Assembly (NCBI GenBank): GCA_018261655.1
Contig: JAGTSG010000004.1
Coordinates: 1-56,690 of the forward strand
Direction: 5' to 3'
DNA: 56,690 nucleotides
From: Pseudomonadota bacterium
GTDB taxonomy: Bacteria > Pseudomonadota > Gammaproteobacteria > Steroidobacterales > Steroidobacteraceae
The notes beneath the pieces are model-generated. The model had not been told where the DNA came from. It saw only the letters and a list, made by a program, of their open reading frames with translations, and searched no databases. Below are positions 1 to 56,690 of the stretch, piece by piece (the first letter of the stretch is position 1; each line of letters opens with the position of its first letter). Position numbers and translations under genes: made by a program.

Positions 1-1242
1 CTCCGAATCGAGCATGCCCTCGTCCATGTTGACGTCGATGACCTGCGCGCCGCTGGCCACCTGCTGGCGCGCGACGTCGAGCGCGGCGTTGTAGTCGCCC
101 GCCTCGATCAGCTTGCGAAAGCGCGCGGACCCGGTGACGTTGGTGCGCTCGCCGACGTTGACGAAGAGCGTCTCCGGGCCGATGTTGAGCGGTTCGAGAC
201 CCGACAGCCGGCAGCGCGGCGGCAGCACGGGCGGGACGCGCGGGGCGAGCCCCGCGACCGCGCCAGCCATCGCCGCGATGTGCGCGGGCGTCGTCCCGCA
301 GCAGCCGCCGACGACGTTGACGAAGCCCGCCTCGGCCCACTCGCGGATGAACGCGGCGGTCTCCGCGGCTTCCTCGTCGTACTCGCCGAAGGCATTCGGC
401 AGGCCGGCGTTGGGATAGGCGCAGACGAAGGTGTCCGCGATCCGCGACATCTCCTCGATGTAGGGCCGGAGCTGCTTTGCGCCGAGCGCGCAGTTGAGGC
501 CCACCGTCGTCGGGCGCGCGTGCCGCACCGAGTTCCAGAACGCTTCCGTCGTCTGGCCGGACAGGGTCCGGCCCGACGCGTCGGTGATGGTGCCCGAGAC
601 CATCACGGGCAGGTCGAGGCCAAGCTCGTCGAGCACCTCGCGCACGGCGTAGAGCGCCGCCTTGGCGTTCAGCGTGTCGAAGACGGTCTCGACCAGCAGC
701 AGGTCCGCGCCGCCCGCGACCAGCGCCCGCGTCGCCTCTGCGTAGGTGTCGCGCAGCCGGTCGAAGTCGATGCTGCGATGGCCCGGGTCATTGACGTCGG
801 GCGACAGCGAGGCCGTGCGGTTGGTGGGGCCCAGCGCGCCGGCGACGAATCGCGGCCGCCCGGTCCGGCCCGCCACCTCGTCGGCGACGCCACGCGCCAG
901 GCGCGCGGCCTCGAGGTTCAGTTCGCCGACCAGCGCCTCCAGGCCGTAGTCGGCCAGCGACGGCGCGTTGGCGTTGAAGGTGTTCGTCTCGATGATGTCC
1001 GCGCCCGCCTCGAGGTACTGGCGATGGACGCCGGCAATGACGTCGGGCCGGGTCAGCGTGAGCAGGTCATTGGCACCCTTCAGGTCGCGCGCCGAGTCGG
1101 CGAAGCGCTGCCCGCGGTAGTCCGGCTCGGTCAGCCCGCAGCGCTGGATCATGGTGCCCATCGCGCCGTCGAGCACCAGGATCCGCTCGCCCAGCAGGCG
1201 GCGGAATGCCTCGATCCGGCCGGTCCGCGCCGCGTCGGCCAT
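1..1242 (-). CDS. metH: Cobalamin-dependent methionine synthase, N-terminal part (runs off left edge)
   Basis: This gene encodes the N-terminal 414 residues of MetH, which transfers a methyl group from methyl-tetrahydrofolate via cobalamin to homocysteine. The visible part starts with the homocysteine-binding TIM barrel (DGAMGTMIQ near residue 25). It carries the zinc-ligand regions GLNCALG and GGCCGTTP, then enters the pterin-binding domain ([10 protein letters not shown]). The folate, cobalamin and activation domains lie outside the window. The ATG at 1242 directly abuts the metF stop codon (TGA then ATG on the minus strand), so it is probably translationally coupled to metF. The truncation comes from the window edge and is not a lesion. 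Confidence 0.95.
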
Positions 1243-3122
<1,880 letters not shown>

Positions 3123-3124
3123 CG

Positions 3125-4567
3125 TCAGCCGGCCAGCATCTTCTTGAGAAGGTCGTTCACCTGCGCGGGGTTCGCCTTGCCGGCGGTCGCCTTCATCACC
3201 TGGCCGACGAAGAAGCCGAACAGCTTGTCCTTGCCCGACCGGTAGTCTGCGAGCTGCTTCGGGTTGGCGGCCATGACCCCGGCGATCGCGCGCTCGATGG
3301 CGCCCGTGTCGGTGATCTGCCGCAGGCCGCGGGCCTCGATGACCTCGTCCGCGCTGCGGCCCTCGTCCCACATGGCCTCGAGGACCTCCTTGGCGATCTT
3401 GCCGGAGATCGTCTCGTCGACGATGCGCGACAGCAGGCCGGACAGGCGCGCCGCATCCACCCTCGAGGCCGTGATGTCGAGGCCGTCGCGGTTGAGCAGG
3501 CCGGACAGGTCTCCCATCACCCAGTTGGCCGCCATCTTCGCCTGGCCGCCGAGCGCGCCGACGACGGCTTCGTAATACGCCGCCATCTCGCGGCTCGCCG
3601 TCAGCACGCCGGCGTCGTAGTCGGTCAGCCCATGCTCGGCCACGAAGCGGGCAGCCTTCTCGTCGGGCAGTTCCGGCAACCCGGCGCGCACCCGCTCGAT
3701 CCAGGCGTCCTCCAGCACCAGCGGCAGCAGGTCCGGGTCCGGGAAGTAGCGGTAGTCGTTCGCCTCCTCCTTGGAGCGCATCGAGCGCGTCTCGTTGCGG
3801 TCCGGGTCGTACAGGCGCGTCTCCTGCACGATTGAGCCGCCGCCCTCGATGATGTCGACCTGCCGGGCGACCTCGAAGTTGATCGCCTTCTCGACGAAGC
3901 GGAAGGAATTGAGGTTCTTGATCTCGCAGCGCGTGCCGAACTCGTGCCTGCCCTTGTGCCGGACCGACACGTTCGCGTCGCAGCGGAACGAGCCCTCCTG
4001 CATGTTGCCGTCGCAGATGTCGAGGTAGCGCACCAGCGTGTGGATCTTCTTCATGTACGCGATGGCTTCCTTCGCCGAGCGCATGTCCGGCTCGGAGACG
4101 ATCTCGAGCAGCGGCGTTCCCGCCCGGTTCAGGTCGATGCCGGAATTCGCGCCGAGCCCCTCGTGCAGCGACTTGCCCGCGTCTTCCTCGAGGTGGGCCC
4201 GGGTGACGCCGACGGTCTTGCGCGTGCCGTCGTCGAGGACGATGTCCACCGAGCCGTCCTCGACCACCGGCAGCTCGTACTGGCTGATCTGGTAGCCCTT
4301 CGGCAGGTCCGGGTAGAAGTAGTTCTTGCGGGCGAATACCGAGCGCCGCGCGACCCGCGCGCCGATGGCCAGGCCGAACAGCGTCGCCATCCGCACGGCC
4401 TCGCCGTTCAGCACCGGCAGCACGCCCGGGTAGCCGAGGTCCACCAGGTTGGCCTGCACGTTCGGCGCCGCCCCGAACGACGTCGACGAGGTCGAGAAAA
4501 TCTTGCTGCGCGTGGCGAGTTGCGCGTGGATCTCGAGGCCGATGACGACTTCCCACTCGATGGCCAT
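3125..4567 (-). CDS. gatB: Asp-tRNA(Asn)/Glu-tRNA(Gln) amidotransferase subunit B
   Basis: GatB is the kinase and tRNA-binding subunit of the GatCAB amidotransferase, which converts misacylated Glu-tRNA(Gln) and/or Asp-tRNA(Asn) to the correct amide form. The 480-residue protein starts with [14 protein letters not shown]. It contains the signature [17 protein letters not shown] and ends with the YqeY-like helical tail that contacts tRNA ([16 protein letters not shown]). It lies 11 bases downstream of gatA and 2 bases upstream of hslO. Length and motifs are typical. Confidence 0.97.
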
Positions 4568-4578
4568 TGGCTCGCTCC

Positions 4579-7496
<2,918 letters not shown>

Positions 7497-7574
7497 CCAC
7501 TGTCCCGCGCCCGCGCGCGGCCGGTCGTGTACATTTGACGGCTGAACCTGCGGTTCCTTCCCGCGGAGTCCCGT

Positions 7575-8726
7575 TTGTCGCCGATACAGGACCAGGACCA
7601 CCGACCGCTGCTCCTTGCTGGCCCTTCCCTCGGCCTGCGGCTGGTCGTCCTCGGCGCCATGGCGATCGCGCTCATGGTGGCGGATCAGCGCCAGCAGTAC
7701 CTGACGGTCGTCCGGGCCTGGCTGTCGGTGGCCGCCTACCCCTTCCACTGGGCGGTGGACGCCCCGTTCTCGGCGTTGCGCTACGCGTCCGACGCGCTCG
7801 CGACCCGCTCCACGCTGCAGGAGGAGAACGAGCGCCTGGCCGTGGAAAACCGCGAGCTGAAGCTGACGCTCATGCGCTTCGACGCCCTGGAGCAGGAAAA
7901 CCACCGGCTGCGGGAGGCTCGCGCGGGTTCGGCCCGCGTGGCGGCGCGATCCATCGTGGCGGAAATCCTCAAGGTGGATCTCGACCCGAACCGCCAGCGC
8001 GTGATCGTCAACAAGGGGACGCGTGACGGCGTCTTCGTCGGACAGGCGGCGCTCGATGCCTCCGGGGTGTTCGGCCAGGTCACGCGCGCGGGCCCGGTGT
8101 CGGCCGAGGTGATCCTGATCTCGGATCCGGAGCACGCGATCCCGGTGCAGATCAACCGCACCGGCGCGCGCACCATCGCCGTCGGCCTCGGGCAGACCGG
8201 GCAGCTGCTGCTGCCCTACCTGCCGCGCAACGCGGACATCGCCGAGGGCGACCTGGTGGTCAGCTCGGGGCTCGGCGGCGTGTTCCCTCCCGGCTATCCG
8301 GTGGCCCGCGTCGCCGAGGTGCATCGCGACCCGTCCGAGCCGCTGCTCTCCGTCGGCGCCATACCGCTCGCGCAGCTCGACCGCGACCCCGAGGTGATGC
8401 TGATCTGGTTCGACAACCGCATCGTCGAACCGGACGCCGGCGCCGCGCCCGAGGGAGCACCCCCCGCGGCGCCGGACGCCGGTGGCGGGACGCTAGCGCC
8501 GGCAGAAAGCCGTGCCGCCGCGGAACCCGCGCCCGCCACGCCGACCACGCCGGCCGCGGCCGGGCCCAGCCCCGCGGCGGCCGGACCGGACGGACCCGAC
8601 ACCCCACAGGCCGACCCTGCCGCAGCCGGACCACCGGGGCCGGATGCGACACAGGCCGCGCCGCCCGCCGGACCGCAGCGGCCGGATGTGACACAGGCCG
8701 CGCCGCCGGCCGGACCGGTGCAGTGA
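7575..8726 (+). CDS. mreC: Rod shape-determining protein MreC with Pro/Ala-rich tail
   Basis: MreC is a bitopic inner-membrane protein whose periplasmic part scaffolds PBP2/RodA. The 383-residue product begins at TTG 7575. It has a short cytoplasmic N-terminus, one membrane segment (about residues 16-32), a coiled-coil stretch rich in Glu/Arg (about 75-115) and the paired beta-domain core (KGTRDGVFVGQAALD...). The last ~95 residues are an Ala/Pro/Gly-rich, probably disordered extension that includes a near-perfect 14-residue tandem repeat. Such tails occur in some MreC proteins, but this one is long. The stop overlaps the mreD GTG. Confidence 0.94.
   Translation: MSPIQDQDHRPLLLAGPSLGLRLVVLGAMAIALMVADQRQQYLTVVRAWLSVAAYPFHWAVDAPFSALRYASDALATRSTLQEENERLAVENRELKLTLMRFDALEQENHRLREARAGSARVAARSIVAEILKVDLDPNRQRVIVNKGTRDGVFVGQAALDASGVFGQVTRAGPVSAEVILISDPEHAIPVQINRTGARTIAVGLGQTGQLLLPYLPRNADIAEGDLVVSSGLGGVFPPGYPVARVAEVHRDPSEPLLSVGAIPLAQLDRDPEVMLIWFDNRIVEPDAGAAPEGAPPAAPDAGGGTLAPAESRAAAEPAPATPTTPAAAGPSPAAAGPDGPDTPQADPAAAGPPGPDATQAAPPAGPQRPDVTQAAPPAGPVQ
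8639..8717 (+). repeat. Tandem repeat encoding MreC tail
   Basis: Two 37-base copies (8639-8675 and 8681-8717) differ at two positions and are offset by 42 bases, so they repeat in frame as 14 residues (PD-A/V-TQAAPPAGP plus linker). They sit at the very 3' end of mreC. This is probably a slippage or unequal-crossover product in a low-complexity tail. Confidence 0.85.
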
Positions 8727-9208
8727 TCATGGCGCGCCGCGGAGGAGCCAGCGCTCCCCTGATCGCCCTGCTGCTCGCAGCGTCGCTCGCCGCGACCGTG
8801 GTCCCCTTGCCGGACCTGCTGGAACCGCTGCGACCCAACTTCGTGGCGCTGACGATACTCTGGGTGTGCCTGCTGTCGGCCCGGGCCACGGGGCTGCTGC
8901 TGGCCTGGATGTCGGGGCTGATGCTCGATGCCCTGCACGGGCTGTTGCTCGGCCAGAACGCGCTGGCGCTGGTGCTCATCGCCTACATCGCCCTGAAGAT
9001 GCGCCTGCGCATCCGCGCCTTCCCGGTGCTGCACCAGTCCATGGTCGTCCTCGGGCTGCTCCTGCTCAACGAGTTCGTGCTGTTCTGGATCGACGGGCTC
9101 TCCGGCCATCCCGTCACCGCCTGGACACGCTGGGTCCCGGTGCTGACCGGCGCGGCGACCTGGCCGTTCCTGTCGGCGTTCCTGACGCGCTACGCAGCGA
9201 GGACCTGA
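8723..9208 (+). CDS. mreD: Rod shape-determining protein MreD
   Basis: MreD is a small polytopic inner-membrane partner of MreC. The 161-residue product is almost entirely hydrophobic, with five predicted membrane segments and the family-typical RPNFVALTILWVCL and GLMLDALHGLLLGQNAL stretches. The GTG at 8723 overlaps the mreC stop (GTGA). An ATG two codons later (8729) is an equally possible start. The next gene follows after 6 bases. Confidence 0.93.
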   Translation: MIMARRGGASAPLIALLLAASLAATVVPLPDLLEPLRPNFVALTILWVCLLSARATGLLLAWMSGLMLDALHGLLLGQNALALVLIAYIALKMRLRIRAFPVLHQSMVVLGLLLLNEFVLFWIDGLSGHPVTAWTRWVPVLTGAATWPFLSAFLTRYAART

Positions 9209-9214
9209 CGGCCG

Positions 9215-11110
9215 ATGCGGCGCGTCAAGGTCAAGGACCTCCTCCGCGAGCAGCGCACGTTCCAGCTGCGCGCGATCATCGCCGGAGTGGTCGTGGCCGT
9301 GCTCCTCGGCGCGGTCGCGGGGCGCCTGCTCTGGCTGCAGGTCGTCCGGCACGGCTTCTATATGGAGCTGTCGCAAGGCAACCGGGTGAGGATCGAGCCG
9401 CTGCCACCCGACCGGGGCATCATCTACGACCGCATGGGGCGGGTGCTTGCCGAGAATACGCCCGCCTACCAGCTGACCATGACGCGCGAGCAGGTGCCGG
9501 ACCTCGAGGCGACATTTGCCCGACTGGTGCGCTTCGGGCTGCTCGAGGCCGGCGACCTGCCACGGGTCCGCCAGCTGCTGGCCACCCGGCGCATGTTCGA
9601 GGCGGTGCCGGTCCGGCTGCGGCTCACGGACGAGGACATCGGCCGCTACGCCGTCCACCGTCACGAGTTGCCCGGCGTGGAACTCGCGACACGCATGGCC
9701 CGGCATTACCCGTACGGACCGGTCGGTGTGCACGCGCTCGGCTACGTAGGTTCCATCAGCGAGGACGACCTGAAGCGCGTCGATCCCTCGGAGTACTTCG
9801 GCACGGCGGCCATCGGCAAGACGGGGCTCGAGCGATCCTACGAGTCCATGCTGCACGGGACCGGCGGATTCCGCGAGGTCCTGGTGAACGCAGAAGGCCG
9901 CAGCGTCGAATCGCTGGCCGGCGGCCAGCCTGATCTGCGCGTCCAGCGGCCGGTCGCGGGCGGCGACCTCGAGCTGTCGCTCGACATCGAGCTGCAGCGG
10001 GTCGCCGAGGAGGCCATGGGCGAGCAGCGCGGCGCCGTGATCGCGCTCGATCCCTGGTCCGGCGACGTGCTGGTCCTGGCGAGCACGCCCACCTTCGACC
10101 CGAACAAGTTCGCGCGCGGGATCTCGATCGTCGACTACCGCGAGCTGACCATGGACCCCGACGAGCCGCTCTACAACCGCGCGCTGCGCGGCACGTACCC
10201 CCCCGGCTCGACCATCAAGCCCCTGATGGCGCTGGCCGGCCTCGAGGCCGGGGTGGTGGAACCCTCCGACACGCGTTTCTGCCCCGGCTTCTTCATGCTT
10301 CCCAATTCCCGCCACCGCTACCGGGACTGGAAGCGGGAAGGGCACGGCACCGTGGACATGAAGGAGGCGGTCATGACCTCCTGCGACGTCTACTTCTACG
10401 GGCTCGCGGCCACCCTCGGCATCGACCGCATCCACGACTCGATGTCGCGGATGGGCTTCGGCAAGCCGACGGGAATCGACATCGAGGGCGAGCGCTCCGG
10501 CATCATGCCCTCCACCGCCTGGAAGAAGTCGGCCTTCAAGACACGTGAAACACAGGTCTGGTTCCCGGGCGAGACCGTGATCGTCGGCATCGGCCAGGGT
10601 TACTGGACCGCGACGCCCCTGCAGCTCGCCCATGCGACCGCAGTACTCGCGACACGTGGGCCGCATTTCAAGCCGCGCCTGGTGCGCGCCGTCCGCGATC
10701 CGACCACGCGGGAGTCGACGCCGCGCCCATCGGAGCCGCTGCCGACCATCGAGCTGAAGGAACCCGGCAGCTGGCAGGTGATCGTGGACGCGATGGTCGC
10801 GGTCACGACCGGGCCGCGCGGGACCGCCGTCCGCGCGGCCCGCGGCGCGACCTACAGCATCGCCGGCAAGACGGGCACCGCGCAGGTGTTCTCGGTCGGC
10901 CAGCAGGAAAAATACGACGAGGCGACGATTGCCGAGCGGCTGCGCGACCATGCCCTGTTTGTGGCCTTCGCGCCCGCCGAGCAGCCCCGGCTCGTGGTGG
11001 CGGTACTGGTGGAGAACGGGGGCCATGGCAGCTCGGTGGCCGCCCCGATCGCGCGCGCGGTGTTCGACGCCTTCCTCGCACCGGCGCCGCCCGCGGAGCC
11101 GGTGCCATGA
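9215..11110 (+). CDS. mrdA: Penicillin-binding protein 2 (elongasome transpeptidase)
   Basis: PBP2 is the class B transpeptidase that cross-links peptidoglycan with RodA in the elongasome. The 631-residue protein has one N-terminal membrane anchor (about residues 20-42), the dimerisation/pedestal region starting DRGIIYDRMG, and the transpeptidase domain. Catalytic motifs are S332-T-I-K335, S389-C-D391 and K552-T-G-T. The start at ATG 9215 is 6 bases after mreD, and the stop overlaps rodA (ATGA). The length matches the family. Confidence 0.97.
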   Translation: MRRVKVKDLLREQRTFQLRAIIAGVVVAVLLGAVAGRLLWLQVVRHGFYMELSQGNRVRIEPLPPDRGIIYDRMGRVLAENTPAYQLTMTREQVPDLEATFARLVRFGLLEAGDLPRVRQLLATRRMFEAVPVRLRLTDEDIGRYAVHRHELPGVELATRMARHYPYGPVGVHALGYVGSISEDDLKRVDPSEYFGTAAIGKTGLERSYESMLHGTGGFREVLVNAEGRSVESLAGGQPDLRVQRPVAGGDLELSLDIELQRVAEEAMGEQRGAVIALDPWSGDVLVLASTPTFDPNKFARGISIVDYRELTMDPDEPLYNRALRGTYPPGSTIKPLMALAGLEAGVVEPSDTRFCPGFFMLPNSRHRYRDWKREGHGTVDMKEAVMTSCDVYFYGLAATLGIDRIHDSMSRMGFGKPTGIDIEGERSGIMPSTAWKKSAFKTRETQVWFPGETVIVGIGQGYWTATPLQLAHATAVLATRGPHFKPRLVRAVRDPTTRESTPRPSEPLPTIELKEPGSWQVIVDAMVAVTTGPRGTAVRAARGATYSIAGKTGTAQVFSVGQQEKYDEATIAERLRDHALFVAFAPAEQPRLVVAVLVENGGHGSSVAAPIARAVFDAFLAPAPPAEPVP

Positions 11111-12240
11111 GCGCGCCCCTGATCGAGTCCCGCTCGCGCCGCACCGTGACCCAGGGGTCGCGCCTGCTGAAGGCGCTGCACCTCGACGGTCCGATGCTCG
11201 TGCTGCTTGCCGTCACCGCCGGCTTCGGGCTGCTGGTCCTGTACAGCGCGGCGGGAGGCCATACCGCACTGTGGACGCGGCAGGTCGCCCGGCTCGGCCT
11301 CGCGATCCTCGCCATGCTGGTCCTCGCCCAGGTGCCTGCGCGCTTCCTCCGGATGCTGACGCCGCTGGCCTACGTGGCAGGCGTGGCGCTGCTGGTGCTG
11401 GTCGCGGGGCTCGGCGAGATCGGCAAGGGCGCGCAGCGCTGGCTCGACATCGGGTTCATCCGCTTCCAGCCTTCCGAGCTGATGAAGCTCGCCGTGCCGA
11501 TGATGTGCGCCTGGTACCTGCACGACCGGCCGCTGCCCGCATCCCTGCCGCAGACTCTCGCGGTACTGGCCATCGTCGCGCTGCCCGCGGGCCTCATCGC
11601 CGAGCAGCCGGACCTCGGCACCGCGCTGCTGGTCGCCGCCGCCGGCCTGCTGGTGATCCTGCTGGCCGGCCTGCCGTGGCCGTGGGTCTTTGCGGGCGCC
11701 GGGCTGGCCGCCGCCGCGGCGCCGCTGGCCTGGTTCTTCATGCACGACTACCAGCGCCAGCGCGTGCTGACGCTGCTGGACCCGCAGAGCGACCCGCTCG
11801 GCGCCGGCTACCACATCATCCAGTCGCAGATCGCCATCGGCTCCGGCGGCATCTTCGGCAAGGGCTGGATGAACGGCAGCCAGGCGCAGCTCGAGTTCCT
11901 GCCGGAGCGCTCGACCGACTTCATCTTCGCCGTCATCGGCGAGGAACTCGGGCTGCTCGGCCAGCTGTTCCTGATCGGGCTGTACCTTGCGATCATCGGT
12001 CGCGCGCTGTTCCTCGCCAACGAGTGCAAGGACACGTTCGGGCGGCTCGTGGCCGGCAGCATCGCGCTCACTTTCTTCGTCTACGTGTTCGTCAACACCG
12101 GCATGGTGACGGGCCTCCTCCCGGTAGTCGGCGTGCCGCTGCCGCTCGTCAGCTACGGCGGCACGTCGATGGTGACCCTGCTCGCGGGCTTCGGTATCCT
12201 CATGAGCCTGCGATCGCAACGCAAACTCGTCCGTACATGA
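11107..12240 (+). CDS. rodA: Rod shape-determining peptidoglycan glycosyltransferase RodA
   Basis: RodA is the SEDS-family glycosyltransferase that polymerises lipid II with PBP2. The 377-residue protein has about ten membrane segments. It shows SEDS signatures RFQPSELMKLA, EQPDLGTALL, GSGGIFGKGW, FLPERSTDFIFAVIGEE and the C-terminal GVPLPLVSYGGTSM. Its ATG overlaps the mrdA stop, and its own stop overlaps the mltB ATG, so PBP2, RodA and MltB are probably co-translated. Confidence 0.97.
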   Translation: MSAPLIESRSRRTVTQGSRLLKALHLDGPMLVLLAVTAGFGLLVLYSAAGGHTALWTRQVARLGLAILAMLVLAQVPARFLRMLTPLAYVAGVALLVLVAGLGEIGKGAQRWLDIGFIRFQPSELMKLAVPMMCAWYLHDRPLPASLPQTLAVLAIVALPAGLIAEQPDLGTALLVAAAGLLVILLAGLPWPWVFAGAGLAAAAAPLAWFFMHDYQRQRVLTLLDPQSDPLGAGYHIIQSQIAIGSGGIFGKGWMNGSQAQLEFLPERSTDFIFAVIGEELGLLGQLFLIGLYLAIIGRALFLANECKDTFGRLVAGSIALTFFVYVFVNTGMVTGLLPVVGVPLPLVSYGGTSMVTLLAGFGILMSLRSQRKLVRT

Positions 12241-13244
12241 CAACGACCCGACGGTCCCGGATCGCGACCGCTGCCCTGCTGTCCCAGCTCATGACCTTGC
12301 CGTCCCTGGCGCTCGACGCCGGCCGCGAGGACGTGCGCGCCTTCATCGACGACATGGAGCGCGAGCACGGGCTCGACCGCGCCTGGGTCGGCCAGCTGCT
12401 GGACGCCGCGGCGAGCCAGGCCCGCATCATCGAGCTGATGAACCGGCCGGCCGAACGCACCAAGCCCTGGTTCGAGTACCGCGACCACTTCCTGACCGAG
12501 CAACGCATCGCGGCGGGCCTCGAGTTCTGGGTCGCCCATCGCGAGCGCCTCGCCGAGGCCGAGGCAAGGACCGGCGTGCCCGCCCACGTCGTCGTCGGGA
12601 TCCTCGGCGTCGAGACATTCTATGGCCGGATCACCGGCAACTACCGCGTGATCGACGCCCTCTCCACGCTCGCCTTCGATTACCCGCCGCGCAGCAGCTA
12701 TTTCCGCGGCGAGCTCGAGCAGTTCCTGCTGCTGTTGCGGGAGGAGGACGTCCCGCCGCTGGCGGCAAAGGGCTCCTATGCCGGGGCCATGGGGTACCCG
12801 CAGTTCATGCCGCGCAGCTATCGCGCCTACGCGGTGGACGGCGACGGCGACGGTCGCCGCGACCTGTGGACGAGCTGGGACGACGTGATCGCCAGCATCG
12901 CCAACTACCTCGCGCAACATGGCTGGCGCGCCGGCGAGCCGGTGATCGCGCCCGCTGACCTGCCCTGGCCGGACGACGCGGTCGGCCTCGTTGCGGGCAG
13001 CATCCGCGCGGACGAGACGGTCGACACGCTGCGGCAGAAGGGTCTCGTGTTCGACTCACCGCTGCCCGGTGACGCGCCGGCCCTGTTCATCGAGGTCGCC
13101 GGTGGCGAGGGACCCGAGCGCCTCGCCGGCTTCCACAATTTCTCGGTGATCACGCGCTACAACCGCAGCGTGCTGTACGCGCTGGCCGTCAACGAACTGG
13201 GCATGTCCGTCGCGTCGCGGCTGCCTGCAGTGGAGTCGCCGTGA
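12237..13244 (+). CDS. mltB: Lytic murein transglycosylase B
   Basis: MltB cleaves glycan strands in the periplasm to 1,6-anhydro products. The 335-residue protein starts at ATG 12237, overlapping the rodA stop. It has a signal peptide (about 26 residues) but no lipobox cysteine, so it is probably a soluble periplasmic form rather than the lipoprotein seen in E. coli. The catalytic glutamate lies in GVETFYGRITGNYRV. A calcium-loop-like segment (DGDGDGRRDLW) and the substrate motif AMGYPQFMPRSY are present. It is coupled to rlpA by a GTGA overlap. Confidence 0.95.
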   Translation: MTTTRRSRIATAALLSQLMTLPSLALDAGREDVRAFIDDMEREHGLDRAWVGQLLDAAASQARIIELMNRPAERTKPWFEYRDHFLTEQRIAAGLEFWVAHRERLAEAEARTGVPAHVVVGILGVETFYGRITGNYRVIDALSTLAFDYPPRSSYFRGELEQFLLLLREEDVPPLAAKGSYAGAMGYPQFMPRSYRAYAVDGDGDGRRDLWTSWDDVIASIANYLAQHGWRAGEPVIAPADLPWPDDAVGLVAGSIRADETVDTLRQKGLVFDSPLPGDAPALFIEVAGGEGPERLAGFHNFSVITRYNRSVLYALAVNELGMSVASRLPAVESP

Positions 13245-14005
13245 CACGCACCGCCCTCGCCCTCGCCCTGCTCGCGGTCACGCTGGCGGCCTGCACCGGC
13301 GCGCCACCGCCGCGCAGGACCGTGGATCCCGCCCAGGTGCCGGACGCCGTTCCCCGTGCCGAACCCCGCGCCGCACGCGGTAACCCGCCGTTCTACGAGG
13401 TCTTCGGCGAGAGGTACGTGGTGCTGCCTACGGCCGATGGCTACGTGGAGCGCGGCGTCGCCTCGTGGTACGGGCCGGACTTCCACGGCGGCAGCACCTC
13501 GACCGGCGAACAGTACGACATGTACGCGATGACAGCCGCCCACAAGACGCTGCCCCTGCCGGCCTACGCGCGGGTCACCAACCTGCAGAACGGCCGCAGC
13601 GTCGTGGTGCGGATCAACGACCGCGGGCCCTTCAAGAAGAACCGCATCATCGACCTCTCCTATGCGGCGGCGGTCCGGCTGGACATCGTCCGCGAAGGCA
13701 CCGCGCTCGTGGAGGTGTCCGTCGTCGGGCCGTCGTCCCCGCCGACGGTCGTTGCGGCCTCCGCGGGTCCGCAGCGCCTGTTCGCGCAGGCGGGCGCGTT
13801 CGCTGACGAGTCGAACGCCCGGCGGCTCGCCGAGGGGCTCGCCGCCACGGGCATCCAGGGCGTGACCGTGGACCGCGGCACGGGCGGCGGCAGGACCCTG
13901 TTCAGGGTGCGCATCGGGCCGCTGGACTCCGTCGCGGCCTACGATTCGGTCGTCGAGAGGATGCGCAGCGCCGGGTTCACCAGCGTCATGCTGGCGCTCG
14001 ACTAG
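13241..14005 (+). CDS. rlpA: Septal ring lytic transglycosylase RlpA family lipoprotein
   Basis: RlpA cleaves denuded (peptide-free) glycan strands at the septum or side wall. The 254-residue product begins at GTG 13241 with a lipoprotein signal peptide ending in the lipobox LAAC (C18). A double-psi beta-barrel follows (GVASWYGPDFHGGSTSTGEQYD ... MTAAHKTLPLP ... VRINDRGPF), and a SPOR-like peptidoglycan-binding domain covers the last ~75 residues. It closes the tightly overlapped mreB-rlpA block; dacA begins 91 bases later. Confidence 0.94.
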   Translation: MTRTALALALLAVTLAACTGAPPPRRTVDPAQVPDAVPRAEPRAARGNPPFYEVFGERYVVLPTADGYVERGVASWYGPDFHGGSTSTGEQYDMYAMTAAHKTLPLPAYARVTNLQNGRSVVVRINDRGPFKKNRIIDLSYAAAVRLDIVREGTALVEVSVVGPSSPPTVVAASAGPQRLFAQAGAFADESNARRLAEGLAATGIQGVTVDRGTGGGRTLFRVRIGPLDSVAAYDSVVERMRSAGFTSVMLALD

Positions 14006-14036
14006 GCCTGGACATGCGACCGGGGCCTGATTGCCC

Positions 14037-14042
14037 TAGAAT
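14037..14042 (+). promoter_or_regulatory. Possible -10 element ahead of dacA
   Basis: TAGAAT about 55 bases upstream of the dacA ATG, in the 91-base gap after rlpA. No recognisable -35 at the right distance. Low confidence. Confidence 0.25.
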
Positions 14043-14096
14043 CCGGGACCTGGCGTGTCCTGCCCGCGCCGCCCCCCGTCCCTCGACCCTGGAAAG

Positions 14097-15239
14097 ATGA
14101 TGACCGCAACCGCCCGCTGCCTGCTCGCGCTGTTCCTGCTCGTCCCGCCCGCCACCCTCGCCGCCGCCCCGCCGGTCCCGTCGCCCCCGAAGCTCGAGGC
14201 GCGCTCGTGGATCCTGGTGGACGGCCAGAGCGGACGCGTGATCACCAGCAAGAATGCCGACGCGCCGGTCGAGCCCGCCAGCCTTACCAAGCTGATGACC
14301 GCGTACGCGGTGTTCCACGCCCTCGCCGATGGCAAGCTGACGCTCGACACCACCGTCCCGATCAGCGAGCGCGCGTGGCGCGCCGAGGGCTCGCGCACCT
14401 TCGTCGAGGTCGGCACCCGCGTGCGGGTGGAAGACCTGCTGCAGGGCATGATCGTCCAGTCGGGCAACGACGCGAGCATCGCGCTGGCCGAGGCGATCGC
14501 CGGCACCGAGGAGTCGTTCGCGTCGCTGATGAACAGCTACGCCCGCAACCTCGGGATGTCGCACTCGAACTTCCTGAACTCGACCGGCCTGCCGGGCGAG
14601 GGGCACCTGGTCACGGCGCGCGACATGTCGCTGCTCGCACACGCCATCGTCCACGAGTTCCCGCAGTACTACCGCTGGTATTCACAGCGCTCCTTCACCT
14701 GGAACAACATCACCCAGCCCAATCGCAATGGCCTGCTGGACCGCGACCCCTCGGTGGACGGCATGAAGACCGGGCACACCGAGGCGGCCGGTTACTGCCT
14801 GGTGAGCTCGGCCCGGCGGGACGGCATGCGGATGATCGCGGTCGTCATGGGGACGTCGGGCTTCAAGGCGCGCGAGGACGCGAGCCTCGCTCTGCTGAAC
14901 TACGGCTTCGGCTCGTTCGAGACGCGGCGCCTGCACCCGAAGGGCGCGGAACTGGCGCGCCCGCGGATCTACGGCGCCGACAGCGGCGAGGCGGCCATCG
15001 GGCTGCGCGACGACTTCTACGCGACGGTGCCGCGCGGCCGCGGCGGCGACATCCAGGTCTCCGTGACCCTCGACCCCGGGCTCGAGGCTCCCCTCGCCGC
15101 CAGCACACCGGTCGGCAAGCTGCGTGCCACGCTCGACGGCCAGCTGGTGGCGATCCAGAACCTCTACCCGCTGGCCGACGTGGCCGAGGGTGGCTTCTTC
15201 CGCCGCGCCTGGGACGGCGTGATGTCCTGGTTCGACTGA
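14097..15239 (+). CDS. dacA: D-alanyl-D-alanine carboxypeptidase (PBP5/6 family)
   Basis: This enzyme removes the terminal D-Ala from peptidoglycan pentapeptides. From ATG 14097 the protein is 380 residues with a clean signal peptide (MMTATARCLLALFLL... to about residue 26). Active-site motifs are S62-L-T-K65, S122-G-N and K224-T-G. A C-terminal beta domain and a short amphipathic end (FRRAWDGVMSWF) would anchor it to the membrane. An in-frame upstream GTG (14055) would put 14 charged residues ahead of the signal sequence and is less likely. A purine-rich GGAAAG directly precedes the start. Confidence 0.95.
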   Translation: MMTATARCLLALFLLVPPATLAAAPPVPSPPKLEARSWILVDGQSGRVITSKNADAPVEPASLTKLMTAYAVFHALADGKLTLDTTVPISERAWRAEGSRTFVEVGTRVRVEDLLQGMIVQSGNDASIALAEAIAGTEESFASLMNSYARNLGMSHSNFLNSTGLPGEGHLVTARDMSLLAHAIVHEFPQYYRWYSQRSFTWNNITQPNRNGLLDRDPSVDGMKTGHTEAAGYCLVSSARRDGMRMIAVVMGTSGFKAREDASLALLNYGFGSFETRRLHPKGAELARPRIYGADSGEAAIGLRDDFYATVPRGRGGDIQVSVTLDPGLEAPLAASTPVGKLRATLDGQLVAIQNLYPLADVAEGGFFRRAWDGVMSWFD

Positions 15240-15240
15240 C

Positions 15241-16116
15241 GTGGCCGGGGCCTGCGAGATCGCCTGGCTCGACGGACGGTTCCTGCCGCTCGCCGCGGCC
15301 CGCATTTCGCCGCTGGACCGCGGCTTCCTGTTCGGGGACGCGGTCTACGAGGGCATCCCGGTCTACGACGGCAGGGTCTACCGCCTCGAGGAGCACCTCG
15401 AGCGGCTGGAGCGCAGCCTGCGGGAGATCCGCATCGGCGAGGCCCTGCCACGCGCCGACTGGCGCCGCCTCTTCGGCGGCCTCGTCGCGCGGAACGGGGG
15501 CGGCAACCTGTTGATCTACGTGCAGGTGACCCGCGGCGTCGAGCCTGAACGCATGCACGTGCCTGCGCCGGGGCTTCGCCCGACGGTCTTTGCGATGGCG
15601 AGCCGGCTCGCGCCGCTGCCTGCGGACCCGATGCAGCGCGGCACGGACGCGGTCACCGCCGAGGACTTCCGCTGGGGTCGCTGCGACATCAAGGCGACGA
15701 CGCTGCTCGCGAACGTGCTCCTCAAGTGGTGGGCGCAGGACCTTGGCGCGAGCGAGGCGCTGTTGCTGCGCGACGGGCACCTGACCGAGGGCTCGACCAG
15801 CAGCGCGCACGTCGTCCTCGGCGACAGGCTGGTGACGCCGCCGCAGACGCATCACGTCCTGCCCGGCACGACCCGCGGCGTGCTCCTGGAGCTGGCGCAT
15901 CGCTGTGCCATCGAGTCGGTCGTCGGCGAGGTCAGCGAGGCCGAACTGCGCGCCGCGCCCGAGATCATCCTGGCGTCGGCGGGTGGCGGAGTGCGGGCGG
16001 TGACCCGCCTGGACGGCCGCCCGGTGGGCCACGGCCGTCCCGGGCCGCTGTTCTGCCGGCTCTACGACACCTGGTACGCATCGCGCGCCGAGTTCACCAC
16101 GGAGTGCGTGGAGTGA
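15241..16116 (+). CDS. dat: D-amino acid aminotransferase (PLP fold type IV)
   Basis: This is a class IV aminotransferase of the D-alanine transaminase/branched-chain family. The position beside dacA and ybeD-lipB is where many Gammaproteobacteria carry a D-amino acid transaminase. The 291-residue protein has the PLP lysine K151 (CDIKATTLLANVL), the segment RGFLFGDAVYEGIPVY and the phosphate-binding LTEGSTSSAHVV. GTG 15241 is 1 base after the dacA stop. An aminodeoxychorismate lyase is a less likely alternative. The stop overlaps the ybeD GTG. Confidence 0.85.
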   Translation: MAGACEIAWLDGRFLPLAAARISPLDRGFLFGDAVYEGIPVYDGRVYRLEEHLERLERSLREIRIGEALPRADWRRLFGGLVARNGGGNLLIYVQVTRGVEPERMHVPAPGLRPTVFAMASRLAPLPADPMQRGTDAVTAEDFRWGRCDIKATTLLANVLLKWWAQDLGASEALLLRDGHLTEGSTSSAHVVLGDRLVTPPQTHHVLPGTTRGVLLELAHRCAIESVVGEVSEAELRAAPEIILASAGGGVRAVTRLDGRPVGHGRPGPLFCRLYDTWYASRAEFTTECVE

Positions 16117-16382
16117 CCAACCCGACCGACGACCTGTTCCAGTTTCCCTGCGAGTTCCCGATCAAGGTGATGGGGCGGGACAACGAGGCGTTTCGCACCC
16201 TGACCCTCGCGATCGTCGAGCGACACGCCGGGCCGCTCGGGGCGGGCCGCATCAGCGAGCGTCACAGCGCCAAGGGCAACTTCCTCGCGCTCACCTACAC
16301 CATCGAGGCGCGCGATCGCGCGCAGCTCGACGCGATCTACCAGGACCTGACCTCGAGCGGGGTGGTGCTGGTGGCGTTGTGA
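16113..16382 (+). CDS. ybeD: YbeD/DUF493 family protein
   Basis: This is a small cytoplasmic ACT-like protein of the YbeD family, 89 residues from GTG 16113 (TNPTDDLFQFPCEFPIKVMGRD...). The family is almost always found between dacA and lipB and has been proposed to regulate lipoate metabolism, but its mechanism is not established. The FPCEFPIKVMG and SERHSAKGNFLALT stretches are family hallmarks. It overlaps the dat stop (GTGA) and ends 4 bases from the convergent lipB stop, so unlike E. coli it is not co-directional with lipB. Confidence 0.9.
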   Translation: MTNPTDDLFQFPCEFPIKVMGRDNEAFRTLTLAIVERHAGPLGAGRISERHSAKGNFLALTYTIEARDRAQLDAIYQDLTSSGVVLVAL

Positions 16383-16386
16383 GCGG

Positions 16387-17049
16387 TCATCCCTGCTCGC
16401 CGCCGCCCGCCCACGTCCCGTCCCACGCGAGTCCCAGTTCCCGGCACAACAGCGGCGCCAGTTCCTCCGCCGCCTCGCGCACCGTCAGGCGCGCGCCGAG
16501 CGCCGCCAGCTGGGTCATCTCCAGCCCCGCGTAGCCGCAGGGGTTGATCCGGCGAAATGGCGCCAGGTCCATGTCCACGTTGAGCGCGAGGCCGTGGTAG
16601 CTGGCGCCATGGCGGACGCGCAACCCGAGGCTGGCCAGCTTGCGCCCCGCCACGTAGACGCCGGGCGCGTCGCGCCGGCCGGCCGCGTCGATCCCGTGCC
16701 GCCCCGCGAGCGCGGCGATCGCCCGCTCCAGCGCGCACACCAGCGGCCGCACGCCGAGCCCCAGGCGCCGGAGGTCGAGCAGCGGATAGACGACGAGCTG
16801 GCCCGGGCCGTGGTAGGTCACCTGCCCGCCGCGATCGATCGCCACGACAGGGATGTCGCCGGGCGCGAGCAGGTGCTCCGGCCGGCCGTTCATGCCCTGG
16901 GTGAACACCGGCGGGTGCTCCAGGAACCACAGCTCGTCCGCCGTATCCTCGCCGCGCAGCTCGTTGAAGCGCTGCATCGCCCGCCAGGTCGGCTCGTACT
17001 CGACCCGGCCGAGCCAGCGGACAAGGGGGGCCAGGCCCCGCTCCGGCAC
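16387..17049 (-). CDS. lipB: Octanoyl-ACP:protein N-octanoyltransferase
   Basis: LipB moves octanoate from acyl carrier protein to lipoyl domains, the step before LipA. From GTG 17049 the product is 220 residues. The active-site pair is C171 (RINPCGYAG) and K137 ([13 protein letters not shown]), within two positions of the E. coli residues C169/K135. The substrate motif [15 protein letters not shown] is also present. This GTG lies inside a REP-like palindrome. A TTG at 17103 overlapping the OsmC-like stop would add 18 residues encoded by the palindrome; I prefer 17049 because family similarity begins at [11 protein letters not shown]. Confidence 0.93.
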
Positions 17050-17080
17050 GGTCCCGCTGCCAGAGCGGGGGCTGACCCCT
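17024..17080. repeat. REP-like long inverted repeat at the lipB start
   Basis: Arms of about 25 bases (17024-17051 and 17056-17080) pair with only a few mismatches around a 4-base loop. The outer ends read AGGGG...CAG-CCCCGCTC and its complement. The structure resembles the extragenic palindromes (REP/RAYT type, GGGGTCAG...CTGACCCC) common in GC-rich Proteobacteria. It straddles the junction between the OsmC-like gene and lipB and contains the preferred lipB GTG. I saw no second copy in the window. Confidence 0.7.
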
Positions 17081-17099
17081 GCGGACGCCCGGGCGGTGT

Positions 17100-17534
17100 T
17101 CAACCCGCGACGACCTCCGCCTCGAGGTGGCGCTCGGCGGTGAGCGAGTTGGAGACGAGGCAGACCTTCTCTGCCTTCTCCATCAGCGTGTGGGCGCGCG
17201 CCGCATCGGTCCCCGGCGGCACGGTCAGCCGGGCCCGGACGGTGACGCGCGTGAAGCGCGTGACGCCCTCGATCCGCTCGAGGACGCCGTCCACGTCGAC
17301 GGCGACCCGTGACCACTCGAGCTTCGAGGCGCGCGCGATGGCGCGGAAACTGAGCACGAAGCACGAGGCGACCGCGGCCGTCAGCAGCGTCTCGGGCGAC
17401 CAGTAACCGGGTGGCCCGTCGAACTCCGGCGGCGCGTGGAGCGGCAGGTCGGGCAGGTCGACGCCGCTGAGCGTCACCTCGCCTTCGGCGGGCGCTGCGA
17501 CACTGACCTTGTAGAGGTGCGGATAGGGATGCAT
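17100..17534 (-). CDS. OsmC/Ohr family protein
   Basis: This is a 144-residue OsmC-fold protein. The two redox cysteines of the family are visible in [13 protein letters not shown] and EKVCLVSNS, and the helix-start [15 protein letters not shown] is typical. Members reduce organic hydroperoxides with lipoylated-protein or thiol partners, which fits its place between lipA and lipB, although the exact substrate cannot be read. ATG 17534 has a GGAG seven bases upstream; earlier in-frame residues belong to the lipA 3' end. Its TGA overlaps a TTG that could start lipB. Confidence 0.85.
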
Positions 17535-17554
17535 GAAGGACTCCAGCAGGGACT

Positions 17555-18571
17555 TCAGCCGGCGGCGGGCGACTCCAGCCCGCAGTTGTTCCTCTCCAGC
17601 GCGCGCTCGGCGCGATAGCTGGAACGGACCATCGGCCCGGAGACGCACTCGAGGAACCCGTGCGCCAGGGCCCGGTCACGACAGGCGTCGAACTCTGCGG
17701 GCGTGACGTAGCGTTGCACCGGCAGGTGGTTGACCGTCGGCCGGAGGTACTGGCCGAGCGTCAGCAGGTCGCAGCCGGCGTCGCGCAGGTCCCGCATCGC
17801 CTCGTCGATTTCCGTGTCGGTCTCGCCGAGGCCGAGCATCAGGCTGGTCTTGGTCAGCACGCCCGGCCGGTGCCGCTTGGCATGCGCGAGCACGGCGAGC
17901 GTCTGCTCGTAACCTGCCCGCGGGTCGCGAACCGGGTGCGTCAGGCGCCTGACCGTCTCCACGTTCTGCGCGAAGACGTCGAGGCCGGAATCAACGACCG
18001 TTTCGACGTCGGCCAGCACGCCCTGAAAGTCCGGTGTCAGGGCCTCCACGGCCGTCGCCGGACTGGCCTCCTTGATCGACCGCACGCAGGCCGCGAAGTG
18101 GGCCGCGCCGCCGTCCGCCAGGTCATCACGGTTGACCGAGGTCAGCACGACATACCGAAGCGCCATCAGCTGGACGGTGCGGGCGGCATTCGCCGGCTCC
18201 TCGTGGTCGAGCCAGCCGCGGGGGTTGCCGGTATCGACCGCGCAGAACCGGCAGGCGCGGGTGCAGACGGCGCCCATGAGCATCAGGGTCGCGGTGCCCG
18301 CGTTCCAGCACTCACCGATGTTGGGGCACCTGGCTTCCTCACAGACCGTGCTCAGCCGGTGCTCGCGCACGATGCCGCGGACCGCGTCGAAGCGCTTCCC
18401 GGCCGGCATCGGCGCCCGCAGCCAGCGGGGCTTCCTGCCGACCACCAGCGGCTCGGCGCCGGCCGACTGCTTGACGCCGTCACGGATGGCGGTGAAACCC
18501 TGTGGCGTCACGTACTTCTGGCCACTCGTCCTGGCGCCGCGGACGATGGGGATGCCCTTGAATTCGCTCAT
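17555..18571 (-). CDS. lipA: Lipoyl synthase
   Basis: LipA is a radical-SAM enzyme that inserts two sulfurs into octanoyl groups on lipoyl domains. The 338-residue protein has the auxiliary-cluster motif [12 protein letters not shown], the radical-SAM motif CTRACRFC and the C-terminal RSSY serine motif (MVRSSYRAE). The start is ATG 18571; no strong ribosome site is visible. It is followed after 20 bases by the OsmC-like gene and then lipB. The gap to the upstream murU is 32 bases. Confidence 0.97.
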
Positions 18572-18603
18572 GCGCTGTCCGTGAGGAGGCCCGACCCGCG
18601 AGT

Positions 18604-19323
18604 TTACCCCGCCCGGCCCGGTTCGCGCGCGGTCGCCGGCAGCGACGGGTGGAAGAAGTCGCCGGCCCGCAACGCCCGATCGAGCGCCTCGAGGCGTGCC
18701 GGGGTCCCGACGTCGAACCATCGTCCCGCCCAGACCTCGCCGCTCAGCCGCCCCGCCTCGCGCGCGCGGTCCAGGAGCGGCTTGAGCGGGAAGCGACCGG
18801 GACGGCAGCCTTCGAACAGGCCCGGCTCGAACAGTCCGAGGCCGGAGTAGGTCAGCTTCGGCCCGTCGTCCCCGATCCTGCCGCTCCCGCCGAGGGCAAA
18901 GTCGCCGCCCGGATGATGTTCCGGATTGGGTACCAGGACGAGGTGCGCCAGCGAGCCGGCGGGCAGCGCCAGCGACTCCAGCGGGAAGTCCGTCCAGACG
19001 TCGGCATTGACCACCAGGAACGGCCCCGGGGCCAGCCAGGGAAGCGCACGGTGGATGCCTCCACCCGTCTCGAGGGGCACCGGTCCTTCCTCGCTGAACC
19101 GCAGCCCGAAGCCGAAGCGCGTCGCGTCGCCCAGGTGCGCCCGGACCCTGGCCGCCTGCCAGGACAGGTTCACCACCACCGACTCGACGCCCGCGCGCTG
19201 CAACGCGTGCAGGTGATAGTCGATGAGCGCGTGTCCGCCGGCCGCGAGCAGCGGCTTTGCCGTGTCGTCCGTCAGCGGCCGCATCCGCTCGCCCCGGCCC
19301 GCGGCCAGCAGCATCGCCTTCAT
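18604..19323 (-). CDS. murU: N-acetylmuramate-1-phosphate uridylyltransferase
   Basis: MurU makes UDP-MurNAc from MurNAc-1-phosphate in the recycling route that bypasses de novo UDP-MurNAc synthesis and therefore fosfomycin. The 239-residue nucleotidyltransferase has the signature [22 protein letters not shown], a GGGIHRALP loop and the VNADVWTD metal site. Its ATG overlaps the amgK stop (ATGA), and the amgK-murU pair is diagnostic for this pathway. A sugar-phosphate nucleotidyltransferase of other specificity is possible without the pairing. Confidence 0.9.
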
Positions 19324-20357
19324 GGCGACGCCAGGGCCCGCGCCTGCGCCGGCGCAAAGGCCGGGACGACGCGCTCGTCGAGGAAGCGGTTGAGCTCCGC
19401 CAGCAGCGGGTCGGACCTGGTCACGGCGCGGGCGTAGTCGAGCACGAGCGGCAGGTCGGCGAGGTAGCCGGCCTTGCCGTCGCGATACCAGAGGCGCGCG
19501 AAGATGCCGAGTACCTTGAGGTGGCGCTGCGCACCCATCAGGTCGAAGGCGCGCACGAAGTCCTCCGCGCTGCCGCGCGGCTCGAGGCCCGCCCGCTTCG
19601 CCGCGGCGAGGTAGCAGGCCACCCAGCCGAGGACGCGCTCGCGCGGCCAGGAGATGTAGCAGTCCTTCAGCAGCGACACGAGATCGTAGGTCACCGGGCC
19701 GACCACGGCATCCTGGAAGTCGAGGATGCCCGGGTTGTCAGCGCAGACCATCAGGTTGCGCGAGTGGTAGTCGCGGTGCACGAGCAGCTGCGGCTGCGCG
19801 AGCGCGGCGCGCTCCAGGACGTCGAAGCTGCGATCGATCATCGCCCTCTCGGCGGCGGACAGCTCGAGCCCGAGGTGCCGGACCAGGAACCAGGCCGGAA
19901 ACAGCTCCATCTCCTGGCGCAGGCGGGCCGCGTCATACTGCGGGAGTGAGGCGGCAGCGGTCGTGCCGGCCTGGAGGCGCACCAGCGCGCCGATGGCGTC
20001 GCCGTACAGCGCATCCGCATCCTCGCCGGCCCGCAACGCGTCCAGGTACTGGCGGCTGCCTAGGTCCGTCAGCAACAGGAATCCCTGCGCCTGGTCGCTC
20101 GCGACGATGCGCGGCACGTTCACACCCGCGCCGGCCAGGATGCCGGCCACCTGCAGGTAGGGGCCCAGGTCCTCCTTGTCCGGCGGCGCGTCCATCGCCA
20201 CCCAGGTTTCGCCATCGCGCCAGACACGGAAGTAACGCCGGAAGCTCGCGTCCGCCGAGGCGGGCGCGAGCCTCGTCGGCGTCGCGTCGAGGACCCTGGC
20301 CAGCCAGGCCTCGAGGGCGGCCTTGCGGTGATCTGCCTGCGTGGGAGGAGTCATCAT
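19320..20357 (-). CDS. amgK: N-acetylmuramate/N-acetylglucosamine kinase
   Basis: AmgK phosphorylates MurNAc and GlcNAc at the anomeric position, feeding MurU. The 345-residue protein has the aminoglycoside-phosphotransferase fold, with catalytic [14 protein letters not shown] and metal-binding [17 protein letters not shown]. The N-terminal segment [12 protein letters not shown] is typical. The start is ATG 20357 (or the adjacent ATG 20354). It is divergent from lptD, an arrangement well known in Gammaproteobacteria. Confidence 0.92.
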
Positions 20358-20381
20358 GGAGGGGGCGCGGATGGGCCCGGC

Positions 20382-20389
20382 ATTATAAA
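20382..20389. promoter_or_regulatory. Overlapping divergent -10 elements for amgK-murU and lptD
   Basis: An AT island reads TATAAA on the plus strand (20384-20389) and TATAAT on the minus strand (20382-20387), in the divergent gap. Starts of transcription would fall near 20396 (lptD side) and 20375 (amgK side). No clear -35 is seen on either strand. The opposed, overlapping -10s would make the two promoters mutually exclusive. Confidence 0.45.
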
Positions 20390-20460
20390 CTGCGCGGGGG
20401 CGGAACCTGGACGTCGTGCATCGCGGCGCCCGAGCCGCCGCCGAACCACCGACACGCGGG

Positions 20461-22659
20461 ATGCCACCACCGTTGAGCCCGTTCCTCGCCAGGCCCCTGA
20501 TCGCCGCGACGTGGCTCGCCGTCGTGCCCGGCGCCTGGTCGGGGGAGTGCCCCGTCCCCGTGCCGGCGCAGGCCGGCGCCCGTGCCGCCACCGACGAGAA
20601 CATCGACGTCGAGAGCGACGGCGCCTCGGTCAGCCGCAGCGGCGACGCCTCGCTGCTCGGCCATGTGCGGGTGACCCAGGGGAACCGGACGCTGACGGCC
20701 GAGACGGCGACCTACGAGGCCAGCAGCCGGACCTTCAAGGTCGAGGGCGACGTCGAATATGCGGATCCCGAGTTGCGGATCCGCGGCGCCACCGGGACCT
20801 GGAGCGGCACCCGCGGCGGGCGCTTCGAGGACACCGAGTTCGAGCTTCCCACGCGCCCGGCACGCGGCGAGGCGGGCCGGCTCGGGCTCACCCCGGAGGG
20901 CAACCTCGAACTGGAGCGCGTGCAGTTCACGACCTGCCCGGCGGGCAACGACGACTGGATGCTGAAGGCGGCCTCCATCGACATCGACCGCGAAGCCCAG
21001 CAGGGCACGGCCCGCGACGTGCGCCTCGACTTCCTGGGCGTGCCCCTGCTCTATGCGCCGTACGTCTCCTTCCCGGCGGGCGACCGCCGCAAGTCCGGAC
21101 TGCTGTTCCCGACGATCGGCACCTCCTCGAGCAACGGCTTCGAGTTCGGCGTGCCCTACTACTTCAACCTCGCGCCGAACTACGACGCCGCGCTCGAGCC
21201 CACCTGGTTCAGCAAGCGTGGCGTCGAGCTCAGCGGGAACTTCCGCTATCTCACCAGCCGCAGCCGCGGGCGGCTGGACGGTCGCTTCCTGCCCTCCGAC
21301 GAGCAGGCGGACCGCGACCGCGGCTACGCGCGGCTCGGGCACCTGACCAACTTCAGCGACTCGCTTCGGCTGACGTCCGCGATGGAGTACGCGAGCGACA
21401 GCAATTACTTCGAGGACTTCGCCAAGGGGCCCGAGGGCACCAGCATCACCTACCTCGAGCGTCGCATCGACCTGCAGTACGTCGGTGACGGCTGGCAGGC
21501 GGCGGGGCTGCTGCAGAACTTCCAGACCATCGACCAGGCCATCGAGCCGCTCGACCGGCCCTACTCGCGGGCTCCGCAGCTGCTCTTCGACGGGCAGTGG
21601 CGGCTCGGCCCCGGCGCGCTCACTGCCGGCTTCGGCGGCGAACTGGTGTATTTCATCCGCGACGTCGGCGTCACCGGGGCGCGGTTGCTGGCCGAGCCGC
21701 GCCTGTCGTTCCCGCTGCGCTCATCGGGTTACTTCGTCGAGCCGTCGGTCGCCTACCGCCAGGTCGGCTACAGCCTTTCCGACGTCGAGCCGGGCGCCGA
21801 CGACTCGCCGTCGGTGGGCGTGCCAATCGCCGCGCTCGACGCGGGGCTGGTCTTCGACCGCGAGGCAGGTTCGCGTGGCCGGCTGCTCCAGACGCTCGAG
21901 CCGCGGGTCCTGTACTCCTGGACCCCGTACCGCGACCAGGACGCGCTGCCGATCTTCGACACCGGGCTGCCGGAACTCGACATGGTCAGGCTGTTCAGTC
22001 CCGATCGCTACGTCGGCGGCGACCGGATCTCGGATGCGAACCGCGTGGCCGTCGGGCTGACGACGCGCCTGCTGGAGACCGGCAGCGGCCGCCAGTACCT
22101 CGCCGCGACCATCGGCCAGCAGTACTTCTTCGAAACGCCCCGCGTCACCCTGCCGGACGAGGCGCCGGAGGAGCGGTCGTCTTCCGACATCATCGCGGAG
22201 CTCGAGCTGTCGGCCTACCGTGACTGGAGCGCGGACCTCGCGCTGCAGTGGGACCCGCACGATGCGAACACGGTGACGGGCCAGGCCGGGGTGCAGTACC
22301 GGCCCCGCCCGGACACCGTCGTCAACCTCAGCTACCGCTACCTCGAGGACCGCGTCGAACAGTGGGAAACCTCCGCGGCCTGGCGGGTCAACCGTGAGTG
22401 GAGCCTGTACGGCCGCTACGTCTACTCGGTGCGCGACGCCCAGGGCATCGACTCCTTTGCGGGTGTCGAGTACGAAGCGTGCTGCTGGAAGCTCCGCGTC
22501 GTGGCCAGCCGGTACATCTCGAACCGCACGGGCGAGCAGGACAACTCCATCGCGATCCAGCTGGAACTCAAGGGCCTGTCGTCGGTCGGAACGACGTCGG
22601 CCACTTTCCTCGAGAGGGGCATTCGTGGATACTCCCGCGACCCCGATGCCCTCCCCTGA
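20461..22659 (+). CDS. lptD: LPS-assembly protein LptD
   Basis: LptD is the outer-membrane beta-barrel that inserts LPS into the outer leaflet with LptE. From ATG 20461 the protein is 732 residues: a signal peptide (~28), an OstA/LptA-like N-terminal jellyroll (DGASVSRSGDASLLG...) and a barrel from about residue 200. All four disulfide cysteines of the family are present: C30, C159 and the adjacent pair C674/C675 (EYEACCWKLRV). An in-frame GTG at 20416 would add 15 residues ahead of the signal sequence. surA follows after 15 bases. Confidence 0.95.
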   Translation: MPPPLSPFLARPLIAATWLAVVPGAWSGECPVPVPAQAGARAATDENIDVESDGASVSRSGDASLLGHVRVTQGNRTLTAETATYEASSRTFKVEGDVEYADPELRIRGATGTWSGTRGGRFEDTEFELPTRPARGEAGRLGLTPEGNLELERVQFTTCPAGNDDWMLKAASIDIDREAQQGTARDVRLDFLGVPLLYAPYVSFPAGDRRKSGLLFPTIGTSSSNGFEFGVPYYFNLAPNYDAALEPTWFSKRGVELSGNFRYLTSRSRGRLDGRFLPSDEQADRDRGYARLGHLTNFSDSLRLTSAMEYASDSNYFEDFAKGPEGTSITYLERRIDLQYVGDGWQAAGLLQNFQTIDQAIEPLDRPYSRAPQLLFDGQWRLGPGALTAGFGGELVYFIRDVGVTGARLLAEPRLSFPLRSSGYFVEPSVAYRQVGYSLSDVEPGADDSPSVGVPIAALDAGLVFDREAGSRGRLLQTLEPRVLYSWTPYRDQDALPIFDTGLPELDMVRLFSPDRYVGGDRISDANRVAVGLTTRLLETGSGRQYLAATIGQQYFFETPRVTLPDEAPEERSSSDIIAELELSAYRDWSADLALQWDPHDANTVTGQAGVQYRPRPDTVVNLSYRYLEDRVEQWETSAAWRVNREWSLYGRYVYSVRDAQGIDSFAGVEYEACCWKLRVVASRYISNRTGEQDNSIAIQLELKGLSSVGTTSATFLERGIRGYSRDPDALP

Positions 22660-22674
22660 AGCGTAAGCAAGTCC

Positions 22675-23982
22675 ATGAAAAGACTGACCCTGGTCCTCGC
22701 CCCCGTGCTGCTGCTGGCGTCCTTCGGCGCGTTCCCGCAGACGCAGGAGCTGTCCGCGCGCGGACAGCAGCTCGACCGGATCGCCGCGGTGGTGAATGAG
22801 GGCGTGGTCCTGAAGAGCCAGGTGGACCAGCAGTACGAGTCGATCGTCGCGAGGCTCAGGCAGCAGGGGGGACAGATGCCGCCCGAGCAGGTGGTGCGGC
22901 AGCAGGTGGTGGAACGGCTCGTCCTGCAGGAGATCCAGGCGCAACGAGCCGCGCGGCTCGGCATCGTCGTCTCCGACGAGATGCTGAACGCGGCGCTGCG
23001 CGAGGTCGCCGGGCGCAACAACATCCCCTTCGACCAGATGCCGAACGCCCTCGCCCGCCAGGGAATCGACTACGCCGCGTACCGCGAGGAGCTGCGGCGC
23101 GAGATGGCGCTCACCATGCTGCGCCAGCGCGACGTGCTGGCGCGTATCTATGTCTCGCCGCGGGAGCTCGACCAGGCGATCGCGCGCCAGGAAGGCCGGT
23201 CGGACCAGAACGCCGAGTACGACGTCTCCCACATCCTGCTGTCGCTGCCCGAGTCGGCCACTTCGCAGCAGATGGAGCAGGTCGAGCGCCGCGCCGAGGA
23301 GGTCTACCAGAAGGCGACGGCCGGCGAGGACTTCGGCCAGCTGGCGATCACCTACTCGCAGGCGCAGTCGGCCCTCGAGCGCGGCAAGCTCGGCTGGCGC
23401 CGCGCGGCACAGCTGCCGCAGTTCATCGCCGAGGAGATCGCAAAGCTGGAGCCCGGCCAGGTGACACGCCCGATGCGAACGCCGACCGGCTTCCACATCG
23501 TGCGCCTCGACGGCGTTCGCGGCGGCGACGGCCCGATGATGGTGGAGCAGGTCCACGCCCGCCACATCCTCATGCGCCCGACCGAGGTCCAGGACGACGC
23601 GACGACCCGGCAGCGGCTCGAGGAGCTGCGCGAGCGCATCCTCGCCGGCGAGGACTTCGCGGCGCTCGCCAGCATCACCTCGGAGGATCCGGGCTCGGCC
23701 ACCCAGGGCGGCGACCTCGGCTGGACGCCGCCCGGGACCTTCGTGCCGGAGTTCGACGCGGCGCTCGGCAAGCTCGCCGAGGGCGAGATCAGCGAGCCTT
23801 TCCGCACGCAGTACGGCTGGCACATCGTGCAGCTCCTCGGCAAGCGCTTCCACGACCAGAGCGACGAGGTGCGCCGTCAGCGCGTCCTGTCCTCCCTGCG
23901 CGAGAGCAAGGCCGACGAGGAGACCGAGCTGTGGCTGCGCCGGCTGCGTGACGAGGCCTACGTCGAATACCACAGCATGTAG
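22675..23982 (+). CDS. surA: Periplasmic chaperone and peptidyl-prolyl isomerase SurA
   Basis: SurA escorts unfolded outer-membrane proteins, LptD among them, through the periplasm. The 435-residue product has a signal peptide (to about residue 22), the N-terminal chaperone module (LDRIAAVVNEGVVLKSQVD) and two parvulin domains (starting EYDVSHILLSLPE and VHARHILMRP). The C-terminal helix is also present. The lptD-surA-pdxA-rsmA order is a classical gammaproteobacterial operon. Confidence 0.96.
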   Translation: MKRLTLVLAPVLLLASFGAFPQTQELSARGQQLDRIAAVVNEGVVLKSQVDQQYESIVARLRQQGGQMPPEQVVRQQVVERLVLQEIQAQRAARLGIVVSDEMLNAALREVAGRNNIPFDQMPNALARQGIDYAAYREELRREMALTMLRQRDVLARIYVSPRELDQAIARQEGRSDQNAEYDVSHILLSLPESATSQQMEQVERRAEEVYQKATAGEDFGQLAITYSQAQSALERGKLGWRRAAQLPQFIAEEIAKLEPGQVTRPMRTPTGFHIVRLDGVRGGDGPMMVEQVHARHILMRPTEVQDDATTRQRLEELRERILAGEDFAALASITSEDPGSATQGGDLGWTPPGTFVPEFDAALGKLAEGEISEPFRTQYGWHIVQLLGKRFHDQSDEVRRQRVLSSLRESKADEETELWLRRLRDEAYVEYHSM

Positions 23983-24012
23983 CGCCAGGCCGCGCCGGCC
24001 CAAGGAGCGCGC

Positions 24013-24990
24013 GTGACGGTCAAGCGGATCGTGCTCACATCGGGCGAGCCGGCGGGCATCGGCCCGGACCTCTGCCTCGCCGTGGCGGCCACCGGCCATC
24101 CCTTCGAACTGGTCGTGGCGGGCGACCCGGACGTACTCGCGGCCCGGGCCGCGGCGCTGGGCTGGTCCGGCGCCTTCGAGCGCTTCGATCCCGCCTCGCT
24201 CCCGCGCGCGCACCTCGCCGGACGACCGAAGCTGCTCGAACGCCGGATCGCGGCGCCCGTCGCTCCCGGACGACTCGATCCGGCCAACGCACCGTACGTC
24301 CTTGCGCTGCTCGACGCCGCGGCCGACGGCTGCCAGCGCGGCGAGTTCGCCGCGATGGTGACCGCGCCGGTCCACAAGGGCGTGATCAACGAGGCTGGCG
24401 TCCCGTTCCAGGGTCACACCGAGTACCTGGCGGCCAGGCTCGGTTGCAGGCGCCCCGTGATGCTGCTGGTCGCCGGCGGGCTGCGCGTGGCGGTGGCCAC
24501 GACGCACCTGCCGCTGCGCAAGGTGCCCGATGCGCTGTCGCGCGAGTTGCTGGTCGAGACGCTGGTCGTCCTGGACGAGGGGCTGCGCACGCGCTTCAGG
24601 ATGAAGGCCCCGCGTATCCTGGTGTGCGGCCTCAACCCCCACGCCGGGGAGGGCGGCCACATGGGCACGGAGGAAATCGACGTGATCGGACCTGCGATCA
24701 CGGCGGCGCAGGCGCTGGGCATCGATGCGCGGGGACCGGTGCCGGCGGACACGGCCTTCACGCCCGCTTCCCTGGCGGGTGGCGATGCGGTGCTGGCGAT
24801 GTTCCACGACCAGGGGCTGCCGGTACTGAAGCACGCCGGCTTTGGCCGCGGGGTCAACGTCACGCTCGGCCTGCCGATCATCCGCACGTCCGTGGACCAC
24901 GGCACTGCCCTCGACCTCGCGGCGACGGGCCGTGCCGACCCCGGCAGCCTGCGGGCGGCCCTGGACCTCGCGGCATGGATCGCGGATTGA
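24013..24990 (+). CDS. pdxA: 4-hydroxythreonine-4-phosphate dehydrogenase
   Basis: PdxA oxidises 4-phosphohydroxy-L-threonine in the DXP-dependent route to vitamin B6. The 325-residue protein has the N-terminal [12 protein letters not shown] and the metal-site segments [39 protein letters not shown] and [13 protein letters not shown] 24013 is preceded by AAGGAG with a 5-base spacer, which supports this start. It overlaps the start of rsmA by 16 bases. Confidence 0.95.
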
Positions 24991-25778
24991 AGCACCGCGC
25001 CCGCAAGCGCTTCGGCCAGCACTTCCTGCACGATCGCGGCGTCATCGAGCGGATCGTCGCGGCCATCGACCCTCGCTCCGGCGACCGCCTGGTCGAGATC
25101 GGGCCCGGGCTCGGCGCACTGACCCTGCCGTTGCTCGAGCGCGCCGGCCGCCTGGAGGTCATCGAGATCGACCGCGACGTGATTCCCCCGCTCCTCGAGC
25201 GCTGCCGCGGCCACGGCGAGCTGATCGTCCACGTCCAGGACGTGCTCGGGACGGACTTCGCGGCGCTAGCGGCCGGGGGTCCGCCGCTGCGGGTGTGCGG
25301 CAACCTTCCCTACAACATATCCACGCCGCTGCTGTTCCACCTGCTCGGCACCTCGTCCTCGATCCGCGACATGCACTTCATGCTGCAGAAGGAGGTCGTG
25401 GACCGGATGGTGGCGCCGCCCGGCGGCAAGGACTACGGCAGGCTGACCGTCATGCTCGCGGCCTCCTGTCGCTGCGAGCGCCTGTTCCGGGTCGGCACCG
25501 GCGCCTTTTCGCCGCCGCCGAAGGTCGACTCCGCAGTGGTCCGCATCGTGCCGCTCGCTGCGCCGCCGTTCCCGCTGGCCGACCGGGCGCGCTACGCGAG
25601 CGTCGTGGCCGCGGCGTTCTCGATGCGCCGCAAGACGCTGCGCAACTCGCTGCGGGGCGTTGTCGGGGAGGAAGCCTTCGACGCCGCCGGCATCGATGCC
25701 CGGCGCCGCGCGGAGACACTCCGTCCCGACGAATTCGCGGCGCTCGCCGCCTCGCCCGCGCCGCGCCCGGCCGTATAA
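24975..25778 (+). CDS. rsmA: 16S rRNA (A1518/A1519) dimethyltransferase
   Basis: RsmA (KsgA) dimethylates two adjacent adenines in helix 45 of 16S rRNA during 30S maturation. The 267-residue protein has [10 protein letters not shown] at its start, the SAM motif [10 protein letters not shown] and the adenine-methylase motif NLPYNIS. ATG 24975 overlaps pdxA by 16 bases; a TTG at 24987 overlapping the pdxA stop is an alternative that would give [11 protein letters not shown]. The stop codon overlaps the -10 element of the next gene. Confidence 0.95.
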
Positions 25779-25779
25779 T
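25774..25779 (+). promoter_or_regulatory. Consensus -10 element of the usp-apaG-apaH unit
   Basis: A perfect TATAAT overlaps the rsmA stop codon, about 48 bases before the usp ATG. No -35 match is visible 16-18 bases upstream. A second, weaker TATAGT follows at 25783-25788. Confidence 0.45.
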
Positions 25780-25826
25780 CGGTATAGTGCGACAGGCGGC
25801 GGATTTCGCTGCAAGGAGGCGTGGTC

Positions 25827-26258
25827 ATGGGGGTTTACGCGAAAATCCTGCTCGTCGTGGACCTGTCCGACGACAGCGGGAAGATCGGCGAGCGGGCCCG
25901 CGCCCTGGCCGCCACCTGCGGCGCAGAGCTGTCCCTGCTGCACGTCGTCGAGTACGTGCCCGTCGAGCCGATGGGCGAAACCCTGCTGCCGGCCGTGCAG
26001 ATCGAGGAGGAGCTCGTCGCGCGCGCCCGGGAGCGGCTCGCGGCGCTGGCCTCGCGCCTCGGCCTCGGGTCGGCGCAGCGCGAGGTCGCCAGCGGGAACA
26101 TCAAGGCGGAGATCGTGCGCGTCGCGCAGGAACGTGGCGCCGACCTCATCGTGCTGGGCAGCCGCGAGCGCCACGGCCTGTCCATCATGGTCAACTTCAC
26201 CGAGGACACGGTGCTGCACGCTGCGCCCTGCGACGTGCTGGCCGTCAGGTTGCGCTGA
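25827..26258 (+). CDS. Universal stress protein, UspA type
   Basis: This is a 143-residue cytoplasmic Usp-fold protein ([25 protein letters not shown]...). The C-terminal loop reads [32 protein letters not shown] and lacks the Gly-x2-Gly pattern of ATP-binding Usps, so it groups with the non-ATP-binding UspA type. AAGGAGG (25813-25819) lies 7 bases from ATG 25827, which argues against the upstream GTG at 25821. The stop overlaps the apaG ATG (TGATG). The specific stress role is unknown. Confidence 0.9.
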
Positions 26259-26674
26259 TGGGCGCACCCACGACACGGTCACGGGACCCCGACATGCGCG
26301 GGACACGACACCTCATTTCCGTCGACGTGGACACGCGCTACCTCGAGGACCAGTCGAGTCCCCGAGAGGGCCGATTCGTGTTCGCCTACACGATCACCAT
26401 CCGTAACGAGGGCGACGTGCCGGCCCGCCTGCTGAAACGCCGCTGGCTGATCACGGACGCCAACGGCAAGGTCCAGGAGGTGCGCGGCGAGGGCGTCGTC
26501 GGCGAGCAGCCCTACCTCAAGCCCGGCCAGGGCTTTCGCTACACCTCGGGCGCGGTGCTCGAGACGCCGGTCGGCGCCATGCAGGGCGCCTACGAGATGC
26601 TGGCGGACGATGGCGTCGCCTTCGACGCGCCGATCGCGCCGTTCACCCTGGCGATGCCCGGCACCATCCATTAA
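26258..26674 (+). CDS. apaG: Co2+/Mg2+ efflux-associated protein ApaG
   Basis: ApaG is a small fibronectin-III-like protein genetically linked to cobalt/magnesium efflux; its molecular role is unclear. The product is 138 residues from ATG 26258, which overlaps the usp stop. An internal ATG at 26294 would give 126 residues, nearly the E. coli length, and may be the true start. Family motifs [40 protein letters not shown] and [20 protein letters not shown] are all present. apaH follows after 14 bases. Confidence 0.93.
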
Positions 26675-26688
26675 GGGCCAGCCGGAAC

Positions 26689-27519
26689 TTGGCTGTCTAC
26701 GCTGTCGGAGACGTCCAGGGGTGCCGCGACGAGCTGCTCGCCCTGCTCGACCGGCTGCGCTTCGATCCCGCGCTGGACCGGCTGTGGCTGACCGGCGACC
26801 TGGTCAATCGCGGCCCGGATTCGCTGGGCGTGCTGCGCCTGGTGCGCGGCCTGGGCGCGACGGCCGTGGCCGTGCTGGGCAACCACGACCTTCACCTGCT
26901 GGCCGTGGCCTGCGGGCACGGCCCGGGACGCCGGGACCCGGGCATCGAGCAGGTGCTCGCGGCGCCGGATCGCGAGGAACTGCTCGACTGGCTGCTCCGG
27001 CGCCCGCTGCTGCACCACGAACCGGCGCTCGGCTGGACCCTGGTCCACGCCGGGCTGCCGCCGGACTGGGACCTTGCGACCGCCGTCTCCTGCGCGCGCG
27101 AGGTCGAGTCAGCGCTTGCCGGCGATCCCGAATCGCTGTTCGGCAGCATGTACGGCAACGAGCCGCGCCGGTGGTCGCCCACGCTCGCCGGCGTCGCGCG
27201 TTACCGGTACATCATCAACTGCATGACGCGGTTGCGCTACGTGGACGCCGGGGGATCGGTGCTCCTGTCGCTGAAGGGACCGCCGCAACAGGCGCCTTCC
27301 TTCGCGATCCCCTGGTTCCGTCACCCCGCCCGGGCGACCGCGGGCGAGCGCATCGTGTTCGGGCACTGGTCGACGCTGGGCCTGAACCGCGAGGCCGGCA
27401 CGCTCTGCCTCGACGGCGGCTGCGTGTGGGGCGGCCGTCTGTGTGCTGCGCGGCTGGACCGCGACGAGCCGCCGGTGGCCCTCGATTGCGCCGGCCACCG
27501 CGTGCCGGGCGAGGACTGA
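26689..27519 (+). CDS. apaH: Symmetrical bis(5'-nucleosyl)-tetraphosphatase
   Basis: ApaH hydrolyses Ap4A to two ADP and has RNA-decapping activity on Np4-capped RNA in E. coli. The 276-residue product starts at TTG 26689 (LAVYAVGDVQGC). Metallophosphoesterase motifs are GDVQGC, GDLVNRGPDS, GNHD and the later HAGLPP and GHWS. The first motif has Gln where E. coli has His (GDVHG), a variant also found in other Gammaproteobacteria. The stop abuts that of the convergent next gene. Confidence 0.95.
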   Translation: MAVYAVGDVQGCRDELLALLDRLRFDPALDRLWLTGDLVNRGPDSLGVLRLVRGLGATAVAVLGNHDLHLLAVACGHGPGRRDPGIEQVLAAPDREELLDWLLRRPLLHHEPALGWTLVHAGLPPDWDLATAVSCAREVESALAGDPESLFGSMYGNEPRRWSPTLAGVARYRYIINCMTRLRYVDAGGSVLLSLKGPPQQAPSFAIPWFRHPARATAGERIVFGHWSTLGLNREAGTLCLDGGCVWGGRLCAARLDRDEPPVALDCAGHRVPGED

Positions 27520-28077
27520 TCAACGCGCCGGCCTGGCGGCGTCCGCTGACGGCACGCCCTCGAGGACCTCGAACTTCAGCGCGAACGAGCTGCCCGACAG
27601 CTGGTGCGGGATGCAGTTGATGTCGCCGTCGACCCGCCGCGTCGTGAACCTGGGCAGGATGCGGTCGCGGAACTGCTCGACCAGCTCGCAGTCGCCGGGC
27701 TCGAGCTGACGAGGCTCGTGGCGCGACAGCGTGACGGCCTTCCACCGGGCCAGGACCGGCTCGCCGGCGGCGTGCAGGCCGGGCGCGGCGAGCTCCGCCG
27801 TATGGAACACGAGGCGCACCCTGGGAAACTCGGTGACGCCGCCGGGACCGTCGGCGCAGGCCCCGAGCGTGACCTTGAAGCCACGGCGGGCCCCGCTCGC
27901 CTCCAGCAGCACGCGCATCTTGTCGCGCAGTCCCTCACAGGAGTAGCGGGTGGTGAAACCCACGTAGGTGAAGTCGACCTCGTGCTGCTGCCACGCCGCG
28001 GACAGCTCCTGCCCGGCGGCGGGCAGGGCCATGCCGACGAGCAACAGCGTTGCCAGCAGCGGGGAGCAAGGCTTCAA
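27520..28077 (-). CDS. Uncharacterised secreted protein
   Basis: I do not recognise this 185-residue protein. It starts at TTG 28077 with an AGGAG seven bases upstream. It has a signal peptide (MKPCSPLLATLLLVGMALPAAGQE), so it should be periplasmic. The mature part has four cysteines (YSCEGL, LGACADG, GDCELV, NCIPHQ), enough for two disulfides, and a mixed beta-rich appearance. No metal or catalytic motif stands out. It lies alone between apaH (convergent, stops abutting) and the kynurenine genes (divergent). Confidence 0.8.
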   Translation of the reverse strand: MKPCSPLLATLLLVGMALPAAGQELSAAWQQHEVDFTYVGFTTRYSCEGLRDKMRVLLEASGARRGFKVTLGACADGPGGVTEFPRVRLVFHTAELAAPGLHAAGEPVLARWKAVTLSRHEPRQLEPGDCELVEQFRDRILPRFTTRRVDGDINCIPHQLSGSSFALKFEVLEGVPSADAARPAR

Positions 28078-28192
28078 AGGTGACTCCTGCCAGGCCGGTG
28101 TGGGCTCGACGGCGCAGCCGGCTCCGTCGACCCGATCAGACCCTGAAAGCCCTCGCAGGTTCCGCCCATCCGGCCCGACGCGATCGGGCGGC

Positions 28193-28198
28193 TATAAT
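28193..28198 (+). promoter_or_regulatory. Consensus -10 element of the cyclase-kynU unit
   Basis: A perfect TATAAT in an otherwise GC-rich 138-base divergent gap, 18 bases before the first ATG. No -35 is visible, like several other -10s in this window. Confidence 0.45.
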
Positions 28199-28215
28199 GC
28201 CGCGTCCCCAGGCGC

Positions 28216-29052
28216 ATGGAAGCCCGAATGACCGTGATGCATTTCGAACAGGATGGGCAGCGGCTGGTCGCCGACCTCGCGGATCCGCTGCCGATCGCCG
28301 TGCCGCTCGACTTCGACGGTCCCCAGCCGGGCTTCCACGCCGCCGCGCGGGCGAGCTCCCAGGCGCTGCGCGATGGCGGCTTCGTAGGCGACACCCGTGA
28401 GGGCGGCAGCTGCAACTGCGAGCAGCTCACGATCGTCCCCCACTGCAACGGCACGCATACGGAGTGCGTCGGCCACGTGACCGACGAGCGCATCAGCGTC
28501 ACCGAGACCCTGCGCGGCGGCATGCACCTCGCCCTCGTGCTGTCGGTGCAGCCGGTGGCCGCGGGAGGCTCGGGGGAGTCCTCCGACCCTGTCCCTGCGG
28601 CCGACGACCTCCTGATCACGGCCTCCGCGCTGGCGCGGGCGGCCGGGGCGCACGTCGGCTTGTCGCCGCAGGCACTGGTCATCCGGACGCTGCCCAACAC
28701 GGTGGAGCGCATGTCGCGCCGGTACGCCGGCCCGGCGCCGGCGCCCTTCCTGTCGCGCGAGGCCGCCCGCTGGCTGGTGGACCGGGGCGTCGAGCATGTC
28801 GTGCTGGACGTGCCATCTGCCGACCGGGCCGAGGACCATGGACGGCTCACGGCGCACCGCATCTTCTTCGGCCTTCCGCCCGGCAGCCGGCGCGCCCCGG
28901 AAGCGACGCGCCCACAGGCGACGATCACGGAGCTGGCGTTCGTGGCGCCGATGATCCGCGACGGCTGGTACCTCCTCGACCTGCAGGTCCCGGCCTTCCT
29001 CTCGGACGCGGCCCCGAGCCGGCCGCTGCTCTACCCGGTGAGGTTCGCATGA
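28216..29052 (+). CDS. Cyclase-family hydrolase, putative kynurenine formamidase
   Basis: This 278-residue protein belongs to the cyclase family of metal hydrolases, which includes kynurenine formamidase KynB. The ATG is shared with the stop-overlapping kynU, so N-formylkynurenine or a related amide is the likely substrate. The usual metal motif HxGTHxDxxxH appears here as C77-N-G-T-H81-T-E83-C-V-G-H87, with Cys and Glu replacing the first His and the Asp. It also carries a long insert (about residues 95-130) rich in Gly/Ser/Asp. ATGs at 28228 and 28237 are alternative starts. Activity is inferred, not certain. Confidence 0.75.
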   Translation: MEARMTVMHFEQDGQRLVADLADPLPIAVPLDFDGPQPGFHAAARASSQALRDGGFVGDTREGGSCNCEQLTIVPHCNGTHTECVGHVTDERISVTETLRGGMHLALVLSVQPVAAGGSGESSDPVPAADDLLITASALARAAGAHVGLSPQALVIRTLPNTVERMSRRYAGPAPAPFLSREAARWLVDRGVEHVVLDVPSADRAEDHGRLTAHRIFFGLPPGSRRAPEATRPQATITELAFVAPMIRDGWYLLDLQVPAFLSDAAPSRPLLYPVRFA

Positions 29053-30314
29053 GCCTCGACCTGACGCTCGATGCCGCGCAGGCGGCGGATGCGGCCGATC
29101 CGCTCTCGTCGTGGCGCGGCGAATTCCACTTTCCCGATGGTCCGGGCGGACGACCCGCAACCTACCTCTGCGGCAACTCGCTCGGCCTGCAGCCGCGCCA
29201 GGTCGTCGCCGAGGTGGCGCGGGTGCTCGCGGACTGGCAGCGCCTCGCCGTGCTGGGCCACCATGGCGGCGACGCCCACTGGCTGACCTATCAGGACGCG
29301 CTGGCGCCGTCGCTCGCCCGCCTGCTCGGCGCCGCGCCCGACGAAGTGACGGCCATGGCCTCGCTGACCATCAACCTGCACCTGCTGATGGCGAGCTTCT
29401 ACCGGCCGACCCGCGCGCGCTACGCGATCCTCGTGGAGGCCGGCGCCTTCCCCTCCGACCGCTATGCGATGGCCGCGCAGTTGCGGCACCACGGTCTCGA
29501 CCCGGCCGAGGCGCTGGTGCAGGTCGCCCCGCGCGCGGGCGAGTCCTGCCTGCGCGAGGAGGACATCGAGGCCGCGATCGCGCGCGAGGGCGACCGGCTG
29601 GCCCTGGTGCTGATGCCCGGCGTGCAGTACCTCACCGGCCAGTTTCCCGACCTCGCGCGGCTGCGTCGCGCCGCGCATGCCGTCGGTGCCCGCTTCGGGC
29701 TCGACCTGGCGCACGCCGTCGGCAACGTGCCTCTCGCGCTGCACGACTGGGGCGTGGATTTTGCGGTGTGGTGCTCCTACAAGTACCTGAACGGCGGGCC
29801 GGGCGCGACCGCCGGACTGTTCGTGCATGCGCGGCACCACGACACGGAGCTGCCGCGGCTCGCCGGCTGGTACGGCAACGAGCTGAAGACCCGCTTCCGC
29901 TTCGACGAGCGCTTCGTGCCCGAACGGGGCGCGGCCGGCTGGCAGGTGTCCAACGGGCCGATCCTCGGCATGGCGCCTCTCAGGGCGTCGCTCGCGCAGT
30001 TCGACGCAGCGGGTCTCGACACGCTGGTGGCTCGCTCGCGGCGCCTGACCCGCTACCTCGAGGCCTTGCTCGACGCGCGGCTCGGCGAGCGGATCGAGGT
30101 CATCACGCCCCGCGAGCTGCATGCGCGTGGTGCACAGTTGTCGGTACGCGCCCGCGCCGGCCGCGACGCGAGCCGCACCCTGTTCGAGCGCCTGGTCGCC
30201 GCCGGGGTGGTCTGCGACTGGCGCGAGCCGGGCGTCATCCGCCTCGCGCCCGCGCCGCTGTACAACTCGTTCGAGGACTGCTGGCGCTGCGTCGAGGCGA
30301 TGCGTCAGGCCTGA
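29049..30314 (+). CDS. kynU: Kynureninase
   Basis: KynU cleaves kynurenine or 3-hydroxykynurenine to anthranilate or 3-hydroxyanthranilate plus alanine. The 421-residue PLP enzyme has YLCGNSLGLQPR at its start, the aspartate segment FGLDLAHAVGNVP and the Schiff-base lysine K245 (WCSYKYLNGGPG). The ATG overlaps the stop of the upstream cyclase-family gene (ATGA). No tryptophan dioxygenase, kynurenine monooxygenase or HAD dioxygenase gene is in this window. The last 10 bases overlap the convergent folA. Confidence 0.95.
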   Translation: MSLDLTLDAAQAADAADPLSSWRGEFHFPDGPGGRPATYLCGNSLGLQPRQVVAEVARVLADWQRLAVLGHHGGDAHWLTYQDALAPSLARLLGAAPDEVTAMASLTINLHLLMASFYRPTRARYAILVEAGAFPSDRYAMAAQLRHHGLDPAEALVQVAPRAGESCLREEDIEAAIAREGDRLALVLMPGVQYLTGQFPDLARLRRAAHAVGARFGLDLAHAVGNVPLALHDWGVDFAVWCSYKYLNGGPGATAGLFVHARHHDTELPRLAGWYGNELKTRFRFDERFVPERGAAGWQVSNGPILGMAPLRASLAQFDAAGLDTLVARSRRLTRYLEALLDARLGERIEVITPRELHARGAQLSVRARAGRDASRTLFERLVAAGVVCDWREPGVIRLAPAPLYNSFEDCWRCVEAMRQA

Positions 30315-30844
30315 GCGGGCCGCTCGAGCGCCAGGAAGCTGTAGTCGAACTCGTTGCGCTCGTCCGCCGCGTGGCGCTCCTCGGCCACGACCCGCCAGCC
30401 CGACCAGTCCATCCCGGCCAGGAAGGTGTCTCCGTCGGGATGCGCGTGAACGCGCGTGAGCTCGATGCGCGAGAGCCGCGGCCAGCAGAGCGCGTAGACC
30501 TCGGCCCCGCCGATGACCATCAGCTGCGGCGCATCGCCCGCCGCGGCGACGGCCTTGTCGAGCGAGTGCACCGCCGTGGCCCCGGGCGCCGACCACCGCG
30601 GATCGCGGGTCAGCACCAGGTTGGCGCGGCCGGGCAGCGGCTTGCCGAGCGACTCGAAGGTCCTCCGGCCCATCAGCACCGGCTTGCCGAGCGTGATGGC
30701 CTTGAACCGGCGCAGGTCGCCGGAGAGGCGCCACGGCAGCCGGCCGTCGCGGCCGATGACGCCGTTCTCGGCCATGGCCAGCACGGCGACCAGCTGTGGA
30801 GCCCTCGCGGCGGTCAGGCGCCGATCGTGCATGTCGCCGGCCAC
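30305..30844 (-). CDS. folA: Dihydrofolate reductase
   Basis: FolA regenerates tetrahydrofolate after ThyA, whose gene lies one gene away. The 179-residue protein has AMAENGVIGRDGRLPW, LMGRRTFESLGKPLPGR and VIGGAEVYA, with an N-terminal extension of about 18 residues compared with E. coli. The start is GTG 30844; ATG 30832 would be a shorter alternative. Its final codons overlap those of convergent kynU. Confidence 0.95.
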   Translation of the reverse strand: MAGDMHDRRLTAARAPQLVAVLAMAENGVIGRDGRLPWRLSGDLRRFKAITLGKPVLMGRRTFESLGKPLPGRANLVLTRDPRWSAPGATAVHSLDKAVAAAGDAPQLMVIGGAEVYALCWPRLSRIELTRVHAHPDGDTFLAGMDWSGWRVVAEERHAADERNEFDYSFLALERPAQA

Positions 30845-30859
30845 CGGGACCCCTGCGTC

Positions 30860-31402
30860 TCAGTGACGGTTGGCCGACCGCCCGTGCGCGTGGTGCTCGG
30901 GCTTCGCGGGCCGGCCGCCCGCCTGCTTCCGGCGCGGGCGCCTGGGCGGCAGCAGCATCGTGCCGCGGCAGCCAGCCGCCCCGCAGCGGCAGGCGAAGAT
31001 CTCGTCGATCTCCGGCGGGTCGCCCGGCTCGCGCTGGATCTGGTAGTCGTAGGAGAGCTCCTCGCCCGGCTGGATCGTGCGCAGCGCCCGGATGAACACG
31101 CGGCGGTCCTCGATGATCGTCTCGCAGTTCGGCTCGCAGGCGTGGTTGATGTATCGCGCCGCGTTGCCGCCCACGCCCGCGTCGATCACCGTGCGCTTGT
31201 CGACGATGAACAGGAACGTGTGGTTGTCCTCGATCGGGCGGTCCTCGTAGCGCCGGTCGGCCTCCTCGTGCGAGACGCGCTCGCCGACGTACTCGATGAC
31301 GCGGGTGCCCTTGCGGATGCGCCGCGCGGCGAACACGCCGCGTCCGTGGATCCTCGACTGGCGCACCCGGTACAGCGGCCCGCGGCCGCTCGTGGAACTC
31401 AT
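30860..31402 (-). CDS. SET-domain protein-lysine methyltransferase
   Basis: This small 180-residue protein consists of a SET domain plus a post-SET zinc motif, as in eukaryotic histone methyltransferases. The SAM-binding start SRIHGRGVFAARRIRKGTRVIEYVGE, the pseudoknot RYINHACEPNC (N86-H87) and ELSYDY are intact. The post-SET cysteines are C138, C140 and C145 (CRCGAAGC), with another Cys in the SET core available to complete the zinc site. The basic tail (PPRRPRRKQAGGRPAK) could bind nucleic acid. A purine-rich ribosome site precedes ATG 31402. The substrate is unknown. It sits between thyA and folA. Confidence 0.88.
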   Translation of the reverse strand: MSSTSGRGPLYRVRQSRIHGRGVFAARRIRKGTRVIEYVGERVSHEEADRRYEDRPIEDNHTFLFIVDKRTVIDAGVGGNAARYINHACEPNCETIIEDRRVFIRALRTIQPGEELSYDYQIQREPGDPPEIDEIFACRCGAAGCRGTMLLPPRRPRRKQAGGRPAKPEHHAHGRSANRH

Positions 31403-31431
31403 CGTCTTCCCTCTCCTGCTGGTGGCGCGGC

Positions 31432-32226
31432 TCAGACGGCCACCGACGCCTTGATGGCGGGGTGGTGCTGGTAGCCGGTGATCTCGAAGTCCTCGTACTC
31501 GTAGTCGAACAGCGACGGCGGGCGGCGCCTGAGCGCCAGCTGCGGCAGCGGCCACGGCTCGCGGGAGAGCTGCAGCCTCGCCTGCTCGAGGTGGTTGAGG
31601 TACAGGTGGCAGTCGCCGCCCGTCCAGATGAACTCGCCCGGCGCGAGGTCGCACTGCTGCGCCAGCATGTGGGTGAGCAGCGCATAGGAGGCGATGTTGA
31701 AGGGAACGCCGAGGAAGATGTCGCAGCTGCGCTGATACAGCTGGCAGGACAGCCGGCCCCCGGCGACATAGAACTGGAAGAACGCGTGGCAGGGCGCGAG
31801 CGCCATGCGGTCGAGCTCGCCCACGTTCCAGGCGCTCACGATGATGCGCCGTGAGTCGGGGTCGGTCCGCAGCTGCTCCACCACGCGCGCCATCTGATCC
31901 ACGGCGCCGCCGTCGGGCGTGCCCCAGGACCGCCATTGCCGGCCGTAGACGGGCCCGAGCTCGCCCTGCTCGTCCGCCCACTCGTTCCAGATGGTCACGC
32001 CGCGTTCCTGGAGCCAGCGCACGTTCGTCTCGCCGCGCAGGAACCACAGCAGCTCGTAGACGATGGACTTGGTGTGGACCTTCTTGGTCGTCACCAGCGG
32101 AAAGCCCTTCGCCAGGTCGAAGCGGAGCTGGTGGCCGAAGACCGACAGGGTGCCGGTCCCCGTCCGGTCGGTCTTGCGCGCTCCGTGTTCCATGACGTGG
32201 CGCATCATGTCGAGGTACTGGTGCAT
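31432..32226 (-). CDS. thyA: Thymidylate synthase
   Basis: ThyA methylates dUMP to dTMP using methylene-THF. The product is 264 residues, exactly the E. coli length, with the catalytic cysteine at C146 ([10 protein letters not shown]) and the motifs [32 protein letters not shown] and [12 protein letters not shown] 32226 overlaps the lgt stop by one base (TGATG). The order lgt-thyA-(SET)-folA is the usual lgt-thyA-folA unit with one extra gene inserted. Confidence 0.97.
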
Positions 32227-33017
32227 CAGGCGTAGTTTCCCGAGGGCTGCCGCACCCTCGCCGCCCAGGCGAGCATCGCGAGCCCCGCCACGATCATCGG
32301 CAGCGAGAGCACCTGGCCCATCGTCAGCCAGCCGAAGGCCAGGTAGCCGATGTCGGCATCCGGCAGCCGCACGAACTCGATCAGGAAGCGGAACGTGCCG
32401 TAGCAGAGCAGGAACAGCCCCGAGGGCGCGAGCCGCGACCGCGGCCTCGAGGTGAACCAGTAGACGATCAGGAACAGCACGAGGCCTTCGAGCAGGGCCT
32501 CGTACAACTGCGAGGCGTGGCGGACCTGGCCGTCGAACAGGACGCCCCAGGGCACGTCGGTCGGCTTGCCCCACAGCTCGCCGTTGATGAAGTTGCCGAT
32601 GCGTCCGGCGCCGAGCCCGATGGCGGGCAAGGGCGCCGTGAAGTCGAAGACGTCCATGACGTTGCGCCCGCGGCGTCGCGCGAAGACCGCGATCGCGACC
32701 AGGACGCCGATCAGCCCGCCGTGGAAGGACATGCCGCCCTGCCAGACCTTGAGCACCGACAGCGGATCCGCCGCCGCCGAGCCGGATCCGTAGAAGAGGA
32801 TCCAGCCGAGACGCCCGCCGATGATGACGCCGAGCGCGGCGAAGAAGATCAGGTCATCGACGTCCACCGGTTTCCAGGTCGACCCCGGCAGCGCCGCGCG
32901 CCGACGCGCGACCCACCAGCCGCCGAGGAAGCCCAGCACGTACATCAGCCCGTACCAGCGGACGTGGACAGGCCCCAGCGACAGCGCGATGGGGTCGATT
33001 TCGGGGTATACGAGCAT
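32226..33017 (-). CDS. lgt: Prolipoprotein diacylglyceryl transferase
   Basis: Lgt adds diacylglycerol to the lipobox cysteine of prolipoproteins, the first step of lipoprotein maturation. The 263-residue protein has seven membrane segments, the signature [15 protein letters not shown] and the periplasmic motif [15 protein letters not shown] 33017 is chosen because family similarity begins at [11 protein letters not shown]. It is coupled to thyA by a one-base overlap. Confidence 0.97.
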
Positions 33018-33060
33018 GGGCCGCGATTCTAGCAAGCAGCGCCACGACGCGCCGCGCCGT

Positions 33061-34302
33061 TCAGTCCCCCGTCACCCGGCAGATCACCGCCTTCAGGTAG
33101 CGCGTCTCGGGAATGGCCGGGTGCACCGGGTGGTCCGGTGCCTGCCCGCGGAACTCGACGACCTGGGCGAGGCGCCCGAGGTGGCGCGCGGCGCGCTGCA
33201 CGGCGTCGGTCAACTCGTCCGCGTGCAGGTGCCACGAGCACGAACAGGACACCAGGAAGCCGTCGCGCGCCACCAGCTGCATCGCCTGCTGGTTCAGCTT
33301 GCGATACGCAGCGAGGCCCTTGGGATGGTCCTTCCTGCGCTTGATGAAGGCGGGCGGGTCGATGACCACCAGGTCGAAGCGCCGCCGCTCCTCCTGCAGG
33401 GCCGCCAGCGCGTCGAAGGCATCGCCCTTGCGCGTGGCAACCGTGAGCCCGCTTGCCGCGGCGCTTGCCGCGGCAGCCTCCAGCGCCGCGGCGGACGCAT
33501 CGACGCACAGCACCTCGCCGGCTCCGGCGCGAGCGGCCTGGAGGCCGAAGCTCCCGGCGTAGCTGAACACGTCGAGCACGCGCGCCCCGGCGGCAAGCCG
33601 CGCCACCGCCGCGCGGTTGGCCGTCTGGTCGAAGAACCAGCCGGTCTTCTGCCCGGCCGCGAGCGGCACGCGGAAGGTCACGCCGCCCTCATCGATCGTC
33701 ACCTCCTCGGGCACCGTGCCCAGCGCGGCCTCGACGTACGCCGGCAGCCCCTCGAGGCCGCGCGACGGTGAGTCGTTCTTCCACAGCACGGCCTTCGGCT
33801 TGACCACGCGCTCGAGCGCCTCGAGGATCCCCTCCTTCATCGCCTCCATGCCGGCCGTGCCGACCTGCACCACGCAGGTGTCGTCATAGCGGTCCACGAC
33901 CAGACCCGGCAGGAGGTCGGACTCGCCGAACACGAGGCGGTAGTACGGCTTCGCATACAGCCGCTCGCGCAGCGAGAGGGCCACCTTCATCCGGTGCACC
34001 AGCAGCGGGCGACCCGGCGGGTGCGCAGGGTCGCGCCCGAGCAGGCGCGCGGCGATCAGCGTCTGCGGGTTCACGTAGGCATAGCCCAGGAATCGGTCCC
34101 GGCTGGAGCGGACCTGTACGCAGTCTCCGGGCGCGAACGCCGTCAGGGGTGTCGCGGCGACGTCGATCTCGTTCGAGAAGATCCACAGGTGCCCGGACTG
34201 GAGGCGGCGCTCCTCGTGCGGTTTCAGGCGCAGGGGCGGCAGGTCGGCAGGCGGTCGCTGACCCCCGGTCGCAGGGTCGAACACGGAGTCACGGTCGGTC
34301 AC
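33061..34302 (-). CDS. rlmI: Class I SAM-dependent rRNA methyltransferase (RlmI-like)
   Basis: The protein resembles RlmI, which makes m5C1962 in 23S rRNA. Its 413 residues comprise an N-terminal PUA domain (LKPHEERRLQSGHLWIFSNEI) and an EEHEE/Rossmann methyltransferase domain. The domain carries [32 protein letters not shown] and the SCSCSWHL catalytic-cysteine motif. GTG 34302 is the start giving the complete PUA domain. It probably opens the minus-strand unit leading to lgt-thyA, after a 43-base gap. A different rRNA cytosine target cannot be excluded. Confidence 0.88.
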   Translation of the reverse strand: MTDRDSVFDPATGGQRPPADLPPLRLKPHEERRLQSGHLWIFSNEIDVAATPLTAFAPGDCVQVRSSRDRFLGYAYVNPQTLIAARLLGRDPAHPPGRPLLVHRMKVALSLRERLYAKPYYRLVFGESDLLPGLVVDRYDDTCVVQVGTAGMEAMKEGILEALERVVKPKAVLWKNDSPSRGLEGLPAYVEAALGTVPEEVTIDEGGVTFRVPLAAGQKTGWFFDQTANRAAVARLAAGARVLDVFSYAGSFGLQAARAGAGEVLCVDASAAALEAAAASAAASGLTVATRKGDAFDALAALQEERRRFDLVVIDPPAFIKRRKDHPKGLAAYRKLNQQAMQLVARDGFLVSCSCSWHLHADELTDAVQRAARHLGRLAQVVEFRGQAPDHPVHPAIPETRYLKAVICRVTGD

Positions 34303-34376
34303 GGGGCGCTCCTCGCGGGATCTGATGCAGCAGCGTCCGCGCGCGGGCGGCGGCGGTGGCCGGGTGGGCGGGCTGC

Positions 34377-34382
34377 TATAGT
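34377..34382 (+). promoter_or_regulatory. Candidate -10 element of the DUF255 gene
   Basis: TATAGT 34 bases before the ATG at 34416, in the 113-base divergent gap between the rlmI-like gene and the DUF255 gene. No -35 seen. The rest of the gap is GC-rich and unremarkable. Confidence 0.35.
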
Positions 34383-34415
34383 CCGCGCGATTCTACCCTG
34401 AACGGACCCCCCGCC

Positions 34416-36512
34416 ATGACAGTTCACGGACCGGCCGAGGCGACCAACCGCCTCGCCCTGGAAACGAGCCCCTATCTGCTGCAGCACGCGTCGAATCCCG
34501 TCGACTGGTATCCGTGGGGACGCGAGGCGCTCGAACGTGCCGTCGCGGAGGACAAGCCGATCCTGCTGTCCATCGGCTACTCGGCCTGCCACTGGTGCCA
34601 CGTCATGGCGCACGAGTCCTTCGAGGATCCCGCCACCGCCGCGGTCATGAACCGGCTGTTCGTCAACGTGAAGCTGGACCGCGAGGAGCGTCCCGACCTC
34701 GACAAGGTCTACCAGGTCGCCCACCAGGTGCTGACCCAGCGCGGCGGCGGCTGGCCGCTGACGATGTTCCTGGCGCCCGACGACCTCGTGCCCTTCTTCG
34801 GCGGCACCTACTTCCCGAAGGAACCGCGCTACGGCATGCCGGCCTTCGTGGACATCCTCGAGCGGGTGGCCGCCTTCTACCGCGACCACCGCGACGACGT
34901 GCGCCGCCAGAATGGCTCGCTGCGCGAGGTATTCGACGACCTCGTGCCGCCGGCCACGCCGCAGGCAGCGCTGACGGCGGCGCCCATCGGGGCCTCGCGC
35001 AGCCAGCTGGAGGCGACTTTCGACGAGAAGTCCGGCGGCTTCGGCGGCGCCCCGAAGTTCCCGCACCCGGCCAGCCTGGAGCGGCTGTTGCGCGACTGGC
35101 ACGCCACGGCCGCGGGCACCGAGCCCGATCTCAAGGCGCTCTACATGACGACGCTGACCCTCAAGCGCATGGCCGAAGGCGGACTGTACGACCAGCTCGG
35201 CGGCGGCTTCTGCCGTTACTCGGTGGATCCCTGGTGGATGATCCCGCACTTCGAGAAGATGCTGTACGACAACGGCCCGCTGCTGGCTCTTGCGGCGCAG
35301 GCCGCCATTGCGACCGGCGACGGCTTCTACCAGCGCATCGCCGTCGAGACGGCCGAATGGGCGCTGCGGGAGATGCGCGCGCCCGACGGCGCGTTCTACT
35401 CGACGCTCGACGCCGACTCCGAGGGTCACGAGGGAAAGTTCTACGTCTGGGACCGCAAGGAGGTCGAGGCGTTGCTGACGCCCGGGGAGTACGCCGCGTT
35501 CGCGCGCCGGTTCGGCCTCGACCGCGAGCCCAACTTCGAGGGCGCCTGGCACCTGCACTGCTTCGCGAGCGTCGAGCAGGTTGCGGAGGAACAGGGCCTG
35601 ACGCCTGCCGCGGCCGCCGGGATCATCGACGCGGCACGCGCCAGGCTGCTCGCCGTGCGCAACGGCCGCGTCTGGCCGGGTCGCGACGACAAGGTGCTCA
35701 CGGCCTGGAACGGGCTCATGATCCGCGGCCTCGCCGTCGCCGCCCGCGCCCTCGACCGGCCCTTGTTCGCGGCCGCGGCCACCGGCGCCGTGGACTTCCT
35801 GCGCGAGCACTGCGTCGTGGATGGCGAATTGCAGGCGTCCTGGAAGGACGGCCGGGCCCGCTTCCCGGCCTACCTCGACGACCACGCCTTCCTGCTCGAC
35901 GGCGTCCTGGAGCTGCTGCAGGCCCGCTGGCGCAGCGAGGATCTCGACTTCGCAAGGTGGCTGGCCGAGGCGCTGCTCGAGCGCTTCGAGGACCGGGAAC
36001 GCGGCGGCTTCTGGTTCACGGCCGAAGGCAAGGATCCCCCGTTGCAGCGACCGAAGGGTTTCGCCGACGAGGCGACACCCTCCGGCAACGGCGTGGCGGC
36101 CCTGGCCCTCGCGCGCCTGGGCTGGCTGCTGGGCGAAACACGCTACCTGGATGCGGCCGAGCGGACGCTGCGCGGCGGCTGGGCCTCCGTGAACCGCGCA
36201 CCGTCGGCGCACGCCATGATGCTGACGGCGCTCGAGGAGTACCTCGATCCGCCGCAGGTCGTGATCCTGCGCGGCGAGGCGCCGGACGTCGCCGCCTGGT
36301 CGGGGGCGCTGGCGCCGCTCTACGCGCCACGGCGACTGGTGCTGGCGATTCCGTCCGACGCCGCGGGCTTACCCGCGGCGCTCGCCGCCAAGGCGCCGCG
36401 GTCGACGACCGTGGCCTATCTCTGCGAGGGCCCGGCCTGCTCCGAGCCGATCGACGACCTGCCGCGCCTCGTTCGCCTGCTGCGCGACGGAATCCTGACG
36501 CGCGGGCGCTAG
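34416..36512 (+). CDS. Thioredoxin-domain protein, YyaL/DUF255 family
   Basis: This 698-residue protein belongs to the widespread YyaL/SSP411 family: an N-terminal thioredoxin-like domain followed by an alpha/alpha six-barrel resembling N-acylglucosamine 2-epimerase. The family start [24 protein letters not shown] is followed by C58-H-W-C61 ([14 protein letters not shown]). The barrel contains [32 protein letters not shown] and [17 protein letters not shown]. The function of the family is not established. ATG 34416 is chosen over the upstream GTG at 34356 because homology begins just after it. Confidence 0.9.
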
Positions 36513-36534
36513 GCCTGCGGTTCAGGCGCCCGCG
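36501..36534. terminator. Hairpin between convergent genes
   Basis: Perfect 9-bp arms (CGCGGGCGC at 36501-36509, GCGCCCGCG at 36526-36534) around a 16-base loop. They overlap the 3' ends of the DUF255 gene and the convergent MAPEG gene, so the hairpin could serve both strands. There is no T tract, so it is not a textbook intrinsic terminator. Confidence 0.4.
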
Positions 36535-36956
36535 AAGCCGAGCACGAACGCGACCCACATCCCGAACAGCAGGAGCGTGCTCGCCGCATAGGCCGCGAAC
36601 CTGTGTACGACCCGGTTGTAGGTGACGTGGATGAGGCTGTGCAGCGCCCTGAGGGCAACGTAGGCCCAGCCCGCGGTGACGAGCGCCGGAGTCGCCGTGC
36701 CGGTCGCCGTGACGGCGACGCACAGGACGTAGAAGAGCACCGGGACCTCGAACAGGTTCCTGAAGTTGTCCGAGGCGGCGGTCTTCTGCAGGACCTCCGC
36801 CTTGACGCTGGCGGAGGCGAGCGACTGCGGGTCGACGTGCTTGCGCCGCATCTCGCCGAGCCGGTCCACGTAGAGCTTGACCCACACCAGCGCGGTGAGC
36901 GCCACCATGCCCACGCAGGGCCCGAGCATCGCCGGCATCGTCGAATCGTTCATCAT
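36522..36956 (-). CDS. MAPEG family membrane protein
   Basis: This 144-residue integral membrane protein has four membrane segments. It has the MAPEG-type segment SDNFRNLFEVPVLFYVLC and the pattern LRALHSLIHVTYNRVVHRFAAY. Bacterial MAPEG proteins are mostly uncharacterised; eukaryotic members act in eicosanoid and glutathione metabolism, so no substrate can be assigned. A run of G (GAGGGGGG) precedes the paired ATGs at 36956/36953. It may be co-transcribed with the GDT1-like gene 23 bases upstream. Confidence 0.88.
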   Translation of the reverse strand: MMNDSTMPAMLGPCVGMVALTALVWVKLYVDRLGEMRRKHVDPQSLASASVKAEVLQKTAASDNFRNLFEVPVLFYVLCVAVTATGTATPALVTAGWAYVALRALHSLIHVTYNRVVHRFAAYAASTLLLFGMWVAFVLGFAGA

Positions 36957-36979
36957 CCCCCCTCGTCGGTGACCCCGTG

Positions 36980-37546
36980 CTATCCGGCCCGGCCCCACGC
37001 GAGCAGTGTCACCACGCCGAGGACCATGAAGAGGGCCGCCGCCACCCAACGCATGTACCTCATGTTCACGCGGTGCGCCAGCCTCTCGCCCATCCAGACG
37101 GCAGGCGCGTTGGCGATGACCATGCCAAGCGTCGTCCCGAGGACCACCGCCACCAGCGAATCGTAGCGCGCCGCCAGCGCAACCGTGGCCAGCTGGGTCT
37201 TGTCGCCCATCTCGACCAGGAAGAAGGCGACGAGCGTGGTGAAGAACACTCCCGCCGCCGGCATGGTGGGGTTCTCCTCAAGCTCGTCCGGCCTGAGGGC
37301 CCACAGCCCGAACGCGAAGAACGCGAGCGCGATGATCCACTTGAGCGTCGCGGGCGACACCAGGCTGGCGATCCACGTGCCGAGCGCGCCGGCCAGGAAG
37401 TGATTGGCCAGGGTCGCGAGCAGGATGCCGAGCACGATCGGCCAGGGCTTCCGGAAGCGGGCGGCCAGGACGAAGGACAGGAGCTGGGTCTTGTCTCCCA
37501 TCTCCGCAACGGCGACCATCACGGTCGATGTCAGGAACGCTTCCAA
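36980..37546 (-). CDS. TMEM165/GDT1 family cation (probably Mn2+) exporter
   Basis: This 188-residue membrane protein has about six segments and two inverted repeats. Each repeat has the family signature E-x-G-D-K-T (VAEMGDKTQLLSFVLAARF and LVEMGDKTQLATVALAARY). Bacterial members such as MntX export manganese; others move Ca2+. TTG 37546 preceded by GGAGG is the best start (LEAFLTSTVMVAVAEMGD). An ATG at 37519 would start within the first helix. I see no room for a yybP-ykoY Mn riboswitch in the 49-base divergent gap. Confidence 0.9.
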   Translation of the reverse strand: MEAFLTSTVMVAVAEMGDKTQLLSFVLAARFRKPWPIVLGILLATLANHFLAGALGTWIASLVSPATLKWIIALAFFAFGLWALRPDELEENPTMPAAGVFFTTLVAFFLVEMGDKTQLATVALAARYDSLVAVVLGTTLGMVIANAPAVWMGERLAHRVNMRYMRWVAAALFMVLGVVTLLAWGRAG

Positions 37547-37595
37547 GGGTCCTCCGGTCCGGGCGCGGCATTGTACGCGCCGGGCGTGGCCAGTC

Positions 37596-38585
37596 GTGAG
37601 CGCCGGGTTGCCGACGGCCGCCGACGTCCTGGCCGCGGCCGGCCGCCTGGCGGGTGTCGCACGCGAGACGCCGCTGCTCGCGGACACGACGCTCGACGCG
37701 GCGACCGGCGGGCGCATACTGCTCAAGCTGGAGCCCTTGCAGCACACCGGCTCGTTCAAGGTGCGCGGCGCGTTCAACCGCCTGGTGCAGCTCTCCCCGG
37801 CCGAACGCGCCGCCGGCGTGGTGGCGTTCTCCTCCGGCAATCACGCCCAGGGCGTCGCCTGGGCCGCGCGCCGGCTCGGCGTCGCCGCGGCCATCGTCAT
37901 GCCCGCCGACGCGCCGCGCGCCAAGGTCGATAACACCCGCGCGCTCGGTGCGGAGGTCATCCTCTACGACCGCGAGCGCGAGAACCGCGAGGAGATCGCC
38001 GCGCGGCTTGCGGCCGGGCGTGGCGCCACCCTGGTGCCGTCCTACGACGACCCGCACATCATCGCAGGCCAGGGCACCGTCGGGCTCGAGATCATGCGGC
38101 AATCGGCGGTCCTGGGACTCGTCCCGGACGACGTCATCGTCTGCTGCAGCGGCGGCGGCCTGGTCAGCGGCGTTGCGCTCGCCGTCAGGGAGGCCGCCCC
38201 GGGCACGCGGGTCTTCACGGCGGAGCCCGAGGCCTTCGATGACGCGCGCCGCTCGCTGGCGGCCGGCCGTCGTGAGCGGAATCCGTCCGGCGGCAGGTCC
38301 ATCTGCGACGCCTTGCAGGCCCCCACGCCGGGCGTGCTGACGTTTGCGCTCATGCAACACCTGCTGGCGGGCGGCCTGGCCGTCAGCGATGACGAGGTGA
38401 TGCACGCGATGGCCTGGGCCTGGCGGGAACTCAAGGTCGTGGTCGAACCGGGCGGTGCGGTCGCCCTGGCCGCGGTGCTCGCGGGCAGGCTCGACTGTGC
38501 GGGGCGGACGGTGGCCGTGGTCGTATCCGGCGGCAACGTCGACGCCGCGCTGTACGCGCCGGTCATCCGGACAGCGGATCGTTGA
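37596..38585 (+). CDS. Threonine/serine dehydratase (PLP fold type II)
   Basis: This 329-residue enzyme is of the catabolic threonine dehydratase/serine racemase group, deaminating Thr or Ser to 2-oxo acids. The PLP lysine is K55 (TGSFKVRGAFNRL), followed by FSSGNHAQGVAWAARRLG, and the phosphate-binding glycine loop is CCSGGGLVSGVALA. The C-terminal ACT regulatory domain of biosynthetic IlvA is absent, so it is not allosteric IlvA. GTG 37596 is the likely start; TTG 37608 is an alternative. Confidence 0.88.
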   Translation: MSAGLPTAADVLAAAGRLAGVARETPLLADTTLDAATGGRILLKLEPLQHTGSFKVRGAFNRLVQLSPAERAAGVVAFSSGNHAQGVAWAARRLGVAAAIVMPADAPRAKVDNTRALGAEVILYDRERENREEIAARLAAGRGATLVPSYDDPHIIAGQGTVGLEIMRQSAVLGLVPDDVIVCCSGGGLVSGVALAVREAAPGTRVFTAEPEAFDDARRSLAAGRRERNPSGGRSICDALQAPTPGVLTFALMQHLLAGGLAVSDDEVMHAMAWAWRELKVVVEPGGAVALAAVLAGRLDCAGRTVAVVVSGGNVDAALYAPVIRTADR

Positions 38586-38596
38586 CGCGTCGTCGC

Positions 38597-39148
38597 TCAG
38601 GGCGGGGTCCACTGCGTCCTGAGCAGCCCGAGGATCACCGAGTCCTGCACCTCGCCCGCAACGCGGTAGCGTTCGCGCAGCAGCCCCTCGCGCCGGAAGC
38701 CGAGCCGCTCGAGCAGGCCGAGCGAGGCTGCATTGCGCGGATCCACGTCGGCCTCGAGGCGGCCCAGGCCCTGCGTTTCGAAGGCGTGCGCGATGAGGCG
38801 CTCGACCGCGGCCCGCGCGAACCCGCGACCCCACCAGGCCGAGCCGAGCGCGAAGCCGATCTCGGCGCGGCGATGCGCCGTCGAGATCTGGAACAGCGTC
38901 GTGGTTCCCACGATGCGCCCTGCGCCATCGGGCTCGATACCCCATTGGTAGAGCGTGTCACCGCGCCAGCCGGCTTCGATGTCCTCGACCAGCCGGCGTG
39001 CCTCGTCCAGGTGGCGGAACGGTTCCCGGCTCCAGTAGCGCATGACGCGTGGATCCGAGAACACGTCGAACAGGTCGGCGGCGTCGGCCTGCGTCAGCGG
39101 CCGCAGCCGGATGCCACGGCCAGCGAGGGCCGGCAGCGCGTCGCTCAC
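38597..39148 (-). CDS. GNAT-family N-acetyltransferase (RimJ/RimL-like)
   Basis: This 183-residue GNAT protein of the RimJ/RimL (Acetyltransf_3) type starts with RGIRLRPLTQADAADLFDVFSDPRVMRYW. It contains the acetyl-CoA loop EIGFALGSAWWGRGFARAAVERLI and VDPRNAASLGLLERLGFRREG. Members acetylate protein N-termini or small molecules; the substrate is not predictable. It begins at GTG 39148, 18 bases after the GFA gene stop on the same strand, so the two may be co-transcribed. Confidence 0.88.
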   Translation of the reverse strand: MSDALPALAGRGIRLRPLTQADAADLFDVFSDPRVMRYWSREPFRHLDEARRLVEDIEAGWRGDTLYQWGIEPDGAGRIVGTTTLFQISTAHRRAEIGFALGSAWWGRGFARAAVERLIAHAFETQGLGRLEADVDPRNAASLGLLERLGFRREGLLRERYRVAGEVQDSVILGLLRTQWTPP

Positions 39149-39166
39149 GCGCCCCTCCGGCCCGGC

Positions 39167-39607
39167 TCATTCACGCGGCTTCACCACGCGGTACTTCGCC
39201 AGTCCCTCCGCACCGGTGTCGTACCGCGGCAGGTCGTCGCCCACGCTGGCCCAGCCCACGTGCTGGTCGTAGAAGCAGTGCAGCTGCGGCGCGCGGTCGA
39301 TCTCGCCCGGAATCGAGGCGCGGGTGACGTGGATCTCGCCCGGGCAGAGCGTCGAGGCGAAAAACAGCGTGGTGCCGCACCGGGAGCAGAAGCCGCGACG
39401 GCTCTGCTCGGTGGAGGAGTACCAGCGCAGCAGCCCTTCGGCGTCGCGCAGGCGGAAACGCTCCTCGGTCAGGCCGACCCACGACACGAAAGCGGCACCG
39501 TGCGCTTCGCGGCACCAGCGACAGTGGCAGTGGGCGAAGAAGAGCGTCGGCGGCGTGGCCTGGTAGCGGATCCCGCCGCAGAGGCAGCGGCCCTCGATCG
39601 GTTCCAT
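39167..39607 (-). CDS. GFA-family (Mss4-like fold) zinc protein
   Basis: This 146-residue protein belongs to the GFA family, named for glutathione-dependent formaldehyde-activating enzyme; most members are uncharacterised. Zinc cysteines are visible as GRCLCGGIRY, HCHCRWCREAHG and GFCSRCGTTLFF. ATG 39607 starts just before the first zinc site; an upstream extension to 39631 adds low-complexity residues only. No adjacent formaldehyde or glutathione gene supports a specific role. Confidence 0.88.
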   Translation of the reverse strand: MEPIEGRCLCGGIRYQATPPTLFFAHCHCRWCREAHGAAFVSWVGLTEERFRLRDAEGLLRWYSSTEQSRRGFCSRCGTTLFFASTLCPGEIHVTRASIPGEIDRAPQLHCFYDQHVGWASVGDDLPRYDTGAEGLAKYRVVKPRE

Positions 39608-39729
39608 GCTGGATGCACCCCCGGGGCCCATGGTAACGCGGCCGCGCGTTTCCCGGGATGCCAGCGCCGGCGCCGGGCGGCTATCCTGCGCGCGGGCCGT
39701 GCCGCGGCACGGGGGCCCCGGGAGAACCC

Positions 39730-40626
39730 ATGGAATCGCTGGTGGTGCTGGTCACCTGCCTGGCGCTCGGCGTCGCGGTGGCGCGCGTCGGGCAGCCGCC
39801 GCCGATGCTCGCGCAGGGGCTCAACTGGTGGGTGCTGAATGTCGCCCTGCCCGCCCTCGTCCTGTCCATCGTCCCCCGGCTCGCGCTGTCCATCGACCTG
39901 TGGTTCCCGGCGGCGGCGATGTGGGCGGTGTTCCTGGCCGGCTGGGGATTTTTCGTGCTGCTCGGGCGGGCGCTGCGCTGGCCTGCCCAGCGTGCCGGCG
40001 CGCTGACGCTCGTCGGCGGCCTGGGCAACACGGCCTTCATCGGCTATCCGCTGATCGAGGCGCTGCGCGGACCCGGTGCCCTGCCGGTGGCCGCGATCGC
40101 CGACCAGGCCGGCGTCTTCCTCGCGCTGGCCGTCGGCGGCACCTTCGTCGCCGCGTTTTACGCCCATGGTCGCGTCACGCCCGGGATGCTCGCCCGCAAG
40201 GTGCTGCTCTTCCCCGCGTTCCTGGCCCTCGTCGCGGGGCTCCTCATCGGCCGGCTCGGCGGCCTGCCGCCGCTGGCGGAGTCCGTCGCGGCACGCATCG
40301 GCTCGACACTGGTGCCGCTCGCGTTGTTCTCCGTCGGCCTGCAGCTGCGGGTCCGGCTGCCGGGCGCGCTGTGGCCGGCGGTCGCGGCCGGCCTGTCCTG
40401 GAAGCTGGTGCTGGCGCCGGCGATGACCTGGGCATTCGCCGTGCTGCTCGATGTCGCGCCCGGCATCGCCAGCATCACCATCCTGCAGGCCGCGATGGCG
40501 CCGATGATCACGGCGGCGATCCTGGCCCAGCAGCACGACCTCGAGCCGGAGCTGGCGGGCGTGACGCTCGGCCTCGGCATCCTGCTGTCGTTCCTGACCG
40601 TGCCGCTGGTCAGCGCCCTGGTCTGA
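39730..40626 (+). CDS. AEC family transporter
   Basis: This 298-residue membrane protein has about ten hydrophobic segments and the two-domain layout of the auxin efflux carrier/bile-acid transporter superfamily. Visible are the N-terminal GLNWWVLNVALPALVLS, the central GGLGNTAFIGYPLIEALRG and the C-terminal LQAAMAPMITAAILAQQ. Substrates in bacteria are usually organic acids, but this one cannot be assigned. ATG 39730 is preceded by GGGAGA; the upstream in-frame extension from 39658 is low-complexity. The 122-base gap before it holds only a weak TATCCT (39682-39687). Confidence 0.88.
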   Translation: MESLVVLVTCLALGVAVARVGQPPPMLAQGLNWWVLNVALPALVLSIVPRLALSIDLWFPAAAMWAVFLAGWGFFVLLGRALRWPAQRAGALTLVGGLGNTAFIGYPLIEALRGPGALPVAAIADQAGVFLALAVGGTFVAAFYAHGRVTPGMLARKVLLFPAFLALVAGLLIGRLGGLPPLAESVAARIGSTLVPLALFSVGLQLRVRLPGALWPAVAAGLSWKLVLAPAMTWAFAVLLDVAPGIASITILQAAMAPMITAAILAQQHDLEPELAGVTLGLGILLSFLTVPLVSALV

Positions 40627-40639
40627 CGCGGCAGGTCGC

Positions 40640-41476
40640 TCAGCCGGGGGTGTAGGCGTACTCGAGCTTGATGCCGTCCGGGTCGGCGAAGAAGACCGCG
40701 TAGTAGCCGGGCCCGTAGGCGGGGTACCCGGCCGGCGCGTCGAGCACCTGGACCCGCAGCGCCAGCAGCTGCTGGTACACGCGGTCCACGTCGGGCCGGC
40801 TCGGCGCCTCGAAGGCCAGGTGGTGCAACCCCGGCACGTAGCGATCGTGCGGCCTCAGGCGGCGCGCCGCCTGCAGGCCGATCTCGACGGCATCGCCGCG
40901 CCAGATCGGGCCCTCGGGACAGTCCGGCATGCGCCGGAATCCCATCAGCGGCATCACGCCCTCGTAGAACGCCGTCGAGGTGGCGAGATCGGCCACGGTC
41001 AGGTCGAGGTGGTGGATCCGTCCCGGGGCGCCAATGACGCCGGCGCGGCCCAGTTCCGCGTGGATCCTCTGGCGCAGCGGCGCGTGGACCACCGGATCGA
41101 AGGGCGGCGCGGCCTGCCAGTCGAGCGCCCAGGGGTGCAGGCCGCGCTGCTCGGCCGCCTCCTGTGCATAGCGGGGGATCAGGTGCGCGTGCAGCGCGGG
41201 CTCGGCGTTGCCGAACATCGCATAGTTGATGCGCAGCGCGCCCGTGGCCGCCCTGATCGCGTCGCCGAGCGTGGCCACGTCGGCGAGGAAGCGGGCGCGG
41301 GCCGCGCCGTCGAAGTCGTTGAGGTGCGCGACGACCGGGTCGGGCAGGAGCAGGCAGTAGCCCGGCATGACCTGCGGGTCACCCATCACCGCCCAGCCCG
41401 ATGCCAGCCTCGCGACGAAGGTGGGGTCCTGGCCCGCCCGCAGCGCCCTGACACGACGATGGATGGCCGTCGGCAT
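40640..41476 (-). CDS. HIT-domain / VOC (glyoxalase-like) fusion protein
   Basis: This 278-residue protein joins two unrelated domains. Residues 1 to ~130 are a HIT nucleotide hydrolase/transferase domain (MPGYCLLLPDPVVAHLNDF and NAEPALHAHLIPRY; H96 and H98 of the histidine triad are present but the third position is I100). Residues ~150-278 form a VOC/glyoxalase domain with likely metal ligands in GRIHHLDLTV, PGLHHLAFEAP and KLEYAYTPG. The reading frame is open throughout, so this is a true fusion in the sequence given. Function unknown. It starts 3 bases after the DUF486 stop. Confidence 0.85.
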   Translation of the reverse strand: MPTAIHRRVRALRAGQDPTFVARLASGWAVMGDPQVMPGYCLLLPDPVVAHLNDFDGAARARFLADVATLGDAIRAATGALRINYAMFGNAEPALHAHLIPRYAQEAAEQRGLHPWALDWQAAPPFDPVVHAPLRQRIHAELGRAGVIGAPGRIHHLDLTVADLATSTAFYEGVMPLMGFRRMPDCPEGPIWRGDAVEIGLQAARRLRPHDRYVPGLHHLAFEAPSRPDVDRVYQQLLALRVQVLDAPAGYPAYGPGYYAVFFADPDGIKLEYAYTPG

Positions 41477-41479
41477 CGA

Positions 41480-41842
41480 TCACTCCCTGAAGATGAAGTA
41501 CACGGCACCCAGCATGCACAGCGCCGCCCAGAGGTAGTCCAGCTTGAGTCCCTGCTTCATGTACAGGATCACGAAGGGCACGAAGACCGTGAGGGTGATG
41601 ACCTCCTGGATGATCTTGAGCTGCGGCAGGGTCAGCGCGGTGTAGCCGATGCGGTTGCCCGGCACCTGGAACAGGTACTCGACGAGCGCGATGCCCCAGG
41701 AGAGCAGCGCGGCCACGTACCACGGCTTGTGGTTGAGCGCCTTCAGGTGCGCATACCACGCAAAGGTCATGAACACGTTGGAGGCCGTGAGCAGCGCCAC
41801 GGCCTGCCAGACGGCCGGCGGGATCCCGGTTGCAGCGGTCAC
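41480..41842 (-). CDS. DUF486/DMT family small membrane protein
   Basis: This 120-residue protein with four membrane segments belongs to the DUF486 branch of the drug/metabolite transporter superfamily. Signature stretches are TASNVFMTFAWYAHLKAL, SWGIALVEYLFQVPGNRIGY, LPQLKIIQEVITL and AVYFIFRE. GTG 41842 overlaps the HAD gene stop (GTGA) and gives the family length; a longer upstream start is not supported. Transport function is assumed from the fold only. Confidence 0.88.
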   Translation of the reverse strand: MTAATGIPPAVWQAVALLTASNVFMTFAWYAHLKALNHKPWYVAALLSWGIALVEYLFQVPGNRIGYTALTLPQLKIIQEVITLTVFVPFVILYMKQGLKLDYLWAALCMLGAVYFIFRE

Positions 41843-42498
41843 TCGATCACTCCCAGCGTCCTCAGATCGTCCAGCGTCGTCGCCGGGTCGAGATGGTGGA
41901 TCGCGTGCCACCCACGCTGCCTCGCGGCGTCCACGTTCACCATCAGGTCGTCGATGAACACGGTGCGCGCAGGGTCGAGGCCGAAGAGAGCCTCCGCCTT
42001 GCGGTAGATGGCGGGATCGGGCTTGCAGGCCTTTGCCCGGAAGGACGGCAACGCACCGTGACCGATGCCGCTCACGTCGATCTCGCGGTCGAGGAAGTCC
42101 CAGTGCAGGTCGCCGATGTTCGACAGCAGGTAGACCCGCCGGGTCTTCGCGACGTCACGCGCCAGGTCGATCATGGACTGCTCGGGCACGAACATGCCGA
42201 GCCACTGCTCGCGCAGCGCGTCGAGCGGCATCCCGTCGCGCCCGAGCGCCGCGACCCGGCGCAGGAGTTCCTCGCCATCGAAGTCACCCCGCTCGTAGCC
42301 GACGAGGTCGATCCGCTCCAGCATCAGGTCGATGCTGTCGGTGTCGGCGCCGTGCTCGGCGAGGAACCGCAGGAAGCGCGAGAACTCCAGCCGCACCAGG
42401 ACGCGGCCGATGTCGAACACGACGCTGTCGATCTGCGCGACGCGCGACGCCCCTCGTGGCACGCGGCGGCCCTCCCGGTGTCCGGACTGGATGGGCAC
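41839..42498 (-). CDS. HAD-superfamily hydrolase (subfamily IA)
   Basis: This 219-residue HAD phosphatase has an alpha-helical cap. Core motifs are VVFDIGRVLV (motif I, with the second Asp replaced by Arg), LLSNIGD (motif II), KPDPAIYRKA (motif III) and VFIDDLMVNVDAA (motif IV). The catalytic acid two residues after the nucleophile is normally Asp, so DIGRVL is unusual and activity may be altered. The start is uncertain: GTG 42498 is used here, and GTG 42462 would trim 12 residues. Substrate unknown. Confidence 0.85.
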   Translation of the reverse strand: MPIQSGHREGRRVPRGASRVAQIDSVVFDIGRVLVRLEFSRFLRFLAEHGADTDSIDLMLERIDLVGYERGDFDGEELLRRVAALGRDGMPLDALREQWLGMFVPEQSMIDLARDVAKTRRVYLLSNIGDLHWDFLDREIDVSGIGHGALPSFRAKACKPDPAIYRKAEALFGLDPARTVFIDDLMVNVDAARQRGWHAIHHLDPATTLDDLRTLGVIE

Positions 42499-42528
42499 CG
42501 GGCAACCGGCGCCAGGGGCGGGATTGTC

Positions 42529-44100
42529 TCAGCCGGCCGCGACCCGCGCCACCGGCGGTGAAAGGGCCGGCAGGCCGCGGGCGAATGCCTCGGCGGCGGA
42601 CAGGGTCAGCGTGCTGCGCCGGGCCAGGGCCGGGTCGGCCACGGGGTGGTCGGCACGGAAGTGGCCGCCCCGGCTCTCGCGGCGGGCCAGCGCCGCGCAG
42701 GCGATCAGGAATCCCGCCGTCGCGGCATCGGACAGCGCACCGGCCGGCTGCTGCGAGCGGACGGCCGCGAGTTCGACGATTGCCTCGGCGAGGGCCGCCG
42801 CCTCGCGGACCACGCCCACCTTCGTGTCCATGACCGAGCGGACGCGCGCCAGGGCGGACCAGTCGGGGCCGGCCGGCGCGCCACGCGCGAGCCCGCCGGG
42901 AAGCCGGGCATGACGCGCCGGGGCCTCGAGGCCGGCGATGTCGTGCGCCGCCCGGGCGCCGAAGACGGCCGCCTCGAGCAGCGAGTTGCTGGCCAGCCGG
43001 TTCGCGCCGTGCAGGCCGGTCGCGGCCACCTCGCCCACGGCCCAGAGGCCGGGCAGGCTGCTGCGCGAGCGTGCGTCGACCGCGATGCCACCCATGTGGT
43101 AGTGCGCGGCCGGAGCGACCGGGATGAGGTCGCGGGCCGGGTCGATGCCGGCGGCCATGCACGAGGCGTGTACGGTCGGGAAACGCGCGGCGAAACCTGC
43201 GCCGAGCGCCTGGCGCGCGTCGAGGAAGCAACGCCGACCGGCGGCACGCTCGCGGAAGATGGCGCGGGACACGATGTCGCGCGGCGCCAGCTCGGCGAGC
43301 GGGTGCAGGCCCGCCATGAAGCGCTCGCCCAGGGAATTCACCAGCAACGCACCCTCCCCGCGCAGCGCCTCGGTGGCGAGCGGCATCGGATCGGCCGCGA
43401 CGTCGATCGCCGTCGGGTGGAACTGGACGAATTCCAGGTCGGCGAGCACGGCACCGGCGCGCGCCGCCATCACGAAGCCCTCGCCGCGCGCCCCGAGCGG
43501 GTTGCTGGTGTGTGCATAGAGGCCGCCGGCGCCCCCGGTGGCGAGCACCACGGCGCGCGCGGAGATCAGGAGTCGCTCGCTGCCACGGACCGCCGCCAGG
43601 CCGGCCACGCGGTCGTCGTCGAGCACCAGCTCGCGCACGTCCACGCCCTCGAGGATGGTGATCGATGCCGTCCGGCGCGCGGCCTCGATGAGCGCGCGCG
43701 TGATTGCATCGCCGGTTGCATCCCGCGCGTGCGCGATGCGACGCCTGCCATGGCCACCCTCGCGTCCCAGCGCGAGGCGGCCGTCCGGGCCACGATCGAA
43801 GGCCACGCCGTAGCGCTCGAGCCGCGCGACCGTCTCCGGCGCCTCGCGGGTCACCGCATCGACGACCGCGGAGTCGCAGGTGCCCGCCCCGGCCTCGAGC
43901 GTGTCTGCTGCATGCAGCGCGGGCGAGTCGTCGGGATCCAGGGCCGCGGCGATGCCGCCCTGGGCCCAGGCCGTGGCCACTTCACGGCCGAGCGGCGAGC
44001 GCGACAGCAGCAGGACCGGCTGCGGCGCGAGCTCGAGCGCGGTCATCAGGCCACCGAGGCCCGCGCCGACCACGACGACCTGTTCGCTGCCGTGGTTCAT
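42529..44100 (-). CDS. nadB: L-aspartate oxidase
   Basis: NadB is the FAD enzyme that makes iminoaspartate for NadA, the first step of de novo NAD synthesis from aspartate. The 523-residue protein has the dinucleotide motif [15 protein letters not shown], the active-site segments [10 protein letters not shown] and [12 protein letters not shown], and [10 protein letters not shown]. The C-terminal helical domain follows [20 protein letters not shown]. Its ATG overlaps the nadA stop (ATGA). The HAD gene follows after 30 bases. Confidence 0.95.
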
Positions 44101-45128
44101 GCGGCCCCCTTGCGGCCGACCGCCACCATGCGCTCGACCGCGAGGCGCGCGCGGCCGGCGACCTCCTCCGGCACGGTGACCTCGAAGGTCATCGTCTCGA
44201 GCGCGTGGCGGATCTTCGGCAGCGTGATCCGCTTCATGTGGGGGCAGAGGTTGCAGGGCTTCACGAACCCGACGCCGGGATTCGCGATGGCGACGTTGTC
44301 GCTCATGGAGCACTCGGTGATGAGCGCCACCTCGGCCGGCTGGCGCTCGGCGACGTAGCGCGTCATGCCGGCCGTCGAGCCGGCGTAGTCCGCCGCCTCG
44401 ACGACGGCGCGGTCGCACTCGGGATGCGCGAGGACGACGATGCCCGGGTGGTCGTGGCGCAGCGTGGCGATGTCGGCCGGGGTGAACCGTTCGTGAACCT
44501 CGCAGCGACCCTGCCAGGGGATGATGTCGACCTTCGTCTGCGCGGCGACGTTCTTCGCCAGGAACTCGTCCGGCAGGAAGATCACGCGGTCGACGCCGAG
44601 CGACTCCACGACCTCGACGGCGTTGCCCGAGGTGCAGCAGATGTCGCTCTCGGCCTTCACCTCGGCCGACGTGTTCACGTAGGTGACCACCGGCACGCCG
44701 GGATGGCGGGCCTTGAGCGCGCGCACGTCGGCGCCGGTGATGGACTCGGCGAGCGAACAGCCGGCCTTCAGGTCCGGGATCAGCACCGTCTTCGTCGGGT
44801 TCATCAGCTTGGCGGTCTCCGCCATGAAGTGCACGCCGCACAGGACGATGACGTCGGCGTCCACCCTGGCCGCCTCGCGCGCGAGCGCGAGGCTGTCGCC
44901 GACGATGTCGGCCACCGTGTTGTAGATCTCCGGAGTCTGGTAGTTGTGCGCCAGGATGACCGCGTTGCGCTCGGCCTTGAGCCGCAGGATGGCGTCGATG
45001 TCGGGCTCGAACACCGCCCACTCCACCGGCGGGATCACACGGCGGACCCGTTCATAGAGTTCCGGGTGGCCCACGGCGGCGCCGGGGCCGCGGTCCCGGA
45101 AAACGGCGATCGGCGTCATGGCGGTCAT
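44097..45128 (-). CDS. nadA: Quinolinate synthase
   Basis: NadA condenses iminoaspartate with dihydroxyacetone phosphate to quinolinate using a [4Fe-4S] cluster. The 343-residue protein contains the three cluster-cysteine regions [24 protein letters not shown] and [12 protein letters not shown], plus the N-terminal [24 protein letters not shown] 45128 follows a purine-rich stretch. The upstream region holds a near-consensus promoter and two dyads described separately. It is the first gene of nadA-nadB. Confidence 0.96.
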
Positions 45129-45131
45129 GTA

Positions 45132-45150
45132 TATACTCTCTTTGAGAATA
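45132..45150. promoter_or_regulatory. Proximal candidate operator at nadA
   Basis: Imperfect dyad TACTCTC-TTT-GAGAATA (one mismatch per 7-bp arm, plus one more outer A-T pair), ending 4 bases from the nadA start codon. Read on the minus strand it forms a 19-base unit, TATTC-N9-GTATA, matching the distal dyad at 13 of 19 positions. Bound here, a repressor would also cover the ribosome-binding region DNA. Confidence 0.55.
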
Positions 45151-45166
45151 TTAAGGCGGAAACAAG

Positions 45167-45183
45167 ATCCGGCACCACCGGAT
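45167..45183. promoter_or_regulatory. Hairpin near the 5' end of the nadA leader
   Basis: Perfect 6-bp arms ATCCGG / CCGGAT around a 5-base loop, located at about the predicted first bases of the nadA transcript. It could protect the mRNA end; there is no T tract to suggest a terminator. Confidence 0.35.
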
Positions 45184-45186
45184 GCG

Positions 45187-45209
45187 CTTATTCTACTTTA
45201 GGGAATAAG
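45187..45209. promoter_or_regulatory. Distal candidate operator within the nadA promoter
   Basis: Perfect 7-bp dyad CTTATTC-N9-GAATAAG. It covers the spacer and the -10 of the nadA promoter, the usual repressor position. It is probably the target of the NadQ-like regulator encoded immediately upstream; this is inference from position and symmetry. Confidence 0.6.
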
Positions 45210-45217
45210 TCTGTCAA
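45190..45217 (-). promoter_or_regulatory. Sigma-70 promoter of nadA-nadB
   Basis: On the minus strand a perfect TTGACA (45212-45217) is followed by a 16-base spacer and TAGAAT (45190-45195). The -35 overlaps the stop codon of the upstream regulator gene. It is the best promoter match in the window, in a gap visibly more AT-rich than its surroundings. Confidence 0.75.
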
Positions 45218-46212
45218 CTGCTTGACCGCGACCCGCTGCGCCTGCCGCTGCGGGCCCGCACCCTGAGGCCCGGCGCCGGGCGCTCGACGAGCGCCTCGCG
45301 CCGGAAGCGCACCAGCCGGGCCGGCCGGCCACCGGTACCCAGGGTCACGGCGCCGGTTTCCTCGACCAGGCCCTGCTGCTCGACCAGCCGTCGGAAATTC
45401 GGCTTGTGCAGGGGCATGCCCGCCAGCGCCTCGACCGCCTGTTGCAGCTGCAACAGCGTGAACGCCGGCGGCATGAGCTCGAAGACGACGGGTCGGTACT
45501 TGATCTTGCCGCGCAGCCGCGCGATGGCCGTGGCCAGGATGCGTCGGTGATCGCCCCCCATGGCCACGCCGACACCCGGCCCGGCAGTGCCGGCGGCACC
45601 CTCGCGATCGGCCTCCTGGACGAGTCCGACCTCGTACGCGAGTTCGTAGCGCTCGAGGACCCGGTCCTCGCTCCAGCCGCCGCCTCCGGTGCCGAAGGCG
45701 ACGCCGAGCCGCTCCCGCCGGCTCTCCCGCTCGCCGGCCGTTGCCGGCGCGCGGACCCAGGCTGACAGTGCCGGTTCGATGTCCGCGAGGACGTCCGGGC
45801 GGCCCCGGCGCCAGTCCTCCCAGGGAAAGTACCGGTACCAGTCGTGCCAGGTCGCCGCGTCACCGCTGCGGTCGCGCGGCTCGCGGACGAGTGCGAGATA
45901 GCCGATCGACAGCACGCGGCCGCCCCCCGCCGACGGCGGCGCCAGCTGCCGGTCGAGGTCGCCGAAGGTGTAGAGCTGTTCCACGTAGCCGAGCGACTGC
46001 CCCGTCTGCGCCTCGACCCAGGCGCGCAGGCCCTGCTCCAGCGTGCGGTGCTGCCTCGCAAGCGGCCCGGAGGGCAGGGCCTCGGCGGACCCGGACGTGC
46101 CGCCCGCGACGGTGAGGACGCGGGGCTGGCCGTCCGTCACGGCGACGATCACCGCGGTCAGGTCCACCGTGACCGACGCCGAAGCCCTGTGCTGTGCCGT
46201 CCCGGTCTTCAT
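45214..46212 (-). CDS. nadQ: Nudix-type NAD biosynthesis regulator (NadQ/NrtR-like)
   Basis: This 332-residue protein has an N-terminal Nudix-like domain (VTVDLTAVIVAVTDGQPRVLTV...VEQLYTFGDLDRQ). A C-terminal winged helix follows (KIKYRPVVFELMPPAFTLLQLQQAVEALAGMPLHKPNFRRLV), the architecture of NrtR/NadQ repressors that respond to NAD-related ligands. The Nudix catalytic box (GX5EX7REUXEEXGU) is not evident, as expected for a sensor. It lies just upstream of nadA-nadB with dyads between them, so it is the likely repressor. ATG 46212 is preferred over an upstream in-frame GTG. Tail is Arg/Ser-rich. Confidence 0.85.
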   Translation of the reverse strand: MKTGTAQHRASASVTVDLTAVIVAVTDGQPRVLTVAGGTSGSAEALPSGPLARQHRTLEQGLRAWVEAQTGQSLGYVEQLYTFGDLDRQLAPPSAGGGRVLSIGYLALVREPRDRSGDAATWHDWYRYFPWEDWRRGRPDVLADIEPALSAWVRAPATAGERESRRERLGVAFGTGGGGWSEDRVLERYELAYEVGLVQEADREGAAGTAGPGVGVAMGGDHRRILATAIARLRGKIKYRPVVFELMPPAFTLLQLQQAVEALAGMPLHKPNFRRLVEQQGLVEETGAVTLGTGGRPARLVRFRREALVERPAPGLRVRARSGRRSGSRSSS

Positions 46213-46237
46213 CGGGACTGACTCTATCGCAGGTCGC

Positions 46238-46936
46238 TCAGGCAGGCACTGCGGCAAGGCGCGGCAGCGGCTGGTCGCGGTCCTCGAGGCGCAGCACGAA
46301 ATCGAAGCGATCCACCGCCGCGCAGAGGTCGAGGTCCGACCGCGGTGCCCAGGTCGCCGCGGGATCGAAGAACTTCTGCGCCGCCGGCGCGGCGGCGAGT
46401 GTCGCCGGGATACCCGCCGTGTCGAATGGCCTGTCCTCGAGGCGCGCGGCGATCAACTCGGCGCAGAGGTCGTCCTCGACGCAACGCTCCAGGGCCTCGT
46501 GCCCCATCCGCACCAGCGATACCACGGCCGGGCGCCGCGCCGCGATGTAGCGGCAAATCGCGCCGGCGTTCACCAGGCTGCCCGTGACGACCTCGTCGGC
46601 CCCGGTTGCGGCGCGCAATCCCTGCGTGCCCGCGTGCGTGGTGTGCACGAGGATCCGGCCGGCAACGTCGGTGGCACGGATCTCCGTCGGCGAGTTGCCG
46701 AGATCGAAGCCCTCGACCTTGCGCGCGTGGCGCTCGCCGATGAACAGCCAGTCCGGATGGAGTTCCTTCAGCGCCAGCGCCTCCTCGACCGCCGCGACGG
46801 GGTGGATGCGGCGCGCGCCGCCGGCCATCGCGTAGCAGGCGACCGAGAAGGCGCGGAACACGTCTATGACCACGGCGAGGCCGCGGGCCTCGCGGGCCCC
46901 GGCCACGAAGTCGAGGCGCTCGATGCGCGGCGTCAA
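46238..46936 (-). CDS. ComB-like 2-phosphosulfolactate phosphatase family protein
   Basis: This 232-residue protein belongs to the ComB family, first described as 2-phosphosulfolactate phosphatase of coenzyme M synthesis. Family stretches are VVIDVFRAFSVACY, GERHARKVEGFDLGNSPTEI, HTTHAGTQGLRAA and VTGSLVNAGAI. This organism is not expected to make coenzyme M, so the true substrate is probably different. TTG 46936 overlaps the cytochrome c stop (TTGA), and the gene ends 25 bases before nadQ. Confidence 0.82.
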   Translation of the reverse strand: MTPRIERLDFVAGAREARGLAVVIDVFRAFSVACYAMAGGARRIHPVAAVEEALALKELHPDWLFIGERHARKVEGFDLGNSPTEIRATDVAGRILVHTTHAGTQGLRAATGADEVVTGSLVNAGAICRYIAARRPAVVSLVRMGHEALERCVEDDLCAELIAARLEDRPFDTAGIPATLAAAPAAQKFFDPAATWAPRSDLDLCAAVDRFDFVLRLEDRDQPLPRLAAVPA

Positions 46937-47343
46937 GGCCTGGGCCCGGCGGCGCGGACGGCGGCCACCTGTTCGACCGTGATCGGCGGCGCGTCGTTGC
47001 CGAACTGGCTCCTGACCCGGGTCAGGACGGCGGCCACGTCCGCGTCGCTGAGCCAGGGAAACTGGGGCATGACGGCCAGCCCCTTGCGCGGCGGCAGCGT
47101 CGCGGGGCGCGTGCCGAACAGCAGCCAGGCGATCAGGGTGTCGGCATCGCCATTGACGGTCGCCGAGCCCCCGAGCGGCGGGTATGCATTGCTGACGCCG
47201 CTCCCGTCCCGCTGGTGGCAGGAGGCGCAGTGGGTCGCGTAGACAGCCGAGCCCCGGTCCTGCGGCGAGCCGCCCTCGTCCCCGCCGCAGCCGGCGAGCG
47301 AGCCAGCCAGCAGCCCACAGGACATGGCCAGGATTACACGCAT
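46933..47343 (-). CDS. Lipoprotein cytochrome c (class I)
   Basis: This 136-residue exported cytochrome starts at ATG 47343 with a lipoprotein signal whose lipobox is LAGC (C19). The single heme site is C39-A-S-C42-H43, and the axial methionine is probably in AVMPQFPWLSD. It looks like the cytochrome domain of an electron carrier or oxidase partner, but no oxidase gene is adjacent. Its stop overlaps the TTG of the ComB-like gene, suggesting coupled translation. Confidence 0.88.
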   Translation of the reverse strand: MRVILAMSCGLLAGSLAGCGGDEGGSPQDRGSAVYATHCASCHQRDGSGVSNAYPPLGGSATVNGDADTLIAWLLFGTRPATLPPRKGLAVMPQFPWLSDADVAAVLTRVRSQFGNDAPPITVEQVAAVRAAGPRP

Positions 47344-47392
47344 CGCAGGGACTCCGGAACGACAGGCCGGCCCGGACGGGCCGTGCGGTGGC

Positions 47393-47968
47393 TCAACCGG
47401 CCCAGGTCCGGACACGGCCCGTATCGAGGTGGACGAAATCGGACCGGCGGTAGAAGCCGACGCCGCCCGCCTGCAGGGACAGGGCGAGGTCGCGCAGGGT
47501 CTCGGTGCGATAGCCCTGCAGGCGCACGTCGATCGCGCGGCCTTCCATGTGCAGGCTGTGCTTCGCGACGCCATTCGACTGCGCATTCAGCATCGCGTTG
47601 GTGACCGGCGAGCGGAACCCCGAGATGACCTCGAACCGGGGCTCACGATCGGCCAGCGCCGCGACGTCGTGGAGCAGGTCGTACAGCTGCGGATCGATGG
47701 TCGCGACGTCCCCGGTGCGGAAGTCGCGCAACAGGTGATCGAGCGCCGAGAGCGACTGCTCGCAGTACCCGCCGCCGAGGTAGTAGGCAGCCTTCAGGGA
47801 CTCGCCGGTATGCGTGTTCACCAGCTCGATGGATCGCGTGTCGACCATGGAAGCGATCGCGCGGCCGGGTCCGCCGAGGGCCACGGCGGCGGGGACACCC
47901 ATGAGGACGCCGCGCAGGAAGTTCCGGCGCGAGACGCGAAACGACGAGGGCTTCTGGGGCGGCAGCAT
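47393..47968 (-). CDS. DUF882/YcbK-family murein peptidase, Tat-exported
   Basis: This 191-residue protein has a twin-arginine signal (SRRNFLRGVLMG) followed by a DUF882 (peptidase M15-like) domain. Zinc-site motifs are SGFRSPVTNAML, KHSLHMEGRAIDVR and DFVHLDTG. Relatives such as E. coli MepK cleave peptidoglycan 3-3 cross-links or are uncharacterised. ATG 47968 gives the complete Tat signal. It is separate from the cell-wall cluster in the left half of the window. Confidence 0.9.
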   Translation of the reverse strand: MLPPQKPSSFRVSRRNFLRGVLMGVPAAVALGGPGRAIASMVDTRSIELVNTHTGESLKAAYYLGGGYCEQSLSALDHLLRDFRTGDVATIDPQLYDLLHDVAALADREPRFEVISGFRSPVTNAMLNAQSNGVAKHSLHMEGRAIDVRLQGYRTETLRDLALSLQAGGVGFYRRSDFVHLDTGRVRTWAG

Positions 47969-48081
47969 CGTGGACGGTCACCGGAGAGGGCCAGGGGCGG
48001 CGCAAGGATCGCGGAAGGAAAGGGAAAAGGCAAGCGATTCAATCACATCTGCGCGGCTGGCCGGTCCCGTGACGGTCGCCG

Positions 48082-48098
48082 GGCGTCGTCCCGACGCC
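48082..48098 (-). terminator. Possible terminator hairpin after the decarboxylase gene
   Basis: Perfect 7-bp stem GGCGTCG / CGACGCC with a 3-base loop, 12 bases past the decarboxylase stop on the minus strand. It lies in the 142-base gap before the DUF882 gene. No T tract, so only a weak call. The rest of that gap is purine-rich and shows no gene. Confidence 0.3.
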
Positions 48099-48110
48099 AC
48101 AGCCGCGCCC

Positions 48111-49268
48111 TCAGCGGTTGACGACGACCGTCCGGGCGCGGGGAAAGAAGTTGAAGTCCGTGGCCGAGGCCACGGTATAGGCGCCCATCTGCCCGCCCGC
48201 CAGGATGTCGCCCGCCTGCAACGTTGGTAACTCGATGTCCTCGGCGATGACATCGATGCTGTCGCAGGTGGGTCCGGCGAGCACGCTGCGTTGCAGGGGT
48301 CCAGCCACCGGTTGCAGCGGCCGCAGCGGGTATCGCGCGTGATCGTAGAGCTGTCCGCTGAAGGAGCCGTAGAGACCGTCGTCGAGGTAGTACCACCAGC
48401 GCCCGTCGCGCCAGGCGCGACCCATGACGCTGGCAAGCACCGTGCCCGCGGGACCGCAGATATAGCGCCCCGGCTCCGCGATCACCCGTGTCTCCGGCGG
48501 CAGCGCCGCGAGCGCGGCGCGGATCGGCGCGCAGAACTCCTCGATGGGCATGGCCGGCTCGAGGTAGTCGATGGGAAAGCCGCCACCGATGTCGAGCGTC
48601 GCGGTTGCGGCAATTCCCTGCCCCCGCCGCTCGCGGATGATCGCCGCACACGCTTCGATCGCGCGCAGCTTCGTGTCCGGGGTCCGTGACTGCGAACCGA
48701 CGTGGAAGGACAGGCCGGCGACCCGGATGCCGAGGCCACGGGCGAGGTCGATCAGCGCCGGTGCGGACTCCGGATCGCAGCCGAACTTGCGCGACAGGTC
48801 GACGACCGCCGCCGGGCTGCGGAAGGACACGCGCAGCAGCAGCTCGATGCGTGATGCGTAGGGCTGGAACTTGCCGACCTCGTCCGGATTGTCGGCCACG
48901 AAGGTGGTGACGCCGAAATCGAGTGCCGCGCGAATGTCCGCGTCGCGCTTGATCGGGTGGGTGTGGATGCAGCGTGAGGCCGGGATGCCCGCCTGCTGCA
49001 CCAGTTCGACCTCGCCGGTCGTGGCCAGGTCGAACCACGCACCCTCCGCGGCCAGCGTCTCCACCACCGCACGCTCCGGCAGCGGCTTCAGCGCGTAGTG
49101 CAGGTCGACGCCCGGCAGCGCTGCGGCAAGGCGCCGGTACTGCCGGCGCACCACGTCGCAGTCGACGACCAGCAGCGGCGAACCGAAGCGACGCACCAGC
49201 GCCGCGAGCGCCGAGTCGGTGTACGGCGACGCGAACCGGAGTGACTGCTCTGGGACCATCGACGGCAT
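48111..49268 (-). CDS. Ornithine/lysine decarboxylase family protein (PLP fold type III)
   Basis: This 385-residue enzyme has the eukaryotic-type ornithine decarboxylase fold, leading to putrescine (or cadaverine). The PLP lysine is K61 (YALKPLPERAVV), with SFHVGSQ, GGGFPIDY, EPGRYICGPAG and the substrate-site pair C335-x-x-D338 (GPTCDSIDV). GLYGSFSGQLYDHARYP also fits. Ornithine decarboxylase is favoured over diaminopimelate or carboxynorspermidine decarboxylase by the CDSxD motif. ATG 49268 has a GAGGAG-type ribosome site. Confidence 0.88.
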   Translation of the reverse strand: MPSMVPEQSLRFASPYTDSALAALVRRFGSPLLVVDCDVVRRQYRRLAAALPGVDLHYALKPLPERAVVETLAAEGAWFDLATTGEVELVQQAGIPASRCIHTHPIKRDADIRAALDFGVTTFVADNPDEVGKFQPYASRIELLLRVSFRSPAAVVDLSRKFGCDPESAPALIDLARGLGIRVAGLSFHVGSQSRTPDTKLRAIEACAAIIRERRGQGIAATATLDIGGGFPIDYLEPAMPIEEFCAPIRAALAALPPETRVIAEPGRYICGPAGTVLASVMGRAWRDGRWWYYLDDGLYGSFSGQLYDHARYPLRPLQPVAGPLQRSVLAGPTCDSIDVIAEDIELPTLQAGDILAGGQMGAYTVASATDFNFFPRARTVVVNR

Positions 49269-49317
49269 CCCGTGCTCCTCACCTGCCGCAGCGGACGGCC
49301 GCGGAAGGTCGGGAATT

Positions 49318-50586
49318 CTAGGCCAAAGGGTCCAGCAAGGGCACGACCAGCGCCAGCAGCCGGTCCAGCGCGCCCCGGTTGGCCTCGAGCACCGCGAGTC
49401 CGCGGCCCCCCTGCTCACGCCTCGCCGCCTCGTCCGCCAGGAGCCTCTCCAGCGCAGCCGCGAGGGAGCGCGGGTCCGTGACCGTGCCGACCGCCCCGGC
49501 CTCCGTGAGCTTGAGGTAGATGTCCTCGCCGTTGAAGTTGTGCGGACCGGTGAGTATGGGCTTGCCGAGCGCCGCGGGCTCGAGCAGGTTGTGGCCGCCG
49601 ATCGGCACCAGGCTGCCGGCGACGAACGCGACGTCGGCGGCCGCATAGAACATCATCAGCTCGCCCATCGTGTCGCCGAGTATCGCCTCGGTCGCGGCCT
49701 CGACCGGCTGGCCGCCGGACCGGCTGATCCACCGCAGGCCGCGTCGGTCGAGCAGCTGCGCGACCTCCGCGAACCGGTTCGGGTGCCGCGGGACCAGCAG
49801 CAACAGGCTGTCGGGAAGGCTGCGGCGCAGCGCCGCATGCGCGTCGAGCACCAGCGCCTCCTCACCCTCGTGGGTGCTGCCGGCCACCCACACCGGCCGT
49901 CCCCGGGCCTGGTCCCGCCGCCAGGCCGCACCGCGCACCCCAGCGTCGTCGTGCAGCTCGAAGTCGAACTTGATGTTCCCGGTGACGTGGGTGCGCTCGG
50001 CGGCCGCGCCGATCGAGCGGAACCTCTCGGCATCCGACTCGCTCTGCGCCGCGATCACGATGCCGTGCGACAGCGTCTGCCGGAAGAGCGGCACGAGGCG
50101 CCGGTAGCGCCTCACCGACCGCGGGGAAATCCGCGCGCTCGCGAGCACGAGTGGCACGCCGCGCCGGCCGCATTCGGCAAACAGGTTGGGCCACAGCTCG
50201 GTCTCGATGATGATGGCGATGCGCGGCTGGACGCGGTCGAAGAAGCGCCTCACCGCGCCGGGCATGTCCAGCGGCACGTAGCGATGCTCGACCGCATCCC
50301 CGAAAAGGAGCCGGCAGCGCGCTGCGCCGGTCGGCGTGACCGTGGTCAGCACCAGCCGCGATCCCGGGCAGCGCGCCAGCAGCCGCCTCACCAGCGGCGC
50401 GGCAGCCTGAACCTCGCCGACCGAGACGGCATGGACCCAGATCGAGCCGGGCGCGGCCTGGCTGCCGAAACCGAGGCGCTCGCGTCGCCGCTCGCGGTAG
50501 CTCCGGTCCCGCACGCCGCGTGCCAGCTCCAGCAGGAAGGCCACCGGCGCCACGACGTGGATCAGCAGGTTGTAGAGCAGGCGCAC
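49318..50586 (-). CDS. waaA: 3-deoxy-D-manno-octulosonic acid (Kdo) transferase
   Basis: WaaA attaches Kdo to lipid IVA in LPS core synthesis at the inner membrane. The 422-residue GT-B enzyme has an N-terminal membrane helix (LLYNLLIHVVAPVAFLLELA), the motif SIWVHAVSVGEV and the acceptor segment IIIETELWPNLF. GGHNLLEPAALGKPILTGPHNFN completes the set. The start is GTG 50586. kdkA, encoded just upstream on the same strand (gap 9 bases), would phosphorylate the single Kdo it adds, so a monofunctional WaaA is likely. Confidence 0.95.
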   Translation of the reverse strand: MRLLYNLLIHVVAPVAFLLELARGVRDRSYRERRRERLGFGSQAAPGSIWVHAVSVGEVQAAAPLVRRLLARCPGSRLVLTTVTPTGAARCRLLFGDAVEHRYVPLDMPGAVRRFFDRVQPRIAIIIETELWPNLFAECGRRGVPLVLASARISPRSVRRYRRLVPLFRQTLSHGIVIAAQSESDAERFRSIGAAAERTHVTGNIKFDFELHDDAGVRGAAWRRDQARGRPVWVAGSTHEGEEALVLDAHAALRRSLPDSLLLLVPRHPNRFAEVAQLLDRRGLRWISRSGGQPVEAATEAILGDTMGELMMFYAAADVAFVAGSLVPIGGHNLLEPAALGKPILTGPHNFNGEDIYLKLTEAGAVGTVTDPRSLAAALERLLADEAARREQGGRGLAVLEANRGALDRLLALVVPLLDPLA

Positions 50587-50595
50587 CGGCGGCCC

Positions 50596-51324
50596 TCAGC
50601 CCACCGGGCCCGCGTCGTGCGAGCGCTTCAGCGCCGCGAATCGCGCTTGCCATTCGTCGCCGCGGCCGGCGCCCGTGCCGACCTTCTCGAGGGAACGGGC
50701 GAGTCGCGCCAGCACCTGCTCGCGCCACGGCCCGGGCCGCTCAATTCGCCCACGGTCGAAGTCGAGCAGCCACGCGCCGCCGCGCCCGTCGAGCATGATG
50801 TTGTGGGCGTTGAGGTCGGCGTGCCGGACGCCGGCGTCGTGGAAGCGGCGGATACAGCGTCCCGCGAGGGCCCAGTCCTCGTCCGTCGCCTCCCCGGCCA
50901 GCCAGCGCGCGGCCAGCGAGGCCGCGCCCGGCAGCCGCTGGGTGACGAGCTCGCCGCTGTACCCGAGCCCGCGGCGGCAGTAGCGCGCGGCCACCGGCCG
51001 CGGCACCGGCAGCCCGAGGCCCGCCAGCTCGGCCAGCAGGCGGAGCTCCCGGAAGGCACGCGTTCGCGCCTCGCCCAGCCACAGGTAGCGGTCGCGGGAA
51101 ACACGCGCCGCCAGCCCGCCCCGCAGGTAGCGCCGGAGCACCAGTTCGAGGCCATCGAGCGTGATGAAACTCACCGAGCCCCGTCCGCCCGGCGCCTCGG
51201 CCAGCCGGCCCCGCGCAACCAGCGCCTCGCGCTCGAAGAGCGACGCGGGGTCCACCCCGACTGTCGGGTCGACCAGCATCGCGCCGCGGGGGAGCTCCAG
51301 GCGTTGGAAGGCCATGCGCCTCAT
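50596..51324 (-). CDS. kdkA: 3-deoxy-D-manno-octulosonic acid kinase
   Basis: KdkA phosphorylates Kdo in lipid A-Kdo, typical of bacteria with a single Kdo such as Haemophilus and many other Gammaproteobacteria. The 242-residue protein kinase-like enzyme has VLRRYLRGGLAARVSRDRYLW, catalytic RHADLNAHNIMLD and metal-binding LLDFDRGRIE. The start is ATG 51324, or ATG 51315 three codons later. Its neighbour is waaA. Confidence 0.93.
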   Translation of the reverse strand: MRRMAFQRLELPRGAMLVDPTVGVDPASLFEREALVARGRLAEAPGGRGSVSFITLDGLELVLRRYLRGGLAARVSRDRYLWLGEARTRAFRELRLLAELAGLGLPVPRPVAARYCRRGLGYSGELVTQRLPGAASLAARWLAGEATDEDWALAGRCIRRFHDAGVRHADLNAHNIMLDGRGGAWLLDFDRGRIERPGPWREQVLARLARSLEKVGTGAGRGDEWQARFAALKRSHDAGPVG

Positions 51325-51349
51325 CCTAGCGCGTGCGCACGCGGCCGGT

Positions 51350-53011
51350 TCAGCCCGCGGCGCCCGTGCCAGCCGGGGCTGGTGGCGCGGCGGGCGCCGG
51401 GTACCAGTCGCCGGGCTTCACCAGTTTCGACTCGGCGGGATCGCCCTCGTAGGCGGGCGTCATGATCTGCACGCCGTACTCGTTGAAGACGTCGAGGATG
51501 TTGGCGTGCAGCGCCGAATACAGCCGCTGCATCCGGCTGGCGTCCTCGGTGTAGGCATTGATCTCGTACACGACGCAGAAGTCGCCGAGGCTGCGCTGCA
51601 GGACGAATGGCGGCGGCTCATGCTTCAGTCCCCCGGTGCGCCCGGCTGCCATCAGCAGCATGGCCTCGACCTGCCGCCACGGCGTCTCGTAGCCGATGCC
51701 GACCGTCGTGTGCAGGATCAGGCCCTGCTCCCGGGCGAGCGCGCTGTAGTTGACGATGCTCCGGCCGAGGATCTCCGAGTTCGGCACGACGACGAGCTCG
51801 TTCTTGGGTGTGCGCAGCGTGGTGACCAGCACGCGCGACTCGACCACGTCACCGGTCACGTCGCCGACCTGGATCCGGTCGCCGCGCCGGAAGGCGCGGC
51901 GGTAGGTCATGGTGTAGCCGGCGATGACGTTGGCGATCACGGACGAGGACCCGAGCGAGAACAGCACGCCCAGCATCACCGAGACGCCCTTGAAAGCGGC
52001 CGAGTCGGAACCCGGGATGTACGGGTAGGCAACGACCAGGGCGAAGGCCACCACGAAGATCCGCACCACCTTGTAGGTCGGGAGCGCCCATTCGGCGTCG
52101 AAGTGCTGGAACTGCAGCGTGCCGCGCCCGATGGCATCGAAGTACAGCCGCGTGAGCTTCAGCAGGTAACGGACGACGAACACCAGCACGGCCAGGAACA
52201 CGAGGTTGGGCAGCGCGTCGAGCAGGGCCATCCCGAGGGTCGCGAGCGGGTCGGCCACGAGGCTGAACAGCCGTTCGCCGACCGGGCGCGTCAGCGGCCA
52301 GAGCCTCAGCACGAAGTCCAGGTAGGCATAGATCACCGCAGCCACGCCCACCCAGAAGACCACCCTCGGCGTCGCCTGCACGACCGACAGCAGGTGCCGG
52401 GCCTTGACAACCTCGAAGGACTGGACGCCGACCGACCGCACCCGCGAGGCAATGCGGGTCTCGACGTAGCCGCGCAGCCGGCGCGACGCGCGTGCCAGGA
52501 CCCACAGGACGATCACCATGAGCACGGTCGCCCCGGCGCTCCAGCGCGCGTTTCGCCAGCGCACCTCCGGGGAGCGCTGTGCACGCCACTCGACGATCGC
52601 GCCCACCAGCATGTCGCGGGTCACCTGCGCGAGATTCTGGCGATTCATGTCCTCGATGGCCGCGTCGGCGTCGGTCACGGTCAGCAGCGTCACGGTCCCG
52701 GCCACGATGGCGGTGCCGCGCAGGTTCTCCTGGAGCGACAGCCCGTCCGCCGGGAGCGCCTCGTTGCGCGCGAATTCCACGATCCGCCGCTCGATGTCCG
52801 CGGCGCGTTCCGCCGCCGGGAAGCCCGCGATGCCGCGAACGCGCAGGATGGCACGGCCATCCACCTTGACGAGCGCCGTGGCCGGGCCGGCCGCCTCGCC
52901 GCCGTCCCCTTCGGCCGCGACCGCCGCTGCGGGCCCGGGCCACCACAGGGCGAGGAGGGCAACGGGCAGCAGGGAGCGGCACAGGGCCCGCAGGCAGTTC
53001 ACTCGCGACAT
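51350..53011 (-). CDS. MscS-family mechanosensitive ion channel
   Basis: This 553-residue protein has a signal peptide (to about residue 33), a ~100-residue periplasmic domain and about five membrane segments. The MscS pore helix is followed by the beta domain (SLGSSSVIANVIAGYTM, FRRGDRIQVGDVTGDVVE, NELVVVPNSEILGRSIVNYS). The large periplasmic N-terminus sets it apart from 286-residue MscS and resembles the YbdG/MscK-type larger channels. It should open under hypo-osmotic shock. ATG 53011. The C-terminus is Pro/Ala-rich. Confidence 0.92.
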   Translation of the reverse strand: MSRVNCLRALCRSLLPVALLALWWPGPAAAVAAEGDGGEAAGPATALVKVDGRAILRVRGIAGFPAAERAADIERRIVEFARNEALPADGLSLQENLRGTAIVAGTVTLLTVTDADAAIEDMNRQNLAQVTRDMLVGAIVEWRAQRSPEVRWRNARWSAGATVLMVIVLWVLARASRRLRGYVETRIASRVRSVGVQSFEVVKARHLLSVVQATPRVVFWVGVAAVIYAYLDFVLRLWPLTRPVGERLFSLVADPLATLGMALLDALPNLVFLAVLVFVVRYLLKLTRLYFDAIGRGTLQFQHFDAEWALPTYKVVRIFVVAFALVVAYPYIPGSDSAAFKGVSVMLGVLFSLGSSSVIANVIAGYTMTYRRAFRRGDRIQVGDVTGDVVESRVLVTTLRTPKNELVVVPNSEILGRSIVNYSALAREQGLILHTTVGIGYETPWRQVEAMLLMAAGRTGGLKHEPPPFVLQRSLGDFCVVYEINAYTEDASRMQRLYSALHANILDVFNEYGVQIMTPAYEGDPAESKLVKPGDWYPAPAAPPAPAGTGAAG

Positions 53012-53045
53012 GGAAGGACCTCGGTGTGGCCGCTGCCGGCCGGCT

Positions 53046-53252
53046 TCAGGCGCGCAGCGTGTACTCGGCGCTGCAATACGGGCACTTGGCCCAGCCCGAC
53101 TTCTCGATCGCCAGGTACACCCGTGGATGCGAGTTCCACAGCTGCATGGAAGGCATCGGGCAGGACAGCGGCAGGTCTGCGGCGGTGACCACGTAGTTGT
53201 TGCTGGCGTTGGGCTCGATCAGCCCGTCCCGGTGAGGCGCTGCGCTGCTCAT
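53046..53252 (-). CDS. CHCC-type zinc-finger domain protein
   Basis: This 68-residue protein has the zinc-finger CHCC pattern LSCPMPSMQLWNSHPRVYLAIEKSGWAKCPYCSAEYTL (Cys-His-Cys-Cys). Similar small proteins are frequent near glnE/ilvE or waa genes in Gammaproteobacteria and resemble the complex I subunit NDUFS6 motif. Function unknown. The start is ATG 53252, 25 bases after the glnE stop. Confidence 0.88.
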   Translation of the reverse strand: MSSAAPHRDGLIEPNASNNYVVTAADLPLSCPMPSMQLWNSHPRVYLAIEKSGWAKCPYCSAEYTLRA

Positions 53253-53277
53253 GACGGTTCTCCCTGCGACGCCGGAA

Positions 53278-56193
53278 TTATAGGGGCGAAGGCTCGCCGC
53301 CAGCGACCATCACCGCCTGCCATACGCGCAGCACCCGATGGCGCCCGGCCTCGAGAGGCCCGCCCGGGACCACCGGCGGACGCTCCTCGAGCGACAGACG
53401 ATGCGAGATCTGGCGGAAGGACCGGTAGGCATCCACGAGGGCGTCGATGACCCGGTGGTCGACCAGCGCCGCGGAGCCCACCGACTCCAGCTGGCGGATC
53501 GTGTCGGAGTAGGCGGCGAGCGGCGGGTACTCGCCGGCCCAGCGCAGTACCCAGTACTGTGCCAGGAACTCGATGTCGGCGATGCCGCCCGGGTCCTGCT
53601 TCAGGTCGAACTCGCCCTCGCCCGCGCGACCGAGCTCGGCACGCATCCGTTCGCGCATGGACCGCACGTCCTCGCGCAGCGTGTCGCGCCTCACGTGGCG
53701 GGTGAGCACCTCCATGCGGATCCGCTCGAACTCCGCGCGGACGGGCGGCGCGCCGGCCACCGAGCGGGAGTGCAGCAGCGCCTGGTGCTCCCAGGTCCAC
53801 GCGTCCCGCTCCTGGTACTCGGCAAAGGCCCGCACCTGCGTCACGGTCAGCCCGCCCTTGCCGCTCGGCCGCAGCCGCATGTCCACCTCGTAGAGCCGGC
53901 CCGCGGCGGTGTGCACCGTCAGCAGGTGCACGAGTCGCTGCCCGAAGCGCGTGAAGAACACCGCGTTGTCCACCACCTTCGGGCCCGCCGTCTGCTGCCG
54001 CTCGCCCTCGGAGTCGTGCAGGAAGACCAGGTCGAGGTCGGAGGCATAGCCCAGTTCCCATCCTCCGAGCTTGCCGTAGCCCACTGCCGCGAGGCCCACG
54101 GTGCGCAGCTGCCCTTCGGCGCCGCACTGCGGCTCCCCGTGGATCGCGACCAGCTGGTCCCAGGCCATGCGCATCGACCGCTCGAGGATGAGCTCGGCCA
54201 CGTCGGTGAGCCGATCGCTGACGACCATCAGCGGCAGCCGGCCGGTCAGGTCGAGCAGCGCGACGCGAAAGGAGGCCGCGCGCCGGAAGTGGCGGAGCGC
54301 GTCCACCTGCCGCTCGAGGTCGTCAGCGGCGTGTTCGAGTCGCGCGTCGAGCTCGCGCGCGAACTGCGCGCGGTCCGGAAGGACCTCGAAGAGCCGCTCG
54401 TCCACGAGTTCGTCGAGCAGGATCGGGAAGGCGGCGACCTGCCGGGCCAGGAAGTCGCCCTGCTCGCAGGCCTCGACCAGCCGCTCGAGGGCCTGCGGAT
54501 TCTCGTTCAGCAGCGCCAGGTAGGCCGTGCGCCCGCCGATCGACTCGACGATGCTGCACAGCCGCCTGAGCAGCGCCGCCTCGCCGTCGTTGCCGCGTAG
54601 CCCGGCGCGCGCCACGATCGTGCGCAGCAGGCGGGGCAGCAGCGTCGCCAGTCGCCTGCGGCCGTGCTCGTCGAGCCGGGCCTGGTAGCTCGAACCGGGC
54701 AGCTCGAGCAGCTGCCCTGCCACGGCCTCCGGGTCGGCGAGGCCGAGTGCCGCAAGGTCCTCGATGACCCGCTGCCGGTCCGGTTCCATCGCCCACAGCG
54801 AGGCGAGGTCGCCGGGCCCGGCGGGCTCCGCCTCACGGGACGGTCCGAGGATCACGTCGCGGAATCTCGCCGTGACGCGCCCGCGCACCTCTTCCAGGGC
54901 GCGCGAGAAGCTGCCCCAGTCCGCGTATCCCATGCCTGCGGCGACGCGCGCCCGGCCCAGTGCGTCCGCCGGCAGGTTGTGGGTCTGGGCGTCGTCCACC
55001 ATCTGCAGGCGGTTCTCCACGCGGCGCAGGAATTCGTAGCAGCCGCCCAGTTCGGCGACCGCCTCGTGCCTCAGCAGCTTGGAGCCCTCCAGCAGGGGCA
55101 GGACGCCGAGCAGGGAGGGATTCTGCAGGCGCCGCTCGCTGCCGCCGCGCAGCAGCTGCAGGGACTGGACGACGAACTCGACTTCGCGGATGCCGCCGGG
55201 ACCGAGCTTCACGTTGTCCTGCAGCTCGCGGCGCGCGACTTCGCGGGCGATCATCTCCTTCATCCCGCGCAGCGACTCGAACACGCCGAAGTCGAGGTAC
55301 CGGCGGTAGACGAACGGGCGGACGACTTCCTCGTAGAGCGCTTCGTAGGCCGCCTCGCCCGCCACCGCGCGCGCCTTGACGTAGGCGTAGCGCTCCCAGT
55401 CGCGCCCATGCTGCTGGAGGTAGTCCTCGAAGGCGCCGAAACTCGCGACCAGCGGGCCGGACTCGCCGAAGGGACGCAACCGCATGTCGACCCGGAAGGC
55501 GAAGCCGTCCACGGTCGGCGCGTCGAGCAGCCGGATGAGCATCTGGCCGAAGCGCGTGAAGTACTCCTCGTTGGCGATGCTGCGTCGCCCGTCGGTCTCG
55601 CCGGCCTCCGGATGGAGGAACACGAGGTCGACGTCGGAGGAGAAATTGAGCTCGCGGCCGCCCAGCTTGCCCATGCCCAGCACGAGGAGCTCCAGCGGCG
55701 CTCCTGACGCGGAGCGTGGCCGCCCGAACCGCGGCGCCAGCGCGCGGGTCGTGAACGCGTGCGCCGCGCGTATTGCGGCATCGGCCAGTCCGGAGAGGCC
55801 GCCGAGCGTCTCGGCCAGCGACGCGCCGCGGGCCAGGTCGCGCCAGGCGATGCGCACCATTTCACGGTGCCTGAGCCGCCTGAGCGCCGCCATGAAGGCA
55901 GGCTCTTCGGGAAACTCATCGACCAGGGCAAGCGCGCGGGCCTCGATCCCTCGCGGCTGGCCGGGCCGGTCGAGCTCCCCGCCCGCGACCAGAGACGGCA
56001 GCAGTCCGGGGGAGCGGCTCAGTGTCGCGGCGATGAACTCGCTGCAGGCAAAGACGCTGGCAAGCTCCGGCTCGCCAAGTCCCGCGTCGTCGCCGCCCGC
56101 GGCACGGTAGCGGTCCAGCAGCTCGCGTCCGCGCGCCGCGAGCTGCCCGGTGACCGGGGGCAGCGCGGGACCCGGCTCAGCTTCCCCGGACAC
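53278..56193 (-). CDS. glnE: Bifunctional glutamine synthetase adenylyltransferase/deadenylase
   Basis: GlnE adenylylates glutamine synthetase when nitrogen is plentiful and removes AMP when it is scarce. The 971-residue protein (E. coli 946) has two nucleotidyltransferase domains. The deadenylase active site is in LLVLGMGKLGGRELNFSSDVDLVFLH and the adenylylase site in LAAVGYGKLGGWELGYASDLDLVFLHD. A helical regulatory linker joins them. GTG 56193 starts 2 bases after the EamA stop and is preferred over GTG 56232, which would overlap the EamA coding region. Confidence 0.96.
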   Translation of the reverse strand: MSGEAEPGPALPPVTGQLAARGRELLDRYRAAGGDDAGLGEPELASVFACSEFIAATLSRSPGLLPSLVAGGELDRPGQPRGIEARALALVDEFPEEPAFMAALRRLRHREMVRIAWRDLARGASLAETLGGLSGLADAAIRAAHAFTTRALAPRFGRPRSASGAPLELLVLGMGKLGGRELNFSSDVDLVFLHPEAGETDGRRSIANEEYFTRFGQMLIRLLDAPTVDGFAFRVDMRLRPFGESGPLVASFGAFEDYLQQHGRDWERYAYVKARAVAGEAAYEALYEEVVRPFVYRRYLDFGVFESLRGMKEMIAREVARRELQDNVKLGPGGIREVEFVVQSLQLLRGGSERRLQNPSLLGVLPLLEGSKLLRHEAVAELGGCYEFLRRVENRLQMVDDAQTHNLPADALGRARVAAGMGYADWGSFSRALEEVRGRVTARFRDVILGPSREAEPAGPGDLASLWAMEPDRQRVIEDLAALGLADPEAVAGQLLELPGSSYQARLDEHGRRRLATLLPRLLRTIVARAGLRGNDGEAALLRRLCSIVESIGGRTAYLALLNENPQALERLVEACEQGDFLARQVAAFPILLDELVDERLFEVLPDRAQFARELDARLEHAADDLERQVDALRHFRRAASFRVALLDLTGRLPLMVVSDRLTDVAELILERSMRMAWDQLVAIHGEPQCGAEGQLRTVGLAAVGYGKLGGWELGYASDLDLVFLHDSEGERQQTAGPKVVDNAVFFTRFGQRLVHLLTVHTAAGRLYEVDMRLRPSGKGGLTVTQVRAFAEYQERDAWTWEHQALLHSRSVAGAPPVRAEFERIRMEVLTRHVRRDTLREDVRSMRERMRAELGRAGEGEFDLKQDPGGIADIEFLAQYWVLRWAGEYPPLAAYSDTIRQLESVGSAALVDHRVIDALVDAYRSFRQISHRLSLEERPPVVPGGPLEAGRHRVLRVWQAVMVAGGEPSPL

Positions 56194-56195
56194 GA

Positions 56196-56618
56196 TCAGC
56201 GCCTGCTGATGAGCCACAGGCCGACGATGCACAGCGCGATGCCGGCGACGTTGGCGAGGCTCAGGCGCTCACGGAACGCGGCGACGCCGACGATGATCAG
56301 CATCAGCGCCGCGACGGACTGCGTCACCAGCTGGCCGAGGCTCAGGTCGAAGCCGGAGCGGTACAGCAGCAGGAATCCGAGGTCGAGGCCGACAATCGTC
56401 CCCGCGAGCGCCAGCGCGGTCCAGTTGACCTGCCGCAGCGACTCCCTGAGCGGCACGCCGTCCGGCACCAGCACGGCGGCCGCGGCAAACAGCACGGTGA
56501 CCGTCGCGTAGGTCACCGCCAGCGACACCAGCGGATTGACGGCGCCCGGCGTCAGCTTGATGACGAGGTGGTAACCGAAGGTCGAGACGATGGCGAGGAC
56601 GAGCCAGGCGGCCTGCAT
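56196..56618 (-). CDS. EamA-domain small membrane transporter
   Basis: This 140-residue protein has about five membrane segments and a single EamA (drug/metabolite transporter) domain (AWLVLAIVSTFGYHLVIKL ... SLANVAGIALCIVGLWLISRR), half the usual two-domain length, so it would have to dimerise. ATG 56618 is preceded by an AGGAAG ribosome site. The 72 bases before it to the window edge show no gene. It abuts glnE, which suggests co-transcription; no substrate can be assigned. Confidence 0.88.
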   Translation of the reverse strand: MQAAWLVLAIVSTFGYHLVIKLTPGAVNPLVSLAVTYATVTVLFAAAAVLVPDGVPLRESLRQVNWTALALAGTIVGLDLGFLLLYRSGFDLSLGQLVTQSVAALMLIIVGVAAFRERLSLANVAGIALCIVGLWLISRR

Positions 56619-56690
56619 GTCGGTGCTTCCTGAAACAGTCAGGCAATCGTAACCGCTGGCACAGGTACCCGGTACGGGCCTGTCCTGCAA

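Follow-up and report, generated by a model that had tools for sequence, protein, structure and literature searches.

Where does lipB begin when a long palindrome lies across its 5' end, and what kind of palindrome is it? These questions are raised by the window (the whole stretch of 56,690 nt analysed, contig C51 of G000), which belongs to a 2.2-Mb Steroidobacteraceae genome in 122 contigs, 74.6% complete. On its minus strand, lipA is followed by an osmC-like gene and then by lipB, whose product groups with the octanoyltransferases (LipB), scoring above the cut-off of the equivalog HMM NF010922. The original prediction described a REP-like hairpin on the best GTG of lipB and left two alternatives: either lipB uses the TTG ahead of the palindrome, which is then coding, or its expression is limited by the hairpin. 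The features concerned are the following.

17555 to 18571, minus strand: lipA, 338 aa, upstream of the osmC-like gene
17100 to 17534, minus strand: osmC-like gene, upstream of lipB (PF02566, E 2e-17)
17114 to 17118, minus strand: Shine-Dalgarno-like GGAGG, 10 nt ahead of the TTG (by sequence inspection)
17101 to 17103, minus strand: favoured lipB start TTG, overlapping the osmC stop as TTGA
16387 to 17103, minus strand: lipB as read from the favoured TTG, 238 aa (NF010922, 296.9 bits, cut-off 235)
17023 to 17080, minus strand: degenerate dispersed palindromic element, two inverted units of the GGGGTCAG type around a 9-nt loop
17058 to 17079: palindrome arm, 22 nt, with an intact GGGGTCAG motif on the minus strand
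17047 to 17049, minus strand: alternative lipB start GTG, paired in the predicted hairpin stem
17027 to 17048: palindrome arm, 22 nt, overlapping the GTG at 17049-17047 by two bases

The long imperfect palindrome is real, its two 22-nt arms matching at 19 of 22 positions by Watson-Crick pairing across the 9-nt loop, and two mismatches become G-U pairs on the lipB mRNA strand. It follows osmC and precedes the conserved LipB core, with the GTG inside it and the in-frame TTG ahead of it, as first described. The predicted mRNA-strand hairpin reaches -47.8 kcal/mol (z -5.4 against 200 shuffles; z -2.8 for a 151-nt stretch around it).

The start of lipB can be approached through the same junction in relatives. 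Of the family genomes, 205 have a LipB match; 157 of these, with 22 genomes of the same order, make up the set of 179 considered here, and the 48 family genomes outside it include G179, whose contig begins at lipB. An NTGA overlap in the lipB frame is found at 10 of 13 osmC-lipB junctions (G000 included) and at 84 of 138 lipA-lipB junctions, the other 28 genomes having no adjacent lipA or osmC match (22), fused genes (4) or genes that run far over each other (2). The three osmC-lipB exceptions are G003, G004 and G005, with 90, 94 and 65 nt. In the congeners G001 and G002, which lack the element, the TTGA is kept, only 8 nt lie between the osmC stop and RWLG (the conserved LipB start motif), and lipB starts at the TTG of the overlap, 4 codons ahead of RWLG; a comparison with close relatives, as the original prediction had proposed, thus finds the start without the element. 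In G000 the corresponding distance is 80 nt, whereas the nine other junctions of the NTGA type span 8-20 nt.

Because most osmC-lipB junctions show the NTGA overlap, the TTG alternative, with a coding palindrome, is the better supported of the two originally left open, and lipB most likely starts at TTG 17103. The palindromic element would then probably be translated as part of lipB, a short extra piece of protein spanning about residues 8-27 counted from that TTG. The frame does stay open from TTG 17103 across the whole palindrome, which is weak evidence because, by inspection, two of the three frames of the family consensus are without stops; the coding reading of the element is favoured, short of proof.

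How well does the other start survive? If lipB began at GTG 17049, only the second half of the element would be coding, and the rest would form a 5' leader whose hairpin masks the start and lowers or regulates translation. Such a protein would be a LipB of ordinary length, beginning 10 codons ahead of RWLG, the hairpin that covers the start is very stable, and, according to the available portion of PMC3733652, REPs annotated at N-termini may in many cases lie outside genes. However, the GTG would be base-paired within that very hairpin, has by inspection no clear Shine-Dalgarno sequence of its own, and competes with a conserved TTGA-overlap start that is present and in frame, so that we regard this possibility as unlikely.

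The fold alone is insufficient for the case because palindromes of like score are common at such composition. A bare palindrome with the lipB copy's score of 13 is nothing unusual in so GC-rich a window, as the same value is reached at 54216-54328 and the maxima in 20 dinucleotide shuffles of the window range from 11 to 16. What places the lipB palindrome beyond chance is its membership of a repeat family. The original prediction supposed that copies would exist elsewhere, and they do: GGGGTCAGNCCC has 44 exact matches in the incomplete G000 genome (none for the reversed control), and the DNA of the lipB element itself has matches elsewhere in G000 at E 8.4e-6 and 3.5e-4. Copies share one layout, with GGAGGGGTCAGRCCCCGCTCTGTCCCC and its reverse complement separated by a loop whose length varies. 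With a covariance model built from nine G000 copies, the lipB copy being left out, at least 30 distinct places (57 strand matches) are found in G000 at E 0.01, the nine training copies included, with 36.8-79.6 bits for the 30 places listed and 150 of 1578 candidates scored. In the 56.7-kb window the lipB copy is the only place recognised by the model, with 34.7 bits and E 0.0003. It is absent from the 30 places listed for the genome at E 0.01 among those 150 candidates, and it is a diverged member, since its score falls below all of theirs: GCA stands in place of the outer GGA, and a single base sets the second arm (GGGGCCAG) apart from the motif.

The low model score of the lipB copy, together with a palindrome score expected at the base composition of the window, would fit a GC-rich palindrome that arose by chance in lipB coding sequence and is only similar to the repeat. 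Against this stand the GGGGTCAG core and the CCCCGCTCTG and GAGCGGGGCCTG blocks, all common to the family, the significance of both the DNA and the model matches, and a junction of 80 nt against the 8-20 nt of its counterparts, which together make chance very improbable. Least probable of all is a non-mobile element, either a conserved regulatory RNA or an osmC-lipB terminator, for which the stable fold (z -5.4) could speak, but Rfam yields nothing at E<=1 between 16500 and 17600, the hairpin is followed by no T-run, no terminator is called at the site, many copies lie at other loci, the congeners G001 and G002 lack it, and no palindrome of score >=12 overlaps the lipB start in any of 80 named gammaproteobacterial loci, so that among these the hairpin is not a conserved part of lipB, a point on which the original prediction had turned.

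Elsewhere in G000, 22 of the 30 places listed are intergenic, with flanking coding signals (read by eye, with a cut at 0.2 per codon) in different frames or broken by stops; the other 8 have a clear coding signal on one side or none. At C35:52161 and on C18 and C117, the element starts at the stop codon of the gene upstream. Copies starting at a stop codon read TAGGAGGGG or TGAGGAGGGG (L016 at about 1496, L002 at about 1497, L275 at about 1485). Among 11 other genomes, with 150 candidates scored in each, the model recognises one place in G005, one match in G013 and 35 strand matches in G029, and matches nothing in G001-G004, G015, G025, G045 and G060. The window palindrome at 54216-54328 is imperfect as well and, by inspection, unrelated to the repeat.

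To which class does this family belong? RAYT-like genes flanked by GGGGWSAS inverted repeats have been named TIRYT (Di Nocera et al. 2013, PMC3733652, available portion), and they probably correspond to subclass 2.1 of TnpAREP, as far as the accessible text of PMC6006769 indicates. GGGGTCAG fits the GGGGWSAS motif, with one arm intact in the lipB copy, and genomic copies are repeated and self-complementary or paired; by these sequence marks the class is that of the GGGGWSAS inverted repeats of TIRYT-type REP-associated tyrosine transposases. Resemblance to the TIRYT/TIRtron elements, as they appear in that portion of PMC3733652, extends to a moderate number of dispersed copies and to a repeat flanking a Y1 transposase gene in the relative G029, whereas G000 is without a detected TIRYT gene and its lipB copy is decayed and in a coding frame at a gene start. 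With the REPINs and canonical GTAG REPs (PMC3116915 and PMC3686654, in their accessible parts), the element shares two inverted palindromic units paired in one larger hairpin, and RAYT-type transposases are present in relatives of G000; in contrast, the GT(A/G)G expected at the hairpin foot is replaced by GGAG in most of the family and by GCAG in the lipB copy, the G000 family has no GTAG or GTGG tetranucleotide, and units mostly open with GGAGGGGTCAG. The term REP-like thus holds for a repeat palindrome of the kind associated with REP transposases, but the type is GGGGWSAS. Rickettsia palindromic elements, described in the same portion of PMC3733652, are likewise read in frame within functional protein genes, but they form another sequence family (with CGTC ends) in another host. 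The literature searched yielded no paper holding GGGGTCAGACCCC, nor, including the accessible part of PMC3917532, one on Steroidobacteraceae with palindromic repeats.

The search for a RAYT transposase, another suggestion of the original prediction, had a divided outcome. Family and protein searches found no TIRYT-type transposase in the 74.6%-complete G000, an absence that may reflect the incompleteness of the genome; in G029, a REP-type tyrosine transposase gene (L112, 2187-2975) is flanked by inverted GGGGTCAGACCCC. Its product reaches 36.9 bits with PF01797 (cut-off 23) and 71.7 bits with NF047646, below the cut-off of 80, and likely represents the type of mobiliser of the repeat family. 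Flanking inverted repeats with a score of at least 12, of several types, occur at 18 of the 20 transposase loci examined. Those of Y1 transposase genes in relatives (L065-L083) include GGGGACAG, GGGGTCAG, GGTGCCGGG, GGGACATTCC and GTAGGAGC.

The account in which we place good confidence is that an old, partly decayed copy of the TIRYT/REPIN class landed in the osmC-lipB junction, and that lipB starts at TTG 17103 and is translated through it. Family membership marks the feature as a partly decayed, non-autonomous palindromic element, which would have inserted into a short osmC-lipB junction after the lineage split from G001 and G002. Translation from TTG 17103 would be coupled to osmC termination via the TTGA, as the conserved arrangement suggests, and reading through the element would add a short repeat-coded N-terminal extension ahead of the RWLG strand. 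The mRNA hairpin would then come after the start codon, within reach of elongating ribosomes that can unfold it, which would allow lipB to stay expressed. Such an event would be of a known type, since N-terminal repeats of this kind are described in PMC3733652 (accessible portion). The same insertion was found in no second genome; the element is absent at the lipB site of G001, G002 and G029. Two candidate signals were discarded, namely a target-site duplication GTCCGC (17081-17086 and 17017-17022), attributed to chance as no such flanks are seen by eye in other copies, and a match of L300 to the LipB N-terminal extension, due to an Ala-rich stretch with no element.

Other palindromes are found at the lipB junction of a few relatives. 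In G004 (L035, about 1430-1500), GGGGACTGTCCCC is nested twice within 16-bp arms at the osmC-lipB junction; this palindrome is apparently all in the lipB frame, and the sole ATG, GTG or TTG in the open stretch ahead of RWLG is a TTG before it. In G005 (L036, about 1470-1495) an ATG that overlaps the stop of osmC is followed, in the lipB frame, by a half element, GGGGTCAGTCCCC, which need not be coding, because a GTG comes after it, one codon ahead of RWLG. The 90-nt junction of the congener G003 (L037) holds a palindrome of marginal score (11), yet of another sequence. Applied to the junctions of 11 sources, the model built on G000 copies recognises the lipA-lipB linker of G060 (36.6 bits, E 0.0001) and, weakly, the G004 junction (E 0.03), and matches none of those of G005, G015 and G035. 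A long junction needs no element, as many palindrome-free lipA-lipB gaps exceed 80 nt.

Five of the 179 genomes (G000, G004, G015, G035 and G060) have a palindrome of score >=12 at the lipB junction, which makes 7 of 181 loci, two genomes being entered twice. A hotspot for palindromes at this junction is unproven, the excess being weak since about 2.2 loci are expected from the overall density of 90 per 1.21 Mb. Among the 80 named gammaproteobacterial loci, four have a palindrome of score >=12 further upstream of lipB, and GGGGWSAS occurs near lipB in 8, an estimated chance level for so short a motif.

The most marked case is found in a sister genus (g11), where three of four genomes have a lipB match and all three show lipA and lipB as one open frame of 581, 590 and 620 codons, respectively:

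G015, L062, 379 to 2121: joined lipA-lipB frame
G035, L119, 370 to 2139: joined lipA-lipB frame
G060, L120, 1456 to 3315, minus strand: joined lipA-lipB frame

Each of these frames scores above the cut-offs of both TIGR00510 (LipA) and NF010922 (LipB), and their linkers are palindromes with perfect arms of 36, 32 and 28 bp in the same order. The linkers match repeats of their genomes: the pattern GGTGCCGGG-N55-85-CCCGGCACC, of which the G015 linker carries both ends, has 78 forward matches in G015 and 19 in G035, and GGGGTCAGACC-N5-35-GGTCTGACCCC has 14 in G060, with overlapping matches counted twice and none for the controls. The G015 and G035 linkers contain no ATG, GTG or TTG; in G060 a GTG stands one codon ahead of KWLG, so that two separate proteins may be made there. 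How could such frames arise? Given the usual NTGA overlap of lipB with lipA or osmC, the two frames can become one when 3n+1 nucleotides are inserted ahead of the stop. A fusion can also precede or do without a repeat, since G176 (L166), from a different genus, has an in-frame lipA-lipB fusion with a short linker holding neither a palindrome nor an ATG, GTG or TTG.

Repeat insertion in the sister genus seems to go with the joining of two lipoic-acid enzymes into one protein. We propose, tentatively and with somewhat more doubt than assurance, that transposase-linked palindromes repeatedly enter the junction before lipB in this family and become translated, and that g11 makes a LipA-linker-LipB protein whose linker is written by a mobile repeat (in G015, G035 and possibly G060), either through 3n+1 inserts or through an earlier fusion later decorated. 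The element in the window bears on the annotation of the lipB start and would illustrate how a gene for lipoate synthesis can tolerate a mobile palindrome within its first codons. The joined lipA-lipB frames merit further attention, since these junctions would be natural cases in which repeats write a linker joining two enzymes that act in the same pathway, and would allow a direct test of whether miniature mobile elements create fusion proteins. In the literature searched, including the accessible part of PMC3917532, no paper was found on natural LipA-LipB fusions or on fusions made by REPs. A likeness exists with the LplA-LipA fusion NF053790, in which lipoyl synthase is likewise fused to a lipoyl-transfer enzyme, but in the g11 frames LipA comes first and a repeat-coded linker connects it to LipB, and they reach 364-367 bits against a cut-off of 800.
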